This document shows positions 1 through 63,248 of a stretch of 63,248 bases of DNA, piece after piece; position 1 is the first letter of the stretch; every line of letters starts with the position of its first letter. This stretch comes from Cytophagales bacterium (lineage in GTDB: Bacteria > Bacteroidota > Bacteroidia > Cytophagales > Thermoflexibacteraceae): contig JAAFJS010000007.1 of assembly GCA_013298985.1 (NCBI GenBank), positions 1 to 63,248 of the forward strand, written 5' to 3'. The notes under the pieces were generated by a model that was given only the letters and a program-made list of their open reading frames with translations, was not told the origin of the DNA and searched no databases. A program made the translations under genes and the position numbers.

Positions 1-1482
1 ACTTTCTTTGTATGCTAATGATTTATCAATCGCCTCAGTAACCATAAATTTGGTAATATCGGCAGGTGTATAGTAAGAAGCGGTTGTTTTTCGAGTATTT
101 GATTTATTGGAAAGATAGATTTCATCACTTTCGTACAGTTTTTCTTTCAACAGGCTTACTTTTTTATCATTTTTCAATCTCTGATAGTCGTAGCTATCAA
201 AGTACCCTTCGTATTCTGTTTTCCCTTGTTTGTATTCTAAATAGTACGTTCCTTCAAAAGCCTGTCTAAATTCCGATTCGAGCAAGCCTTCATAAATATT
301 CCCTATGTGCGTAACAGACAGCGTTTTAAAATCTCTCCAAGCCTTAGAATCTTGGTGATAAAGCAATAAGCTAAGAATTTGATACAATTCTTGATTATTG
401 AGAATAAAAGGCATGGTAAGCAATGTGGCTTTTTCGGGCGCAAACAGCCCACCATTGAGCAAAGGAATACGCAAATCGGGGTTTCCTTTGTCCAAATATT
501 GGAAAAGCGTTTTCAAATCATTCCATGCTTCAAAATCTTCATTATCATAGCGTTTGCCTTCTAATTTTTTGAGGATATTTCGCAAAGAATAATCCTTATA
601 ATTTTTGTGTTGCTCAAAAAGCAATTGGGAAAACTTATTTTCAAAATAGGCTATAAAGAGCAAGCGGAAAGCAAAAAAGAGTGAATTAGCATAAATTTCA
701 CGAATTTTGTATTGGTCTTTGTGCTTTTCAAATAGGTTTTGCCCGATTTTTTCTATGATAGAATTATCACCATAAATCAAGTCTTTCAAATCATTTTCGA
801 CTTGCAAAATATACTCCCTACTTAGTTCTTCAAAATTGGCTTGTTTGTTTTCTTGTAAAGGCTTTACAAGTTGTAAAAGATAATCTTTGTAGAAAATATA
901 GTAAAAATAGTGGAAGGCTTCAAGGTTATTATTTTCAATAATCCACTGCAAATCAATCTGATAAAATATTTTATCTTTGTTTTGAGTTTTTACATCATAC
1001 AAACGCCAAAAACGACCATTTGTCAAAAAGCCATAGTTGATTTTCAAATCGTTTAAGTAGCGAAGTAACTGAAAATGAGGATTATCCTCATTCGTTTTCT
1101 TATTGTCTAAGGCTACTTTATATACCTTACTTTCGCAAATCGCCAAAATATTTTCATTGCTTGCTTTGTCGTCTTTATAGTGCAGGTTTTTGAGTTCCTC
1201 ACCCTCAAACAGCGCAAAGTCAGGCTTGTAATTCTTCCCAAATACTTTCTTATTGACCTGATAGGCAAAAGAGTAACCCAAATTTTCTAAGACTTTTTTG
1301 ATAAATTCTTCCTCTAATTGGGCTTCGGAAAGGTTTTCCAAATCCAATTTTTGGTAAATCGCCTTAATATTCTCAAAGGCAGCAGCAGGCTCACCTCCTT
1401 TGAAATACTTGGGCATCTCATACTCCACAAAGTACGAGTTGAAGTAATTGTTATCTATGAAACTATCAAAAGTTAAGGACAT
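1..1482 (-). CDS. Type IIG-like restriction-methylation protein, N-terminal half (runs off left edge)
   Basis: An open frame of 494 codons starts at an ATG at 1482-1480 (protein begins MSLTFDSFIDNNYF) and continues to base 1 without a stop, so the C-terminal part lies outside the window. An N-terminal PD-(D/E)XK-like nuclease domain is visible: KPDFALFEGE around residues 88-97, then AICESK about 25 residues later, followed by the FLTNGRFWRLYD block typical of nucleases attached to Eco57I-type methylases. Near the edge the motif TASYYTP marks the start of an N6-adenine methyltransferase domain. Eco57I/type IIG enzymes join cleavage, adenine methylation and target recognition in one chain; a BREX- or DISARM-type methylase is the alternative, and the missing half would decide. 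The upstream gap to the plus-strand glycosyltransferase is only about 70 bp. Confidence 0.8.
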   Translation of the reverse strand, partial: MSLTFDSFIDNNYFNSYFVEYEMPKYFKGGEPAAAFENIKAIYQKLDLENLSEAQLEEEFIKKVLENLGYSFAYQVNKKVFGKNYKPDFALFEGEELKNLHYKDDKASNENILAICESKVYKVALDNKKTNEDNPHFQLLRYLNDLKINYGFLTNGRFWRLYDVKTQNKDKIFYQIDLQWIIENNNLEAFHYFYYIFYKDYLLQLVKPLQENKQANFEELSREYILQVENDLKDLIYGDNSIIEKIGQNLFEKHKDQYKIREIYANSLFFAFRLLFIAYFENKFSQLLFEQHKNYKDYSLRNILKKLEGKRYDNEDFEAWNDLKTLFQYLDKGNPDLRIPLLNGGLFAPEKATLLTMPFILNNQELYQILSLLLYHQDSKAWRDFKTLSVTHIGNIYEGLLESEFRQAFEGTYYLEYKQGKTEYEGYFDSYDYQRLKNDKKVSLLKEKLYESDEIYLSNKSNTRKTTASYYTPADITKFMVTEAIDKSLAYKES

Positions 1483-1552
1483 ACGCAATAACACAGTTTT
1501 ATTGGGGACAAAGATAAAATAATTTTTGTTTACATGGTGATTTCTGCTAATT

Positions 1553-2608
1553 TTGTTGGTGGGGGCAGGTAAATTAAAAAATTGCTTTCAAACCATCAAT
1601 GATAATTTTAAAAAATTGAAAATCAGTATTTTATTAGCCGTTCGTAACGAAGAACACACGATTTTGAGGTGCTTAGAAGCATTGGAAAAGCAGGATTATC
1701 CGATACATCAAATGGAAATTCTGATAGGCAATGACCAATCCGACGACCGCAGTAAGGAAATTATTTTGAGCTTTATCAAAGACAAAACTCAATTCCAACT
1801 AATTGATATTCATGGAAATATGGGAACTGCCAAAGGCAAGGGAAATGTGATTGCTCACTTGGCGCATGAGGCGCGAGGCGATTTTTTTCTCATCACAGAT
1901 GCTGATGTTGCCGTTCCCCCAAGTTGGGCAAGGGAAATGGAAAATGGGTTTTATAGGAAGGAAAAAGTAGGCGTAGTTACAGGGTTTACCATTGTCCAAA
2001 CTGATTTGAAAAAAATAATTCACGCGCTGGACTGCGTGGATTGGATACATAATATTGGCTTGATGAATGTGGCTTCGATGTTACAGATTCCTACTAACTC
2101 CATGGGTAATAATATGGCAGTGAGCAAGTTAGCATACTGGGAGATGGGCGGACTGGAAAATCAGCCTTTTATGATTACCGAAGATTTGGCAATGTTTGGG
2201 GCTATCTTGCGGAAGGGCTGGGGGTTTGTGCATCTACATTCGCCTGCTATTCTGGGCGTTACGAAGCCCCAAGAAAATTTTGGCGAACTCATCCACCAAA
2301 GAAAAAGATGGCTGAACGGCGCGCTAAAAATTCCTATTTATCTGACTATTCCCCTGCTAATCAATGGCTTATTTTTATTTTTCTTGCTTCCCTTGCTTTG
2401 GTGGGATTGGCAGATTGGCTTGGGAGTTTGGGGATTGCGTTTTGCTTTTCATAGTTTGAATATTACGTATTTTGCATTGAAAATCAAGCAATTAGGCGTA
2501 TTAAAATTCCTACCTTTGTACGAAATTTTTATTACTTTTTTTAATCCGCTTGTTTTTATTTTTTATCTTTTGCCTATAAAAATGATGTGGAAAAAAAGAG
2601 AGTATTGA
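1553..2608 (+). CDS. GT2 family glycosyltransferase, membrane-anchored
   Basis: A processive-type GT-A glycosyltransferase that would transfer sugar from a nucleotide-sugar on the cytoplasmic face of the membrane. Visible motifs: KISILLAVRNEE (first nucleotide-binding strand), GNDQSDD, TDADV (DxD-type metal site), TEDLAMF (catalytic ED region) and HQRKRW (the Q-x-x-R-W motif). Two or three hydrophobic segments follow after residue about 260, the last ending in a KKREY tail. The start is uncertain: the frame opens only at 1541, there is no ATG before residue 54, and TTG codons at 1553 and 1616 are the candidates; TTG 1616 gives the typical start just before KISILLAVRNEE. The acceptor sugar or lipid cannot be read from the sequence. 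Confidence 0.85.
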   Translation: MLVGAGKLKNCFQTINDNFKKLKISILLAVRNEEHTILRCLEALEKQDYPIHQMEILIGNDQSDDRSKEIILSFIKDKTQFQLIDIHGNMGTAKGKGNVIAHLAHEARGDFFLITDADVAVPPSWAREMENGFYRKEKVGVVTGFTIVQTDLKKIIHALDCVDWIHNIGLMNVASMLQIPTNSMGNNMAVSKLAYWEMGGLENQPFMITEDLAMFGAILRKGWGFVHLHSPAILGVTKPQENFGELIHQRKRWLNGALKIPIYLTIPLLINGLFLFFLLPLLWWDWQIGLGVWGLRFAFHSLNITYFALKIKQLGVLKFLPLYEIFITFFNPLVFIFYLLPIKMMWKKREY

Positions 2609-2674
2609 AAATGTATGCTTATTTTTGTTACTGTATATTTGCTGGAGAAAATTAGCATTAAGAGATTAATAATC

Positions 2675-3322
2675 ATGCAGTTAAGTGAATTAAAAAGATT
2701 GGTAGCGCAAGGCGAAGGTTTGCAGATAGAATTTAAGCGCAAAACGACATATCCTGACAAAATCATGCGGGAAGTTGTTGCTTTTGCCAATACCAGAGGC
2801 GGAAAGCTCATTATTGGGGTAGATGATGACGGCACGATTGCGGGCTTGAAACACGTGCTGGAAGATGAGTTTGTGCTGAAAGAAGCTATCCAAAAATATT
2901 GTAGCCCTGCGGTGGAATACGAAATGGCAAAAGTACCTGTTTCGTCCAATCGCTTTGTCTTGGTTTTTACGATTCCGCCAAGCCCGCACAAGCCTATATT
3001 TTTGATTTATAACTTCAAAACGGGGCGCGGCATGGCTTATGTTCGCGTGGCAGACAAGAGTATTCAGGCAAGTCGCGAGATGCGGAATATCCTCAAAGGC
3101 ATGAGCAAGGGCGCAGATACTTACCTCCAATACGGTGAAAATGAGGGCAAACTCATGGCTTATTTGGGCGCAAATGAAAAGATAGACCTGCCCACTTATA
3201 GCCTTATCGCGGGGATTAGCCCGCCGCAAGCCTCTGAGATTTTAGTCAAAATGACGCTGGCGGGCGTGCTAAAAATTTTCCCTGACGATTCGGGCGACTA
3301 TTTTGTGGCTAACACGCTTTGA
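2675..3322 (+). CDS. AlbA_2 (Schlafen-type) domain protein with C-terminal winged helix
   Basis: The start at ATG 2675 (MQLSELKRLVAQGEG) is preferred over an upstream in-frame start at 2615 because the AlbA_2 fold begins there. The motif EFKRK followed by REVVAFANTRGGKLIIGVDD is the signature of the divergent AAA/AlbA_2 domain (PF04326) found in putative transcriptional regulators and helicase-associated proteins. A C-terminal stretch with LPTYSLIAGISPPQASEIL looks like a winged-helix unit. The length is 215 aa. It lies 66 bp after the glycosyltransferase and its 3' end overlaps the convergent TetR gene by 25 bp. A DNA- or nucleotide-binding role is inferred from the family; no specific target can be given. 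Confidence 0.8.
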   Translation: MQLSELKRLVAQGEGLQIEFKRKTTYPDKIMREVVAFANTRGGKLIIGVDDDGTIAGLKHVLEDEFVLKEAIQKYCSPAVEYEMAKVPVSSNRFVLVFTIPPSPHKPIFLIYNFKTGRGMAYVRVADKSIQASREMRNILKGMSKGADTYLQYGENEGKLMAYLGANEKIDLPTYSLIAGISPPQASEILVKMTLAGVLKIFPDDSGDYFVANTL

Positions 3323-3921
3323 AAATCAGCAAAACCCTTCTCGGTAAGATAAAAAGCCGCCCCATGAAAATATATTTTGAGGTAATGATTGATTTTTTCT
3401 TCCTCTGTTTTTTCAGGGGAAAATATTTCGGCGTGTCCTATCCAAAAATCTGCATAAATCATAAACAAACTTATCGTATCTTGGTATTGATTTTCAAATA
3501 GTTCGGGCTTAAAAATGCCTTGCGCGATGAGGTTTTGTATCACCAAGCCAAACTCCATTCTTCGGCGACTCATCAGTAGCTGATAATGTTGCTTTATTTT
3601 CTCTATTTTCCGCATCACATTCACAAAATCAATCATCAGGAAACGATATTTAAAAAAAATAGTAAAAATATAATGGGTAGTTTCAAAAAGCATTGCCAAA
3701 CTGATGTCTTTGACAGATACTTTTTCTATCATCAAGTCAAGTTCCGCCACCAAGTTTTCGTAGAGTCGGAACACGATTTCGTCTATATTGGCAAAGTGAT
3801 AGCACAGATTCCCATGACTGATGCCGATTTCTTTGGCTATATCTCTAACTGTAACATTTTCAACACCTTGTGCATTGAACAGGTGCATACTTGCCGCTAA
3901 GATTTTTTCTTTGGTTTTCAT
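3298..3921 (-). CDS. TetR/AcrR family transcriptional regulator
   Basis: A 207-aa protein with the N-terminal TetR helix-turn-helix: TKEKILAASMHLFNAQG, then VTVRDIAKEIGISHGNLCYHF, matching the family's recognition helix (GxxxGxLYYHF type). The C-terminal two-thirds is a helical ligand-binding and dimerisation domain whose ligand cannot be predicted. The gene is divergent from the giant secreted protein at 4035. The gap between the two starts carries a perfect 15-bp inverted repeat at 3948-3983, the size expected of a TetR operator, so autoregulation and control of the exoprotein are plausible. Its 3' end overlaps the convergent AlbA_2 gene by 25 bp. Confidence 0.9.
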   Translation of the reverse strand: MKTKEKILAASMHLFNAQGVENVTVRDIAKEIGISHGNLCYHFANIDEIVFRLYENLVAELDLMIEKVSVKDISLAMLFETTHYIFTIFFKYRFLMIDFVNVMRKIEKIKQHYQLLMSRRRMEFGLVIQNLIAQGIFKPELFENQYQDTISLFMIYADFWIGHAEIFSPEKTEEEKINHYLKIYFHGAAFYLTEKGFADFQSVLATK

Positions 3922-3947
3922 TGCCCAAAATTACGATTGATTTACAA

Positions 3948-3983
3948 AAATTTATATTTTTGTATGTTCAAAAATATAAATTT
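3948..3983. promoter_or_regulatory. Perfect inverted repeat with -7 boxes on both strands (probable TetR operator)
   Basis: The arms AAATTTATATTTTTG (3948-3962) and CAAAAATATAAATTT (3969-3983) are exact reverse complements with a 6-nt spacer. Each arm contains TATTTTTG, the Bacteroidota -7 consensus TAnnTTTG, on the strand reading outward, at 3955-3962 for the plus-strand gene and 3969-3976 for the TetR gene. One dimer bound here could block both promoters. The operator role is inferred from position and symmetry. Confidence 0.65.
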
Positions 3984-4034
3984 CAAATATTCGAAGAAAT
4001 CTACTTTACCTTAAAACAAAAACCAAATAAATCT

Positions 4035-7000
4035 ATGAAAAAAATTATTCTTCTGCTATTTGTGTATGGCGTGCTGGCGCAGCCCCATGCCTTTGCACAA
4101 TTCAATGTTAATATTTCCACTGCGCCTACGGTAAATATGCCAGTTACCAATGCTGGCACAGTGCGTACCTTCACTGCCAATGCTACAGGTGCCAATTTAC
4201 AAATTGCCGACATCATTGCCGCCTACACAGGTGGTGTTACCGAAGTCAGAATACTGACAAATGCCACTGGTGGAATAGAAGATGGTAATATTACTTTCGG
4301 CAATCCGATTGACTACAATACTATTGGCTTAGGCAAAACGCTGACTTTGATAGCCAATAATACCATAAATATCACTCAAAACATCACAGATGGCACAGCA
4401 GGTGGCGATTTGCTCAACCTGAACTTTACAGGGAATGGATTAGGCGCAAGTGTAACTACGGTAGCGGGTGTGCAGATGAATGTTACCATTGCAACCAATG
4501 GCGGCAATATCACCCTCGTAGGCACACAAAATGATGCAGGAGCAAAAGGAGTCAATATTCCTGGCGGTAACATTACTACTGCGGGCGGATTTCTCTCCAT
4601 CACAGGTACTGCCAATGGCGCAAATGCAGGTATGAATACTTGCGATGGCATAGATATCCAATCTGCCACTACGACTACCGCGGGCGGGGCGATAACCCTC
4701 ATTGGGACTTCTGCAAATGCCACAGGCAACAACGGTGTTCAGATAGACTCACCTCTCAATAGCGGTGCAGGTGCTATCACCATTACAGGCATCAGCAACG
4801 GCAATGCAGTCGGTGTGGTAAATACGGTAGGAAGTATCACCACCACAAGCGGAAACGTAACTATCACAGGGACAGCGAATAGCACTGTTTTAGCTAATAT
4901 TCTTTCAGGAGGGGTAGTGATTACCCAAGCCATTACCACAGGTTCAGGCAAAATTACGATTGTAGGAGAAAGCAACAGTGTAGCTCCTGCTTTTGTGAAT
5001 CCAGCAGCAGGTTTGGGAACGCTAACTTCTACCAGTGGGGATATAAGCATCACAGGAACAGCTAAAAATGCACTTAGCATGGGTATAAATGCTCATGGTG
5101 TTTTGGTACAAAAAGCACTCAACACAGGAACAGGCAAAATCACCATCACAGGCGAAAACAATGGTTCTGCTGCCAGTGGTATTATTATAAGTGCTACATT
5201 AATAACCACTGGTGGAGATATTACGCTAAAAGGAAATACAAAAAATAGTTTTGGTTCAAATGGCATATCTGTTACCCAACCTATCAATGCTGGTACTGGA
5301 AAAATTACGATTACTGGGGACAGTAACGGAACTACCAGTGTTATTAGCCTAACTAACACTCTCACCACTACTGGTGGAGATATAACCATTAATGGATTAT
5401 CCAAAAATCCATCAGGTGGTGGATTGGGAATATCCATTGGACAACCTATAAACGCTGGTACAGGAAAAATATCAATCACAAGTGAAACTAATGGTTTCGA
5501 TGCTGTTGATGTAAATACAACGCTGACTACTACTGGTGGTGATATTACGCTGAACGGAAATGCAAAAAACACATTTGGTGGATTTGGTGTAGTTGTAAGA
5601 CAGCCTATCAATGCAGGAACAGGAAAAATCAATATTACAGGAGAGAGTAATGGAAATCTTGCTAATGGTATTGCTATTAATGGCTCTCTCACCACTACCA
5701 ATGCAGATATTACACTTACAGGCAAAGCAAAAGGCAATGTCAATAACTCCTCTGGCATCAGAATTAATAATACCATTACCACAGGAACAGGCAATCTGAT
5801 AGCGAATGGGGAATCTAATTCAGAAGTAGGTTATGGCATCCTTTCTATTACTTTTCCTATCAGTACCAATGGAGATATTATCCTCACAGGTATCAATAAG
5901 AACACCACCAGTACGCCACTTCTGGCAGGTGGAGGTATCATCATTGGGCAGGCTATCACCACAGGCGCAAAAAAAATCACCATTACAGGCGAAAGCAATA
6001 GTTTGACCAATGCTATCATCATCAATAGCACCCTCACTACTACTGGTGGCGATATTACCCTCAATGGTGTAGCCAAGAATACTACTGGTGGAAGTGGCGC
6101 ACTCATTAATAATGCTATCAACTCAGGCGCAGGAAAGATTACGATTACAGGAGAAAGTAATGGAGTTTCTGATGCAACCATAATCCAAAGTACACTTACC
6201 ACGACAAGCGGAAATATAGAAGTTACAGGTAACGCAAAGGCAACGACTGGTGGGGCAAGGGGGATAAATGTATCAATACCCATTACCACAGGCAGTGGAA
6301 ATATCAAACTGAATGGAGAAAGTTCAAATAGCTTTCCAGGTCTGGGTGTTTTTGCCTCTGTTACTTCCACAAGCGGGTCAATAGAATTAGGCGGCATCAA
6401 TAAAAGTACCACATCTCTCAACTCTCCTTTTGGGGTAGAAGTACAGCAACCCGTAAGCACTGGTGGTAATGGCACGATTACTATTATTGGCGAAAGCAAT
6501 GGCAATGGACAAGCAGTCATTACCTCTACAAGTGGGAGTTTAACTACTACCAATGGAGATATTAGCATTACAGGTATAGCAAAAAGCAGTGATGCTACCC
6601 AGACAAATACATTTGGCGTTTTAATTTCACAACCTATCAATGCAGCCACAGGAAAAATCACCATCACAGGCGAAAGCAATGGAATCAGTAGCGCAGTTTC
6701 AATCCAAAATACACTCACTACTACAAGCGGCAATATAGAAATGACAGGTAAATTAAAAGCCACTACAGGATTTGGCAGAGGTATAGAAATATTCACTGCT
6801 ATCCTTACAGGGACTGGTAATGTAATTCTTAATGGGGAGAGTGGAAGTTTTTTTCCAGCAATTGCTACATTCAATACCATCACTACCAGTGGAGGAGGTG
6901 TAACCTTGAATGGAAAAGCAACCAATCCAATTAGCAATCCTTCTACTGAACTCCCTATTGGCGTAGAAATTCAACAACCAATCAATACAGGGGCAGGAAA

Positions 7001-9284
7001 AATTACAATTATAGGAGAAAATAATGGTGGAGTTCCTCCTGTATTTATATGGACAAATGGAAATCTTACTACCACAAGTGGAAATGTGGAAATCTCTGGT
7101 AAAGCAAAAAGCACAGTAGGAAGTAGCAGAGGGGTAGATATTCGCAATCCTATCACCACAGGAAGCGGTAATGTAACCATCACAGGTGAATCTGAAAGTG
7201 AATTTCCTGGTGCCTCATTACTTAGCAATATCATCTCTACAAGTGGTTCTTTCTTTATCAAAGGAATCAATAACAATGTTATTACAAACTCTACTGTTCC
7301 TTATGGCGTAGAAACAAATGGGATAATTAGCACTGGTGGCAATGGCACTATTTCCATAGAGGGAGAAAATAACGCCAATGCGCGAGCAACCTTAATTTTC
7401 CCTATTGCTAATATTTCTACCGTTAATGGTAATATTAATATCAAAGGTACAGGCAAAAGTACAAATAATACCTATGTAAATGCGATTGGAGTAGATATAC
7501 AAGGACTTGTGAATGTTACAGGAACAGGCTCTATCAGTGTAACAGGTGAAAGTAATGCCAATAGCCTTGCCTTAGCCGTTTTCTCGCCAACTACTACTTT
7601 GCGTACCAATTCAGGTGATATTAACATCACTGGTCTAAGCAAAAGCACTGTAGGTACGCTCTCCAGAGCTGTAGAAATCTTATCTCCCTTGGAGTCTGTG
7701 AGTGGAAAAATTAATATCATAGGAGAAAGTCGTGGTCTGGCAAGTGCAATTAACACAACTTTCTCTTTAATTAACCCCAAAGATATTTCCCTACTTTCAA
7801 GACGTGGAAATATTAATATTGGCAATAATCGTTTTATCCAATCCACCAATGGCGGAAGGATTGACATTTGCGTTCCTCCTTCTTACAACTTAGTCATAAG
7901 TGGTGCAGTAAGTGGCAATAGTATTCAAACTACCGCAGGCGCACCTATTTCCATCACCAATGGAGGTACACTGGCTGTGGGCAATGCCGCAAACTTAATC
8001 GGACTTATTTCAAATGGCACAAATACCGTCCCCGCAGGTACTTACCAAACAGCAACTTTTGGTGCTATTACTATCTTTTCTGCAATTACTTCCACGTTTT
8101 CAGCACCCTTAGCAGAATCAACACTCAATAACGCAACAGTTACCCTCAAAACAGGTGGCTGTGCAAGCACAAACTGGGCAAATACGCTTTCGGCCGTTAA
8201 TTTTGGGCTAACAAACTACCCAATAGGCACAAGCATCAAATCTGTCAGAAGAATTGATAATGCTACCGCCGAAATTACCTTGGCTTTTGATGGTACAGAC
8301 TTCGATGCAAATATCGCTAATGCTCAAATTGTCATTCTGACAAATGCCTTTAATCCTGCCATTCCTCAAAATTTATTGGTATCTACACCCATTACAGCCG
8401 AGCAGGAAGGCATCAAAGTATTTGATGGAACGACGCTTATCACCAATAATGGTACTGCTTTCAATGTAGGCAGCACCTTAGAAGGTACGCCCATTACCAA
8501 AAACCTGAGAGCATTCAATGATGATATAAATGCTATCACTATTTCTGGTTTTACCATTAGTGGAGGATTTGCGCTTGGAGTGGCTGCACCTATCACGATT
8601 GCAGGCGGCGCATCAGTCAATATTCCTGTTGTATTAACAGGTCTTGGAAACCAAACAGGCAAACTAAACATCATCAGTAACTCACCAGTAGCTTCTCAAA
8701 GTCCATTTGTGGTGAATCTGACAGGAAGTATCACGCCCGTTCTGCCTCCTATGATTACAGGCAAGGCAGGAAGCCAAAGCGTAACACTCTCTTGGGAAAG
8801 CCTCTTTTATGCAGGAAGCTACGAAATTTATGGTTATGCTTTGGGGCAACCTCAGCAGCTATTAGGAACTACCACAGATAATAAATTTGTAGTAACAGGC
8901 TTGAAAAACGCCACTAACTATTTCTTCAGGGTGATTGTTATTGCTACCAATGATGTAAGAAGTACATTTTCCAATACTGTAGAGTTGCGCCCTTCCATTG
9001 TTCTTGGCACAGAAGACGAATCTTTGAATAGCTTGCTCAGTATCTATCCAAACCCAAGCGAAGGCACATTTACCATTTCTTTGGAAGAGAAAAAAGTAAG
9101 CAAAGGCAGTTTGCAAATCTTGATTTATGACTTGGCAGGCAAAATCCAATACCAAGAAAGTCAATCAAAATTCAATGGCATTTATCAAAAAACCTTTGAG
9201 GAAAAGAGCTTAAATTCAGGAATGTATTTAATTCAACTCCAAACCGAACAAGGCGTTTACAGTAAAAAAATCATCATAAAGTAA
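4035..9284 (+). CDS. Giant secreted repeat protein with FN3 domain and T9SS C-terminal sorting domain
   Basis: The start at ATG 4035 gives a clear signal peptide (MKKIILLLFVYGVLAQPHAFAQ), so the longer frame from 3891 is rejected; the product is 1749 aa. From about residue 180 to 1235 there are roughly 37 copies of a short strand-turn unit of two alternating kinds, TTGGDITLNGNAKN-like and GTGKITITGESNG-like, suggesting a long beta-helix stalk. Then come a region resembling choice-of-anchor D domains (about 1450-1565), a fibronectin III domain (about 1571-1652, VTLSWE ... YFFRVIV), and a type A T9SS tail (about 1665-1749) with SIYPNPSEGTF and GMYLIQL. It should be exported by Sec, pass the outer membrane by T9SS and be released or cell-anchored. 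An adhesin or surface-layer role is inference; no enzyme domain is seen. It is divergent from tetR. Confidence 0.9.
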   Translation: MKKIILLLFVYGVLAQPHAFAQFNVNISTAPTVNMPVTNAGTVRTFTANATGANLQIADIIAAYTGGVTEVRILTNATGGIEDGNITFGNPIDYNTIGLGKTLTLIANNTINITQNITDGTAGGDLLNLNFTGNGLGASVTTVAGVQMNVTIATNGGNITLVGTQNDAGAKGVNIPGGNITTAGGFLSITGTANGANAGMNTCDGIDIQSATTTTAGGAITLIGTSANATGNNGVQIDSPLNSGAGAITITGISNGNAVGVVNTVGSITTTSGNVTITGTANSTVLANILSGGVVITQAITTGSGKITIVGESNSVAPAFVNPAAGLGTLTSTSGDISITGTAKNALSMGINAHGVLVQKALNTGTGKITITGENNGSAASGIIISATLITTGGDITLKGNTKNSFGSNGISVTQPINAGTGKITITGDSNGTTSVISLTNTLTTTGGDITINGLSKNPSGGGLGISIGQPINAGTGKISITSETNGFDAVDVNTTLTTTGGDITLNGNAKNTFGGFGVVVRQPINAGTGKINITGESNGNLANGIAINGSLTTTNADITLTGKAKGNVNNSSGIRINNTITTGTGNLIANGESNSEVGYGILSITFPISTNGDIILTGINKNTTSTPLLAGGGIIIGQAITTGAKKITITGESNSLTNAIIINSTLTTTGGDITLNGVAKNTTGGSGALINNAINSGAGKITITGESNGVSDATIIQSTLTTTSGNIEVTGNAKATTGGARGINVSIPITTGSGNIKLNGESSNSFPGLGVFASVTSTSGSIELGGINKSTTSLNSPFGVEVQQPVSTGGNGTITIIGESNGNGQAVITSTSGSLTTTNGDISITGIAKSSDATQTNTFGVLISQPINAATGKITITGESNGISSAVSIQNTLTTTSGNIEMTGKLKATTGFGRGIEIFTAILTGTGNVILNGESGSFFPAIATFNTITTSGGGVTLNGKATNPISNPSTELPIGVEIQQPINTGAGKITIIGENNGGVPPVFIWTNGNLTTTSGNVEISGKAKSTVGSSRGVDIRNPITTGSGNVTITGESESEFPGASLLSNIISTSGSFFIKGINNNVITNSTVPYGVETNGIISTGGNGTISIEGENNANARATLIFPIANISTVNGNINIKGTGKSTNNTYVNAIGVDIQGLVNVTGTGSISVTGESNANSLALAVFSPTTTLRTNSGDINITGLSKSTVGTLSRAVEILSPLESVSGKINIIGESRGLASAINTTFSLINPKDISLLSRRGNINIGNNRFIQSTNGGRIDICVPPSYNLVISGAVSGNSIQTTAGAPISITNGGTLAVGNAANLIGLISNGTNTVPAGTYQTATFGAITIFSAITSTFSAPLAESTLNNATVTLKTGGCASTNWANTLSAVNFGLTNYPIGTSIKSVRRIDNATAEITLAFDGTDFDANIANAQIVILTNAFNPAIPQNLLVSTPITAEQEGIKVFDGTTLITNNGTAFNVGSTLEGTPITKNLRAFNDDINAITISGFTISGGFALGVAAPITIAGGASVNIPVVLTGLGNQTGKLNIISNSPVASQSPFVVNLTGSITPVLPPMITGKAGSQSVTLSWESLFYAGSYEIYGYALGQPQQLLGTTTDNKFVVTGLKNATNYFFRVIVIATNDVRSTFSNTVELRPSIVLGTEDESLNSLLSIYPNPSEGTFTISLEEKKVSKGSLQILIYDLAGKIQYQESQSKFNGIYQKTFEEKSLNSGMYLIQLQTEQGVYSKKIIIK
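4573..7740 (+). repeat. Intragenic tandem repeats, about 37 degenerate units
   Basis: The coding sequence repeats two alternating unit types every roughly 80-100 bases. Their cores translate as TTxGDITxxGxAK and GxGKITITGESNG. Several neighbouring units are close at the DNA level (for example accactactggtggagat and attacaggagaaagtaatgg variants), so length variation by slippage or recombination is possible. All units keep the reading frame. Confidence 0.85.
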
Positions 9285-9309
9285 ACTCCTTGTGAAAGTA
9301 GCAATTTTT

Positions 9310-9341
9310 CCCTCTCAAAAGGAGAGGGACTTAGGGTGAGG
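9310..9341. repeat. Short interspersed palindromic repeat (CCCTCTC...GAGAGGG family)
   Basis: CCCTCTCAAAAGGAGAGGG is a hairpin followed by ACTTAGGGTGAGG. The same layout, a GC-rich hairpin then TTAGGGTGAGG-like sequence, recurs in both orientations inside smc. It lies in the intergenic space after the giant exoprotein, upstream of the terminator. Confidence 0.75.
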
Positions 9342-9382
9342 AAGATAAAAAACACTTTTGCAAGAAGTCTATTCTTTAAAAC

Positions 9383-9414
9383 AAAAAAATCCGAGTTTTA
9401 GGCTCGGATTTTTT
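9383..9414. terminator. Bidirectional intrinsic terminator between the exoprotein gene and gyrA
   Basis: The arms AAAAAAATCCGAG (9383-9395) and CTCGGATTTTTT (9403-9414) form a stem closed by a 7-nt loop. The A-run on one side and the T-run on the other let it work on both strands. It sits between the stop of the plus-strand exoprotein (9284) and the stop of minus-strand gyrA (9433), as expected for convergent genes. Confidence 0.9.
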
Positions 9415-9432
9415 GTTTGTATTGACTTTCTT

Positions 9433-11991
9433 TTAATGGTCTATTCCATTGGTGCTTGGTGCAGGGAAGTCCTGCTCGTCAGTGGTACTTTCTGTATCTA
9501 CACTATTGATAACTTCTGCAACTACCTCACCATCAATGGCTTCTACTACTTCGCCTTCCATCACTTCTATTTTCGCAATAGAAGAAATAGCGTCATCTTC
9601 ATTGAGTTTTATCACGCGTACACCTTGCGTATTCCTGCCCATCACGCGCAACTGGGCAATGAGGAAGCGAATGGTAATGCCTACTTCTGTCATAATCATC
9701 AGCTGGTCAGTGTCTTTGACTTCCATGATACAAACCAAATTACCTGTTTTTTCGGTAACATTGAGTGCCTTTACGCCTTTTGCACCTCTATTGGTTAGTC
9801 TAAAATCCTCAATATCAGAACGTTTACCGTAGCCTTTTTCTGAAATCACCAACAGTTGCGTTTCGAGGTTACTAATCACGACCATGCCCACCACCTTGTT
9901 ATTTTCAGTATCAATGGAAATGCCACGAACACCTGCGGCAGTGCGACCCATTGGGCGAACTTTGCTCTCGTTAAAGCGAACCGCCATACCTGTTTTGGTT
10001 GCCAAAATGATTTCGTCAGTGCCACTGGTGAGGCGCACATCTAAGAGCATATCGCCTTCGTGAACTGTGATGGCATTGATACCGTTGGCGCGAGGGCGAG
10101 AATAAGCCTCTAAGGTTGTTTTCTTGATAGTGCCTTGCGTAGTACACATTATCAAGTAGTTATTGTTTATGTAGTCCTTGTCTTCTAAGTTTCTGACACT
10201 GACCACCGCCTTTACTTTATCGTCTTTTTCTATCTGAATCAGGTTTTGTAGTGGGCGACCTTTGGCAGTTTTGCTACCTTCGGGAACATTGTATGCTTTG
10301 AGCCAGAATAGCTTGCCTGACTGTGTGAAAATGAGCAAATAACTGTGCGTAGAAGCGATAAAAAGGTGTTCCGTAAAATCATTGTCCTTACTTGCTGCCC
10401 CGCGAGAGCCTACACCGCCGCGCCCTTGCGTGCGATATTCGGTCAGCGAAGTGCGCTTAATGTAGCCCTGATGCGAAATCGCAATAACCATTTCCTCTTC
10501 GGCAATCATGTCCTCGTAGGTAATGTCCTCATCTCCACCCAGTTCTATTTGGGTTCTGCGCGAATCGCCAAATCGTTCTCTGATGTCTGCCAATTCGCCT
10601 TTGATGATGTCCATTCGCAAAGTTTCGTTTGCCAAGATTTCTCGCAGGTAAGCTATCGTTTTGATGAGTTCATCATATTCATGTTGGAGTTTTTCACGTT
10701 CCAGCCCTGTCAATCGTTGTAAGCGCATTTCCAAAATTGCCCTTGCTTGGATTTCTGAAAAAGCAAACTGCTCAACCAACCCTACGCGTGCTATTTCTGG
10801 GTCATTAGAGCTACGAATCAAGGAAATAATCTGGTCTATAATGTCCAACGCCTTCAATAAACCTTCCAAAATGTGTGCGCGCTTTTCTGCCTCACTGAGT
10901 TCAAATCTGGTGCGGCGAATGACTACCTCATGTCTATGCTCTACATAATATTTGATTAACTCCTTCAAATTCAGCGTCATAGGTCTGCCTTTGACTAAGG
11001 CAACATTGTTTACGCTGAAAGCCACTTGGAGGTCTGTATGCTTGTATAAATTATTCAACACCACATTGGTAATGGCATCGCGTTTGAGTTCGTAAACCAC
11101 ACGCGTACCGTCGCGGTCAGATTCGTCGCGAATCGCTGAGATGCCTTCTAAGGATTTATCGTTTACCAAATCGGCAGTGTGTTGAATCAATTTTGACTTA
11201 TTGACCTGATAGGGCAGTTCCGTAACTACAATTTGTTGGCGGTCTTTGCCCATATCTTCTACCGTAGTTACGGCACGAATCACTACGCGTCCGCGACCTG
11301 TGGCAAAGGCATTTTTGATGCCGTTGATGCCGTAAATAGTACCACCCGTAGGGAAATCAGGGGCTTTGATGTAGTCCATCAACTCTAAAATCGTGATTTC
11401 GGGGTTATTAATGTACGCAATAATACCATCTACGACCTCTCTGAGATTGTGAGGAGCCATGTTGGTCGCCATACCTACGGCAATACCAGAAGTACCATTG
11501 ACCAATAAATTGGGGATTTTGCCAGGGAGAACACTGGGTTCTTCTAAAGAATCGTCAAAGTTGGATTGGAAATCCACTGTATTTTTGTTGAGGTCGGCGA
11601 GCAATTCTTCCGCCATTCTCCTCAGACGAGCTTCGGTATAACGCATTGCGGCAGGATTATCGCCGTCTACAGAGCCAAAGTTACCCTGCCCGTCCACGAG
11701 TTCGTAGCGCATAGACCATGCCTGCGCCATACGCACCATCGCATCATACACCGCCGTATCGCCATGGGGGTGATACTTACCCAACACCTCGCCCACAATA
11801 CGGGCAGATTTCTTGTACGGCTTGTTAGAACTTAAGCCCAAATCAGACATTGCATAAAGGATACGACGGTGAACGGGTTTTAGACCGTCGCGCACATCAG
11901 GCAAAGCCCTTGATACTATCACCGACATCGAATAATCGATGTAGGCGGTTCTCATTTCTTCCTCTATGTTAATCGGAATGATATTTTCCAT
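9433..11991 (-). CDS. gyrA: DNA gyrase subunit A
   Basis: An 852-aa type II topoisomerase subunit that breaks and rejoins DNA and, with GyrB, introduces negative supercoils. The winged-helix breakage domain carries the active tyrosine in RYTEAR (Y about 118). The quinolone-resistance region reads [17 protein letters not shown], so the E. coli Ser83 position is Thr and Asp87 is kept, with no obvious resistance change. The C-terminal beta-pinwheel has the GyrA box QGRGGVG (canonical QRRGGKG), which separates gyrase from ParC. The last 40 residues are acidic and low-complexity. It appears monocistronic: a terminator lies downstream and about 450 bp of non-coding DNA upstream. Confidence 0.98.
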
Positions 11992-12440
11992 GGAAATTGT
12001 ATTGAGTTATGAGTTTTGAGTGAGGAATTATGGCTTTTATATTTAATTGATTTTAAATAACTTAAATAAAAAATAATCTTCACTCTCTACATTGCTGAAA
12101 TAATTGCTAAATAACGAAATTATCAATTTTTTGATAATTTTTTTAACCCACAAAGATAAGAAAAAAGATGAAGTTTACAAAGGATTGAGAGAAAAAATCA
12201 AAATAAAATAGAAGAATTTTAAGGTTGTAAATATTTGATTATTAAATGATTGCAAAACTAATTTTATCAAGGCTGGTTTTTGGAGAAAGACAAACAAGAT
12301 AAGCATTGACCAAACTTTTGTAAATGAATAATTAGGAAATGCCAAGGACTTTTTGACTTTTACAAGAAGTCCTTGCATCTTTTCATTTTGGGTGATATGC
12401 AAAAATCAATATTATTACTCAATATTTTATTTACAAATTT
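11992..12440. other. Non-coding region upstream of gyrA
   Basis: No convincing gene is seen. Two hairpins are visible: AAATTATCAA/TTGATAATTT (12117-12126 and 12131-12140) and CAAGGACTT/AAGTCCTTG (12343-12351 and 12367-12375). The second lies just past the stop of the minus-strand hydroxylase gene and could help end its transcript, although it lacks a clean T-run in that direction. A 75-codon minus-strand frame at 12175-12402 has no recognisable features. Confidence 0.5.
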
Positions 12441-13718
12441 TCACCAAGCCAGCTTGTCAGTGGCTTTGTAGGGTTTGCGAATCTCAAAAAATACAAAATA
12501 AGCAGTAACTAATGTGGAAAGCACAAAATAAGACACTATCAAATAATAACCCAAGCCAAATACCTTGCTCATGCCAAACCAATCACCTGTGTAGAAAATA
12601 AAACAAATGCCTCCTATATTTTTTATCGTTTCCCAAGCCAGTGCAAAGGGGTTTCTGTCCATCAACTCAGTATAACTGTAAACTGAAAGAAAAATAAATC
12701 CTCCATAAATAAAAATATTGGGCGTACCAATACTGCCTAAGTTTGCAAAAAAATAAAACATCAATAAGGTGATGGAAGCAAACTGTACCCAAGCCCAAGT
12801 GTTTAACAATGAGGAACTTAGCGGTTCATATTTTTGATAATCATAGACATTTTCTATTTTTTTGACGGGATATTGGCTCTCCACGTCAGCAGGTCGCCAG
12901 CCTGTAGGCATGAACCACACGCGAAACTTGTCCCAAATATTGCGGGTGCGCCAAGCGTCTTGGACAAGTAGCCAAAGGTGTAAGAAGTTGATTCTGATGG
13001 GATTCCAAGTTTCTACGGGACGCGTAATACCGTAAACAGGAGACACATTGGGTAGTTCTTCTTGGAAAGTACCAAAAAGTTTGTCCCAAATAATAAAAAT
13101 TTGTCCATGATTCCTGTCCAAATATTCAGGATTGATGGCGTGGTGTACGCGATGGTGCGAAGGCGTAACAATGATTTTTTCCAAAAAACCCATCTTGCTA
13201 ATGTGCTGGGTATGATACCAAAACTGGGCAAAAAGATGGACAGGAGCAACTATGGCAATGATTGTGGTAGGCACGCCACAAATAGCCGCGGGGAGCAAAA
13301 AGAAAGTAAACAGGTTCACAAAAGAAGAAATGCTCTGGCGCAAGGCACAGGCTAAGTTAAAATCTTCGCTACTGTGATGAATGGCGTGTTTGTTCCAAAA
13401 AAAATTGATTTGATGTGAAATTCTATGCGTCCAATAACCATTAAAGTCAAGCACTATGAACGCTATGATGACCAAGAACACCGTAGATTCGATATGAAAA
13501 ATGGCTAATTTTTCTACCATTATTTTATAGGTAAGTATAGAAACACTCAAGCCCAATACGTCCTTTACTACATTGGTGATGCCTGAACTAAGACTCGAAA
13601 TCATGTCCATATTGCGGTAGGTATCCATGCCCTTGTACCAGCCGTACCATTTTTCCAGTAAGACTGCCACCAAAAAGATAGGCATTGCTATCAATAAAAT
13701 CTTTCCGTATAATTCCAT
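12441..13718 (-). CDS. Sterol desaturase / fatty-acid hydroxylase family membrane protein
   Basis: A di-iron integral-membrane oxygenase. The start at 13718 (MELYGKILLIAMP) is preferred to the longer frame from 13787, whose extra 23 residues read as a chance hydrophobic extension; the product is 425 aa. The histidine clusters of the family are present: HRISH, then HAIHHSSE, then HHRVHH ... NHGQ, arranged between transmembrane helices. Four or more further hydrophobic segments follow in the last 150 residues, so it is longer than plain hydroxylases. Bacterial relatives act on carotenoids, sterol-like lipids or fatty acids; the substrate here is unknown. The neighbours (gyrA, a histidine kinase) give no pathway context. 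Confidence 0.88.
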   Translation of the reverse strand: MELYGKILLIAMPIFLVAVLLEKWYGWYKGMDTYRNMDMISSLSSGITNVVKDVLGLSVSILTYKIMVEKLAIFHIESTVFLVIIAFIVLDFNGYWTHRISHQINFFWNKHAIHHSSEDFNLACALRQSISSFVNLFTFFLLPAAICGVPTTIIAIVAPVHLFAQFWYHTQHISKMGFLEKIIVTPSHHRVHHAINPEYLDRNHGQIFIIWDKLFGTFQEELPNVSPVYGITRPVETWNPIRINFLHLWLLVQDAWRTRNIWDKFRVWFMPTGWRPADVESQYPVKKIENVYDYQKYEPLSSSLLNTWAWVQFASITLLMFYFFANLGSIGTPNIFIYGGFIFLSVYSYTELMDRNPFALAWETIKNIGGICFIFYTGDWFGMSKVFGLGYYLIVSYFVLSTLVTAYFVFFEIRKPYKATDKLAW

Positions 13719-14417
13719 GCGCTTGGGTAAGTTTTGAACAGCAAAGGTAGTAAAAAAAATAAGAAATAAATAACAGATTACTGACAAAAAATACTGTGTA
13801 AAGAGTTTATTTTCAGAATATTGTATTTACTTTGATTATCCTCAATTTGGATAGATTTTGCAAATAAAGTAAAGACAACCTATAAAATAAGATTAGATAA
13901 AATAAGATTAGACTAAAAAAATTACCTACAAAATAAAGAAAAGACAGGAATACTAAGTAGTAAGAAAAGAATAAGTTATTAAGCTATTTATTTAAAAAAT
14001 GTAAATGGAAACGCAGGTCATAGCTGGAAATATTTAAGCCCATGCGTTTCCTTACTATTGCATCCACCTAAAAACTTGATACAAATATAAGGCATGGAAA
14101 ATAAAAATGCAATAGAAAACTGTTAAATTTTGTAAATAATGTATTAAAAATTATATTTTTTCTGTTTTTCAAATGTAACTATCTCATTATCAATCTCTAC
14201 TATTAATGCTGTTCTTTCAGCAGAAATTAAATAATTTTTAACTAAATTTCTTTTCCACCTCAAAATTTTGATAGTATTCTGTCAGTTGAAATCACAAGCA
14301 ATCACAAATTTTGCAATAAACAAATTTGAAAATTATTATGCTTTTTTATTAGACTATAATGTTTTTTACCTACTTTTAATGTTGCTATGTGCTATTATAA
14401 TTCAATCGAACCAATCT
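13719..14417. other. Non-coding divergent intergenic region
   Basis: About 700 AT-rich bases between the hydroxylase gene (minus) and the TPR kinase (plus), with stop codons in all frames. It contains near-direct copies of ataagattaga around 13889-13915 and an inverted repeat GGAAACGCA (14007-14015) / TGCGTTTCC (14043-14051) with a 27-nt spacer. No tRNA or known riboswitch pattern was seen. Confidence 0.5.
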
Positions 14418-16427
14418 ATGATGACTTTCAAATATTTTTTTACGTGTTTTACCGTATTTTTCCTGAGTATTTTTAGCTGTTGTGGTCAGTCTAAGCAGGT
14501 CGTAGATAGTTTGCAGCAGCTGGCTTTGGGGCAGGCAGATAGCTTAAAATCAGCTACATATATTCAGTTGGCTTCTATGTATCTGTATTCATCAGCAGAC
14601 AAGGCTTTTGACTATGCCAAAAAAGCCTTAGCAGCAGCAGAAGTAGGGAAATCTACACAACAAATCGCGGAATCTCATCGCCAAGTTGGGCTGGCACACT
14701 GGCAGTTGGGCAATCTTTCCGAAGCCTCCGAGCAGTTTTATATGGCACTGAGTCTGTACGAAAAAATAGCGCATAAGCAGGGGATTGCCAATACGATTGG
14801 GAATTTGGGCTTGGTCAAAAATGCCGCTGAAAATTACGAAGAAGCAATAAAACTATACAAAGAAGCTGTCCAAAAGCAAACGGAAATCAATAACAAAGGC
14901 AGAATGGCAGTAAACTACAACAATTTGGGAGATGCTTATTTCAAACTCAAAAACTATCCCGAAGCCATTGATTATTACCATAAAGCACTAAACACCTACC
15001 AAACCAAACCCAGAGATATTGACAAAGTTACTAATTTTCGCAATCTTGGGGCAGTTTATACGGCAATGGGCAACTATGATTCAGCCTATTATTATCTTGC
15101 CTCTAATGATGTCCTCTATGCGAGTTTGGAAGAAAAACGCGGACAGGCAAGTAACTATAAGCTATTCGCAGAATTGTTTTTGAAACAAAAAAAGGCAAGT
15201 GAAGCACAAGTTTACGCGCTAAAAGGTTTGGAAATAGCACAAAAAAACAGCCTGAAGCCTATTCTGAGAGATATTTATGAACTGTTATCTGAGATTTATT
15301 TCCAGCAAGGAAGCTACGAACCCGCCTTCAATGCCCAAAAACAAATGGTTTTGTATCGTGATAGTGTATTAAATGAAAAAAATATTACCAAAATCATGGG
15401 GCAACAGTTGGTGTATGAAGCCCAAAAGAAAGAATTAGAAATCGAGCTACTCAAAAAGTTACACCTACAATCCAGTCAAAATCAGCAAATTATTATTGCC
15501 TCTCTGGTGGCAATTTCTATTTTGGGATTGGTTTTTACCATTAATGTTTATAATGGACGCAAAAATGCAAGACAGAAAAACATTTTGCTGGAAGCCAAAA
15601 ACAAGGAAATCAACGAACAAAAAGAAGAACTGGCAACACAAAAAGAAGAGTTAATCGTTAGTGCTAATAATTTGTCAGAGGCATTCAATAGAATTGAACT
15701 CAAAAAAATAAAAATAGAAGAGCAAGCAGAAAAACTACAAGAACTCAATAAGCAAAAAGACAAAATTTTTTCCATCATTGGGCATGATTTGCGAAGCCCA
15801 ATGGCGGCTTTGCAGGGCGTTTTGGGTATTTTAGACCCAGATACGTTTACCAAAGAGGAGTTGATAATGATAAAACAAGATATTTCGGCGCAGCTCAAAG
15901 GAGTGGATACTATCTTACAAAACCTGCTCCAATGGGCAAGAAATCAAAATAGTGGACAAAAAATGGAGGTTTCAGTCTTTGAACTCACAGAAAGCATCGC
16001 TACCAATATTACATTGCTAAGTCCTATCGCACATGAAAAAAATATAGCCTTGAATGTAGTTTTGCCTGAAAGTTTGAAAATCTCTGCTGATGCGAACCAA
16101 GTTAGCACTGTAATTCGCAATCTGCTGTCCAATGCCATCAAATTTACCCCTCCAAATGGTAAAATCACCGTAGAAGGTTTAAAAATCAATGACAAGGAAG
16201 CGCAAGTAAGCGTGGCAGATACAGGTATGGGCATGAGTGCAGCGCAGTTGCAAAAACTATTTGAAATAAGCACTCATTTCACCACCCAAGGCACTGCGGG
16301 CGAGAAAGGAACAGGCTTGGGATTGCTACTGTGCAAGGATTTTGTCGAGCAAAATGGGGGAAAAATAGCCGTAGAAAGCGAAGTGGGGAAGGGAACAAGA
16401 TTTTATTTTACGATTCCATTGGCTTAG
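14418..16427 (+). CDS. TPR-containing sensor histidine kinase
   Basis: The start at ATG 14418 (MMTFKYFFTCFTVFFLSIFSCC) gives a signal sequence with a Cys that could be lipidated, so the longer frame from 14268 is not used; 669 aa. The periplasmic half holds five or six TPR units (for example NNLGDAYFKLKNYPEAIDYY). One transmembrane helix (QIIIASLVAISILGLVFTI) and a coiled coil lead to the kinase core: H-box IGHDLRSPM with His456, N-box NLLSNAIKF, and G-boxes DTGMGM and GTGLGL. It would autophosphorylate in the cytoplasm in response to an outside signal read by the TPRs. No response regulator gene is adjacent, so it is an orphan kinase. The serine hydrolase gene starts 20 bp downstream. Confidence 0.92.
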   Translation: MMTFKYFFTCFTVFFLSIFSCCGQSKQVVDSLQQLALGQADSLKSATYIQLASMYLYSSADKAFDYAKKALAAAEVGKSTQQIAESHRQVGLAHWQLGNLSEASEQFYMALSLYEKIAHKQGIANTIGNLGLVKNAAENYEEAIKLYKEAVQKQTEINNKGRMAVNYNNLGDAYFKLKNYPEAIDYYHKALNTYQTKPRDIDKVTNFRNLGAVYTAMGNYDSAYYYLASNDVLYASLEEKRGQASNYKLFAELFLKQKKASEAQVYALKGLEIAQKNSLKPILRDIYELLSEIYFQQGSYEPAFNAQKQMVLYRDSVLNEKNITKIMGQQLVYEAQKKELEIELLKKLHLQSSQNQQIIIASLVAISILGLVFTINVYNGRKNARQKNILLEAKNKEINEQKEELATQKEELIVSANNLSEAFNRIELKKIKIEEQAEKLQELNKQKDKIFSIIGHDLRSPMAALQGVLGILDPDTFTKEELIMIKQDISAQLKGVDTILQNLLQWARNQNSGQKMEVSVFELTESIATNITLLSPIAHEKNIALNVVLPESLKISADANQVSTVIRNLLSNAIKFTPPNGKITVEGLKINDKEAQVSVADTGMGMSAAQLQKLFEISTHFTTQGTAGEKGTGLGLLLCKDFVEQNGGKIAVESEVGKGTRFYFTIPLA

Positions 16428-16447
16428 TTTTGAAAAAAATAAAAAAT

Positions 16448-17683
16448 ATGAAAAAACAACTGTCCTTTATTGTACTCATTTTCTTTTTGTTATCGCCTGT
16501 CTTTGCTCAAAAAAGCAAAAAAACAACTGCTCCGAAGCCTTATTTCCCTCCAGCCCAAAGCTGGGAGGAAAAATTACCTACGGATTTAGGGATGAACGCC
16601 AGCAAGATTCAGGAAGCAGTAGCTCTGGCAATAGCCAGCGAAACAAAGAATCCGCGCAATATGGAAATCAATCATTATCAGACATTTGGCAAAGAGCCTT
16701 TTGGTGTTGGGATTGGTGCGTTTGCGGAACGAGGTGCGCCCACAGGTCTGATTATCTACAAAGGTTATGTGGTCGCGAAGTGGGGTGAGGTTTGGCGCAA
16801 CGACATGGCACACAGCGTAACCAAGAGTCTGCTCTCTACTGTGGTAGGTTTGGCGGTGGATAAAGGCTTGATTGTCAGTGTAAACGATACCGTAGCTCAC
16901 TACATTCCTCCGATTGAGATTTACGGCGAACCCTTGCTTCACCCCGCCGAGCTGATAGGGAAGCCACAACTTTTGCAACTCTTTGATACGCCGCATAATA
17001 AGACGATTACTTGGGACAATCTGCTCCGCCAAACAAGCGACTGGGAAGGCACGCTTTGGGGAAAACCTGACTGGGCAGACCGCCCCAGCGATAAACCCGA
17101 AGAATGGTACAATCGCAAGCGTAACCCCGCAGGAAGCGTCTATGAATACAATGATGTGCGGGTAAACGTGCTGGCATTAGCGGCAACGAGTGTGTGGCGA
17201 AAACCACTGCCACAGGTGCTAAAAACCTATATTATGGACGAAATTGGGGCTTCTTCGGCTTGGAGATGGACAGGTTACAGGAATGCTTGGATTGTCTTGG
17301 ACGGTCAAATCGTGCAGTCTGTAAGCGGTGGCGGACACTGGGGCGGCGGTTTATTTATCAACGCGTATGACATGGCGCGTTTTGGCTTGCTTTCTATGCA
17401 CAAGGGGAATTGGAACGGCAAATCCCTCCTTTCAGAAAAATGGATTGGACAGGCGACTACGCCCACGCCCGCCCAACTGAGCTACGGCTACATGAATTAT
17501 TTTTTGAATACAGACAAAAAATATCTCCCCAGCGCACCTGAAAAGGCGTTTGCTCATATCGGCAACGGAACAAACATGGTTTATGTAGATTCGGAAAACG
17601 AATTAGTCGTAGTGGCGAGATGGATAGACGGCAAAAGTTTGGACGATTTGGTAAAAAAAGTATTGGAAGCTATAAGTAAATGA
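16448..17683 (+). CDS. Secreted serine hydrolase (class C beta-lactamase / penicillin-binding fold)
   Basis: The start at ATG 16448 gives a signal peptide (MKKQLSFIVLIFFLLSPVFAQ); the product is 411 aa. The serine-hydrolase triad motifs are visible: S-x-x-K as SVTK (Ser123, Lys126), a Tyr-x-Asn motif YND in the stretch VYEYNDVRVN, and HIGNG replacing the KTG box, as in esterase- or peptidase-type members of this family. It should act in the periplasm. The substrate is unknown; the HIG box favours an esterase or peptidase over a true beta-lactamase. It lies 20 bp after the TPR kinase gene and could be co-transcribed with it. Confidence 0.88.
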   Translation: MKKQLSFIVLIFFLLSPVFAQKSKKTTAPKPYFPPAQSWEEKLPTDLGMNASKIQEAVALAIASETKNPRNMEINHYQTFGKEPFGVGIGAFAERGAPTGLIIYKGYVVAKWGEVWRNDMAHSVTKSLLSTVVGLAVDKGLIVSVNDTVAHYIPPIEIYGEPLLHPAELIGKPQLLQLFDTPHNKTITWDNLLRQTSDWEGTLWGKPDWADRPSDKPEEWYNRKRNPAGSVYEYNDVRVNVLALAATSVWRKPLPQVLKTYIMDEIGASSAWRWTGYRNAWIVLDGQIVQSVSGGGHWGGGLFINAYDMARFGLLSMHKGNWNGKSLLSEKWIGQATTPTPAQLSYGYMNYFLNTDKKYLPSAPEKAFAHIGNGTNMVYVDSENELVVVARWIDGKSLDDLVKKVLEAISK

Positions 17684-17858
17684 GCTATCAAAGTAATAGT
17701 TTGAAAACATAATACACTGCTTTAAATATTTGCAAACCCCAATAATTTTATCACGCATTTTCTTTTCCTTATGCCAACATTTTTATACTTTACATTTTAA
17801 TAACCAATTTTGAAGTTAAAAATCTGTAATTGAATCTTTTAAAAACATAATACTGAAA

Positions 17859-19049
17859 ATGAGAAAAATTACAATGCTCGGCACAGGCTTGATAGGCGTG
17901 TTTTATACCATGGCGATTCATGGGCAGAGAAGTCGCGATAAGGTCTGCACCATCTATTCGAGAAGCGAAGAACGCGGCAGAAAGGTGGCAGAAGAATATG
18001 GAATAGCACGCCACACGACAAGCATGGAAGATGCCATCAATGACCCCGAAACTGATACGGTTGTGATTGGCTTGCCCAATGATATGCACTTGGAAGCGGT
18101 AAGGCTATGCGCCCAAGCAAAAAAAGCCGTTCTCTGCACCAAACCTCTGGGACGAACCGCCGAAGAAGCAAAGCAAATGTTGCAAATGGTAGAGGAAGCG
18201 GGCGTTTTCCATGGCTACCTCGAAGATTTGGCTTACACCCCCAAAACGTTGAAGGCGTTGGAAACGATACAGGCAGGCGCACTTGGCAAAATACTTTGGG
18301 TGCGCTCGCGCGAAACTCACCCAGGTCCGCACAGTGATTGGTTTTGGAACGCAAAGATTTCAGGCGGCGGAGCCATGGTCGATTTGGGTTGCCACTGCAT
18401 AGAAATAGCTCGTAACTACATTGGAAAGGACGTAATGCCTATTGAGGCTATGTGCTGGACAGCCACGCAAGTCAAACCCATTGAGGCAGAAGACCACGCC
18501 ATTGGCTTAGTCAAATACGCTAACGGTGCGATTGCTCAGTTCGAGGTGAGTTGGAGTTTTCGTGGAGGCATGGACTTACGCGACGAGGTAAGCGGAAGTG
18601 AAGGCGTGGTACGCATTGACCACTTCTTACGCACTGGTTTTGAGGTATATACCGCCGTAGGTATGGGCGATTATGTTGCCGAAAAAGCCGAATCTACCAA
18701 AGGTTGGCTTTTCCCCGTAGGCGACGAAGTGAATACACTGGGCTACAACCATATGTTTACCGATATGTTTGACGGCATCGAGCAAGGCAAAACCCCAATG
18801 GAGTCATTTTATGATGGTTACATTGTGAACGCCATCATAGACGCTTGCTACAAATCTGCCAAATCCAAAAAGTGGGAAAATATAGAACTGGAAATTTGGC
18901 GCGGCAGAACGGACATTATCGAAGAAAGAATCTTGATAGAATATGATGCAAACCACTATTTGGTCAAAGAGGAAAAACTGCCCGACGGACGCACCAAAAC
19001 CATTTTGAAAGAAAAAGAAAGCGGAAAAATCATAGATAGAGTAAGCTAA
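17859..19049 (+). CDS. Gfo/Idh/MocA family NAD(P)-dependent oxidoreductase
   Basis: A 396-aa sugar or cyclitol dehydrogenase-like enzyme. The Rossmann domain starts with [11 protein letters not shown] (glycine-rich loop); LCTKPLGR is the EKP-type motif carrying the catalytic-region Lys; [17 protein letters not shown] is the active-site helix with the conserved Asp and His. About 40 C-terminal residues beyond the fold are charged ([15 protein letters not shown]). Its substrate cannot be named. It is separated by about 240 bp from smc and seems to be its own unit. Confidence 0.9.
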
Positions 19050-19290
19050 AAGCCCTAAAACAAAGAAAATAGGTGATAAGAAACAAAACAACCTATCACC
19101 TATTTTTCAAAAAATGGAGTACAAAATCTTTTCCCTTTGAAATACATACACAAGTTAGATTCAGTTTTAACAACTTTCCTACCTTCACAAAGCCTTTTCT
19201 CCAAAAACAAGCGTAATTTTGTTGCTCAGATTGTTTGAATGATTGAATTTCTAAAAAACAATTAATACCAACAATTTTCTACGTAAAAAA

Positions 19291-22200
19291 ATGCAATTAA
19301 GTAAATTAGAAATCAGAGGCTTCAAAAGTTTTGGCGACAAGGTAACGATTCACTTTGAGGAAGGCGTAACGGGCATTGTAGGTCCCAACGGCTGCGGCAA
19401 GTCCAACGTGGTGGACGCGATTCGCTGGGTATTGGGTGAGCAAAGCACCAAAAGTCTGCGCTCCGACAAGATGGAAAATATCATTTTCAATGGGACAAAA
19501 AACCGCAAACCACTCCAAATGGCAGAGGTTTCACTGACTTTTAATAATCGATATAAAAATGTCCTCTCCTCTGGGGAGGAAGTAGATGAGGCGAAAATAA
19601 TCAGTGAAGGCATTGAAAACAGCAAAAAATCTAAGAACTCCCTCCCAGAAGGGGAGGGTTTAGGGGTGGGGCAAACAAGTAATTTTAACTCCTTTTCCGA
19701 AGTGGTCGTAACGCGCCGCTACTATCGCGCAGGTGAGGGCGAGTACATGCTCAATGGCGTAACTTGCCGCCTCAAAGACATCACTAACTTGCTCTTAGAC
19801 ACAGGGATAGGCGCAGATAGCTACTCGATTATTGAGCTAAAAATGGTCGACGAAATCCTGAATGATACGCATGGAGAACGCAGAAATTTATTCGAGGAAG
19901 CCGCAGGAATCTCTAAATTCAAGGTCAGAAAAAAGGAAACCATGAAAAAACTGGGCGAGGCAGATTTGGACTTAGAACGCGTGGAAGACTTGCTTTTCGA
20001 GATAGACAAAAACCTCAAAACGCTTGAAAAACAAGCAAAACAGGCAGAACGCTATTTCAAAACCAAAGACGAGTACAAAAGCCTAAGCGTCGAGCTTGCC
20101 AAAAAAACAGTTTCACACCAAAGCGAAAAGTTAATCGCACTAAATCAGCAAATTACGCAGGAAAGTGATAAAAAATTGGCACAGCAAACACAAATCGAAA
20201 CCAAAGAAGCTACCATAGAAAGTTTGCAGTTCGAGATAATCAACAAGGAAAAATTATTTGCCAGCAAACAGAAAAATCTCCACGAACACGTCAATCGGAT
20301 TCGCCAGTACGAGAGTGAGAAAAAAATCAAATCCGAAAGATTAAAATACTTGGAGGACAGACAGCAAAGTATAAATTTACAAATTGTTTCCGAAAAAGAA
20401 AATATTGAAAAAGTACAATTTCAGATAACACAACTCGACCAAGAAGAAAAATCTGCAAACAGGCAACTGGCAGAGGCACAGATACAGTTGGCTAACTTGA
20501 AGCAAGATTATGACAAGCAAAAACAGAATGTTCAGGAAATCCAACACGAAGTAAGCAAGCTCAATTTGGAGATAAAAAGCACACAAGAAAGTGTTTTTCA
20601 GGTAAAAAAATCATTAGAAATCAAGCAGATGCAGTACAACAGCTTGCGAATAGATTTAGAAAAAAATTTTTCTGGAGGTAATCTTTTCCAAGAAAACATT
20701 GACAGATTTACGGAGGAAATAGTAACATTAAAAGAGGAAATAGCAGAAAAAGAAAATGAGTTAAAAAATACAATTCAAAATGAAGATGAATTAAAAACAC
20801 AAATCATTGATTTACAAGCAGAAATAGAAGGAATAAGAGAAGAATATGCCAAAGCAAGTCGCAAGTTAGATGCCCTACAAAATGAGTATAATCTTACTAA
20901 ATCCTTGATAGACAACTTCGAAGGCTTCCCTGAAGGAGTAAAGTTTTTGAAACAAAATGCTACTTTTATCAAGACCGCACCTTTCCTTTCTGATATTTTT
21001 ACCTGCGCGGAAAAGTACAAAATTGCGATAGAAAATTTCCTTCAATCTCGCCTAAATTATTTTATTGTCGAAACAGAAGAACACGCTTTCCAAGCGGTCA
21101 ATCTGCTTAGTGAGGCATCTCAGGGGAAGGCAAATTTTTTCGTACTCAAAGATGCAGCAACTATTTTTAGCAATCACCCTTCCAAGATTTTATATGCTTT
21201 AAATGCTGAAAATGAAGAAGATATAGTTCCTGCCATCCGCCTGATAGTATGTGAAGATAAGTATTTTCCACTGATGAGTTTGCTCTTGGAAAATGTGTAT
21301 GTAGTGAATATAACCTCCCCCCAGCCCCCTCCAAAGGGGGAGAATACTTTTATTTCCTTTGGAGGTGGTAAGGGGGAAGCAAGCAGTATTTTCATCACCC
21401 TCAACGGCAAAATCATTCGCAGAAAATACAGCATTTCAGGTGGTTCTGTGGGGCTTTTTGAAGGCAAACGGATTGGTAGGGTCAAGAATTTGGAAAACCT
21501 GAGTAAGGAAATCGAGGCATTAAAAATTCAATTTTCACAATACGAACAAAGTATAGAAAGGAAGGTATATCACCTGCAAAAACTCAAGGAATCCTCTCAT
21601 AATGAATCAATTATAAAACAGCAAAATGAAATTGGCAAACTGCAACAGGCGATAGCTGCAGCGCATATTCGTCAGGAACAGCAATACGAACAGGTAAACC
21701 GAGAAAAACAACGCACTGAAGCCATGCGCGAGCAATTATTGGCATTGAAAGATGAAATTGCTGATAATGAGCCACTTGTGGGAGAAGCACAACAAAAATT
21801 GGCTAAGTTGGAAGGCGAGCTAAACGAGCAAAATCAAGTTTTAATACGTCAAAATGATTTGCTTGCTCAAAAATCTATCTATTATAACGAGCAAAATATT
21901 CAGTTTTACCAACTCAAAAATAAGGCTGATAATTTCCTGAAAGAACTGGAATACAAGGGTTTAGACTTAGAAAGAACACAAAAACGCATCAATGATTTTT
22001 CACAGGAATTAAATCAGTTTGCAAAAGAAATTAATCAACTCAAAGACAGCATTTTAACAGTAGATGAGGACGACTATTTGCTTGGGCTGTATGAGGAAAA
22101 AGAGGCGATAGAAGTCGGCGTAAAAAATTCAGAACGAGCCTATTACCAAGCAAGAGGTGAGGTAGTCGAGATAGAAAAACTGATTCGTGAGTTGCGTCGC

Positions 22201-23016
22201 AGCAAGGAAATTGCAGATACTTTGCTCACTGAATTACAACATAAATTGAACGAAAGTCGCTTGCAAATGTCGTCGGTTAAGGAACGTTTGTCAGTAGAAT
22301 TTGAGGTGGATTTGGAGGAAATAATGCAAAGTGCAGCATTGCAAATCAGCCCTTTGACCGAAGAATATATGCGCGAAGAAGTCAAAAAAGCAAAGGAACG
22401 CTTGGAAAAAATAGGTCAAATCAATCCAATCGCGATGGAGGCTTACAACGAAATTAAGCAACGTTATGACTTCATTATCAGCCAGAAAGAAGATTTGTTG
22501 CAAGCAAAAAACTCACTTATGCAGACCATTTCTGAGATTGATACCGTTGCCAGACAGCATTTTACAGAAGCGTTCCAAAAAATCAGGACAAATTTCATAG
22601 AGGTTTTTCGTTCGCTTTTTACAGAAGAGGATACCTGCGATTTGACACTTTCTGACCCCGCAAATCCCTTAGAAGCTGACATCGATATTATTGCCAAACC
22701 CAAAGGCAAAAGACCGCTGACTATCAATCAGTTATCAGGTGGGGAAAAAACGCTGACTGCGGTTTCCTTGCTCTTTGCGATTTACCTTTTGCGTCCTGCC
22801 CCTTTTTGTATTTTTGATGAAGTCGATGCGCCGCTTGATGATGCCAACATTGACAAGTTCAACAACATCATCAAACGTTTTGCGGATTATTCGCAGTTTA
22901 TTATCGTTACGCACAACAAGCGCACGATGGCAACGACTGACGTAATTTATGGCGTTACCATGCTCGAACAAGGCGTTTCTACGGTGATTCCTGTGGATTT
23001 GAGAGAGTTAGCGTGA
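19291..23016 (+). CDS. smc: Chromosome segregation protein SMC, with repeat-derived insertions
   Basis: A 1241-aa condensin ATPase that folds into a long antiparallel coiled coil and organises the chromosome with ScpA and ScpB. The N-terminal head has Walker A GPNGCGKSN. Long heptad-rich arms flank a hinge at about residues 545-715. The C-terminal head has the signature LSGGEKTLTA and Walker B FCIFDEVDAPLD. Two stretches are foreign to the family: residues about 91-135 (with SLPEGEGLGVGQ) in the head, and residues about 675-697 (with SPQPPPKGE and FGGGKGEA) in the hinge. Both coincide with short GC-rich palindromic repeats in the DNA and keep the frame. The core motifs are intact, so the protein is probably functional. 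Confidence 0.97.
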   Translation: MQLSKLEIRGFKSFGDKVTIHFEEGVTGIVGPNGCGKSNVVDAIRWVLGEQSTKSLRSDKMENIIFNGTKNRKPLQMAEVSLTFNNRYKNVLSSGEEVDEAKIISEGIENSKKSKNSLPEGEGLGVGQTSNFNSFSEVVVTRRYYRAGEGEYMLNGVTCRLKDITNLLLDTGIGADSYSIIELKMVDEILNDTHGERRNLFEEAAGISKFKVRKKETMKKLGEADLDLERVEDLLFEIDKNLKTLEKQAKQAERYFKTKDEYKSLSVELAKKTVSHQSEKLIALNQQITQESDKKLAQQTQIETKEATIESLQFEIINKEKLFASKQKNLHEHVNRIRQYESEKKIKSERLKYLEDRQQSINLQIVSEKENIEKVQFQITQLDQEEKSANRQLAEAQIQLANLKQDYDKQKQNVQEIQHEVSKLNLEIKSTQESVFQVKKSLEIKQMQYNSLRIDLEKNFSGGNLFQENIDRFTEEIVTLKEEIAEKENELKNTIQNEDELKTQIIDLQAEIEGIREEYAKASRKLDALQNEYNLTKSLIDNFEGFPEGVKFLKQNATFIKTAPFLSDIFTCAEKYKIAIENFLQSRLNYFIVETEEHAFQAVNLLSEASQGKANFFVLKDAATIFSNHPSKILYALNAENEEDIVPAIRLIVCEDKYFPLMSLLLENVYVVNITSPQPPPKGENTFISFGGGKGEASSIFITLNGKIIRRKYSISGGSVGLFEGKRIGRVKNLENLSKEIEALKIQFSQYEQSIERKVYHLQKLKESSHNESIIKQQNEIGKLQQAIAAAHIRQEQQYEQVNREKQRTEAMREQLLALKDEIADNEPLVGEAQQKLAKLEGELNEQNQVLIRQNDLLAQKSIYYNEQNIQFYQLKNKADNFLKELEYKGLDLERTQKRINDFSQELNQFAKEINQLKDSILTVDEDDYLLGLYEEKEAIEVGVKNSERAYYQARGEVVEIEKLIRELRRSKEIADTLLTELQHKLNESRLQMSSVKERLSVEFEVDLEEIMQSAALQISPLTEEYMREEVKKAKERLEKIGQINPIAMEAYNEIKQRYDFIISQKEDLLQAKNSLMQTISEIDTVARQHFTEAFQKIRTNFIEVFRSLFTEEDTCDLTLSDPANPLEADIDIIAKPKGKRPLTINQLSGGEKTLTAVSLLFAIYLLRPAPFCIFDEVDAPLDDANIDKFNNIIKRFADYSQFIIVTHNKRTMATTDVIYGVTMLEQGVSTVIPVDLRELA
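19562..19671 (+). repeat. Two palindromic repeats inserted in frame in the SMC head
   Basis: Copy A at 19562-19591 contains CCTCTCCTCTGGGGAGG followed by AAGTAGATGAGG. Copy B at 19638-19671 contains CTCCCTCCCAGAAGGGGAGG followed by GTTTAGGGGTGGGG. Both match the hairpin-plus-tail layout of the intergenic copy at 9310-9341. They add about 45 codons without a stop. Confidence 0.8.
21313..21379 (+). repeat. Two opposed palindromic repeats inserted in frame in the SMC hinge
   Basis: Copy C at 21313-21342 (ACCTCCCCCCAGCCCCCTCC then AAAGGGGGAG) is in reverse orientation. Copy D at 21355-21379 (TCCTTTGGAGG then TGGTAAGGGGGAAG) is forward. Together they encode roughly SPQPPPKGE...SFGGGKGEAS, a low-complexity loop between hinge strands. 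Confidence 0.8.
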
Positions 23017-23041
23017 TAATAAATACACAAAGCCTTATCAA

Positions 23042-23177
23042 GCAATAGGGGTTGTCTGACAATTTTTGTGGCAGACTGAGTTTCTACGAGTTCCCCCCGC
23101 TAAAGCGAGGGGTTAATCTAACCCCTCGCTTTAGCGGGGGGAACTTTCCACAAAAATTGTCAGAGTATCGCAATAGG
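23042..23177. repeat. Nested palindromic element flanked by an 8-bp direct repeat (MITE-like)
   Basis: The inner arms at 23090-23115 and 23119-23144 are perfect 26-bp reverse complements around a 3-nt loop (core GCTAAAGCGAGGGGTTA). The outer arms TCTGACAATTTTTGTGG (23055-23071) and its exact complement (23148-23164) enclose them. GCAATAGG occurs at 23042-23049 and 23170-23177, just outside, as a target-site duplication would. It lies between the smc stop and the 3' end of the convergent hybrid kinase gene and could also end both transcripts. Confidence 0.8.
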
Positions 23178-23185
23178 TTGCTTTC

Positions 23186-26100
23186 TTATTGAGCTATTCC
23201 TAATATTTTTTTATAATTTGCCTTAAATTCCTCAAAAAGTTCGAGCAAAAGTGCCAAATCTTTGTGGGCATCATCAGTAAAATCATTTTTGAAATCTTTT
23301 TCCATCTTGGCAGCATGGGCAGACAGTCGGTCAATCCCCAGCGTTCCTGCGCTTCCTTTGATGGTATGAGCGCAACCCATCGCCTCTTTAATATGCTGAT
23401 TAGCAATAGTTTCTGTAAGTTCAGAAATAATATTGGTGGTTTCCTCCTCAAACTCTTGGTAGGTAGCTTCAATCATTTCGTCATCACCATATTTGCGAAG
23501 CTGGTCAGCTACTTCTTTGTTTACAATCAACATCACTTGGTGATTTTCTATGGCTACTTGGTGCAAATGGTTTGCTGCCGTAACGACGGTGCGTGCCTGC
23601 AAGTCCTTTTCTGCGGCTTGTACTTCCTCTGTAAGTTCTTCTTTGAGTGCCAAGCCCAATTTTTGACTCCACTCTTTCACTTTATTAATCAATATTTGGG
23701 CTTTGATAGGCTTAGAAACGTAGTCGTCCATGCCTGCATCTAAGAAACTTTGGCGTTCCTCTTGCATCGAGAAAGCCGTCATTGCAATAATGGGCGGCAC
23801 ATACGGCAAGCCTAACGCCTTGATTTTTTCTGTGGTCATAATGCCATTCATAATTGGCATTTGAATATCCATAAAAATAATGTCATAATTATTTTTTTGT
23901 ACCAAATTAATTGCTGTCTGTCCACTTTGCGCCGTTTCTACGATACAGCCTGATTTTTGGAGGATACTTTTGGCAACTTTTAGGTTTACGGAATTATCAT
24001 CTACGACCAATATTTTGACAATCACATTGACGCGCTCTATAAAATTGCCGCCTTGCCTGCCTATGATACTTTCCTCTTTTGGCACGTCCTCTTCCTTACA
24101 TTCTTCGGTTTCGAAGGTAAACCAAAACGTGCTGCCCTTGCCCAGCGTAGATTCCACACCGATTTCTCCATTCATCAGCTTGCAAAGTTCCTGAGAAATG
24201 ACCAAGCCCAAGCCAGTGCCACCATAAGATTTGGTATAAGAATTATCGGCTTGGCTGAACGCTTGGAACAAAATTGCCAGCTTTTCTTGGGGAATACCAA
24301 TCCCCGAATCCTGCACTTCGACCTTTATTTTGTGCAATTTTTCTTTTTGGGACAAATGCGTAAAGCGAAGGTTAATTTCTCCCTGTTCTGTAAACTTTAA
24401 GGCATTAGAGGTGAGGTTAGAAAGGATTTGCAACAGCCTTGTTTCGTCGGCATTGATAAATATAGGTACTTGTTTATCAAAGTGATATACCATAGCAATA
24501 TCTTTTGATAGGGCGCGCTGTGTGAAAAGCGCAAAAAGTTTATCTATGATGGCATTTAAGGAAATCGGTGCTTTTCGAAGCTCCATTTTACCTGCCTCAA
24601 TCTTAGACAAATCCAAAATATCATTCAAAATATTAAGCAAAGTTTCAGAGGATTTTCGCATGGTCGAAATCCAGCTTTGCTGTTCCTCATCTACGGACGA
24701 GTCCGCCAGCAGTTCTATCATACCAATAATCCCGTTCATGGGCGTGCGAATCTCGTGGCTCATATTAGAGAGGAAACTCTTTTTGACTTCCAGCGATTTT
24801 TCCGCCACCTCTTTTGCCTCTGCCAATGCCAGTTCGTAGCGTTTCTTGGCAGTAATGTTATTGGCAACGCCCGAAATTTCGTCAATTCCTTCAATACCAG
24901 CAACTTTGATGGGATTTAGGAAAACTTCATACCAAATTTCTTCACCAAATTCATTGATAATTTTGCTCTCAAAATGTTGTTGTTTTCCTTCAAAAGTTTT
25001 GCGGTATTTGTTCAACCAAAAATAAAGAAATTCACCTTGTTTGAGTTTGTCAGTTGCCTCGTCAAAGCCCACCAAGTCCGAAGGCACAATGGTATTTTCC
25101 TCTGATTTGTTGGTGTTGGCAGAGGCTTTTTGGTTAAAACGTGTAACCAACATTTGGCGGTTTACCGTCCACATCAGGTGCGAACCACTGTCAAAAATAG
25201 CTTTTAATCGAGCAGCTTGCTGGCTGATTTCTTCTTGGTTTTGGCTGCGCTTGATGGCGATAGCAAGCTGACCAGAAATAAACGAAAGTAAGGTTAAGTC
25301 CTTCTTACTATACAACTTAGCATCTTTGAAAGACTGCAAAACAATCATGCCAATAATTTTTTCACCCAGCTTGAGTGGCACGCCCAGCCACACTTTGGGG
25401 ACAACGGTATCGGGTATGAGCTTCTTTTTGAGCATAATCTGCGTAATGATGCTGTCATACATAAAAATAGGTCGCTGAAAATTGACAACAGCATAGCTTA
25501 CAAAATTGATGCCCTGAATCCCCTCTTTGGGCGCAAACTGGGAATTGATATGGTAAGGGAAATAAATCTTTTTGTCGTCATATTTGTCTTTGAGGGCTAT
25601 CACAAAGCTGTCGACCTCAATCACGCGGCGCAAGGCATTGTAAAAACCATCATAGAGGCTTTCCAAATTTGTACTATTCAAAGTTAGCTCTGCTATTTTG
25701 TTGTAAAGCGTTTGTGCCTTATCGCCTCTGATTTTTTCTGTAATATTATATAAATACGCCCGAAATTCATTTTCTTTTTCGTCGTAGCTAAATCTTCCTG
25801 CCAAATCTATTTTTTTCCCATTTTTGCCTACCAAAGCGGTCGTAGCACTACTTACTTCGCCTGTTTTCTTTACTTTGCCAAAAGTTCGATAGGTTTCTAT
25901 GGCACTATCAGGGTGCAAAATATCCATGATTTTCAGGGCATCTAATTCTTCGTCAGTATAGCCCAGTGTTTGTTTCCAAGCCCTGTTTGCAAATAGTATT
26001 TTTCCGTTAGCTCCTGTAACTTGAATAAGGTCATTGGCATTATTAAACAAGTCTTGTAAGCGCAGATTGCTTTCACGCAGGGCTTCCTGTACTTTTTCTT

Positions 26101-28186
26101 TCTCGCTTACATCTTCGCCCACAATGGTTAGCGAGGCGATATTTCCTGTGCGGTCATTGAGAACGATAGAGTTAAAACGAATATGAATAGACTGATTATC
26201 AACTCTATGCAGTTTTCCCTCAAATGTATTTAAGAATCCGTCAAGGTGAAAAAGTTGGGTATTGTCATCTACATCTGGCTCAAAAATACTGAAAAGGTCT
26301 TTGTGGATAACGTCTTCGGGTCGCCATCTTGTTTTCTCGAAAAAATATTCGTTACAGTATGAAATTAGTCCATTGGTTTCGACCGTAATTGCTAAGATAT
26401 TTGCTTGACTGAGTGCCTTTTGGAGTCTTTCTTTGGAATATTTGATGGCATCTTCTTGGCTTTTTTCGCGTTCCTTTTGTCGGCGGTCAGTAACGTCGAC
26501 TGCCGAGCAGATGTATCCTTTGAAATCGCCTTCTTGGTCATAATAGGGCGTGCCGTTTTCGAGCATCCAGCGATAGGTACTGTCCGAGCGGCGCAAGCGG
26601 TAATTGACCTCGAAACTTTTGCGTTCTGTAAACTCCTCGCGCAAGAGGGATTTGATAGCCTGCCTGTCTTCTTCGTGTACCAAGTCAGCCCAACTTTCGC
26701 GAAGCTGACGTTCGTTGCTTTTGCCTGTAAACAAAAACCAAGGTTGGCTAAAAAAGATAAAATCATTGTTGCTATTGCTCATTCTGAGCAGGGAAGGCGA
26801 GTTGTCAGCAATGATTCGGAAGCGATTTTCACTTTGAACCAGCTTGTTATTAAGCTGAGTCTGCGTGAGATAGCTACTCAATTCTGCGCCCAAGAGGTTA
26901 AGCAGGAGGCTCGAACCGTCATGGGTTTCGGGGTCTAATTTGAAAAGTAAGACGTAATTTACCTTATTTTCAACGATAATGGGAATAAACATCAAAGCCT
27001 CTATCTGCTCAGGATACAGCGTTCCTTCGGGGATTTCGAGGGGTTGTTTTTCAGAAAACAGTTGTAAATAATCCTCAATATTTATTTCTGTAATGCGTTC
27101 TAAGATTTCACGTTCTATGTTGAGGTGAAAACGCAAACGCGCCACTAAGCCGTTTTTATTGGTTTGGTAAAAGCCCGCCGACTTGATATAATCCAATTCA
27201 TAGAGTTTTTCCAGAGCCATCATCAGTACGTCGGCAATCTTGTATTGCCCTGATACATAGCGGATTGTTTCTTTGATGACGCGCAATTCGTTGTACTTAG
27301 AGATGATTTCTTGCTCGTCGTTGCGCGCCTGCGTGATGTCATCGGCAAAACAAAGTATCATGTCTTGCCTATAGAATTTTATTTTTTTGAAAGAAAATTC
27401 CATGGCAAAGTTCACCTCCTCGTCTTCTATACTTTCTGACACTATTTTGGCGGTTTTACCTTGCCAAACTTCTTGGAAGATGTCGAGCAAGGTATCAAAA
27501 CCCATCTGCATACTATTTTCTAAAAGCACGCTAATAAGCTCAGTACCAATGATTTCCTCTTTGGAAAAATGAAAACGCTGAAGTGCGGTTTCGTTTGCAT
27601 CAAGCACAGTTCCGTCGGGGCTTAACAAGAGAATACACGAAACATTTTTTTCGTATAGGCTTTTGTAAAACTCGTTGCTTGTGTCTAAGTATTTGTACTT
27701 GCTTTTGGTAATATCTTTGCCTTGGCAGTGAATATAGGGTGCTTGATTTTCACTTTCCTGCAAAAAAGACAGGTACTTGATGATGCGTATATTTCCGTCT
27801 TTGTCTATGATTTTGAGCTTGCCAACGGATTTTTTGTTGGCAATGACCTCATCTAAATAATCAGTAAATTGGTGGCGCACATCAGGGGCAAGGAAGTTTT
27901 TGAGGTTGTAGGCTGCCCCATCTTTGCCATAGGCATCAAAAATCTCCGCCGTTTCATCATTGACGCGGATAATCTTGCCTGTGAGGTCGTGGAGGCAAAT
28001 CAAATCGTCTTTTTCCTCTTCTTTGGGGACAAAGCTGGACTTAGGGGGGTACATTTGGCGAAGGGTAAATACGTGAGGTTCATCATCAGATGACTCCTTT
28101 GCCAGCTCCAACTGCTGTATTTTCCCTTTTAAAAATGTAATTTCCTCTAAAAGTTCTTCTTTGGTTTTATTGATGCCTTCAAACAT
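23186..28186 (-). CDS. Giant hybrid sensor histidine kinase (multi-PAS/GAF, HisKA, HATPase, REC, HPt)
   Basis: A 1666-aa soluble phosphorelay protein with no transmembrane segment. Order with rough residues: short coiled coil, PAS (60-150), PAS (175-290), GAF (300-455), three PAS domains (460-830), GAF (835-1000), PAS (1005-1130), HisKA with MSHEIRTPMNG (His1144), HATPase with DSGIGI and GGTGLGL, a receiver (about 1395-1515; LVVDDN, MDIQMP, KPI) and a C-terminal HPt domain with AHTIKGSAGTLG. His-Asp-His transfer can thus occur within one chain, and the output must be a separate protein not encoded nearby. Six PAS and two GAF domains suggest several cytoplasmic inputs. It stands alone between two palindromic intergenic repeats. 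Confidence 0.95.
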   Translation of the reverse strand: MFEGINKTKEELLEEITFLKGKIQQLELAKESSDDEPHVFTLRQMYPPKSSFVPKEEEKDDLICLHDLTGKIIRVNDETAEIFDAYGKDGAAYNLKNFLAPDVRHQFTDYLDEVIANKKSVGKLKIIDKDGNIRIIKYLSFLQESENQAPYIHCQGKDITKSKYKYLDTSNEFYKSLYEKNVSCILLLSPDGTVLDANETALQRFHFSKEEIIGTELISVLLENSMQMGFDTLLDIFQEVWQGKTAKIVSESIEDEEVNFAMEFSFKKIKFYRQDMILCFADDITQARNDEQEIISKYNELRVIKETIRYVSGQYKIADVLMMALEKLYELDYIKSAGFYQTNKNGLVARLRFHLNIEREILERITEINIEDYLQLFSEKQPLEIPEGTLYPEQIEALMFIPIIVENKVNYVLLFKLDPETHDGSSLLLNLLGAELSSYLTQTQLNNKLVQSENRFRIIADNSPSLLRMSNSNNDFIFFSQPWFLFTGKSNERQLRESWADLVHEEDRQAIKSLLREEFTERKSFEVNYRLRRSDSTYRWMLENGTPYYDQEGDFKGYICSAVDVTDRRQKEREKSQEDAIKYSKERLQKALSQANILAITVETNGLISYCNEYFFEKTRWRPEDVIHKDLFSIFEPDVDDNTQLFHLDGFLNTFEGKLHRVDNQSIHIRFNSIVLNDRTGNIASLTIVGEDVSEKEKVQEALRESNLRLQDLFNNANDLIQVTGANGKILFANRAWKQTLGYTDEELDALKIMDILHPDSAIETYRTFGKVKKTGEVSSATTALVGKNGKKIDLAGRFSYDEKENEFRAYLYNITEKIRGDKAQTLYNKIAELTLNSTNLESLYDGFYNALRRVIEVDSFVIALKDKYDDKKIYFPYHINSQFAPKEGIQGINFVSYAVVNFQRPIFMYDSIITQIMLKKKLIPDTVVPKVWLGVPLKLGEKIIGMIVLQSFKDAKLYSKKDLTLLSFISGQLAIAIKRSQNQEEISQQAARLKAIFDSGSHLMWTVNRQMLVTRFNQKASANTNKSEENTIVPSDLVGFDEATDKLKQGEFLYFWLNKYRKTFEGKQQHFESKIINEFGEEIWYEVFLNPIKVAGIEGIDEISGVANNITAKKRYELALAEAKEVAEKSLEVKKSFLSNMSHEIRTPMNGIIGMIELLADSSVDEEQQSWISTMRKSSETLLNILNDILDLSKIEAGKMELRKAPISLNAIIDKLFALFTQRALSKDIAMVYHFDKQVPIFINADETRLLQILSNLTSNALKFTEQGEINLRFTHLSQKEKLHKIKVEVQDSGIGIPQEKLAILFQAFSQADNSYTKSYGGTGLGLVISQELCKLMNGEIGVESTLGKGSTFWFTFETEECKEEDVPKEESIIGRQGGNFIERVNVIVKILVVDDNSVNLKVAKSILQKSGCIVETAQSGQTAINLVQKNNYDIIFMDIQMPIMNGIMTTEKIKALGLPYVPPIIAMTAFSMQEERQSFLDAGMDDYVSKPIKAQILINKVKEWSQKLGLALKEELTEEVQAAEKDLQARTVVTAANHLHQVAIENHQVMLIVNKEVADQLRKYGDDEMIEATYQEFEEETTNIISELTETIANQHIKEAMGCAHTIKGSAGTLGIDRLSAHAAKMEKDFKNDFTDDAHKDLALLLELFEEFKANYKKILGIAQ

Positions 28187-28309
28187 TATAATAATGATGC
28201 GTTATGGAGGTTATGCTCAAACTTCTATTTTCTTTGATGCAAGTTAGCTTTTTTGGCAAAGTTTAATAAATTATCTGCAAAATTTTTGATTATTTGCTTG
28301 CCTCCATTT

Positions 28310-28394
28310 AACTGTCGGCAGGGCGAGAAGCTGCTGCCGAAGTTTGTTTTTAACCCAACTGTCGTCAAAGCTAAAGCTGTTGCCGACAGTTGGG
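28310..28394. repeat. Compound palindromic repeat between the hybrid kinase gene and glyA
   Basis: AACTGTCGGCA (28310-28320) pairs with TGCCGACAGTT (28381-28391). Alternatively, CCCAACTGTCG (28354-28364) pairs with CGACAGTTGGG (28384-28394) around a 19-nt loop containing AAAGCTAAAGCT. The competing arms resemble a repeat element rather than a simple terminator. It lies 9 bp past the glyA stop on the minus strand and upstream of the kinase gene. Confidence 0.65.
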
Positions 28395-28402
28395 AGGAGA
28401 AT

Positions 28403-29701
28403 CTAAGCGGCAACTGCTTCGCCAGCCTGAGCAAACAATGGGAAGTTTTTCATCCAGTCGTTTACTTCATTTTTGACTTGTGCTATTACGGTTTCGCTGG
28501 TATAATTCGTGATTACCTTGTCTATGAGGTGCGCGATGCGTTTCATGTCTTCTTCTTTTAGTCCTCGCGTGGTGATGGCGGGCGTACCAATTCGAATCCC
28601 CGAAGTAACCATGGGCGATTTGTCATCAAAAGGCACCATATTTTTGTTTACTGTAATTTCTGCCCTGACCAGCGCGCCTTCTGCTTCTTTTCCTGTGATG
28701 CCTTTGTTGCGTAAATCAATGAGCATGAGGTGATTATCCGTACCATCAGAGATGATTTTGTATCCTTTTTCTATCATCATATCTGCCAATAGGTCAGCGT
28801 TTTGTTTTACCTGCAAGATATAGTGCATATATTCATCTGAAAGTGCCTCGCGATAGGCAACTGCTTTTGCAGCGATGATGTGTTCTAAGGGTCCACCTTG
28901 TGTGCCTGGGAATACGCCCGAATCCAGCAATTCAGACATCATGCGAAGTTTGCCTTTGGGATTGGTTTTGCCAAAAGGATTCTCAAAATCTTCGCCTATC
29001 ATTATCATACCGCCTCTGGGTCCACGCAAAGTTTTGTGGGTGGTGGTAGTAACGATATGGCAGAGGCGCATGGGGTCGTTTAGTAAGCCTCTGGCTATCA
29101 AGCCCGATGGGTGTGAAATATCTGCCAAAAGCAATGCACCTACCTTATCAGCTATCTGGCGCAAGGCGGCGTAATCCCAGTCGCGAGCATACGCCGAAGC
29201 CCCACAAATTAGTAGTTTTGGTTGCTCCCTTATCGCAGTTTCCTCAACTTTGTTGTAGTCAATCATGCCTGTTTCTTTTTCTACACCATAGAAGGACGGC
29301 TTATACAATTTGCCTGAAAAGTTTACTGGTGAGCCATGCGTGAGGTGTCCGCCATGCGAGAGGTCAAAACCAAGAATTTTATCTCCCGCCTCTAAAACTG
29401 CCAACATCACCGCCGCGTTTGCCTGCGCGCCAGAGTGAGGCTGTACGTTTACCCAGTCTGCGCGAAAAAGCTCCTTTGCACGCGCTATTGCCAAACTTTC
29501 TACCTCATCTACCACCTCGCAGCCCGCATAATACCGCTTGCTGGGCAATCCCTCGGCATATTTATTGGTTAGTACGCTTCCTGCGGCTTGGAGTACATAA
29601 GGGGAAACAAAATTTTCTGACGCAATGAGTTCTATTCCACTCATTTGTCTGTGTTTTTCTCTATCAATTAATGCCGCAATTTTATCATCAGGACGTATCA
29701 T
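28403..29701 (-). CDS. glyA: Serine hydroxymethyltransferase
   Basis: A 432-aa PLP enzyme that interconverts serine and glycine while loading tetrahydrofolate with a one-carbon unit, in the cytoplasm. Visible hallmarks: the PLP-lysine motif [14 protein letters not shown], the N-terminal [13 protein letters not shown] and [13 protein letters not shown] stretches, and the C-terminal [14 protein letters not shown]. The length is normal for the family. The gene is monocistronic on the minus strand and divergent from the lipoprotein at 29982. Confidence 0.98.
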
Positions 29702-29927
29702 AATATTTATGAGTTTAAATTTAATATGAGTGCTAAGTAATTATGAATTATAAATTATGAATTAATCGCAACAGCGAACCGTACAAATAGCTAATGTTTT
29801 TTGTTCTATGGTGTTGAACGGTTAAAAAAATTTTGCGAATTTACTAAAATAATAAAAATTCAAGGTTTATTTACTAAAATTAAGTTTTATTGCTTTGTGA
29901 TACTTGTAATTAAAAAGGAATGTCAAT

Positions 29928-29971
29928 AAAAAAACATTGGTAGGATTTGATAAACCCCACCAATGTTTTTT
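29928..29971. terminator. Terminator-like hairpin in the leader of the lipoprotein gene
   Basis: An A-run plus CATTGGTAGG (29928-29944) pairs, with one mismatch, with CCCACCAATGTTTTTT (about 29956-29971). The stem ends in a T-run only 10 bp before the ATG at 29982. In the glyA/lipoprotein divergent region such a structure would either insulate two promoters or act as an attenuator for the plus-strand gene. Confidence 0.6.
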
Positions 29972-29981
29972 ATTTTACAAT

Positions 29982-31703
29982 ATGAAAACTATCGTTATTT
30001 TTTTATACATTCTTTTGGGATTAGCTGCTTGCCTCCCGCAAGTGCCTAAGTACCCTTTCCAAAATCCAGAAAGTCTGAACCAAGACGCGCAAAAGCTGTC
30101 TGATGACTTAGAGGCATACATCAAACTTTGGTATCAGGGCAAAGCCTCAGATGTGATTCCTGAAAACCTATTGCCCAAAGGCTACGAAACGGATAGGTAC
30201 AAGAATATCAGGTTGGTAAAGTACGAAAATATAGACCCAAAACAACAATGGGTTACAAGACCCGCCCACGAGATAGACTTCAATAAACTTTATGGTGCCT
30301 TCCCAGACCCACATTGCACGTATCTTTTATCGCCAGTCATTTATGCTCCTTTTGGCGCAAAACTCCACATCGAGGGCGATTTTCCGTATTGCCGTTTTTT
30401 CAATATTCAGGTTTCGCCCCCCTTCGACCCGCATGAGTACCGCTACGCCAAGTGGTCGGGCAAGGGAGAGGTCGGCATTGTGGACTCAGACATTATTCCT
30501 AAGGCGGGCAATGTCAATCCCTTTTTGCCCAATGGGAATCGCCTTGCCAAAAATCGCGCGTACAAGGTCGTTTACGAAATGGCGATTGGCAATCCAAGCA
30601 AGTTAGACCCATCGCACCGCCTGCCTTATCGCGGCAAAGGCGACATCAGGTATGGTAGCGCGATTCAGGTACAGGGACCTTGGGGACTCGACACCAAAAG
30701 TGGGCATGGCAGAGGGATTTGGGACTTTGGCGATGTGTGGGTTCGCTATTATGCGATTGATAAAGACAAATTCCCAAGTGGAGGCGTGGATTTACCAAAA
30801 ATGTATTTTGAGTTAAAAAGTGGGGAAAAGTTTTTCGTAATTGCTGATTTTGAGGGACTTATCAAGCAATCAGAAACAACCATGTCCAATCGAGTCATTG
30901 GCAACAACGACCCCGCCTCTTATAACGGACACACCACAGGCTGGGACAAGCAATTTGGGATATTTTTGCAAATCTCGACTGGTGGTTCTAAGGCTCTTTA
31001 TAAAGAAAAGGAAGCTGATAAACAGTATATTAGAAATTTGGACTTAGGCGTAAATGGGCGCGGGGAAAATCAGCCACCACCTGCCAGCTACGAGCCGCAC
31101 GCCACAGGTTGCAACTACACAGGCTATCTCACCACAGGTACTTCCATCAAAAAAGGGAAAGTTTTTGTGCTGACGGGCAAGTTGCCCACTTTCCCCGATA
31201 CTCGCAATGGTGCAAAAACTTTGGAAAAAGCCCAATGTCGCTATTGGTCTATTACTTCGTATGATGCCGATTTCCCATTTGTCAAAATTGCGGGCTTAGA
31301 AAATACCTCTGTCATGGACGATGAAATAGTCTTGGACAAGGATAGAAACTACATCATTGTTTACTCGCGCCCAGAAGACCGCCCCCAAAATGCGACCAAG
31401 GAAAATGGCGTAACTTGGGTAAATTGGGGACAAACAGGAACACAAGTTTTTACTTTGCGCTGGATTTCGGTCAGTCCAGAGTGGATTTTCGAGCTTACCC
31501 CTAACGAAATTAACCTTCCTTGGGCTAAATCGACTTGGAGTGGCACGCAGTACAACAAAACTTTGGTCGGAGAAAATAAGCAGGGCTTTTTGAAGGAATA
31601 TCACCCGATTAAGCATTACCTGAAAAAAGAAAGTTTTGAAAAATTAGGCAATCGCCTCTCCCCTGACATGATTCCTGCATGGACGAGCAAGGAAGGGGAT
31701 TGA
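29982..31703 (+). CDS. Predicted lipoprotein of unknown function
   Basis: The start at ATG 29982 gives a lipoprotein signal (MKTIVIFLYILLGLAACLPQ) with lipobox LAAC; 573 aa. I do not recognise a named domain. The mature part is soluble, rich in aromatic residues, Pro and Gly, with stretches such as GDFPYCRFFNIQVSPPFD and WGLDTKSGHGRGIWDFGDVW, and is weakly reminiscent of DUF1214/DUF1254-type periplasmic proteins. It is expected to sit at the membrane facing the periplasm or cell surface. It is divergent from glyA and followed by a terminator hairpin. No functional assignment is made. Confidence 0.75.
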   Translation: MKTIVIFLYILLGLAACLPQVPKYPFQNPESLNQDAQKLSDDLEAYIKLWYQGKASDVIPENLLPKGYETDRYKNIRLVKYENIDPKQQWVTRPAHEIDFNKLYGAFPDPHCTYLLSPVIYAPFGAKLHIEGDFPYCRFFNIQVSPPFDPHEYRYAKWSGKGEVGIVDSDIIPKAGNVNPFLPNGNRLAKNRAYKVVYEMAIGNPSKLDPSHRLPYRGKGDIRYGSAIQVQGPWGLDTKSGHGRGIWDFGDVWVRYYAIDKDKFPSGGVDLPKMYFELKSGEKFFVIADFEGLIKQSETTMSNRVIGNNDPASYNGHTTGWDKQFGIFLQISTGGSKALYKEKEADKQYIRNLDLGVNGRGENQPPPASYEPHATGCNYTGYLTTGTSIKKGKVFVLTGKLPTFPDTRNGAKTLEKAQCRYWSITSYDADFPFVKIAGLENTSVMDDEIVLDKDRNYIIVYSRPEDRPQNATKENGVTWVNWGQTGTQVFTLRWISVSPEWIFELTPNEINLPWAKSTWSGTQYNKTLVGENKQGFLKEYHPIKHYLKKESFEKLGNRLSPDMIPAWTSKEGD

Positions 31704-31776
31704 GTGGTTTTTGCCTTCAAACTTCTACACCCTTGTTTGTGTGTTCCACTGACAAGGGTGTGCCATGAAAAACCAC
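31704..31776 (+). terminator. Hairpin terminator after the lipoprotein gene
   Basis: A long interrupted stem: GTGGTTTTT (31704-31712) with AAAAACCAC (31768-31776), and inside it ACACCCTTG (31727-31735) with CAAGGGTGT (31753-31761), followed by TTTTA. It starts directly at the stop codon. Confidence 0.65.
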
Positions 31777-32315
31777 TTTTACCCCTTTATGAATGTTTTT
31801 CTACCCACAAATAAAGCCATAAGAAACTGTCTTCGCAAATTAACGAATAGTCTTGGATATTGAATGAAAAAAAAGTAAGTGTGAAAAAAGGGCAAGTTTC
31901 GTCTTTGTTAGTGTTAGCGCAGCAAACCAACAAAATTGTTGCAGGTGCGCTGCGCTAACACACTTTTAGATTTGCAAATAAGAAAAAACTAAGAAATAAG
32001 AAGTAGTTATTATTGTTAATTTTTCTTTTTTTTGCTTCTTTTTCTGTTTTTTTGTGAATTGTGAATAAGTCATAAGCATATAGGCAAATTAAGGTAACAC
32101 CAAGGTTTACAACCTATTTGTGGAATCAATCCTATATGCTATCCGAAACAAACTTATTCACCGAATGTGGGCAGTGGTGAGGGATAGCAGAAAATATGAC
32201 AAAAATAAGAATATTTCTCTTGCTTAATCCATAGAATTCTGCAAGGGCGATTCATTAGTTCGTAGAAAAATTGATAAGTATTCGCTGACCTGAAAAGAAA
32301 AACAATAATTCCTAA
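31777..32315. other. Non-coding region with an inverted repeat
   Basis: No gene is seen in about 540 AT-rich bases. The one clear structure is GTGTTAGCGCAGC (31911-31923) with its exact complement GCTGCGCTAACAC (31949-31961) around a 25-nt loop, which looks like a stray repeat element. The promoter of the small membrane protein at 32316 should lie near the right end but was not identified. Confidence 0.5.
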
Positions 32316-32837
32316 ATGAAAAAAATGAAAAAAACAATAGTTTCTTTATTTGTAATTGGTTTTTTGGGTACATCTATTTTTATAGTAATTCGATTCATAG
32401 CTTTCTTTAAACCTCCAACAGAGGCGGAAGAAAAAGCAAAAACAGCTTATATCGCCTATCACAAAGCACATTATAAAGAAATTGGCAAATCTTTTATAGT
32501 AGATTCTGTAGCTTATCTCATTACTGATTTTAAATATTATCAAAAAAAAGATACTACAACTTTAATAGCTCATATATCTATTTCAAATCAAACCAATCAG
32601 ACAAAAAAATATACCAATAGTTTTTTTACCCTTAAAAATGGTATAAATGAAAACTTTTATCCAGAGCAAGATGCCTTTTCTGTATTTGAAAATCGCACAA
32701 AAAAAATGGTATTGATATATAAACTACCTGAGAGAATTGGAACATACTTAAGTTACGATTTACATTTTGTAAGTAAAAGCGATACAGTAACGAATGCGAT
32801 TGTCAGTTTTTATGAAAATTATAGAGAGGGAGGATAA
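32316..32837 (+). CDS. Small membrane-anchored protein, possibly DUF4352-like
   Basis: A 173-aa protein with one N-terminal hydrophobic helix (TIVSLFVIGFLGTSIFIVI) and an extracytoplasmic beta-rich domain. The pattern, a variable first strand (VAYLITDFKYYQKKDTT), then LIAHISISNQTNQ, then MVLIYKLPE near the end, resembles DUF4352/TelA-type immunoglobulin folds. This is a weak pattern match. It stands alone, followed by a degenerate palindromic repeat. Its function is unknown. Confidence 0.65.
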   Translation: MKKMKKTIVSLFVIGFLGTSIFIVIRFIAFFKPPTEAEEKAKTAYIAYHKAHYKEIGKSFIVDSVAYLITDFKYYQKKDTTTLIAHISISNQTNQTKKYTNSFFTLKNGINENFYPEQDAFSVFENRTKKMVLIYKLPERIGTYLSYDLHFVSKSDTVTNAIVSFYENYREGG

Positions 32838-32842
32838 GAAAG

Positions 32843-32932
32843 TAGTTCCCCCCCAGTTCCAATGCGGGCATAAAGCGAGGGGTTATCTTTAACTACGCCT
32901 TTTAAGCCGCAATGGAATTGGCGTGGAACTTT
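32843..32932. repeat. Degenerate relative of the 23-kb palindromic element
   Basis: It begins GTTCCCCCCC and contains TAAAGCGAGGGGTTA, a 15-base match to the arm of the perfect palindrome at 23090-23144, and ends GGAACTTT. An extra pair GTTCCAATGCGG / CCGCAATGGAAT (10 of 12 positions complementary) is inserted. It lies between two 3' ends (32837 plus, 32979 minus). Confidence 0.6.
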
Positions 32933-32978
32933 ATAACTACTCATGCACGAATATATGAAAACTTACCTGCTTTTCTGT

Positions 32979-35369
32979 TTACTTCACTCTCAGCCTCACC
33001 CCTGCATAAACCATTCTCCCAAAAATAGGTCCCCAAACCATCGCGCTGTCAAAATAAGGGCTAAATGGCTGGTCATGCCCCACAATAGGCATTTCCTGCT
33101 GAAAATTCAATATGTTTTCTAAACCCACATACACATCTAATTTTTTGTTGAGGCTTTTGGTAATCTGCGCGTTCATCAGGAAAAAATCAGGCGAAAACTC
33201 ACCCAAGCGATATTTTTCAGGGTTAGCACTGGTGTTTGGCAAGCGTTTGCGTCCCCACCACTGCACCGTATAATCAAAAGTCCAACGGTTGCGCGTCATG
33301 TAGGCAAGATTGATAAAGGCGCGGTGTTGAGAAATCAGTGGTCTTTGCAAAAGCTGTCCATGATAAGTCGTTTTCACGTCGTACAGACGATATGCCAGCC
33401 TTACGTCAAAGTGCCGAGCAAGTTCGTAATTCAATTCTGCTTGCAAACTATTGGAAAAAGACTGTCCATCTAAGTTATAAAAATTGATTTCCCTTGCGGT
33501 CTTGTCCAAATCCACCACTACTTGATTTTCAAAAATGGTTCGATAAAAATCAATGCTCAAACTGCCTTCCTTGCCCTTAAAAGTAAAATCTTGTGAAAAA
33601 TTCAAACCAAAATTCCACGCTACTTCGGGATTCAGTCCGTAGGCTTTGCTATTCACATTTTCAGCTTGGATACGCATACTTCGCGAACTTGCAAAAATAG
33701 ACATATTCTCTGCAAAAATATTGGCAGTGCGCTGTCCTCTGCCCGCCGCAAATCGGAAAATTGTTTTCTCCGTAGGCGCGTAACGTGCATGAAATCTGGG
33801 TGTTACGAACGCACCAAATAGATTGTGATAATCGGCACGCAAGCCTACTATCATATTAAATTTTTCAGAATGAGTATAGGTATATTCAACAAAAGTTCCT
33901 GCTACTACTTCTTTACGCGCAAACTGAACTGCATTAAACCTTTCATCATAATTATCATAAAGCAAACTTGTTCCCATTTTTACAATATGATTCGTATTGT
34001 CAATGATGCTTTGGTAAATCAGGTTGGCGTAACCCGTTTGCTGATTGCCTCTGTAAGTAGTTAGCCCAAAATAGCCATTTTGACGATAATCCGTCGCAGA
34101 TAGCTGTAAACCAACACTTTGGTACGGTTTTTTCTTATTTACCCAGCCTATTTTCCCCCAGCCTTCGGTGCGCTGTGTATTGATTTCCAGTCCCCAAATT
34201 GGGCTTCTTTGCACCGAATCCATAGGCATACCAGCGTGTTCTGCGTCCGAGTGAATGGAATGGTCGACAGGCTTGGTGCGAAATGTTTTGCCATTTTGCT
34301 TAAAATCAAACTCTCCGCCTAACTTGTAATCTGTTACATATTTGACCCCAAATTGCGCCTCAATCCCTGTTTTTGCATTTCTATACGCCCAGCGATTGAT
34401 GATATTAAACTGCTGCGTAAGCGGAAAATCCAAAAAATGGTCGTGGTTCATGTCGCTTCGGAAAGGTCTTGCGCTACCATGCAGTAATAAGGCAGTTCCC
34501 CAGTTTTTACCTAATTTTTGCGCCAAATTCAGGTTTGCCTCCATGCGCCCGCCGCCATCTACATACGCATTAAAAAACAGTCTTTCAGCATCTTCGGGCT
34601 TTTTGAGTTCCACATTTATCTGCCCCGCAATGGATTCGTAGCCATTGACCACCGAGCCAACGCCCTTCGCCACCTGAATACTCTGAATCCAAGTACCAGG
34701 AAGATAGGAAAGCCCAAAATATGCACCCAAGCCGCGCACCGAAGGCATCATTTCTGTCGTGATTTGCGTGTAAGTGCCTGCTAATCCAAGCATCTCGATT
34801 TGTTTGGTGCCACTGACCGCGTCCGCAAAATTGACATCTACGGAAGGATTGGTTTCAAAACTTTCTGACAAATTACAGCAAGCTGCCTTGAATAACTCCT
34901 TCTCTGTCATTACTTTAACCGCTTTTGTTTCCAAATAATCTGTATAGGAACTTTTGCGCTCCCCTACTATCTCCACTGCTGCTAATTCTGTATTGGATTT
35001 CAATACAATTTCTAAATCATTTACACCTGTTGGAGTATTTACACCTCCGCCGTTGTCAGTGTCCCCACTGACAACTTTCTTTCCCACATCAATTGTATCA
35101 TTTTGAAAACCTATAAAACTGATAATCAATTTTTTAGACTCTTTGGAAACCTTGATTTCAAACCTTCCCTCCTGATTGGTAACTGTACCTTGCCCTGTGC
35201 CAAGCCAGTACACATTTGCGCCCACCAGGGGAGCTTTGGAAATTTCATAAACCGTTCCTTTGACTTTGCCTTGAGCATAACTATCTGTATTTGAAAACAT
35301 TAGTAAAAGTATCAATACAAATACTAACCAATGCAAGGAAAGAAAAAATTTTGCTATAAATGTAAACAT
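32979..35369 (-). CDS. TonB-dependent outer-membrane receptor of the copper cluster
   Basis: The start at 35369 (MFTFIAKFFLSLHW) avoids overlapping the DUF3347 gene upstream; 796 aa with a signal peptide ending near SYAQ. Domains: a carboxypeptidase-D-regulatory-like fold (GKVKGTVYEISKAPLVGANV), a plug domain with the Cys-Cys stretch KAACCNLSESFETN and VKGVGSVVNGYE-type sequence, then a 22-strand barrel ending in an aromatic-free VRLRVK. The AACCNLSESFE feature and the position at the end of a copper operon suggest it handles copper or a copper chelate, but the ligand is inferred from context. Confidence 0.92.
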   Translation of the reverse strand: MFTFIAKFFLSLHWLVFVLILLLMFSNTDSYAQGKVKGTVYEISKAPLVGANVYWLGTGQGTVTNQEGRFEIKVSKESKKLIISFIGFQNDTIDVGKKVVSGDTDNGGGVNTPTGVNDLEIVLKSNTELAAVEIVGERKSSYTDYLETKAVKVMTEKELFKAACCNLSESFETNPSVDVNFADAVSGTKQIEMLGLAGTYTQITTEMMPSVRGLGAYFGLSYLPGTWIQSIQVAKGVGSVVNGYESIAGQINVELKKPEDAERLFFNAYVDGGGRMEANLNLAQKLGKNWGTALLLHGSARPFRSDMNHDHFLDFPLTQQFNIINRWAYRNAKTGIEAQFGVKYVTDYKLGGEFDFKQNGKTFRTKPVDHSIHSDAEHAGMPMDSVQRSPIWGLEINTQRTEGWGKIGWVNKKKPYQSVGLQLSATDYRQNGYFGLTTYRGNQQTGYANLIYQSIIDNTNHIVKMGTSLLYDNYDERFNAVQFARKEVVAGTFVEYTYTHSEKFNMIVGLRADYHNLFGAFVTPRFHARYAPTEKTIFRFAAGRGQRTANIFAENMSIFASSRSMRIQAENVNSKAYGLNPEVAWNFGLNFSQDFTFKGKEGSLSIDFYRTIFENQVVVDLDKTAREINFYNLDGQSFSNSLQAELNYELARHFDVRLAYRLYDVKTTYHGQLLQRPLISQHRAFINLAYMTRNRWTFDYTVQWWGRKRLPNTSANPEKYRLGEFSPDFFLMNAQITKSLNKKLDVYVGLENILNFQQEMPIVGHDQPFSPYFDSAMVWGPIFGRMVYAGVRLRVK

Positions 35370-35389
35370 CTGTTTTTGGCTTTTTAAAT

Positions 35390-35959
35390 TTAAAACTCTG
35401 CTATCACTATTCCACATTTTAACATTCTATCTCCATAATAGGGGTTAAGTATCTTATTTTCAGCACTTAGCCAAGATGCACCCGAATTATCAAAAGCCAT
35501 AGGACAGTGCTGCACGTACACCTTCTGACTATTCGCCTTGAAGCCCATAATGACCGCTTTCATATCTGCCGACAATCTGGAAAAAAAAGCACGCTGGGCA
35601 TCAACTTCCTCATTATCAGCAATATTTTGAGCATTGTAAGCTAATTTTTGCTGATGCGTCGTGAAAAACTGAGCTTGTGCGGCAGTCATTTTTTTAGTAT
35701 CCACTTTTGCCAACGTTTCCAAGAAAAGTTTTCCTTTGGTATTGGCATTGTCGCGCCTACCCGCGACCAACTCATCTTTGAGTTGGAAATAGGCAAGCAG
35801 TAACTCATTCAGTTGCTTTTTTACACCTTCATCAACTATACCCAAATTTGGTGTTTCTGCTTTGGTAGTTGCCGTTTTTTCATGATTTTGGTGCTGTGCA
35901 AGTGCTGTTTCTGCAAAAAAAAGTGCAAAAAGAAAAAATAATTTTTTAATGTTTTTCAT
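35390..35959 (-). CDS. DUF3347 domain protein (periplasmic copper-binding type)
   Basis: A 189-aa protein with a signal peptide (MKNIKKLFFLFALFFAETALAQ). The helical DUF3347 core follows, with the family's C-terminal motif VQHCPMAF ... WLSAE ... NPYYGDRMLKCG. The Cys-Pro-Met, Met and Cys residues are the likely soft-metal ligands. It has a paralogue at 38126-38632; the two bracket the multicopper oxidase gene. It lies 20 bp before the TonB receptor start and is probably in the same transcript. A copper chaperone or buffer role is inferred from CusB-like use of the same domain. Confidence 0.88.
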   Translation of the reverse strand: MKNIKKLFFLFALFFAETALAQHQNHEKTATTKAETPNLGIVDEGVKKQLNELLLAYFQLKDELVAGRRDNANTKGKLFLETLAKVDTKKMTAAQAQFFTTHQQKLAYNAQNIADNEEVDAQRAFFSRLSADMKAVIMGFKANSQKVYVQHCPMAFDNSGASWLSAENKILNPYYGDRMLKCGIVIAEF

Positions 35960-35989
35960 AATCTTTAATTAAAAAAATGAGTTTTAATT

Positions 35990-38122
35990 TTAATAAGTAA
36001 TAGTTAAACCTCCACCCCATTTCATATCGCTATCATAGTGAGTTGATAATGAAACGTATTTAGTTAAGATGTACCTTGCTCCTACGGTATATTCTAAGTC
36101 CGAATTTACCATTGCATTTAGCCTCATTCTTTTGGTGAGAGGCAAATCTTCTCTACGCATTTGAAATCGTAGCATACCTGAATTATCTACACGAAACTCA
36201 GAAACAATGTGCAGAGGCAAAACATATTGAATGCCCATGCACAAAACTTGCCTGTCATTTTTGGTATTTGTTTCTCCAAAAATATTATCACCGTTATTTG
36301 GGTTATAAAGTCCGTCTTTGCGATAGCGGTAGTCCCAGCCAATGTATGCTCTTAAAAACTGATTTCTACCAAAAAAACGCCCGATGTGGCTTTCACTTTC
36401 GTAGCCAAATTGGTCATTCAAACCCAATCTCCATTCCGTCTGGACAAAATAGCGAGTATTAGAAACTTCTACTTCTCCATCACTCCCGTTGCTTTCTAAG
36501 CCAATTTCTGCTCTATTGTAAAAATGTCTATCATCTTGATAAACTTTGCGTAAAGCCTTTTTAGCATTAGGAATTTGGGGGTTAGGAGGAGTATCTTCAT
36601 ACCTAAAAATTCTTCCCATGCCCGCCATCATGTGGTAGAGAATATGACAATGAAAATACCAATCGCCATACTTTTCAGAAGCATGAAACTCTATTGTATC
36701 TCTTTCCATTGGCATAATATCCAATACATTTTTCAAAGGAGCATAGTCGCCTTGCCCATTCAAAACCCTGAAAAAATGCCCATGCAAGTGGATAGGATGC
36801 CTCATCATAGAACCGTTATAGAGTATAATTCTGATATTTTCGCCTTGCTTTATCAAAATTTTATCTGTTTCAGAAACTGTTTTGTTATCCAAAGTCCATA
36901 CATAGCGGTTCATGTTGCCTGTCAATTCAAATTTAAGTTCTCTGAAAGGGACATTGGGCAAGGTAGTTTTGGTAGGACTTTTGAGCATTGCATAATTGAG
37001 AGTGGTCAAGGTATCCCATTTTTCTTGGTACATGACTGCGTTCATATCCATTTGCTGCAAAGACATTTGCATACCCATATCGTCCATCTTTCCACTTGTT
37101 TTCATCATGTCATTCATCATTTTCATACCCTCAAAATAGTTGAGTTTTGGCAATTCTGGTGCTTTTACTTCTTTGCCATTGCCCAAAAATAGAGAGGTGG
37201 ATTGGGTGCGGTCTTCGGGGGTAGCCTTGAACTCGTAGCTTCCATTTTCAGGAATAGTAACGATTACATCATACGTTTCTGCTACGGCGATTATCATTCT
37301 ATCTACTGCCACAGGCACTACGTCTATGCCATCGCTTGCGACTACTTCCATTTTTCCGCCTGCGTATTGCAGCCAAAAATAAGATGAAGAGCCACCATTT
37401 ACAATTCTCAATCGCACCTTTTCACCTGCCTTAAAATTTTGATTGACAGCTATTTGCTTTCCATTAATCCAAAATTGATTGTAGTAAACATCTGCCACGT
37501 CCATTGCTAACATTCTTTTCCACTCATTAACAAACTTAGCCCCCAAATAGCCTTTTACCAATGCCTCACCGTAGCTTTGTGTAGCGCCTTTTTTTACTGC
37601 ATACCAGTCAGTAGCATTGTGCAAAGAACGTTGAATCTGATGAGGATTTTCGTCCGTCCAATCGCTTAGAACAATAATCTGTTCAGGCATTACTGGTTCA
37701 TTTCGTTTATGAATGATAAAAGCCCCATACATACCATTTTGTTCTTGTAGCATCGTGTGCGAGTGATACCAGTAAGTGCCATTCTGAACAATAGGAAATC
37801 TGTAAATATGTGTTTTCATTGCCTTAATTGGCGCAGTAGTCAGGTAAGGCACACCGTCTTGCTCATTGGGCAAAATCAAGCCATGCCAGTGGATAGAAGT
37901 TTCCATGTGCATACGGTTATGCACATGGATTTCTGCCGTATCTCCTTCTGTAAACACAAGCGTAGGCGAGGGAATTTGCCCATTGATAGCTATTCCCTTT
38001 GCTTTTTTGCCTGTATAGTTTACGATTGTATCTGTTACATACAAATCGTAACGAACGGTTTTTTGGGCAAAAGCTGAAATATAAAAAAGAAGCAAAATAC
38101 TGATAAATACACATTTATACAT
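35990..38122 (-). CDS. Multicopper oxidase (CopA type) with C-terminal CopB-like barrel segment
   Basis: A 710-aa protein with signal peptide MYKCVFISILLLFYISAFAQ. The oxidase part (about 20-500) has the four copper motifs: HWHG, YWYHSHT, HPIHLHGHF and YFHCHILYHMMAGM, so both the T1 and trinuclear sites look intact. A Met-rich loop (MKMMNDMMKTSGKMDDMGMQM) precedes the last cupredoxin domain, as in CueO/CopA, where it binds Cu(I). The last about 190 residues (RYFVQTEWRLGLNDQ onward, ending GGGLTITY) resemble the outer-membrane barrel of copper resistance protein B, suggesting a CopA-CopB fusion. The role is periplasmic Cu(I) oxidation and tolerance. It is followed after 30 bp by DUF3347. Confidence 0.92.
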   Translation of the reverse strand: MYKCVFISILLLFYISAFAQKTVRYDLYVTDTIVNYTGKKAKGIAINGQIPSPTLVFTEGDTAEIHVHNRMHMETSIHWHGLILPNEQDGVPYLTTAPIKAMKTHIYRFPIVQNGTYWYHSHTMLQEQNGMYGAFIIHKRNEPVMPEQIIVLSDWTDENPHQIQRSLHNATDWYAVKKGATQSYGEALVKGYLGAKFVNEWKRMLAMDVADVYYNQFWINGKQIAVNQNFKAGEKVRLRIVNGGSSSYFWLQYAGGKMEVVASDGIDVVPVAVDRMIIAVAETYDVIVTIPENGSYEFKATPEDRTQSTSLFLGNGKEVKAPELPKLNYFEGMKMMNDMMKTSGKMDDMGMQMSLQQMDMNAVMYQEKWDTLTTLNYAMLKSPTKTTLPNVPFRELKFELTGNMNRYVWTLDNKTVSETDKILIKQGENIRIILYNGSMMRHPIHLHGHFFRVLNGQGDYAPLKNVLDIMPMERDTIEFHASEKYGDWYFHCHILYHMMAGMGRIFRYEDTPPNPQIPNAKKALRKVYQDDRHFYNRAEIGLESNGSDGEVEVSNTRYFVQTEWRLGLNDQFGYESESHIGRFFGRNQFLRAYIGWDYRYRKDGLYNPNNGDNIFGETNTKNDRQVLCMGIQYVLPLHIVSEFRVDNSGMLRFQMRREDLPLTKRMRLNAMVNSDLEYTVGARYILTKYVSLSTHYDSDMKWGGGLTITY

Positions 38123-38125
38123 ATT

Positions 38126-38632
38126 CTACTTATTCTTTTTTAGTGTTTCTGTTACTTTACCACAAGTCAGCATTTTCTTTCCGTAGTACGGATTCTTGAT
38201 GTCTGCACTTTCACTTAACCAATACATTTTTTTCATAGGGCAAAACTGCTGATAAACTTCTGCGGTATTGACTTTGAAAGCCTTTAAAACCGCAAATAAA
38301 TTGTTAGAGAGGTCATTAAAATGGTCTCTTTGGTGGCTTACATCTTTGGTTTCAGTAATGTGTTCTGCGTCAAACTTAATTTTTTCTGCGTATTCCTTCC
38401 AAGTTTTTTGCTCTTTGGAAGTCATTTTATCCACTTTTATATTATTAGAAAGTGTTTTCATAAACTCACCTGCTTTGACACTTGCCAATGTGCCTTCTTC
38501 AGCTACAAGGGCGTTTTTTATACCATAATAAGAAGTCAATAATTCATTCATAGACTCTTTTGTTTGGGCAAAAACACTTGATAAAGAAGTCATTGCTAAT
38601 AAAAAAACGAGTATAAAAATATTTTTTTTCAT
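38126..38632 (-). CDS. DUF3347 domain protein (periplasmic copper-binding type)
   Basis: A 168-aa protein with signal peptide MKKNIFILVFLLAMTSLSSVFAQ and a helical body. Its C-terminal metal motif is QQFCPMKKMYWLSE ... NPYYGKKMLTCGK. It ends 3 bp before the oxidase start, so the two are surely co-transcribed. It is a paralogue of the copy at 35390-35959, but the two are clearly diverged, so this is not a recent duplication. Confidence 0.9.
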   Translation of the reverse strand: MKKNIFILVFLLAMTSLSSVFAQTKESMNELLTSYYGIKNALVAEEGTLASVKAGEFMKTLSNNIKVDKMTSKEQKTWKEYAEKIKFDAEHITETKDVSHQRDHFNDLSNNLFAVLKAFKVNTAEVYQQFCPMKKMYWLSESADIKNPYYGKKMLTCGKVTETLKKNK

Positions 38633-38660
38633 TATTTTAAGAATTTTAGATTTAAAAAGT

Positions 38661-39407
38661 TTAATACATCAAAACTAACATTGCTGCACTCATGCCTATC
38701 ATCAATGCGTCCTCTATAATCGTAATCGTACTCATGGGCAGATTAAAAACCGCACCCAAGCACGCACAGCGAATTTTGCGCTTGTTCAGTACGCTTTGTA
38801 GCACGCCAATAATGCTTACAGACATGACCACAAGCGTAACCCAATGAGTGATAACAGGCTGAAAATGAAGCAAGAGCGCAAGCCCCAAGCCCAATTCTAC
38901 AAAGGCATACACATAGCCCCAAGCCTTTACTTTTTTGGCAATAACATCATACATCGCGTAGCTTTCGGCAAAGCCCTCCAAATTGAGCATTTTGAAAAAC
39001 GAAAATACCAAGAAAAAACCCGCCATAAATACGCGCATCATCAGCATCAAATCAAAACTGCCACTCAAATTGCTCACTATCAATGATATAAGAGAAATGT
39101 ACCCAAAAATCAATAAAATAGGTTTGTAAGTAACTAACCATGATTTTGCAGATTCTTCCTCTATTCTTGTTTCTGCTTTGGGCTTGGGAACGTCAATTAC
39201 TTCATCAATAATTTGGTATTTAGGAAAGGGTTTTAAAATTTCTCTAAACACTTCTTTATCAATATGTTGGGCTAACTGCACCTGCGTATTGCCTGTTGCC
39301 AAATCTACTTCTACGTTTTCTACTCCATTTATTGAAGAAAAAAGGTGTTTTATTTTTGCCTGACAGCCCGCGCAAGTAATTCCTGAAACTTTATATGTTT
39401 TTATCAT
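38661..39407 (-). CDS. HMA domain fused to a MauE/DoxX-like membrane protein
   Basis: The start at 39407 (MIKTYKVSGITCAGC) is preferred to the frame start 12 bp upstream. The N-terminal heavy-metal-associated domain carries the Cu(I) site GITCAGC. Then come a linker and four transmembrane helices of the MauE type ending with the conserved RCACLGAVFNLPMSTITIIED stretch, whose paired cysteines suggest redox or metal chemistry. Length 248 aa. It would accept copper in the cytoplasm and act at the inner membrane. It lies 28 bp from the DUF3347 gene and 21 bp from the HMA protein upstream, in the same operon. Confidence 0.88.
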   Translation of the reverse strand: MIKTYKVSGITCAGCQAKIKHLFSSINGVENVEVDLATGNTQVQLAQHIDKEVFREILKPFPKYQIIDEVIDVPKPKAETRIEEESAKSWLVTYKPILLIFGYISLISLIVSNLSGSFDLMLMMRVFMAGFFLVFSFFKMLNLEGFAESYAMYDVIAKKVKAWGYVYAFVELGLGLALLLHFQPVITHWVTLVVMSVSIIGVLQSVLNKRKIRCACLGAVFNLPMSTITIIEDALMIGMSAAMLVLMY

Positions 39408-39428
39408 TTTGATAATCAAATAATTAGC

Positions 39429-39800
39429 TTATTTATCGTCGTGCGTGCCTACGCCGTCGCGGTAGAGGCAACAATCAGGGAGAGCTTTATAAATTTCGTC
39501 TTTTGCCTTCACTTTTTCAGTGTCATGCCCTACACTTGCTACCAGTTCATGGATTTTTAACTCGTTCATTTTCTTGGGTTTATAGGAAACGGTAAGTAGC
39601 TGGGTTTTGATAGTCCAAGTCGCTGATTTGATACCCGTAACGTAAAGTGCTTCCTCGATGCGATTTTTGCACATACCGCATACGCCACTGACTTTGAAGG
39701 TCATAGAAACTTCTTTATCATCTTGGAAATCAACTGATTTCATTGATGAAAATACCAATAAGGCAGAGAAAAATATCGAGATTTTAAGTAATGATTTCAT
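39429..39800 (-). CDS. Secreted heavy-metal-associated (HMA) domain protein
   Basis: The start at 39800 (MKSLLKISIFFSALLVFSS) gives a signal sequence; 123 aa. The HMA fold has GVCGMCKNRIE as its CxxC copper site. A C-terminal tail with LPDCCLYRDG carries two more cysteines, common in Bacteroidota periplasmic HMA proteins. A small copper chaperone of the periplasm is likely. It lies within the copper operon. Confidence 0.88.
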   Translation of the reverse strand: MKSLLKISIFFSALLVFSSMKSVDFQDDKEVSMTFKVSGVCGMCKNRIEEALYVTGIKSATWTIKTQLLTVSYKPKKMNELKIHELVASVGHDTEKVKAKDEIYKALPDCCLYRDGVGTHDDK

Positions 39801-39932
39801 ATTTTTTATGTTTTTAAAATGAAGAAAAATGAAAGTAATCAATAAAAATACGCCATTTTTTTGGAAATGGAATAATATTTACAAACCAAACTCATGAGTT
39901 TGACGCTTGTAAAGAAATTTTACGATTAAATT

Positions 39933-40331
39933 TTAGATTCTAAAAACACAAAACAACAGATAAAGAGAGGACTTAGGAGGAGGGAAAAAACTTTCTATCT
40001 TCCACGAAATTAGGGAGATAGGAAAAATATTGGGCGAGAAACCAACTTCAAAAGGAAAAGAAATAGAAGCGTCAGCAAATTTCAAAAAGTCAAACGAGAT
40101 AATTTTGGAGATATTTTGGCTCGTTTCTAATTTTACTACTTTGATTTCGTCTTTACAGCAGTTACTTTTTTCTCCCTTTTTAGTAAACAAGGAACATTTG
40201 CAGGTTTTTTTTTCAGTAGAAAAAACAGTTGTTTTCACCAAATCGCCGCCGCAAAAATGTTTGCTCACGCCAATTCCGACAGTGAGAACACTGTAAATGA
40301 GGAGTAGCGATATGGAAATAAGTTTTTTCAT
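39933..40331 (-). CDS. HYC_CC_PP family protein, first gene of the copper cluster
   Basis: A 132-aa protein with an N-terminal membrane signal (MKKLISISLLLIYSVLTVGIG). The family's hallmark residues are present in order: SKHFCGG (H-x-C), CKC and NCCKDE (Cys-Cys) and FFPPPKS (Pro-Pro). This family is found next to copper and other metal genes in Bacteroidota; a metal-binding role is inferred from the cysteines. It is the most upstream gene of the minus-strand cluster. Confidence 0.8.
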   Translation of the reverse strand: MKKLISISLLLIYSVLTVGIGVSKHFCGGDLVKTTVFSTEKKTCKCSLFTKKGEKSNCCKDEIKVVKLETSQNISKIISFDFLKFADASISFPFEVGFSPNIFPISLISWKIESFFPPPKSSLYLLFCVFRI

Positions 40332-40353
40332 TCAATTAGGTAAACTAATAAAA

Positions 40354-40413
40354 TACAGTAAAGGTTTCAAGAGAAGTGTTAAGAAAACTTATTTTTAAAT
40401 TTACCTTTCTGTA
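40354..40413. promoter_or_regulatory. Imperfect inverted repeat upstream of the copper cluster
   Basis: TACAGTAAAGG (40354-40364) faces CCTTTCTGTA (40404-40413), complementary except for one extra base. It lies between the start of the copper cluster (40331, minus) and the DUF6090 gene (40480, plus), where a metal-responsive repressor could bind. No regulator gene is adjacent. Confidence 0.3.
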
Positions 40414-40479
40414 TGTAAGTATTCGTATTGGAGTATTGAAAAATTTATCTTAATTTTAGCGATTCGAAAAACGTAACCT

Positions 40480-41232
40480 ATGAGAATTATACGTCGTCTG
40501 CGTGCTTTGACACTTTCCCTCAGAAATGTAAAAATGGCTCGCCCCCGCTTTCGCGTGGGCATGAGCAAGCGTTGGAGAATTTATTTGGTGGTTTATTTCA
40601 TAGAAACGCTGGTGGTGATGATTGGTGTAACGGCGGGTTTTGGCTTGACCAACTGGTCGGAATCCAATAAGGAAAAAAAGCTGGCAAGCGAATATATGAA
40701 AAATCTAAGCTCTGACTTGGAAAATGACATCAAGAACTTGACCATCAATGACAGCCTCACAGGGCAGAAGATTCAGGAAATGACTAATCTGCTCATTATC
40801 TTGAAAACCAATGACTTAGAGCAGACAGATAGCGTAGGAAAACTGCTCAAAGCAGCATTTGAAAATGTGCTGTTTTTCTATCCATCACAGACCACCTACG
40901 AATCCATCAAGCAAGGCGGGCAGGTCAATATCATCAAAGATGTAAAGCTAAAAAACGACCTGATTTACTTGTATGATTTTCAATACGCCCAACTCAAAAT
41001 CAATGAAACGGTGATTCTGAACAGCATCAGGCAAGATATTGAGCCGTTTATTGTTGAGAATTTTGACCTGACCGAGTACAGGGTCATTAACCAAGAAAAA
41101 TTATTTGACTATCGCTTTGCCAACCTTATCCAACAACTGATATACGACCTTTCCAAAAATATTACTTACTATAAAGAAGGGCTGGCAAAATGTGAAGAAA
41201 TACGCGACCGAGTAAGCCAAATGAAAAAATAG
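40480..41232 (+). CDS. DUF6090-like membrane-anchored protein
   Basis: A 250-aa protein with a basic N-terminus, one transmembrane helix (YFIETLVVMIGVTAGFGLTNW) ending in the Asn-Trp typical of DUF6090, then a helical coiled-coil-rich extracytoplasmic part (SEYMKNLSSDLENDIKNL). The function of this family is unknown. It ends 3 bp before trpF and is divergent from the copper cluster. Confidence 0.75.
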   Translation: MRIIRRLRALTLSLRNVKMARPRFRVGMSKRWRIYLVVYFIETLVVMIGVTAGFGLTNWSESNKEKKLASEYMKNLSSDLENDIKNLTINDSLTGQKIQEMTNLLIILKTNDLEQTDSVGKLLKAAFENVLFFYPSQTTYESIKQGGQVNIIKDVKLKNDLIYLYDFQYAQLKINETVILNSIRQDIEPFIVENFDLTEYRVINQEKLFDYRFANLIQQLIYDLSKNITYYKEGLAKCEEIRDRVSQMKK

Positions 41233-41235
41233 CCA

Positions 41236-41862
41236 ATGAAAATCAAAGTATGTGGTATGCGCCAAGCCCAAAATATAGCTGAAATTGCTCAGTTGGGCGT
41301 AGATTATATGGGCTTTATTTTTTATGAAAAATCGCCAAGATATGTGGGAACTTCTGCGCCTGAATGGGGACAGAAAGGGCTAAACTTATGTCAAAAAGTA
41401 GGTGTTTTTGTCAATCATTCCCTTGAATTTGTGATAGAAAAAATCAATCTTTTTCAGTTAGATTTGGTGCAACTGCATGGAAGCGAATCTGTTGAGTTTT
41501 GCCATAACCTACGCTTGCGGGCAAGTCAAATCGAAATTATCAAGGTATTTTCTATTGGCGAAGATTTTGATTTTGACGAACTGAATGAGTACAAGCCTGT
41601 GGTAGATTATTTTCTTTTTGACACCAAAGGGAAAAATCTGGGCGGCAATGGCGTAACTTTTAACTGGGAAATCCTCCGTAATTATGACAATGAAATTCCT
41701 TTTTTTTTGAGTGGAGGCATTGATATTCAGCATACTGAAGAAATTAAGCAACTCAAAGGTTTGAACATACACGCCCTTGATATCAACAGCAAGTTTGAGG
41801 TAAGTGCAGGGCTAAAAGAGGTGGAGAAAATTAAAAAATTTATGGAGTTGCTTTCGCTTTAA
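41236..41862 (+). CDS. trpF: Phosphoribosylanthranilate isomerase
   Basis: A 208-aa TIM-barrel enzyme of tryptophan synthesis that converts N-(5-phosphoribosyl)anthranilate to CdRP. Family motifs: KVCGMR with the catalytic Cys, GFIFYEKSPRYV, LVQLHGSE, FDTKG with the catalytic Asp, FFLSGGID, and ALDINSKFEVSAGLK. It stands outside any trp operon, 3 bp after the DUF6090 gene, and overlaps the convergent LytTR gene by 4 bp. Confidence 0.95.
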   Translation: MKIKVCGMRQAQNIAEIAQLGVDYMGFIFYEKSPRYVGTSAPEWGQKGLNLCQKVGVFVNHSLEFVIEKINLFQLDLVQLHGSESVEFCHNLRLRASQIEIIKVFSIGEDFDFDELNEYKPVVDYFLFDTKGKNLGGNGVTFNWEILRNYDNEIPFFLSGGIDIQHTEEIKQLKGLNIHALDINSKFEVSAGLKEVEKIKKFMELLSL

Positions 41863-42737
41863 TCTCTGATTTTTTCCTTAAAAACTTTTGCCAAATTACG
41901 CGCCACAGGCACTTGAAAGTCTGTTTTCTCAAAGGTGAGTTTGTAGCCTTGTGAGTTTCCTTCTACCTTTTTGATGTTGTTTAGGTTTATCAGAAACGAC
42001 CGATGACAACGGAAAAGCTGTGGAAAAGCGGCAAAATCCATTTCTATATTTTTTAGCGTATTTCTGAGCAATGCTTTTTGTAGTTTTTCATTTTTCAAAT
42101 AGTAGATTTCCAAGTAGTTATCACTGGCTTGGGCATAAAAAAAACTATCTAAGTCAATCGTCAACTCTCCTTTTTTCTCGTCAGATTTGAAGGTGATTTG
42201 CAGACTTTGCGTATTTTTGTTGGTGATTTCTGTGTGATGATGGTATTGCTGTAAGTTTTGATTGAGCTGGGTTGCCAAGCGCAAGTTCTTCTTTAACAGG
42301 AGGTTATGTTTTAAAATTACCATCAAACTTACAGGCGCAATCGCGACCACAAAGGTGATAAAAAGTATATCAAACGAATGGGGTAAACCAAGCTCAAATC
42401 TACCAAGCATGATTCCATACAAGCCATTTGCCAAGCTCACTATCAGCACAGTCCACAAAATCCACAAAATTTCCTTATAAACTTTCCAAGTATTTTCAGT
42501 AAAAAAACGAGGAAATAATATTTTGATAATCAGATAATTAGCCATCATTGTAATAAAACAAACCGCGGTATAACCTATGATTAGCCAATAAAGCAAAGGA
42601 ACGGGCAGCCTGTCCAATCCAAACGGCTGAAAAACAAAAAGCAGAAAGAAAACGCCACTACTAATGATGGAGGCAACCCAAATTTGTGATTTGAACGTCT
42701 TGCTAATCGGATAAGGTTGAGTCAGTACGCGAAACAT
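41859..42737 (-). CDS. Membrane-bound LytTR family transcriptional regulator
   Basis: A 292-aa protein with four N-terminal transmembrane helices (for example VASIISSGVFFLLFVFQPFG), a short coiled coil, and a C-terminal LytTR DNA-binding domain (FYAQASDNYLEIYYL ... FRCHRSFLINLNNI). A membrane sensor joined directly to a LytTR output, without a kinase, is common in Bacteroidota. The signal and targets are unknown. A lipoprotein gene ends 21 bp upstream on the same strand, so they may be co-transcribed. Confidence 0.9.
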   Translation of the reverse strand: MFRVLTQPYPISKTFKSQIWVASIISSGVFFLLFVFQPFGLDRLPVPLLYWLIIGYTAVCFITMMANYLIIKILFPRFFTENTWKVYKEILWILWTVLIVSLANGLYGIMLGRFELGLPHSFDILFITFVVAIAPVSLMVILKHNLLLKKNLRLATQLNQNLQQYHHHTEITNKNTQSLQITFKSDEKKGELTIDLDSFFYAQASDNYLEIYYLKNEKLQKALLRNTLKNIEMDFAAFPQLFRCHRSFLINLNNIKKVEGNSQGYKLTFEKTDFQVPVARNLAKVFKEKIRD

Positions 42738-42758
42738 TTTATTAATTTTACTCCAAAT

Positions 42759-43454
42759 CTATTTTATTTTGACGACATTGACCAGACTTACCTTGTCTTC
42801 GGAAACCTCGACAAGATTGGCAGAAAGACGTAGTTCTTTTTTATCTTCGGAAAGGACTGATTTATCGTTAGAAAACTTCTTGATTTTGCCTTCGGGTGTG
42901 CGAATAATACACGTGTACGTAGCGGTAGTAAGCATTTGTTTTGCCTGCGCCAGCTTTTGCTCGTCGCCTCCTGTTTGTTCTGAAAAATCAGTTAATCCTC
43001 TCATATAGAAATGATTAGTACGTTCTAAGGTTTTCTTTTCGTATTTATAAACGGCAGGAAAACTTTCCAGTTCAGGGTATTTGCGTTTGTTCATTTCATT
43101 GAGTGCGTCATTGAGTGCATCAATGTCTTTGAAATCAAATTTGGTAATAAAAATGTAATTCGTTTTATCGTTTGTGCCTTTGGCGTTCGATATTCCTTCC
43201 ATGCCGTTCAGCGTTTCTGCACCCTTGATGAAGGCAGAGTCCATCTCGGCAAAAGGATTGCCTCCGAGAGCCATTTTATCGTCTTTTTCAGCCATTTGCA
43301 TTGCCGCGTCCAGTAGATTTTTGTTTTTACTCATATCGACAATCATGGCGTAAGTGCCAGAGCCATCTTTTTTGATGTCGATTTCTTCTCGGACTTCGAA
43401 ACAACTGGTGAGGGCAAAAAGTACGAAAATTGCTATAAAAATTGTGTTTTTCAT
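42759..43454 (-). CDS. Predicted lipoprotein
   Basis: A 231-aa protein with lipobox LTSC (MKNTIFIAIFVLFALTSC). The start of the mature chain, FEVREEIDIKKDGSGTYAMIVDM, resembles the LppM/DUF3153 opening found in secreted lipoproteins of unknown function. The rest is charged and soluble. It lies 15 bp after the TPR protein gene on the same strand. Confidence 0.75.
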   Translation of the reverse strand: MKNTIFIAIFVLFALTSCFEVREEIDIKKDGSGTYAMIVDMSKNKNLLDAAMQMAEKDDKMALGGNPFAEMDSAFIKGAETLNGMEGISNAKGTNDKTNYIFITKFDFKDIDALNDALNEMNKRKYPELESFPAVYKYEKKTLERTNHFYMRGLTDFSEQTGGDEQKLAQAKQMLTTATYTCIIRTPEGKIKKFSNDKSVLSEDKKELRLSANLVEVSEDKVSLVNVVKIK

Positions 43455-43469
43455 TGTTTGGAATGGTGT

Positions 43470-44951
43470 TTATTTCTTGATTGCTTCTTTAAAATTTGCC
43501 AAATTTTGGGCGTATTCTGTGTTTGTTGGAGCTAATTCTATCGCCTTGTTGAATGCTTTTTCAGCCTCTGTATTGTTTTTCATTTTTTGGTAAATCAAGC
43601 CCAAATTGTTGTAGGCGGCGGCGTTTTTGCCTTCCATTTCTACTGATTTTTTGCAGTCGACAAGTGCTTCATTGTATTTTTCCAAGCGCAATTTTGCTAA
43701 ACCTCTGTTATTGAAGGCATAAGCAAAGGTCTTGTCTAACTTAATTGCCTCATCAAAATCTTTGACCGCTTCGGTAAATTTGTTAAGCTGGATTTTGACA
43801 AAGCCACGATTATTATAAAAATCAGCAATTTTTGCGTCCAAACTGATGGCTCTGTCAAAGTCGCGTAGTGCGTTAGGCAGATTTCCCAGCGTTTTCTCCA
43901 CCATTGCGCGCTGATAATAGGCAGATGCAAGCGTGTTTTCTATGTCTATTGCCTTGCTAAAATCCACCAATGCCTCATTGGGCTTGCTGGTCATTCGATA
44001 GAGAATCCCGCGTTCCATGAAAGGAATCATATCGCCCGCGTAGAGCTTGATGGCACTGCTATAATCTTTGATGGACTCCTCCAATTTTGTGATTTGTTTG
44101 AACAGTTTTGCACGATTCAGGTACGCAGGGCGGTTTTTGGGGTCTAATTTGACCACTTGGCTGTAATCGGCGATGGCTTCTTCGTTTCTGCCCAAGCCCA
44201 TTTTTGCAGAGGCTTTCATGCCCCACACTTTCACGTCGGCAGGGACGATTTTGAGGTAGCCATCATACTCAGGAATCGCCAAATCCAGTTTGTTTTGCTG
44301 AATATTGATGTCTGCCTTGAAAAGATAAACTTCTTTTTCTTTGGGGTTGAGCAAAATCACTTTGGAATAATATTTTAAGGCTTCGTCAAATCGGTTGGCG
44401 GTGTGGTGCAAACGTCCCAAACGCAAATGCCCTGCTACGCTTTTGGGGTCAAGTTGAATGACTTTTTCATACGCTTTTTGTGCCAAATCGTACTTTTTGA
44501 GTCCGTCCTGCGCGATACCCATGTTGAGGTAAGCCAATGTAAATTTGGGATTTTCTTTGATGGCTTGGCTAAAACCATTAACTGCGCGCTGGAAATTGCC
44601 TGCGGCGAAATAAATATTGCCACAGTTAAAATAATAAGTGGGCGTATATGCCTCATCTTTGCTGAGTTGGAGTGCTTTTTTATAGTCTGCCAGAGCTTCT
44701 TTATACTTTGTCAGTCGCGTGTAGGCGGCGGCGCGTGCATCATAAACGGCAAAGTTGTCTTTTTTGACTTTCAAAATTTCGTTGTAAATGGCGATGGCTT
44801 TTTCATAGTTTCCCTGACTGTAATACCTTGTAGCTTGGTCAAAGATGGGCTTGATGCTGCGCCCTCCGCCATCACCTTCTTGGGCAAAAGAGGTCAAAGT
44901 ATTGATAATGAGCAAAATAAAAACTAAGTATCTTGTTTTTTTGAATTGCAT
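43470..44951 (-). CDS. Secreted TPR protein
   Basis: The start at 44951 (MQFKKTRYLVFILLIINTLTSFAQ) gives a signal peptide; the frame from 45032 is too long. The 493-aa product is made of about 13 consecutive TPR units of 34 residues (for example AYFNNRGFVKIQ-like and AYAFNNRGLAKLRLEKYNEA). It should be a periplasmic or outer-membrane-associated scaffold. Its start is 93 bp from the displaced ABC-F tail, so before the cassette insertion this gene lay directly downstream of the ABC-F gene. Confidence 0.88.
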   Translation of the reverse strand: MQFKKTRYLVFILLIINTLTSFAQEGDGGGRSIKPIFDQATRYYSQGNYEKAIAIYNEILKVKKDNFAVYDARAAAYTRLTKYKEALADYKKALQLSKDEAYTPTYYFNCGNIYFAAGNFQRAVNGFSQAIKENPKFTLAYLNMGIAQDGLKKYDLAQKAYEKVIQLDPKSVAGHLRLGRLHHTANRFDEALKYYSKVILLNPKEKEVYLFKADINIQQNKLDLAIPEYDGYLKIVPADVKVWGMKASAKMGLGRNEEAIADYSQVVKLDPKNRPAYLNRAKLFKQITKLEESIKDYSSAIKLYAGDMIPFMERGILYRMTSKPNEALVDFSKAIDIENTLASAYYQRAMVEKTLGNLPNALRDFDRAISLDAKIADFYNNRGFVKIQLNKFTEAVKDFDEAIKLDKTFAYAFNNRGLAKLRLEKYNEALVDCKKSVEMEGKNAAAYNNLGLIYQKMKNNTEAEKAFNKAIELAPTNTEYAQNLANFKEAIKK

Positions 44952-45043
44952 TTTTTTGGAGTATAGTTTAAATTGATTTGATGGCAATGCTATTTTTGTA
45001 TTAATGACAAAATAACCCAAGCGTAAATGCAATGTTTCAAAAA

Positions 45044-45165
45044 CTAAGCCATTGCCATTTCCCCATACATTTCCGCCCGCAACGCCTTTATTCTTTCATC
45101 TCTGATGTATTCGTCGTAGGTAGTTTGGCGGTCTATGATGCCTTTGGGTGTGAGTTCGATGATGC
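45044..45165 (-). pseudogene. Displaced 3' end of the ABC-F gene
   Basis: Read on the minus strand, this encodes the last 40 codons of an ABC-F protein ([15 protein letters not shown] ... ALRAEMY) then GEMAMA and a TAG stop at 45044. It lacks any start or gene body. The intact gene 4.8 kb to the right has the same codons but ends AGSI. The left version is probably the recipient's original tail, cut off by the insertion. Confidence 0.85.
45064..45165 (-). repeat. Left 102-bp direct repeat (ABC-F 3' end)
   Basis: It is identical to 49872-49973 at 101 of 102 positions. The single difference (45089 T versus 49897 G) is a synonymous Ile codon change, ATA versus ATC. The match stops abruptly at both ends: before CATACAT on one side and after GATGATGC on the other. 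Confidence 0.95.
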
Positions 45166-45178
45166 TAAGAGAGCATAA

Positions 45179-45805
45179 TTATTTTTTATAATAAAAATCT
45201 TCTTTTTTTAAACCTTTGTTTCCATAAAATACAAGAGACTCTCTTGCTGTTACCAAAAAACTTTGAGCAATCCTATCTGCATTCAGAGGTGAACCAAGTA
45301 TATCAATTTGGGCATTGTAATAGTCTAATGTCTGGTTATATGCCTCAAATACTGTTACATTTTTAGATAGAAATAGCTTGATAATCATATTGTCACATCT
45401 ATAAAATAGTTCGTAATGTAGTTTTGAAAATTTAACTTCTTCCGAAAAACCAACAAAAGCCAAACACTCTATTTCCTTACCTAATTTACTTCCTGTTAAA
45501 CAAGCATTGGCATAGAAAAAAGAAGTTTTTAGTTTTTCTGTATTATGGTTAAGTTGAATATAAGCCTCGCCTCCACATCTCAAAGAATTGGGAGTTCCGT
45601 GAGAATAAGCTACAAAAAAATAGTTACTATCAATTTTGGAAAGTTCTATATCTATGTAAGCCATATTACACAAACGACTATCAATAAGATAAATATCTTG
45701 ATAGCCTAATTCCTGTAAATAACTCACCAAATCTTCTTTACAGAATTTGCAATATTCTCCAATTTCTGAATCTTTTTCGTCAAAGGCTATTACAAATTTA
45801 ATCAT
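45179..45805 (-). CDS. Small caspase/CHAT-like (clan CD) cysteine protease homologue
   Basis: A 208-aa protein with the two catalytic stretches of clan CD proteases: a hydrophobic strand then His-Gly (FFVAYSHG, His69), and 33 residues later a strand ending in the Cys (FFYANACLTG, Cys102), like the xxACxTG box of CHAT proteases. No other domain or membrane segment is seen, so it looks like a bare effector. Its start overlaps the receiver gene's end by 8 bp, indicating coupled expression. In abortive defence systems such proteases kill the cell or process a partner when triggered; here the trigger is presumably the receiver. Protease activity is inferred. Confidence 0.7.
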   Translation of the reverse strand: MIKFVIAFDEKDSEIGEYCKFCKEDLVSYLQELGYQDIYLIDSRLCNMAYIDIELSKIDSNYFFVAYSHGTPNSLRCGGEAYIQLNHNTEKLKTSFFYANACLTGSKLGKEIECLAFVGFSEEVKFSKLHYELFYRCDNMIIKLFLSKNVTVFEAYNQTLDYYNAQIDILGSPLNADRIAQSFLVTARESLVFYGNKGLKKEDFYYKK

Positions 45806-46430
45806 TGAGTTTTTCTTTATCTCTTGTCAAGAGGTCAATAGTGAGGTTTATCATATTTTTTTCCAACTCCACACCTACTGGGGTTTGGTTACGAATTTCA
45901 ACAAGCAAATCATTAAGAGAGTAAGATTTACCACTTTTTGTTGTAATATACGGAATTTCTCTTTCCATTTCTGTCCGCCTCAAAATCCACTGTTCTAAAA
46001 TGGTATCAATCTGCTTTTCCAAAAATGCTACTGCTTTGGTTACTATTTCCACTCTTTTTAAAGTATTATCCATTTTGTCGGATAAAGAAAAAATATGATT
46101 GTTGATAAAGTCTTTTAAATCACTTTCTGAAATTTCATTTAATGGTTTTGTAGTGCAAACGATAACAGTCAGCAAAGACGTTTTTTCACGTATTTTTTTC
46201 AACACATCTAAGCCTGTTTCTTTTTCGTTATTATGATTGAGAGATAAATCATAATCTAAAACCACAATCTGTTTTTGTGTGAGATGGGTAAAAATATATT
46301 CCAAACCAACTTCCGAATTATCAAAAATGATAACACTATTCTCGCCATAAATTAACTCTAATTCAATTTTAAAAACATCTAAGTCTTTGGGTTTATCGTC
46401 AATGATGACGATTTTTGTAGGCACATTCAT
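45798..46430 (-). CDS. Response-regulator-like protein with novel C-terminal domain
   Basis: A 210-aa protein. Residues 1-125 form a receiver domain: acidic pair Asp11-Asp12 (VIIDDKPK), probable phosphoacceptor Asp59 in VVLDYDL, and the Thr-Thr-Lys95 stretch after strand 4-5. The remaining about 85 residues (EQWILRRTEMEREIP ... LTIDLLTRDKEKLND) are helical and do not match HTH, GGDEF or other common output domains I know, so it probably contacts the protease-like partner rather than DNA. The gene lies 5 bp after the ATPase-kinase gene and overlaps the protease gene by 8 bp. Confidence 0.8.
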   Translation of the reverse strand: MNVPTKIVIIDDKPKDLDVFKIELELIYGENSVIIFDNSEVGLEYIFTHLTQKQIVVLDYDLSLNHNNEKETGLDVLKKIREKTSLLTVIVCTTKPLNEISESDLKDFINNHIFSLSDKMDNTLKRVEIVTKAVAFLEKQIDTILEQWILRRTEMEREIPYITTKSGKSYSLNDLLVEIRNQTPVGVELEKNMINLTIDLLTRDKEKLND

Positions 46431-46435
46431 AGCTT

Positions 46436-48640
46436 TTAGTTTTTGCTGAATGGAAAAGTGATTTTGAAAGTTGCCCCTGTGGGCTTAAATTCATTTTCAA
46501 CAACTTCGATACTACCTTTTAAGGCTTCTATTCTATTTTTTGCTATCCAAAGCCCAATACCTGCTCCGCCTTGTTCGGCTGTTGTGGTATAAAAAAGGTC
46601 AAAAATTCTTTCTTCTGTTCCTTGTTTAACACCAAAACCATTATCAGAAAAGAGAATAATATAAGCATCTTTTGCAGCATAACCACTACAACGAATTTTT
46701 TTATCCATCGTATTTTCTAATGCCTTAATGGAATTAGCTATCAGTTGTTGAAAAATATCTTGAAAAAATTGCTGATGTCCTCGCATTAGGCAATCTTCCA
46801 TTTCTACTATGGCTGTTATTTTTGTATTTTCAAAAGGCAAAGAATAAGTTTCAGTTAGTAATCTTGTTACTACATTTTTAATATTAAACTCTTTAATATC
46901 TGCCACACCAGCCTTTGCATAACTCAACATAAAATCTGTAATATGTTGTAATTGTTGCAATTCATCGGCAATTCTAACAGCATATTCTTTAAATTTCTCT
47001 TCAAATTTGGCATCAGGATAACGTCTTTTGAAAAAATCTGCCATATCTTTCACACTACCTAATTTGGTGCGAATGGCATGAGCAACTTGCACTGCATATA
47101 ATTGCAAAGACATTAAGCTCAAATACATATTTTCTTTGCGTAAAAATTCTTTGCGGTCTTCACGCATTTGTTCAACGCCTTTTTGGTAGGCTTTTTCTAT
47201 TTCTTTCGTTTGTTGTTTTAAGGGCTCAATAATATTTTTTAGAGGTTCAAAAGTGGATTTTAATTCGGGAACTAACTTCTCAAACTCTTTATTTATTTGT
47301 TTTCCAATATTAGTAACTTGCTTTTCAAAATCTTTAAATTGTTCCTGTGCTTGGTCTAAACCTGTTTCTATTTTAATTCTTTTCAGTGTTCTTTCATAAA
47401 GTTTTATATTTTCAAAAACAAACAACTGTTCTATAATAAACTCTTTGAGTTCACGATAGGCTACTGTATCTACAAAATCTTGTCTATTGGTGGCATCTCT
47501 AATATCAGGATTATTTTTTGCGGTAATATCCAAAATACCTATTACTTCTCTTGTGCTAATCCTATTAAAAATATCACGCCATAATCTTTTGTGAATACCC
47601 AAAATATCACGTTGATTATCCACGTGGCTGGCAGTTTCTGCAAAAGGTGTTGTGATGATTCCATCACGATAAATTTTAATTCCATCTATATGAGTGTCAT
47701 CATCAATAGATTTGTAATATTTCTTAAATTTATTTTTGGCTTCTTGATTAAAAAAGAATAATTGCATTGAAACAGCACCAAATTCTTTTATTCCAGTTTT
47801 TTCTGTATAAATACGCCCATTTTTATCATCAAACTTTAAAATTTCTTGGTATGAATTTTCAGGATTATCTTTGTCTATGTGAAATGAAATTTCAGCTTTG
47901 TGTGAATAAAAGTTAATAGCTTCTGCTCTCAAAGGCTGTTTTCCGTCAAGTTTTATACCGCCAATTTCTTTTTTCTCATATTCATTTGCATACAAATAAA
48001 TATCAAATGGAGGATTTACAGGATAAAAAGGTGAAACAATTTTGGTAAGCTCTTTGCTCAATCTTTCCAAATTATCACTTGTCCAATTTTCACGTATGCG
48101 AGTAATAATCAGTTGTGTACCTTGTTCTTTTTCGTCTTGGGCATCTTCAAAATAATAAGAATTTTCTACCTCAGTAAACAAAGTAAAACTGTCTTGGGAG
48201 GCTAATTTTTCATAATCTTCCCAATTGATGACCACATTTAGCCATTGTTTTTCGCCTCTTTGTTTAGTACGAATGACAACTTTTCCGCCTAATTTATCAA
48301 CTGCAAAACGACCAATTCCTTTTTCTCCTACATACCTCCGATTGTAAGGTGCAGACGAATGGGTAGTTTTGCGTTTGCTTGCCGTACCAACTACCATCCA
48401 TTTATTTTGAATATCATCTAAGGACATTCCAACGCCATCATCTTTGATAATAATTTTGCTATGCAATAATTCTTTCCCTACATCAAAAAACTGAACTTCT
48501 ACTTTTTGAGCATTGGCATCATAGCTATTTTTGACTAATTCAAATAAAGCAGTAATACGGTCTGTAATCAAATCACGACCTATTAACTTGAAAGTATTGA
48601 CATCAAAACGCCATTGTAACGTATTCTTTTGATTACTCAT
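46436..48640 (-). CDS. Dual GHKL protein: N-terminal MutL/MORC/Hsp90-like ATPase, C-terminal histidine kinase
   Basis: The start at 48640 (MSNQKNTLQWRF) overlaps the methyltransferase stop by 8 bp and is preferred to the upstream start at 48679; 734 aa. The N-terminal GHKL ATPase shows ELVKNSYDANA (34-44), DDGVGM (68-73) and GEKGIGRFA (106-114), followed by an S5-like transducer with GIKIYRDG and DIRDATNR, as in MutL/MORC-like ATPases of restriction loci. A coiled coil (about 430-510) leads to a kinase: VAHAIRTKLG (His522), N-box QQLIANSIKA, and G-boxes DNGFGV and GAGIGL. No membrane helix, so it senses inside the cell. The adjacent receiver gene is the expected phosphate acceptor. Confidence 0.88.
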   Translation of the reverse strand: MSNQKNTLQWRFDVNTFKLIGRDLITDRITALFELVKNSYDANAQKVEVQFFDVGKELLHSKIIIKDDGVGMSLDDIQNKWMVVGTASKRKTTHSSAPYNRRYVGEKGIGRFAVDKLGGKVVIRTKQRGEKQWLNVVINWEDYEKLASQDSFTLFTEVENSYYFEDAQDEKEQGTQLIITRIRENWTSDNLERLSKELTKIVSPFYPVNPPFDIYLYANEYEKKEIGGIKLDGKQPLRAEAINFYSHKAEISFHIDKDNPENSYQEILKFDDKNGRIYTEKTGIKEFGAVSMQLFFFNQEAKNKFKKYYKSIDDDTHIDGIKIYRDGIITTPFAETASHVDNQRDILGIHKRLWRDIFNRISTREVIGILDITAKNNPDIRDATNRQDFVDTVAYRELKEFIIEQLFVFENIKLYERTLKRIKIETGLDQAQEQFKDFEKQVTNIGKQINKEFEKLVPELKSTFEPLKNIIEPLKQQTKEIEKAYQKGVEQMREDRKEFLRKENMYLSLMSLQLYAVQVAHAIRTKLGSVKDMADFFKRRYPDAKFEEKFKEYAVRIADELQQLQHITDFMLSYAKAGVADIKEFNIKNVVTRLLTETYSLPFENTKITAIVEMEDCLMRGHQQFFQDIFQQLIANSIKALENTMDKKIRCSGYAAKDAYIILFSDNGFGVKQGTEERIFDLFYTTTAEQGGAGIGLWIAKNRIEALKGSIEVVENEFKPTGATFKITFPFSKN

Positions 48641-49718
48641 AATTGCTATTTTCAATATGTTTTTTAATGCTTTGAGCAATTACCCTTCCCAAGCCAACAG
48701 GTACTGCATTACCAATCTGCCTTGCAATTGTCATCATAGCAAAATTTTCATTTGGATTGATAAATTCGTAGCTATCAGGGAAAGATTGAAAAATTGCTGC
48801 TTCTCTCAAAGAGATAGCCCTGTCCTGCTCTGGGTGTCCAAAACGCCCATTACCAAGCCCTACACAATAAGTGGTCATGGTAGGGGAAACATCAGCCCAT
48901 TTCATTCTACCATAAACACTACCAAAAGACTTACCTTTTTCTTCTTTATGACAATCTAAAATTAATTCATCAGGCCAGTCACGCCAAAAACCGCCTTCTT
49001 TTGTTGCTTTGATACGTTTCTTATTTATTTCTGATAATTTTCTTGCTCTATGAAGTGCATCTTTCTCATATACTTGTCCATCTTGAATTGGAGCTAAATG
49101 AGAGATTGCTTCTTTTACATTCCTTATAAATTTATAACCTGAAAGCCTAAACTCATTTGGAGTGATTAATTCTATTCTGCCTTTGTCCTTTTTACAAGCT
49201 AAAATAATCAACCTTTTACGTCTTTGAGGGATACCATATTCTTGTGCATTGACAACTTCAGGAGTACAATTATAATGTCTCGATAATATATCAGTAAACT
49301 CATTTAATACATCTCCATCTTCATAATTCCGCAACTGTGGCACATTTTCCATTGAAACGATTTCTGGTTGTAAATCCTCTATAATCCTTGCAAATTCTTT
49401 TAATAATTTCCATTTGCCACTTTTGTTGTTTTTTTGATTATAAATAGAAAAATCTTGACACGGAGCGCATCCAACAAGTATTCGTTTCTTTTTATTAAGA
49501 AAATACTCATTAATATCATTTGAATTTATATTTGAAATATCTTCTAAAATAAATTTCGCATGATTATTTTTTTCATAAGCATATTTACAGGTTTTATCAC
49601 TATCTATGCCTGCCATCACTTTTATGCCTTCAAGGAAAAAACCATGACTAAGACCACCTACCCCACAAAATAAATCTATAACGGAAAAATCGTTGTATAT
49701 ATCCTTTTTAGCTATCAT
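48633..49718 (-). CDS. DNA cytosine-C5 methyltransferase
   Basis: A 361-aa Dcm-type enzyme with motif I DLFCGVGGLSHGF (15-27), motif IV CAPCQDF with catalytic Cys87, motif VI MENVPQL (ENV 124-126), motif VIII QRRKRLI, a target-recognition region from about 200 to 270, motif IX with RAISLREAAIFQSFPD, and motif X RQIGNAVPVGLG. It methylates cytosine in a sequence set by its recognition region. It is the first gene of the four-gene cassette and no endonuclease gene is near, so the mark may instead tell the ATPase-kinase complex self from non-self. The upstream region carries a consensus -7 box. Confidence 0.95.
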   Translation of the reverse strand: MIAKKDIYNDFSVIDLFCGVGGLSHGFFLEGIKVMAGIDSDKTCKYAYEKNNHAKFILEDISNINSNDINEYFLNKKKRILVGCAPCQDFSIYNQKNNKSGKWKLLKEFARIIEDLQPEIVSMENVPQLRNYEDGDVLNEFTDILSRHYNCTPEVVNAQEYGIPQRRKRLIILACKKDKGRIELITPNEFRLSGYKFIRNVKEAISHLAPIQDGQVYEKDALHRARKLSEINKKRIKATKEGGFWRDWPDELILDCHKEEKGKSFGSVYGRMKWADVSPTMTTYCVGLGNGRFGHPEQDRAISLREAAIFQSFPDSYEFINPNENFAMMTIARQIGNAVPVGLGRVIAQSIKKHIENSNYE

Positions 49719-49770
49719 AATTCTGTAAGACTTATGTAAAACAATCTTATTTAAAGCATTTTTTCATAAT

Positions 49771-49792
49771 CAAATATAGTATTTTTATACTA
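49771..49792 (-). promoter_or_regulatory. Predicted promoter and small inverted repeat of the cassette operon
   Basis: On the minus strand TATATTTG (49778-49771) fits the Bacteroidota -7 consensus TAnnTTTG, about 50 bp before the methyltransferase start. It overlaps TAGTAT (49777-49782) / ATACTA (49787-49792), a perfect 6-bp inverted repeat with a 4-nt loop that could be an operator. No clear -33 box was found. Confidence 0.4.
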
Positions 49793-49857
49793 AATGATAA
49801 TAAAAAAAATGAATTATTTAATTAAATGACAATAATATAAATACTTTTAGCATACAT

Positions 49858-52236
<2,379 letters not shown>

Positions 52237-52240
<4 letters not shown>

Positions 52241-53412
52241 AGTGAAAATAAATTTCTACCTAATTGTATTGTTTGTGGAATACGACTATTTGCACTTTTG
52301 GCACGCCAAAGATTTAGATGTTGAGGTTCATTTGACCAAAAACTATTTACCTTGTTTTGAATATCTATTTGCTCTATATTTTGAATATTATGCCCTAATC
52401 CTAAAGCAATAATTTCAAAAGCATAAATTGTGAAACTACCAGTATGTTTACTTTTAGAAGAATCATATCTACGAAATGAGTTTTCACCAAAAATGTCTTT
52501 TAATTTGTCAAAAACTCTTTTAAATATACCTATTTCCATTTCCCACTTTTGCTCATTCCAATAATGACTATTTCCATGTTGATTTGTGTCTAATTTGATT
52601 ATACCTATCATCTCATCAGTCAAGAAATTTGATAAATCAATTAATTTAATTCTATTTACATCATGAATAGGCATATTTCTAAGAATCAGGAATCTTAGCA
52701 CAAGTTCCAAATCATATCTCTCTGTCAAATCTTTCTCGCTTAGCACAACACAATCTCTAAAAGCTTGATATTCAGCCAATTCTTTTATATTTTGATATGC
52801 TTTGGGGTTTTCCATCACTAAAATACAATTTCTTACATCTTGGTCAGAGGCTTTTGTGCCTCCTGTATTCAACCGATTAAACATTTCATACTTCACATTT
52901 TTATCACTTCCACGCAGTATTATCTTTAAATCAAGTTTTGCACGTTTGATGTATAGTTTCTGAGCATTAGATAGTGAATTTTCATCATGTAGAACATCAT
53001 GCCATACCTTATTTTTCAATGAAGGTAGATATTTTGTCCCTTCCAAAACTAATGGTTCTTCTAATTGACCATTCTCGTCTTTTAAAATGCCCATAAATTG
53101 AAAAATAGTAGACAGCCTTTGAGTACCATCTATGACATCCCAAACTCCATCTATCCTTTGTGCAACAAATATAGGAGGTAGTGGAATCCCCAATAATATA
53201 GACTCAATTAAACGAGTTTTTTGTGTCTGAGTCCACTGGAAGAATCGTTGAAATTCAGGATGTAAATCTATTTCAGCCTCTCCATTGTTTGTCGTACCTT
53301 GATAAAGTCCAGCTAACTCACCAATAGACATTTGGTAACTATCGGCTTTGATATCTGCAAGTTTGCTATCAATCTCTTCTTGCAAGTTATTTACTAATAA
53401 ATCTAATTCCAT
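52237..53412 (-). CDS. DUF262 domain protein (GmrSD-like NTPase/nuclease N-terminus)
   Basis: A 391-aa protein with the DUF262/ParB-like core: HPEFQRFFQWTQTQKTRLIESILLG-type stretch at about 50-75 and VIDGTQRLSTI (the DGxQR motif) near residue 115. DUF262 proteins include the GmrS half of modified-DNA restriction enzymes and use nucleotide hydrolysis. No GmrD/HNH partner domain is present, so the HEPN protein downstream is the probable effector. It is AT-rich with its own promoter region (53413-53578, which holds no gene). A defence or toxin role is inferred from the pairing. Confidence 0.85.
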
Positions 53413-53578
53413 ACGTATTAAAAATCAGTTTTTTTAAATAAACACAAAAAAATAATATTACAAAAATAGTAAAATACTTAAGTATCCATGAATGTAATTT
53501 AATTGCATACAAATATATTATTTTTTTAAGAGAATATTTACATTATTGCATCTAATTTTAAAACAAATAGTAAGACCT

Positions 53579-54040
53579 ATGCTCACGCCTTCCCAAGTCA
53601 AAACTCAGCTCTACGCCCACTGCCTCGACTACGCCGAAAAGCGCATCGCGGCAATAGAAAAAACCATGCAAGACGCACAGGAAGCCGCTAACAGCGAAAC
53701 CAAAAGTAGCGCAGGCGACAAATATGAAACGACGCGCTCCATGATGCAGCTTGACAAGGCAATGAATACCAAGCAGTTAATGGAAGCAAATAAACTCAAA
53801 AATGACCTGCTAAAAATAGATATTTTCAATACTCATGCCTCCACGCAGGCGGGTTGCGTAGTGCTTACTGCTCAGGCAAACTATTTCATCGCGATTGGCG
53901 CGGGTAAGTGTAGCATAGAAGGTGCTGATTATTTTGCCATTTCTCCTACTTCGCCTATTGGCATCTTGCTGATAAACAAGAAAGTAGGCGAAGAAATTAT
54001 CTTTAACAAACAAAAAATAATTATCAAGGAGATTTGGTAG
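53579..54040 (+). CDS. GreA/GreB-like C-terminal domain protein
   Basis: The start at ATG 53579 (MLTPSQVKTQLYAHC) is used; 153 aa. The N-terminal half is a helical hairpin (KRIAAIEKTMQDAQEAAN, GDKYETTRSMMQLDKA) and the C-terminal half has the FKBP-like fold of Gre factors, ending SPIGILLINKKVGEEI. In Bacteroidota this short version is often labelled '3-oxoacyl-ACP synthase' by error. A role on RNA polymerase is likely by fold, but the acidic tip is not obvious, so cleavage stimulation is uncertain. Confidence 0.78.
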   Translation: MLTPSQVKTQLYAHCLDYAEKRIAAIEKTMQDAQEAANSETKSSAGDKYETTRSMMQLDKAMNTKQLMEANKLKNDLLKIDIFNTHASTQAGCVVLTAQANYFIAIGAGKCSIEGADYFAISPTSPIGILLINKKVGEEIIFNKQKIIIKEIW

Positions 54041-54062
54041 GAATCACACCTCTACCACCCTC

Positions 54063-55082
54063 TCAAAACGCTACCACTGCTTTAATGACCTGCGCTTCGG
54101 GCAGGTAAAGTTGGGGAAAAGTTTGGTCAAGCGTTTCAAATTGTAATCGGTGCGTAATGTATCCGTCAATATCAACTAAGCCCGCCTTTAACAAGCGAAT
54201 TAGTTTGGTAAAGTCAGTAGCTACGGCATTTCTGGAAGATTTCAAGGTAATTTCTTTGCGATGGAAAAGCGGGTCATAAAACACAATATCGCCAATAAAA
54301 AGCCCAATATAGACAATCGTTCCGCCCGCCGCCACATACTCCAAGCATTTTTGCATAGATTCCTTATTTCCTGTGGCATCAAGCACCACCGTAGGCAAGT
54401 CGCCATTGAGTAACGTTTTTAGTGATTTTTCTACTGTATCATTGAGTTGAATACAAGTAACCGAAGGAAATTTGTGGGCAATGTATGTCAAACGATTTTC
54501 GTTCATATCCAGCACAATAACTTGGGCGGCTTTGAGCAAAGCCATCATCACAGTCCCAATGCCAATAGGCCCTGCCCCAATAACTAATACAATGTCATCT
54601 GCCTGAATACCAGCCCTTTCTACTGCATGGCTACCAATAGCCAGCGGCTCAATCATGGCTATTTGGTCAAGTGAAAGTTCATTGGCGGCAAAAACCAAAT
54701 CGGCAGGACAAACGAAATATTCCTGCATTGCCCCGTCCTCATGCACGCCCAGCACGCTGAGAGTGCTGCCACAGTTGGTCTTTCCGCGCCGTACAGCTTG
54801 GTCAGTTTCTTGGTTGCGATAAGGCATGACCGCGCATAAATCGCCAATTTTCAGGTGCTTTACTTCTGCTCCTATTTCTACGACTTCGGCGGCGATTTCG
54901 TGTCCTAAAATTCTGGGATAAGTGAAGAAAGGTTGCTTGCCATTAAAAGCGTGTAAGTCAGTGCCACAAATACCTAATCGCCTCATTTTCAATAAAACTT
55001 CATACGATTTTGGCTTTTCAGGATAATTTTTTTCTATCTTCTTGAGTAATTTGGGTTCTTCGAGTACAATTGCATTCATCAT
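54063..55082 (-). CDS. Zinc-type alcohol dehydrogenase, probable L-fucose dehydrogenase
   Basis: A 339-aa medium-chain dehydrogenase. The catalytic zinc site is present: GICGTDLHAF with its Cys, and GHEIAAEVVE with His-Glu. The NAD(P) loop is VIGAGPIGIG. Of the usual four structural-zinc cysteines only one remains (KTNCGSTLSVLGVH), the others being replaced in PYRNQETDQAVRRG, so the structural zinc is probably absent. It lies 59 bp downstream of the L-fuconolactonase gene on the same strand, which suggests that it oxidises L-fucose or a similar sugar to the lactone. The substrate is inferred from this neighbour. Confidence 0.83.
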   Translation of the reverse strand: MMNAIVLEEPKLLKKIEKNYPEKPKSYEVLLKMRRLGICGTDLHAFNGKQPFFTYPRILGHEIAAEVVEIGAEVKHLKIGDLCAVMPYRNQETDQAVRRGKTNCGSTLSVLGVHEDGAMQEYFVCPADLVFAANELSLDQIAMIEPLAIGSHAVERAGIQADDIVLVIGAGPIGIGTVMMALLKAAQVIVLDMNENRLTYIAHKFPSVTCIQLNDTVEKSLKTLLNGDLPTVVLDATGNKESMQKCLEYVAAGGTIVYIGLFIGDIVFYDPLFHRKEITLKSSRNAVATDFTKLIRLLKAGLVDIDGYITHRLQFETLDQTFPQLYLPEAQVIKAVVAF

Positions 55083-55141
55083 TGTATCTATTATTTTTTT
55101 ATAGAAATTTGTATTAATTTGGTAAGCAAACCTGTAAAGTT

Positions 55142-55981
55142 TTAGCCTAATCGGTAAAATTTGACAGCATTTCCCCCAAAAAACTGGTCTTTTGCTGATG
55201 CACTAAAACTTGAAAAATAATCATTGACAATCTCGAACTGTGCTTCGTAAGTAGCGGCTAACTGGCACACGCCCCAATCAGAACCATACATAATGCGGTC
55301 AGTACCAAAACAATCTACAACCACATCAAGGTATGCCTTGAAATCTTCCTTTTTCCAGTTTTTCCAGTCTGCCTCAGTAACTAAGCCCGAAATCTTGCAA
55401 TATACATTGTTGGAAGCGGCAATTTTTGTCATATAGTTTTGCCATTCTCCCATGATTTGCGCTTTGATATTGGGCTTGGCAATATGGTCAATCACAAAGC
55501 GTTGTGTTGGGAATTGCTGGACAAAATCAAGCGCGTAGGGCAGTTGGTCTGTAAAAATCAAAATATCATACGTGTAATTGTACTTTTCTAAGAATGAAAT
55601 ACCACGCATAAACGCAGGTCGTAGCATAAAATCACGCTGAGTTTCGTCTTGCAGTACATGGCGAAAGCCTTTCATTTTGGGAAATTGCTGATAGTATGCC
55701 AAACGTTCTTCTACATTTTCCGCCTGCAAATCCACCCAGCCTACAACGCCTCTGATGAAGTTATACTTTTCCGCAAGCCCCAGTAGAAAACTGTTTTCGT
55801 CTTCCGATTGGTCAGCTTGCACCGCCACACAGCCGTCAAGCGAGCAGTTTTGCAAATGAGGTAACAAATCTGGTGGCATCAAATCGGTCTTTAACACTTC
55901 CATCTCGTCAGACATCCACGTGTGCCTTGCGGGGTGATACTTCCAAAAATGTTGGTGAGCATCAATGCGTATTTTTTCCAT
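55142..55981 (-). CDS. Amidohydrolase, probable L-fuconolactonase
   Basis: A 279-aa TIM-barrel hydrolase of the COG3618 group, which opens L-fucono-1,5-lactone to L-fuconate. Metal and active-site stretches: RIDAHQHFWKY (H-x-H), GFRHVLQDE, FVIDHIAKP and MYGSDWGVC with the catalytic Asp. Together with the dehydrogenase it forms the first two steps of non-phosphorylating fucose breakdown; the later genes are not in the window. Its start overlaps the end of the DUF5683 gene by 20 bp. Confidence 0.87.
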   Translation of the reverse strand: MEKIRIDAHQHFWKYHPARHTWMSDEMEVLKTDLMPPDLLPHLQNCSLDGCVAVQADQSEDENSFLLGLAEKYNFIRGVVGWVDLQAENVEERLAYYQQFPKMKGFRHVLQDETQRDFMLRPAFMRGISFLEKYNYTYDILIFTDQLPYALDFVQQFPTQRFVIDHIAKPNIKAQIMGEWQNYMTKIAASNNVYCKISGLVTEADWKNWKKEDFKAYLDVVVDCFGTDRIMYGSDWGVCQLAATYEAQFEIVNDYFSSFSASAKDQFFGGNAVKFYRLG

Positions 55982-56750
55982 GATTTTTTAAGGTAAATCG
56001 GAAAGAAACGCCCGTATAAATTTGGTTATTGGGCAGTAACATTCCTTTGGGTTCTATTTTGAGGGTCAGGTCGTCAGAAATATCAAAAGATTTGAGGTGA
56101 GCCGTTGCCGCCGCCTCCGCCACATTGAGCATATAAACCACCAAGGTCAGAATCGCCCCAAAGTCGCGCTCGCGCCTAAACGCGTCGCGTCGCGAGCGCA
56201 AGCCGTCATTGTTAAAAGTGGCGTAACGGTCATCAGAAACGGTAAGTGGGTTGCCGTCCTCGCGGTAGAGCAAGGCATCGCGAAAGGCAATAAACTGCTT
56301 GTGGTTCGTCGTGATTTGGAAAAAAGTATAGCCAAAAAGTCCATAAATCACAGGCACTTTCAGATACCATAAATTTTTGTTAAAATACTGTCCCAGTCCA
56401 GGCAGTGCTGCCGAAAGCAATGCCGAGCGCAACGGCAGGGACATTTTGCCTTCGCCGTACCCATACAAAGAATCTAAGGCAATCCGCGCCATCAGAGCCA
56501 AAGAATCGTTTTGGAATTTCCTGTTTCGCATCAAAGAATCTTTCAAAGCCAGCACAGTGGAGTCTTTGAGGATTCTTTTTTTGTTTTTGAAAAGCCAAAA
56601 CATTCCCTTGCGCGTTTTCACTTCTTTTTTCAGCGTATCTGCCAGCGTTGGTTTTTCTTGCTTGGTGCTGTCCGTCTGGGCAAAAGCACGCGGCGCAAAC
56701 AATAAGATTTGAGAAAATAAAATACTGATAATAACAATTTTAAAAGTCAT
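55962..56750 (-). CDS. DUF5683 domain protein
   Basis: A 262-aa protein with signal peptide MTFKIVIISILFSQILLFAP. A charged spacer (KTRKGMFWLFKNKKRILKD) is followed by the DUF5683 hallmark SALLSAALPGLGQYFNKNLWYLKVP and two more hydrophobic segments (YGLFGYTFFQ, ILTLVVYMLNVAEA), then a short beta-rich end (TGVSFRFTL). It is envelope-located and its function is unknown. The 20-bp overlap with the lactonase gene probably reflects tight packing rather than a shared pathway. Confidence 0.85.
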   Translation of the reverse strand: MTFKIVIISILFSQILLFAPRAFAQTDSTKQEKPTLADTLKKEVKTRKGMFWLFKNKKRILKDSTVLALKDSLMRNRKFQNDSLALMARIALDSLYGYGEGKMSLPLRSALLSAALPGLGQYFNKNLWYLKVPVIYGLFGYTFFQITTNHKQFIAFRDALLYREDGNPLTVSDDRYATFNNDGLRSRRDAFRRERDFGAILTLVVYMLNVAEAAATAHLKSFDISDDLTLKIEPKGMLLPNNQIYTGVSFRFTLKNHGKNTH

Positions 56751-56911
56751 TTCTTCTTACTTTAATAAAAATCTACGCACAAATTTCGTTTTTCTATTCC
56801 AATTTCCCTGCTTTTCTATTGCTAAATTTTGTTATGATGCAATTTCTACTTGCGAAGTATTCCTTTTCTAAGTTTTTTTTGGTAAATTTGTTACTTTCAA
56901 ATCTACGAAAT

Positions 56912-57529
56912 ATGCTGACCATAGAAAAAATAGAGCCAACGTCCAAAGAAGTGCCAATCCCAGATTTCCTTATTTACGAGGTCATAGACGGCAAGCCCAT
57001 CTATCGGAAAGGCTACAAAAAAGTATTAGACCAAAAGAAAACCTTAGCGGAAATTATGGGAAGTAGTAGTTTACAAGCTGTTCTTATTGGCTTGATTAAC
57101 AAGTTTTTAAATAAGAATTTGTCTGACGAATACATTGTGGGAGGCGCAGAAATGGGCATTCACCTCCAGCGAAAAGAAAATATGTCAATGGACATTCCTA
57201 TCTATCAGGTAGCTCAAATTGCCACCTTGACCAATCAGTATATCAATGTTCCTCCTCAAATATTGATAGAAGTTGATATAGAAGCAGATACTGAAAGTTT
57301 TGAAAATGATTTTGATTATTATTTTACCAAAACGCAAAAATTATTGGACTTTGGCGTGGAAAAAGTCATTTGGATTTTCACAGGCGCGCAGAAAGCAATT
57401 ATCTCTACGCCAAATCAAGAATGGAAAACGGTAAACTGGGACGCTACGATAGAAGTGATGCCCAACATTGCGTTTTGCATCTCTGAATTATTGGAAAAAA
57501 GTGGATTTAAGATTGAGAAAGGGAAATAA
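56912..57529 (+). CDS. Uma2 family (DUF820) putative endonuclease
   Basis: The start at ATG 56912 (MLTIEKIEPTSKEVP) is used; 205 aa. The PD-(D/E)XK-like fold of Uma2 proteins is recognisable: MSMDIPIY (catalytic Asp), then ILIEVDIEADTE (Glu-x-Asp in place of ExK), then TKTQKLLDFGVEKVIWIF. These proteins are numerous in cyanobacteria and Bacteroidota and are linked to mobile DNA, but their role is not established. One base separates it from the next gene. Confidence 0.8.
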   Translation: MLTIEKIEPTSKEVPIPDFLIYEVIDGKPIYRKGYKKVLDQKKTLAEIMGSSSLQAVLIGLINKFLNKNLSDEYIVGGAEMGIHLQRKENMSMDIPIYQVAQIATLTNQYINVPPQILIEVDIEADTESFENDFDYYFTKTQKLLDFGVEKVIWIFTGAQKAIISTPNQEWKTVNWDATIEVMPNIAFCISELLEKSGFKIEKGK

Positions 57530-57530
57530 A

Positions 57531-57932
57531 ATGAATAAAATAATTTTTCTGTTGATGCTCTTTCCCTTTTTTAGTGGGAAAAACAAGTACGAGGATTGTG
57601 TAAAAAAGTATGATGAACTTTTTGAAAGAGAAGTTTATACAATAACAAGTATGCCTCCTGAATTTGAGGGAGGTACAAGCAGTATGGTTCATTACATCAC
57701 AAAACATACTCATTTGATTAATTACAAAAAGATTAATAAACAAGGCGTATGTAGTAAATTAAGAATATCGTTTGTTGTGGAAGAGAATGGAGAAGTAAAT
57801 GCGGTAAGAGTAATTGCTTGTGCAGATACATTGGAAAACACATTAAAAATACCTAATTTTAAGCCAGCACAATGTAATGGTGAAAATGTTGCCTATAAAA
57901 TATCTGTTCCTATTATAATTTGTTTGAGATAA
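57531..57932 (+). CDS. Small TonB C-terminal-like secreted protein
   Basis: The start at ATG 57531 (MNKIIFLLMLFPFFSG) is one base after the Uma2 stop; 133 aa. The pattern PPEFEGGTSSMVHYI, then LRISFVVEENGEVNAVRVI and LKIPNFKPAQCNG is that of energy-transducer TonB C-terminal domains, without a transmembrane anchor or Pro-rich linker. A periplasmic partner protein of unknown task is likely. Confidence 0.75.
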   Translation: MNKIIFLLMLFPFFSGKNKYEDCVKKYDELFEREVYTITSMPPEFEGGTSSMVHYITKHTHLINYKKINKQGVCSKLRISFVVEENGEVNAVRVIACADTLENTLKIPNFKPAQCNGENVAYKISVPIIICLR

Positions 57933-57974
57933 TATGACCATTAACGACCAAATCAGTGATTAGGTAAAACTAAG

Positions 57975-58295
57975 ATGAAAAGCAAAGAACAAATTATAAA
58001 TAGCTTCAAGAAAATTTTAAAAGAACTTTATGGAGAAAGACTTGCAAAAATAGTTTTGTACGGTTCTTATGCACGAGGTGATTTCCATGTTGAATCTGAT
58101 ATAGACTTTTTAGTAGTTTTGAAAGATGAGAATATTACGGTAGGCGATGAAATACGATTCATCAGTCCCAAGGCACATTTACTTACCTTAGATTTTGATA
58201 TTGTGATTGCTTATTTGCCTACTACACTTAAAAAATTAGAATTTTCAAATAATCTATTTTATAGAACAATTAGAAAGGAAGGAATAGAAGTATGA
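57975..58295 (+). CDS. mntA: Minimal nucleotidyltransferase (MNT), probable antitoxin
   Basis: A 106-aa protein with the nucleotidyltransferase signature GSYARGDFHVESDIDFLVV (Gly-Ser then Asp-x-Asp). In MNT-HEPN modules this protein AMPylates and silences the HEPN partner. It overlaps the HEPN gene by 4 bp (ATGA), the usual arrangement. The gene symbol follows the MntA-HepT naming and rests on the pair, not on sequence identity. Confidence 0.85.
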   Translation: MKSKEQIINSFKKILKELYGERLAKIVLYGSYARGDFHVESDIDFLVVLKDENITVGDEIRFISPKAHLLTLDFDIVIAYLPTTLKKLEFSNNLFYRTIRKEGIEV

Positions 58296-58666
58296 GTGAA
58301 GAAATTAAAAAAATGATACAAAGAGCAGAAAGTTGCTTATCTGACGCAAGTTATAATCTCGCAGGTAGTAGATATTTGGTTGCTGTTAATCGTGCTTATT
58401 ATTGTATTTTTGATTGTTTGCAAGCATTATTACAAAGCCAAAGTATTTTTCCCAAAACGCATCAAGGTTCAAGAATAAAGTTTAACGAACTTTATATCAA
58501 AACGCAAATTTTTCCAATAGAATTGAGTCAAATCCTTGATGAAACTTTTGAGATGAGGCAAACAGCAGACTATGATTTTGATGCGGAACTTACGGAAAAA
58601 GATGCTAAAATAGCTATCGAAAATGCAAGCCGTTTTTTAGAAGTAATAAAAGGATATTTAGAATAA
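58292..58666 (+). CDS. hepT: HEPN domain protein, probable toxin of the MNT-HEPN pair
   Basis: A 124-aa helical protein of the PF05168 HEPN group: RYLVAVNRAYYCIFDCLQALL and MRQTADYDFDAELTEKDA (the R-x-x-ADY motif). The canonical RNase R-x4-6-H motif is not obvious, so activity is uncertain. It is translationally coupled to the MNT gene. Confidence 0.8.
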   Translation: MSEEIKKMIQRAESCLSDASYNLAGSRYLVAVNRAYYCIFDCLQALLQSQSIFPKTHQGSRIKFNELYIKTQIFPIELSQILDETFEMRQTADYDFDAELTEKDAKIAIENASRFLEVIKGYLE

Positions 58667-58672
58667 AACATT

Positions 58673-59293
58673 ATGATATTTAAAGAACTGATTACCAACT
58701 ATTTTAATAATCTCAAACTTTACCAAAAATGCTTCCTCATTTCTGGAGTTTTATTTAATATATTTCTTGCTTTTGGGGAATTTCTTTCAATTGAATCTTT
58801 TTTCTTGTTATTTATTTTTTTACTTTTGCCTGCTTTACTGACTTATATTTTCTCAGCAATCCCTACTGTTATTAACATCTTTTATCCTCATTCAAAACAA
58901 GAGAGAAAGCATAATTTACTTGTTTTCAATATTTTAATTTTTATTAGTTTGCTTATATTTTTCTTTCCCAAAGATATTTTTAAAGGTAAAATTATACTTA
59001 GTGCATATAATAAACAGGACTCTCCTAATGGGGGTGCTTTTTGGGTAAATTTTAGAGGTGATAGCACTTTTGAGGTAAATATTGTTTCATTCCTTGGAAC
59101 AGGAGAAACATTTGAAGGACGTTACACAATGATAAATGACGAAATAACACTTTTGAATGAGTACCCAAGGCTACCCAAAAAATTTATTATACGAAATGAG
59201 AAACTCTTTTGGATAGTGAAAATAGATGGGAAAGAACAAGAATCTCCAAGTCGTTTTTTGATAATTACAAAAAATGAGATGGATAAACTGTGA
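58673..59293 (+). CDS. Membrane protein of unknown function
   Basis: A 206-aa protein with four hydrophobic helices in the first 110 residues (for example FLISGVLFNIFLAFGEF, LLVFNILIFISLLIFFF) and an extracytoplasmic beta-rich C-terminal half (GGAFWVNFRGDSTFEVNIVSF). I recognise no family. It starts 6 bp after the HEPN gene and may share its transcript. Confidence 0.65.
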   Translation: MIFKELITNYFNNLKLYQKCFLISGVLFNIFLAFGEFLSIESFFLLFIFLLLPALLTYIFSAIPTVINIFYPHSKQERKHNLLVFNILIFISLLIFFFPKDIFKGKIILSAYNKQDSPNGGAFWVNFRGDSTFEVNIVSFLGTGETFEGRYTMINDEITLLNEYPRLPKKFIIRNEKLFWIVKIDGKEQESPSRFLIITKNEMDKL

Positions 59294-59392
59294 AATAATT
59301 TCCTAAAAACAAATAAAAAAACAATCTAACCATTTAACAATACTAACTATTTAACCATTCAACTATCTAAAAAACAACCAATTAACAAATGA

Positions 59393-59665
59393 ATGAAATA
59401 CAAACTCAACATCAATAAACCTGCGCCAGAGGAAAAGGAAATCGAGGAGTCCAAAAACTTCGGCAGGGTACTGCGCCAGTATCGCGAAAAGCGCAAAACA
59501 AATTCCCTACACAGCACCTTACTCAAGGTAAACAAGCAGTTGCCCATGCTCATCATTATGATTGTGATGATACTGGTCGCGTTTTATTTTAGCAGAGTAA
59601 TGAAAAAGTGGGAAGACAAGAAAAATCCAAAACAACAAGAGTTAAAGCAAGATTTGAAAAAATAA
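59393..59665 (+). CDS. Small single-pass membrane protein
   Basis: A 90-aa protein: a charged N-terminal 50 residues (EEKEIEESKNFGRVLRQYRE), one transmembrane helix (LPMLIIMIVMILVAFYFS) and a Lys-rich tail. The upstream 99 bp hold near-repeats of AACCATTTAAC/AACCATTCAAC but no gene. Its function is unknown. The nuclease gene starts 33 bp downstream. Confidence 0.65.
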   Translation: MKYKLNINKPAPEEKEIEESKNFGRVLRQYREKRKTNSLHSTLLKVNKQLPMLIIMIVMILVAFYFSRVMKKWEDKKNPKQQELKQDLKK

Positions 59666-59697
59666 TCATTAAATTTGCTCAAAAAAATAAGAAAGAT

Positions 59698-60528
59698 ATG
59701 CTTGGCAATTTGGACAATGAAGTGATTTTTAAAAAAGCATTTACAGACAAATTTGTGTTGGAATGTTTTGTAAGAGATTTGTTCGGAATTGATTTTGTGC
59801 CAGATAAGGTTGAAACTGAAAGACGTTTTAAGCCCAAGATAGCCCATATTGATTTCAAGTATGACATCTTTGCCCAAAGTAAAGATGAAAGAGTCATTGT
59901 GGAGATTCAGAAAATTGACTATGATTATAATTTTGACAGGTTTCTGTTATACCATAATATGGCGATAGCTGAATTGCAAAGAAGCGCGACTGAATATAAA
60001 TCTACCAAAACAGTTTATACCATTGTGGTTTGTACCGAAAAGTATGTAGCAAAAGAAAAAGATGAAACTGCCATAGAAGACGATATTTTAATACAAAATA
60101 GTAATTTATTTACCCTAAACAATGAAGAAAGAAATGTTTTTGGGCATAAACTTATTTTTTTAAATCATAATTATATCAAAAACGCTACTCCGCAGGGCTA
60201 CAAAGACTGGTTGGTATTGGTGCAAGAATCTATCAAAAATCCAGAACACCCTAATATCAATTTGGCTAATCATGGCATCAGAAAAGCGGCTGAACTAATA
60301 GATTATGAAAAATTAAGTCCAGAAGAACTTACAGAAAGCAAGAATCGCCATGCCGCAGAAAGTGCAAAAGAAGCTTATGCTACTTTTTATAAACACGAGC
60401 AAGCGATTGAAATTGCTAATAATCTGAAAAAATTAGGATTATCTGTAGCTGACATTGCCCAAGCAACGAATTTATCTGAAAAGGAGATAAAAAGGGTAGT
60501 TTTTGGAAAAATAGATATTAAGAAATGA
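59698..60528 (+). CDS. Rpn-type PD-(D/E)XK nuclease / transposase-like protein
   Basis: The start at ATG 59698 (MLGNLDNEVIFKKAF) is used; the longer frame from 59608 overlaps the small membrane protein gene. 276 aa. The nuclease core is DFKYDIFAQSKDERVIVEIQ (Asp then Glu-x-Gln), then the helix DRFLLYHNMAIAELQ. The C-terminus ends in an HTH-like stretch (LGLSVADIAQATNLSEKEI). Rpn proteins promote recombination or act in anti-phage defence; which role applies here is unknown. Confidence 0.8.
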   Translation: MLGNLDNEVIFKKAFTDKFVLECFVRDLFGIDFVPDKVETERRFKPKIAHIDFKYDIFAQSKDERVIVEIQKIDYDYNFDRFLLYHNMAIAELQRSATEYKSTKTVYTIVVCTEKYVAKEKDETAIEDDILIQNSNLFTLNNEERNVFGHKLIFLNHNYIKNATPQGYKDWLVLVQESIKNPEHPNINLANHGIRKAAELIDYEKLSPEELTESKNRHAAESAKEAYATFYKHEQAIEIANNLKKLGLSVADIAQATNLSEKEIKRVVFGKIDIKK

Positions 60529-60667
60529 CTTTCAAATTTCTAAATCCAAATTTCTAAATTAAATCATTGATTTTTAAAAATTGAATAGTAATATTGCAAA
60601 GTTTTTGATGCGAAACAACAATTTCTCACCAAAAGACAAACAGCAATCAATCAAAACAGTATTCACA

Positions 60668-62044
60668 ATGTCAGAAGTTATCCGATTAAAAAAAGGCTTT
60701 GATATAAACTTGGTCGGCAAAGCAGAGAAAAAATTAGTTGATACGATTCACCCTGATACGGTCGCACTCGTCCCTGATGATTTCATTGGCATGGGTCGCC
60801 CCAAAGTCCTTGTCCAAGAGGGCGATTTGGTAAAGGCAGGCACACCTATTTTCCTTGACAAGTCTATGGAAGAGGTCATGTTTACTGCACCTATAAGCGG
60901 TGAGGTGGTCGAAGTGAAAAGAGGTGAAAAGCGGAAACTCTTGGAAATCAAAATCTTAGCTGATAAGCAAGTTGATTATTTGGAGTTCGAACGCTATACC
61001 ATCTCCCAGCTGTCAAGCCTGACCAAAGAAGACATCATGCCCGAACTTCTCCGCAGTGGCGTGTGGGTCAATATGATTCAAAGACCGTATGCCATCATTG
61101 CTAACCCCAACGACAAGCCCAAAGCCATCTATATTTCTACTTTTGATACCAGCCCACTTGCCCCTGATTATGATTTTATTTTCAGAGGACAAGAGCAGTT
61201 TTTCCAAGCTGGGATTGATATTCTGAAGAAAATAGCTCCTCAAAACTGCCCTATCCATTTGGGAATCAATGCAAAAGCTGAGGTTTCTAAGATTTTTGGC
61301 AGTGTAAAAAATGTGGTGGTTGATAAATTTGAAGGCAAGCACCCTGCGGGCAATGTGGGCGTACAGATTCACCACACTATTCCCATCAACAAAGGAGAAA
61401 TTGTGTGGACATTGAACCCCTACGGCGTGATTCAGATTGGCAAACTTTTCTTGAATGGAGAATATGATGCTTCCAAAGTAATAGCGATTGCAGGCTCAGA
61501 AGTTAGCCAACCTCAGTATTACAAAACTTATACAGGCGCAAATATTGAGAAATACGTAAAAGACATCGTGAAAAATGACCATGTGCGCTATATTTCTGGT
61601 AACGTACTCACAGGGCATAAAATCACGAAAAACGGCAATCTGGGCTTTTATGACCAGCAACTGACTATCATTCCAGAAGGCGACAAACCGAGATTTTTCC
61701 TTTCTGATGGCTGGCTTGCGCCGACGAGTCGCTTGAGTTTTCATAAAGCACTTGGCTTGATGTCTTTCCTGAGTCCTAACAAACAGCACGTAATGGATAC
61801 AAGCCAAAACGGAGAAGAACGCGCTTTTGTGGTTACAGGCTCTTACGAAGAGGTCTTGCCAATGGACATTTTGCCCATGCACCTCATCAAATCTATTTTG
61901 GCAAACGACTATGACGGTATGGAATCTTTGGGAATTTACGAGGTAGCAGAAGAAGATTTTGCGCTTTGTGAGTTTATTGACGTTTCTAAGCAAGATTTAC
62001 AAGCCATTATCCGCAAGGGAATCACAATGATTCGAGAAAGTTGA
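60668..62044 (+). CDS. nqrA: Na+-translocating NADH:quinone reductase subunit A
   Basis: The start at ATG 60668 (MSEVIRLKKGFDINLVG) matches the family start; the 29 upstream in-frame codons are excluded. 458 aa. NqrA motifs: biotinyl-like N-terminal fold (VLVQEGDLVKAGTPIF), GEVVEVKRGEKRKLLEI, IHHTIPINKGEIVWT, and a C-terminal half with GLMSFLSPNKQH and PMDILPMHLIKSIL. It is a peripheral subunit of the Na+-pumping respiratory complex at the inner membrane. nqrB follows after 191 bp of AT-rich DNA that repeats TTATAACTCATAAC-like words. Confidence 0.96.
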   Translation: MSEVIRLKKGFDINLVGKAEKKLVDTIHPDTVALVPDDFIGMGRPKVLVQEGDLVKAGTPIFLDKSMEEVMFTAPISGEVVEVKRGEKRKLLEIKILADKQVDYLEFERYTISQLSSLTKEDIMPELLRSGVWVNMIQRPYAIIANPNDKPKAIYISTFDTSPLAPDYDFIFRGQEQFFQAGIDILKKIAPQNCPIHLGINAKAEVSKIFGSVKNVVVDKFEGKHPAGNVGVQIHHTIPINKGEIVWTLNPYGVIQIGKLFLNGEYDASKVIAIAGSEVSQPQYYKTYTGANIEKYVKDIVKNDHVRYISGNVLTGHKITKNGNLGFYDQQLTIIPEGDKPRFFLSDGWLAPTSRLSFHKALGLMSFLSPNKQHVMDTSQNGEERAFVVTGSYEEVLPMDILPMHLIKSILANDYDGMESLGIYEVAEEDFALCEFIDVSKQDLQAIIRKGITMIRES

Positions 62045-62235
62045 GTTTTTTTTAGTTATAAGTTGTTAATTATGAGTTACAAATTATTTGAACTCATCAT
62101 ATTTTTTAACTTAACTAATTACCAAAAACATTCTCGTAAAATATAATGTTTAAACATTTTAACAAAGTTATTCACAGGTTTGTATTGATACTTTTATCAT
62201 TAAAAACTTATAACTCATAACTCATAACTAATAAA

Positions 62236-63248
62236 ATGAAGTTTTTACATCACTTTTTTGAAAAACAAAAACCTATGTTCGCAAAGGGGGGGAAGTACGA
62301 AAAGTTCTTTTACCTTTTTGAGGCAGGTGAAACCTTTATGTTTACGCCTCCGACCACTACCGCCCCTCATGGCGTGCAGGTACGCGACGCAATAGACTTA
62401 AAGCGTTTGATGATGACTGTGGTTATTGCGATGACTCCATGCCTGCTCTTTGGAATGTGGAATGTAGGTCATCAGCACGCCTTAGCTTATGGCAAAGACA
62501 TGGATTTCTTTGCAAAATTTATGTTTGGTGCATGGTATGTTGTGCCTATGATTATTGTTTCTTATACGGCAGGTGGATTGGTAGAGGTCGTTTTTGCCCT
62601 GATTAGAAAGCACCCTATCAATGAAGGATTTTTGGTAACTGGTATGCTTGTACCGCTTATCTGCCCACCCACGATTCCTCTTTGGCAAATCGCTTTGGCA
62701 AATATTTTTGCGATTGTATTGGCAAAAGAAGTTTTTGGGGGAACAGGCATGAACGTACTGAACGTAGCCATGACCGCAAGAGCATTTTTATATTTTGCCT
62801 ATCCTTCACAAATCTCTGGCGACGTTTGGACAGCCACTGAAACAGGAGATGTGATTGCATTGGGTACAAAAGGATTGGTAGATGGCTACTCTGGTGCTAC
62901 TGCACTTTCTCTCGCCGCTTCCGCAGGTACACAAGGGACAGATGTGTTGCAGGCTTTTGGAAGTTCGTGGTATCCAGATTTGTTTAGTTTTGGGAATTTA
63001 TTTTGGGGTGCTATTCCTGGTTGCGTAGGCGAAACTTCTACCTTGATGGCTTTGCTTGGTGCATTAATTTTAGTAGTAACTGGCGTAGGAAGCGGTAGAA
63101 TCATTCTAAGTGTATTTGTGGGTGCGTATGTGATGGGTTGGGTATTTAGCTTATTGAGTAGTAACACTTTTGCAGATATGCCTCCTCATTATCACTTGGT
63201 GATTGGAGGGTTGGCTTTTGGTGCAGTATTTATGGCAACAGACCCTGT
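62236..63248 (+). CDS. nqrB: Na+-translocating NADH:quinone reductase subunit B, N-terminal part
   Basis: The open frame from ATG 62236 (MKFLHHFFEKQKPMF) to the right edge codes 337 residues; the C-terminus is outside the window. NqrB has about ten transmembrane helices and holds riboflavin and a covalently bound FMN. The FMN-attachment motif is visible as DGYSGATALS, with the acceptor Thr. It follows nqrA, and the rest of the nqr operon (nqrC-F) is expected to the right. Confidence 0.96.
   Translation, partial: MKFLHHFFEKQKPMFAKGGKYEKFFYLFEAGETFMFTPPTTTAPHGVQVRDAIDLKRLMMTVVIAMTPCLLFGMWNVGHQHALAYGKDMDFFAKFMFGAWYVVPMIIVSYTAGGLVEVVFALIRKHPINEGFLVTGMLVPLICPPTIPLWQIALANIFAIVLAKEVFGGTGMNVLNVAMTARAFLYFAYPSQISGDVWTATETGDVIALGTKGLVDGYSGATALSLAASAGTQGTDVLQAFGSSWYPDLFSFGNLFWGAIPGCVGETSTLMALLGALILVVTGVGSGRIILSVFVGAYVMGWVFSLLSSNTFADMPPHYHLVIGGLAFGAVFMATDP

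Follow-up and report, generated by a model that had tools for sequence, protein, structure and literature searches.

Dispersed GC-rich palindromes as probable translated loops in the SMC protein of a Cytophagales bacterium

Rickettsia and Wolbachia have palindromes that are translated as part of proteins (PMC3767692, PMC10969869). As described there, these lie in frame in many unrelated genes, they recur at the same site of orthologues, and different elements can occupy a given site in related species, all of which is also seen in the case described here. The Rickettsia elements (RPEs) are described there as 100-150 bp long, as encoding a conserved peptide, and as belonging to intracellular Rickettsiales, whereas the repeats reported here are units of ~30 nt or pairs of ~70 nt, are G-rich, and come from Bacteroidota. 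Going by length, they are not members of the RPE families. The likeness to Rickettsia that a sequence-only reading of this DNA had proposed is borne out at the level of the phenomenon: in-frame copies are found in unrelated proteins, with the insert absent from relatives, and this is a Rickettsia-type case of protein-coding palindromes in Bacteroidota.

Three other systems come close. REPs that lie inside genes, frequently those for replication and repair, have been described in several phyla (PMC3733652). In that paper, GTAG/CGTC-tagged REPs resemble the present repeats in forming opposed dimers, in having copies in replication/repair genes, and in encoding 20-30 residues per dimer, but no GTAG or CGTC tag is seen in the type B consensus given below; neither "SMC" nor "hinge" occurs in that text. 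REPIN/RAYT systems share the unit made of two inverted palindromes and a short spacer but depend on a Y1 transposase, a link found here at 0 of 8 loci, and the window's repeats fall outside the RAYT-linked REPs. Finally, a report on Ca. Thiomargarita nelsonii (PMC4853749) describes a MITE in which a small repeat is likewise associated with a nuclease gene of the PD-(D/E)XK type, but that gene belongs to PF12784 (Yhg-A type) and not to DUF559, and the MITE interrupts hupL.

The window, meaning the whole 63,248-nt stretch of DNA analysed, belongs to a 6.06-Mb draft genome of a Thermoflexibacter in 383 contigs. The nearest relative in the searched collections is Thermoflexibacter ruber DSM 9560, with 78% DNA identity over the SMC gene. 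A genome-wide search returned a single full-length SMC match, the ORF at 19291-23016. The features of this gene are as follows, R1 and R2 being models of the type B and type A repeats.

19291-23016, + strand: smc gene, an intact ORF of 1241 aa with SMC_N and SMC_hinge in Pfam
19549-19689, + strand: head insert, residues 87-133, from the SMC alignment and a structure alignment
19562-19594, + strand: degenerate G-rich hairpin in the head insert, seen in the sequence (fold z -1.3), possibly a decayed type A copy
19597-19623, + strand: stretch read IISEGIENS, probably a decayed family-2 copy, its counterpart in the alignment being a family-2 palindrome (VVSEDTDNG) in the SMC head of T. ruber
19636-19675, + strand: type A G-rich palindrome, read NSLPEGEGLGVGQ (R2, E 5e-11; type A pattern with 2 mismatches)
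21310-21387, + strand: hinge insert, residues 674-699, one opposed type B pair
21311-21344, - strand: type B palindrome, copy 1 of the hinge pair, read TSPQPPPKGE (R1, E 2.4e-15; 1 mismatch to the consensus)
21349-21382, + strand: type B palindrome, copy 2 of the hinge pair, read SFGGGKGE (R1, E 4e-5)

The SMC alignment drew its proteins from 107 of 122 loci and includes 104 rows from outside the genus, several of which are one organism present twice, from two collections (L019 and L058, for example, are one genome). Between fixed anchors in the head there are 14 residues in all 104 of these rows, against 54 in the window protein and 72 in T. ruber, so that the net gain of the window protein is 40 residues. 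The structure alignment places the insert between the residues matching 86 and 94 of the Smc in PDB 5xg3, which we take to be the B. subtilis protein. The R2 model was built from eight type A copies, with the SMC copies left out and the intergenic copy at 9306-9345 among the eight. It recovers the palindrome at 19636-19675, and the 19562 copy is absent from its matches at E values up to 5. In RNA folding, 19555-19600 (z -1.3) and 19630-19680 (z -0.4), which hold the two head copies, do no better than dinucleotide shuffles. In the T. ruber head loop the coding palindrome is another one (VVSEDTDNG), short repeats of the CCAACAA type come after it, and the make-up of the insert is unlike in the two species. 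Model R3, made for family 2, finds the T. ruber palindrome (E 1.6e-7) and gives no match to the window stretch 19597-19623.

In the hinge, the anchors are 36 residues apart in the window protein and 40 in T. ruber, as compared with 20-26 in 99/104 outside rows (typically 22) and 31-39 in the other five; the net gain is ~14 residues. Among these five long hinges, palindromes are present in L019 and L058, and there are none in L035, L038 and L112. The T. ruber hinge holds the same opposed pair (APPLPPPSEGG...TSPFGGKEGG), and it is the best of the three R1 matches in the T. ruber genome. When R1 was run over 100 of 110 SMC loci, the top hinges were those of T. ruber (E 8e-6) and of a member of another genus, G005 (E 0.47, alone not significant). 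The window pair folds better than dinucleotide shuffles (z -3.9), and the T. ruber hairpin no better than its own (z -0.2). A structure model of the hinge (212 residues, mean pLDDT 79.5, built from 35 sequences) has a mean pLDDT of 48-54 over residues 151-170, between the strands at 140-143 and 171-174; in this model the insert falls on a low-confidence stretch between two strands.

The sequence-only reading had announced four in-frame GC-rich copies in SMC, adding about 70 residues at places where SMC proteins normally have none. The copy at 19636-19675 and both hinge copies hold, the latter opposed as claimed, and the one at 19562 is degenerate and unmatched. The gain comes to ~54 residues (40 in the head and ~14 in the hinge). 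It had mentioned neither the stretch at 19597-19623, which lies between the two head copies, nor the MITE around the copy at 9310. The case that it had named as a refutation, relatives with the same residues but no repeat-like DNA, did not arise: the head insert is absent from 104/104 rows outside the genus. Its observation is partly confirmed and its interpretation supported; the finding is real and goes further than the reading had said.

The SMC copies belong to a repeat dispersed through the genome. The type B consensus, CTCCCCCTTTGGAGGGGGTTGGGGGGAGG, occurs at 47 places with up to three mismatches, against 2 for the reversed control; the same search finds 6 places in a congener (G001, 62% complete), none in T. 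ruber (G002), and 5 in two of 95 other genomes. With R1, built from 38 copies of the window genome and no SMC copy, there are at least 118 matches at E up to 0.1 (a floor, 119 candidates having been scored in total), 27 in the congener and 3 in T. ruber; at this threshold, 29 of 59 genomes have some match, mostly weak. Across 82 stretches R1 gave 131 matches, or 129 once two L176 matches duplicating L190 were removed, and these group into 86 units. The opposed (-,+) arrangement is found in 37 of the 41 two-copy units, with spacers of 2-22 nt between model ends. A type B unit is ~30 nt long and a pair ~70 nt, and the consensus is free of stop codons in all six frames. Its stems have no covariation beyond that of shuffles because the copies are too alike. 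The type A consensus is CCCTCTCNGAAGGAGAGGGATTAGGGGTGAGG, and type A forms the core of MITEs of ~88 bp, of which the copy at 9310 is one. A single type A pattern was rejected as a count of that family, as it yields only 4 matches because the repeat has subfamilies.

Type B units are translated elsewhere in the genome as well. Nine of the 86 lie well inside eight ORFs of at least 300 aa, namely SMC, an amidoligase (DUF2126), two FG-GAP/ASPIC proteins, a TPR-CHAT protein, a cytochrome c peroxidase, a glycosyltransferase, and a 1209-aa ORF without Pfam match. Two further units at ORF starts bring this to 11/86. Since ~57/86 would be expected at random, type B avoids long ORFs in this genome. In the congener, 4 of 17 units are inside ORFs. 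The amidoligase insert is common to the window species and the congener, and the T. ruber amidoligase, 85% identical, is without it. The notion of a mobile repeat tolerant of coding sites thus stands as to dispersal (47 places against 2, at least 118 matches) and translation in other proteins, but not as to indifference to genes. Tolerance of coding sites better describes the second palindrome, family 2 (GTTGTCWGTGnnnnCACWGACAAC), with 22 of 37 window-genome copies in ORFs of at least 250 aa where ~27 would be expected at random. The window genome has 39 family-2 places (control 0), and 15 of 59 genomes contain the palindrome; in the congener, 9 of 10 copies fall within ORFs above the same length limit. 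Its hosts include a TonB receptor, a hydantoinase, an FAD oxidase, and an Lhr-type helicase. Changes on both sides of its stems are found in 5 of 10 pairs; the alignment (A3) and model R3 include one copy from G007 (L340). The window holds a perfect copy:

35052-35075, - strand: perfect family-2 palindrome, read VVSGDTDNG in frame within an 815-aa TonB-receptor ORF (32982-35426, - strand)

A weak family-2 match (R3, E 0.015) is found at 31729-31759. The window contains other repeats of its own. Directly after smc, at 23039-23180, a 27-bp perfect inverted repeat, AGTTCCCCCCGCTAAAGCGAGGGGTTA, sits inside outer inverted repeats (79% over 33 nt), and the inner hairpin is found again near L149:9708. 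From 4494 to 7650 there are many direct repeats, imperfect and 40-155 nt long, with a period of ~160-190 nt. A 102-nt direct repeat, 99% identical, is present at 45064-45165 and 49872-49973, 4.8 kb apart.

Outside Thermoflexibacter, an opposed SMC hinge pair was found among the 104 rows in one other genus of the family only, that of G005 (MAG WN_Cytophagales_1, loci L019 and L058). Its pair, GCCCCCCAGCCCCCGAAGGGGGAG-spacer-CTCCCCCTTCGGGGGTTGGGGGGC, read PQPPKGELHLLRQTPPSGVGG, is near-perfect and folds at -62.6 kcal/mol (z -10). One copy is an exact match to G005's own repeat variant, and the other differs from it by a single mismatch. This variant occurs at 179 places in G005 including the SMC pair (control 1), at 21 in its congener G009, at 2 in G001 and 1 in G004, and at 0 places in the window genome and in T. 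ruber. The G009 SMC is without the hinge pair. Around 34 pattern-listed places in G005, 67 of 73 copies lie in ORFs of at least 300 aa, such ORFs making up 68% of the bases there; the hosts include methionine synthase, two AcrB-type pumps, a peptidase-ABC exporter, and methylmalonyl-CoA mutase. The 67 copies use four frames (28, 28, 7, and 4, copies within one pair or gene not being independent), and the frames reading LPLRGLGG or PPNPRRG are never used. An unbiased 400-kb sample of G005 speaks against the idea that in-gene copies dominate everywhere: it contains 9 copies at up to four mismatches, 5 of them in ORFs of at least 300 aa, and none of these five lies beyond codon 20 of the open frame (three, in L489, upstream of the likely start; two, in L493, where the frame looks broken). 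The true in-gene share in G005 is uncertain because this sample differs from the pattern-listed places.

The explanation that best fits these comparisons, with a probability of roughly 0.85, is that dispersed GC-rich palindromes entered smc in frame and stayed there as translated loops. The hinge pair would predate the split from T. ruber. In another genus, a second pair, drawn from that genus's own repeat variant, would have inserted into this hinge loop, and the head loop would have gathered different repeats in different species. The insertions may have survived because the type B unit is stop-free in six frames, because its peptide is rich in Pro, Gly, and Ser, and because of the loop position. 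The units would be tolerated genome parasites, without sign of function in SMC.

The same hinge loop and the same opposed arrangement in Thermoflexibacter and G005 could also come from one insertion in the family ancestor, followed by several losses and by gene conversion to each genome's repeat. This is unlikely, as it requires extra losses in G009 and in the clade of G006, G008, G010, G011, and G012, and as every SMC bears its own genome's variant. On a tree built from 36 selected SMC rows the minimum is two changes; a single change is compatible with 0% of the 200 bootstrap trees, and a gain combined with losses costs more; read in this way, the G005 hinge pair appears as a second change.

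As for what moved the repeats, the opposed pairs look like REPINs, and matches to Y1_Tnp (8 in the window genome, 3 in G001, and 2 weaker ones in T. ruber) follow the order of repeat abundance. It is nevertheless quite unlikely that the repeats are REPIN elements mobilised by a Y1 (RAYT) transposase, since no type A or B palindrome, at up to five mismatches, lies near any of the eight Y1 loci of the window genome, and the consensus is without the tags mentioned above. One Y1_Tnp locus, L130:2107-2465, has its own palindromes of the CTGTTACAAGGC type and is possibly a true RAYT-REP pair of this genome.

That DDE transposases carried the copies as cores of MITEs is very unlikely for SMC, although it holds for the intergenic copy that the sequence-only reading had placed at 9310. 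This copy is indeed there, at 9306-9345, but as part of an IS5-type MITE:

9283-9371, + strand: intergenic MITE (~88 bp) whose core is a type A hairpin and whose imperfect ends are of the AGACTTCTTGCRAAAGT kind, from end matches and sequence

The ends AGACTTCTTGCRAAAGT have 76 matches in the genome at up to one mismatch (control 0), and they also bound a 0.93-kb IS5-like element with split HTH_Tnp_4 and DDE_Tnp_4 ORFs (C202:2976-3906, or L377:781-1711), which is likely the parent of the MITE. Many type B pairs also sit within larger elements that have other types of ends. However, no ends of the AGACTTCTTGCRAAAGT kind surround the SMC copies, and the hairpin core recurs in several unrelated end types.

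Domestication of the loops, in which the hairpin or the peptide would have a selected role in SMC or its mRNA, has little probability. The hinge pair does persist in T. ruber despite only three R1 matches genome-wide, and both the window pair (z -3.9) and the G005 pair (z -10) are predicted to form strong hairpins, but the T. ruber hinge hairpin reaches only z -0.2, and the make-up of the head insert differs between the two species. That the segments are ordinary ancestral SMC loop sequence with coincidentally repeat-like DNA is hardly credible: hinge length varies, reaching 31-39 residues in 5/104 outside rows, L035, L038, and L112 without palindromes, but the head insert is missing in 104/104, independent models match at E 5e-11, 2e-15, and 4e-5, and the same residues without repeat DNA were not found in the aligned relatives.

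Under the preferred reading, that of in-frame entry from dispersed repeats, the best candidate mover would be a DUF559 (Vsr-like) nuclease element with palindromic flanks, the short pairs being its nuclease-less form. In G005, the methionine synthase (L459:555-4922) has an insert between the residues aligned with 214 and 221 of PDB 9ssp, and its reading frame runs through palindromes, a complete DUF559 domain, and one further palindrome. A leucyl-tRNA synthetase of G046 (L230:3-2519) has DUF559 and palindromes in frame, and so does, with several palindrome pairs, an Eco57I-type methylase adjoining BREX genes on a Pseudanabaena galeata plasmid (L509:1894-6317). No self-splicing (intein) domain appears in the Pfam tables of SMC, the methionine synthase, the leucyl-tRNA synthetase, or the methylase. 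DUF559 regions stand beside palindromes in 4 of 4 cases in 2.94 Mb, these loci having been picked by their palindromes. In a plasmid sample (16 of 31 listed records, from three phyla), a C/G-rich hairpin lies within 200 bp of DUF559 in 15 of 16 cases, the density of hairpins being 5.6/kb in the near zone (36 hairpins) and 0.44/kb farther away (30 hairpins; Poisson P 2e-27). The first 4 of the 16 had been looked at beforehand; of the other 12, 11 hold and L499 does not. No DUF559 was found in 1.29 Mb (21%) of the window genome or in the 400-kb G005 sample, which makes the link with the repeats of this window an inference. The string "palindrom" does not occur in a paper on DUF559 (PMC12907096). 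We tentatively propose, at somewhat less than even odds, that a DUF559 (Vsr-like) gene between inverted G-rich palindromes forms an autonomous mobile element, spread over several phyla, that can insert in frame and be translated without splicing, and that the short pairs found in SMC and dozens of other proteins derive from it and lack the nuclease.

As far as the literature was searched (the peptide PPPKGE, for instance, gave no match), the SMC case, the use of one loop in two genera, the choice of frames, the near-absence of gene avoidance in one palindrome family, and the association with DUF559 are new. If the DUF559 link holds, the mover of orphan G-rich palindromes could be tested with one small nuclease, and such an element would account for a large class of G-rich orphan repeats in bacteria. 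Tiny mobile palindromes reshape core proteins of Bacteroidota, SMC here, and methionine synthase, AcrB-type pumps, and methylmalonyl-CoA mutase in a sister genus. The use of a single SMC hinge loop in two genera amounts to a natural experiment on the places at which a vital machine takes up new peptide.
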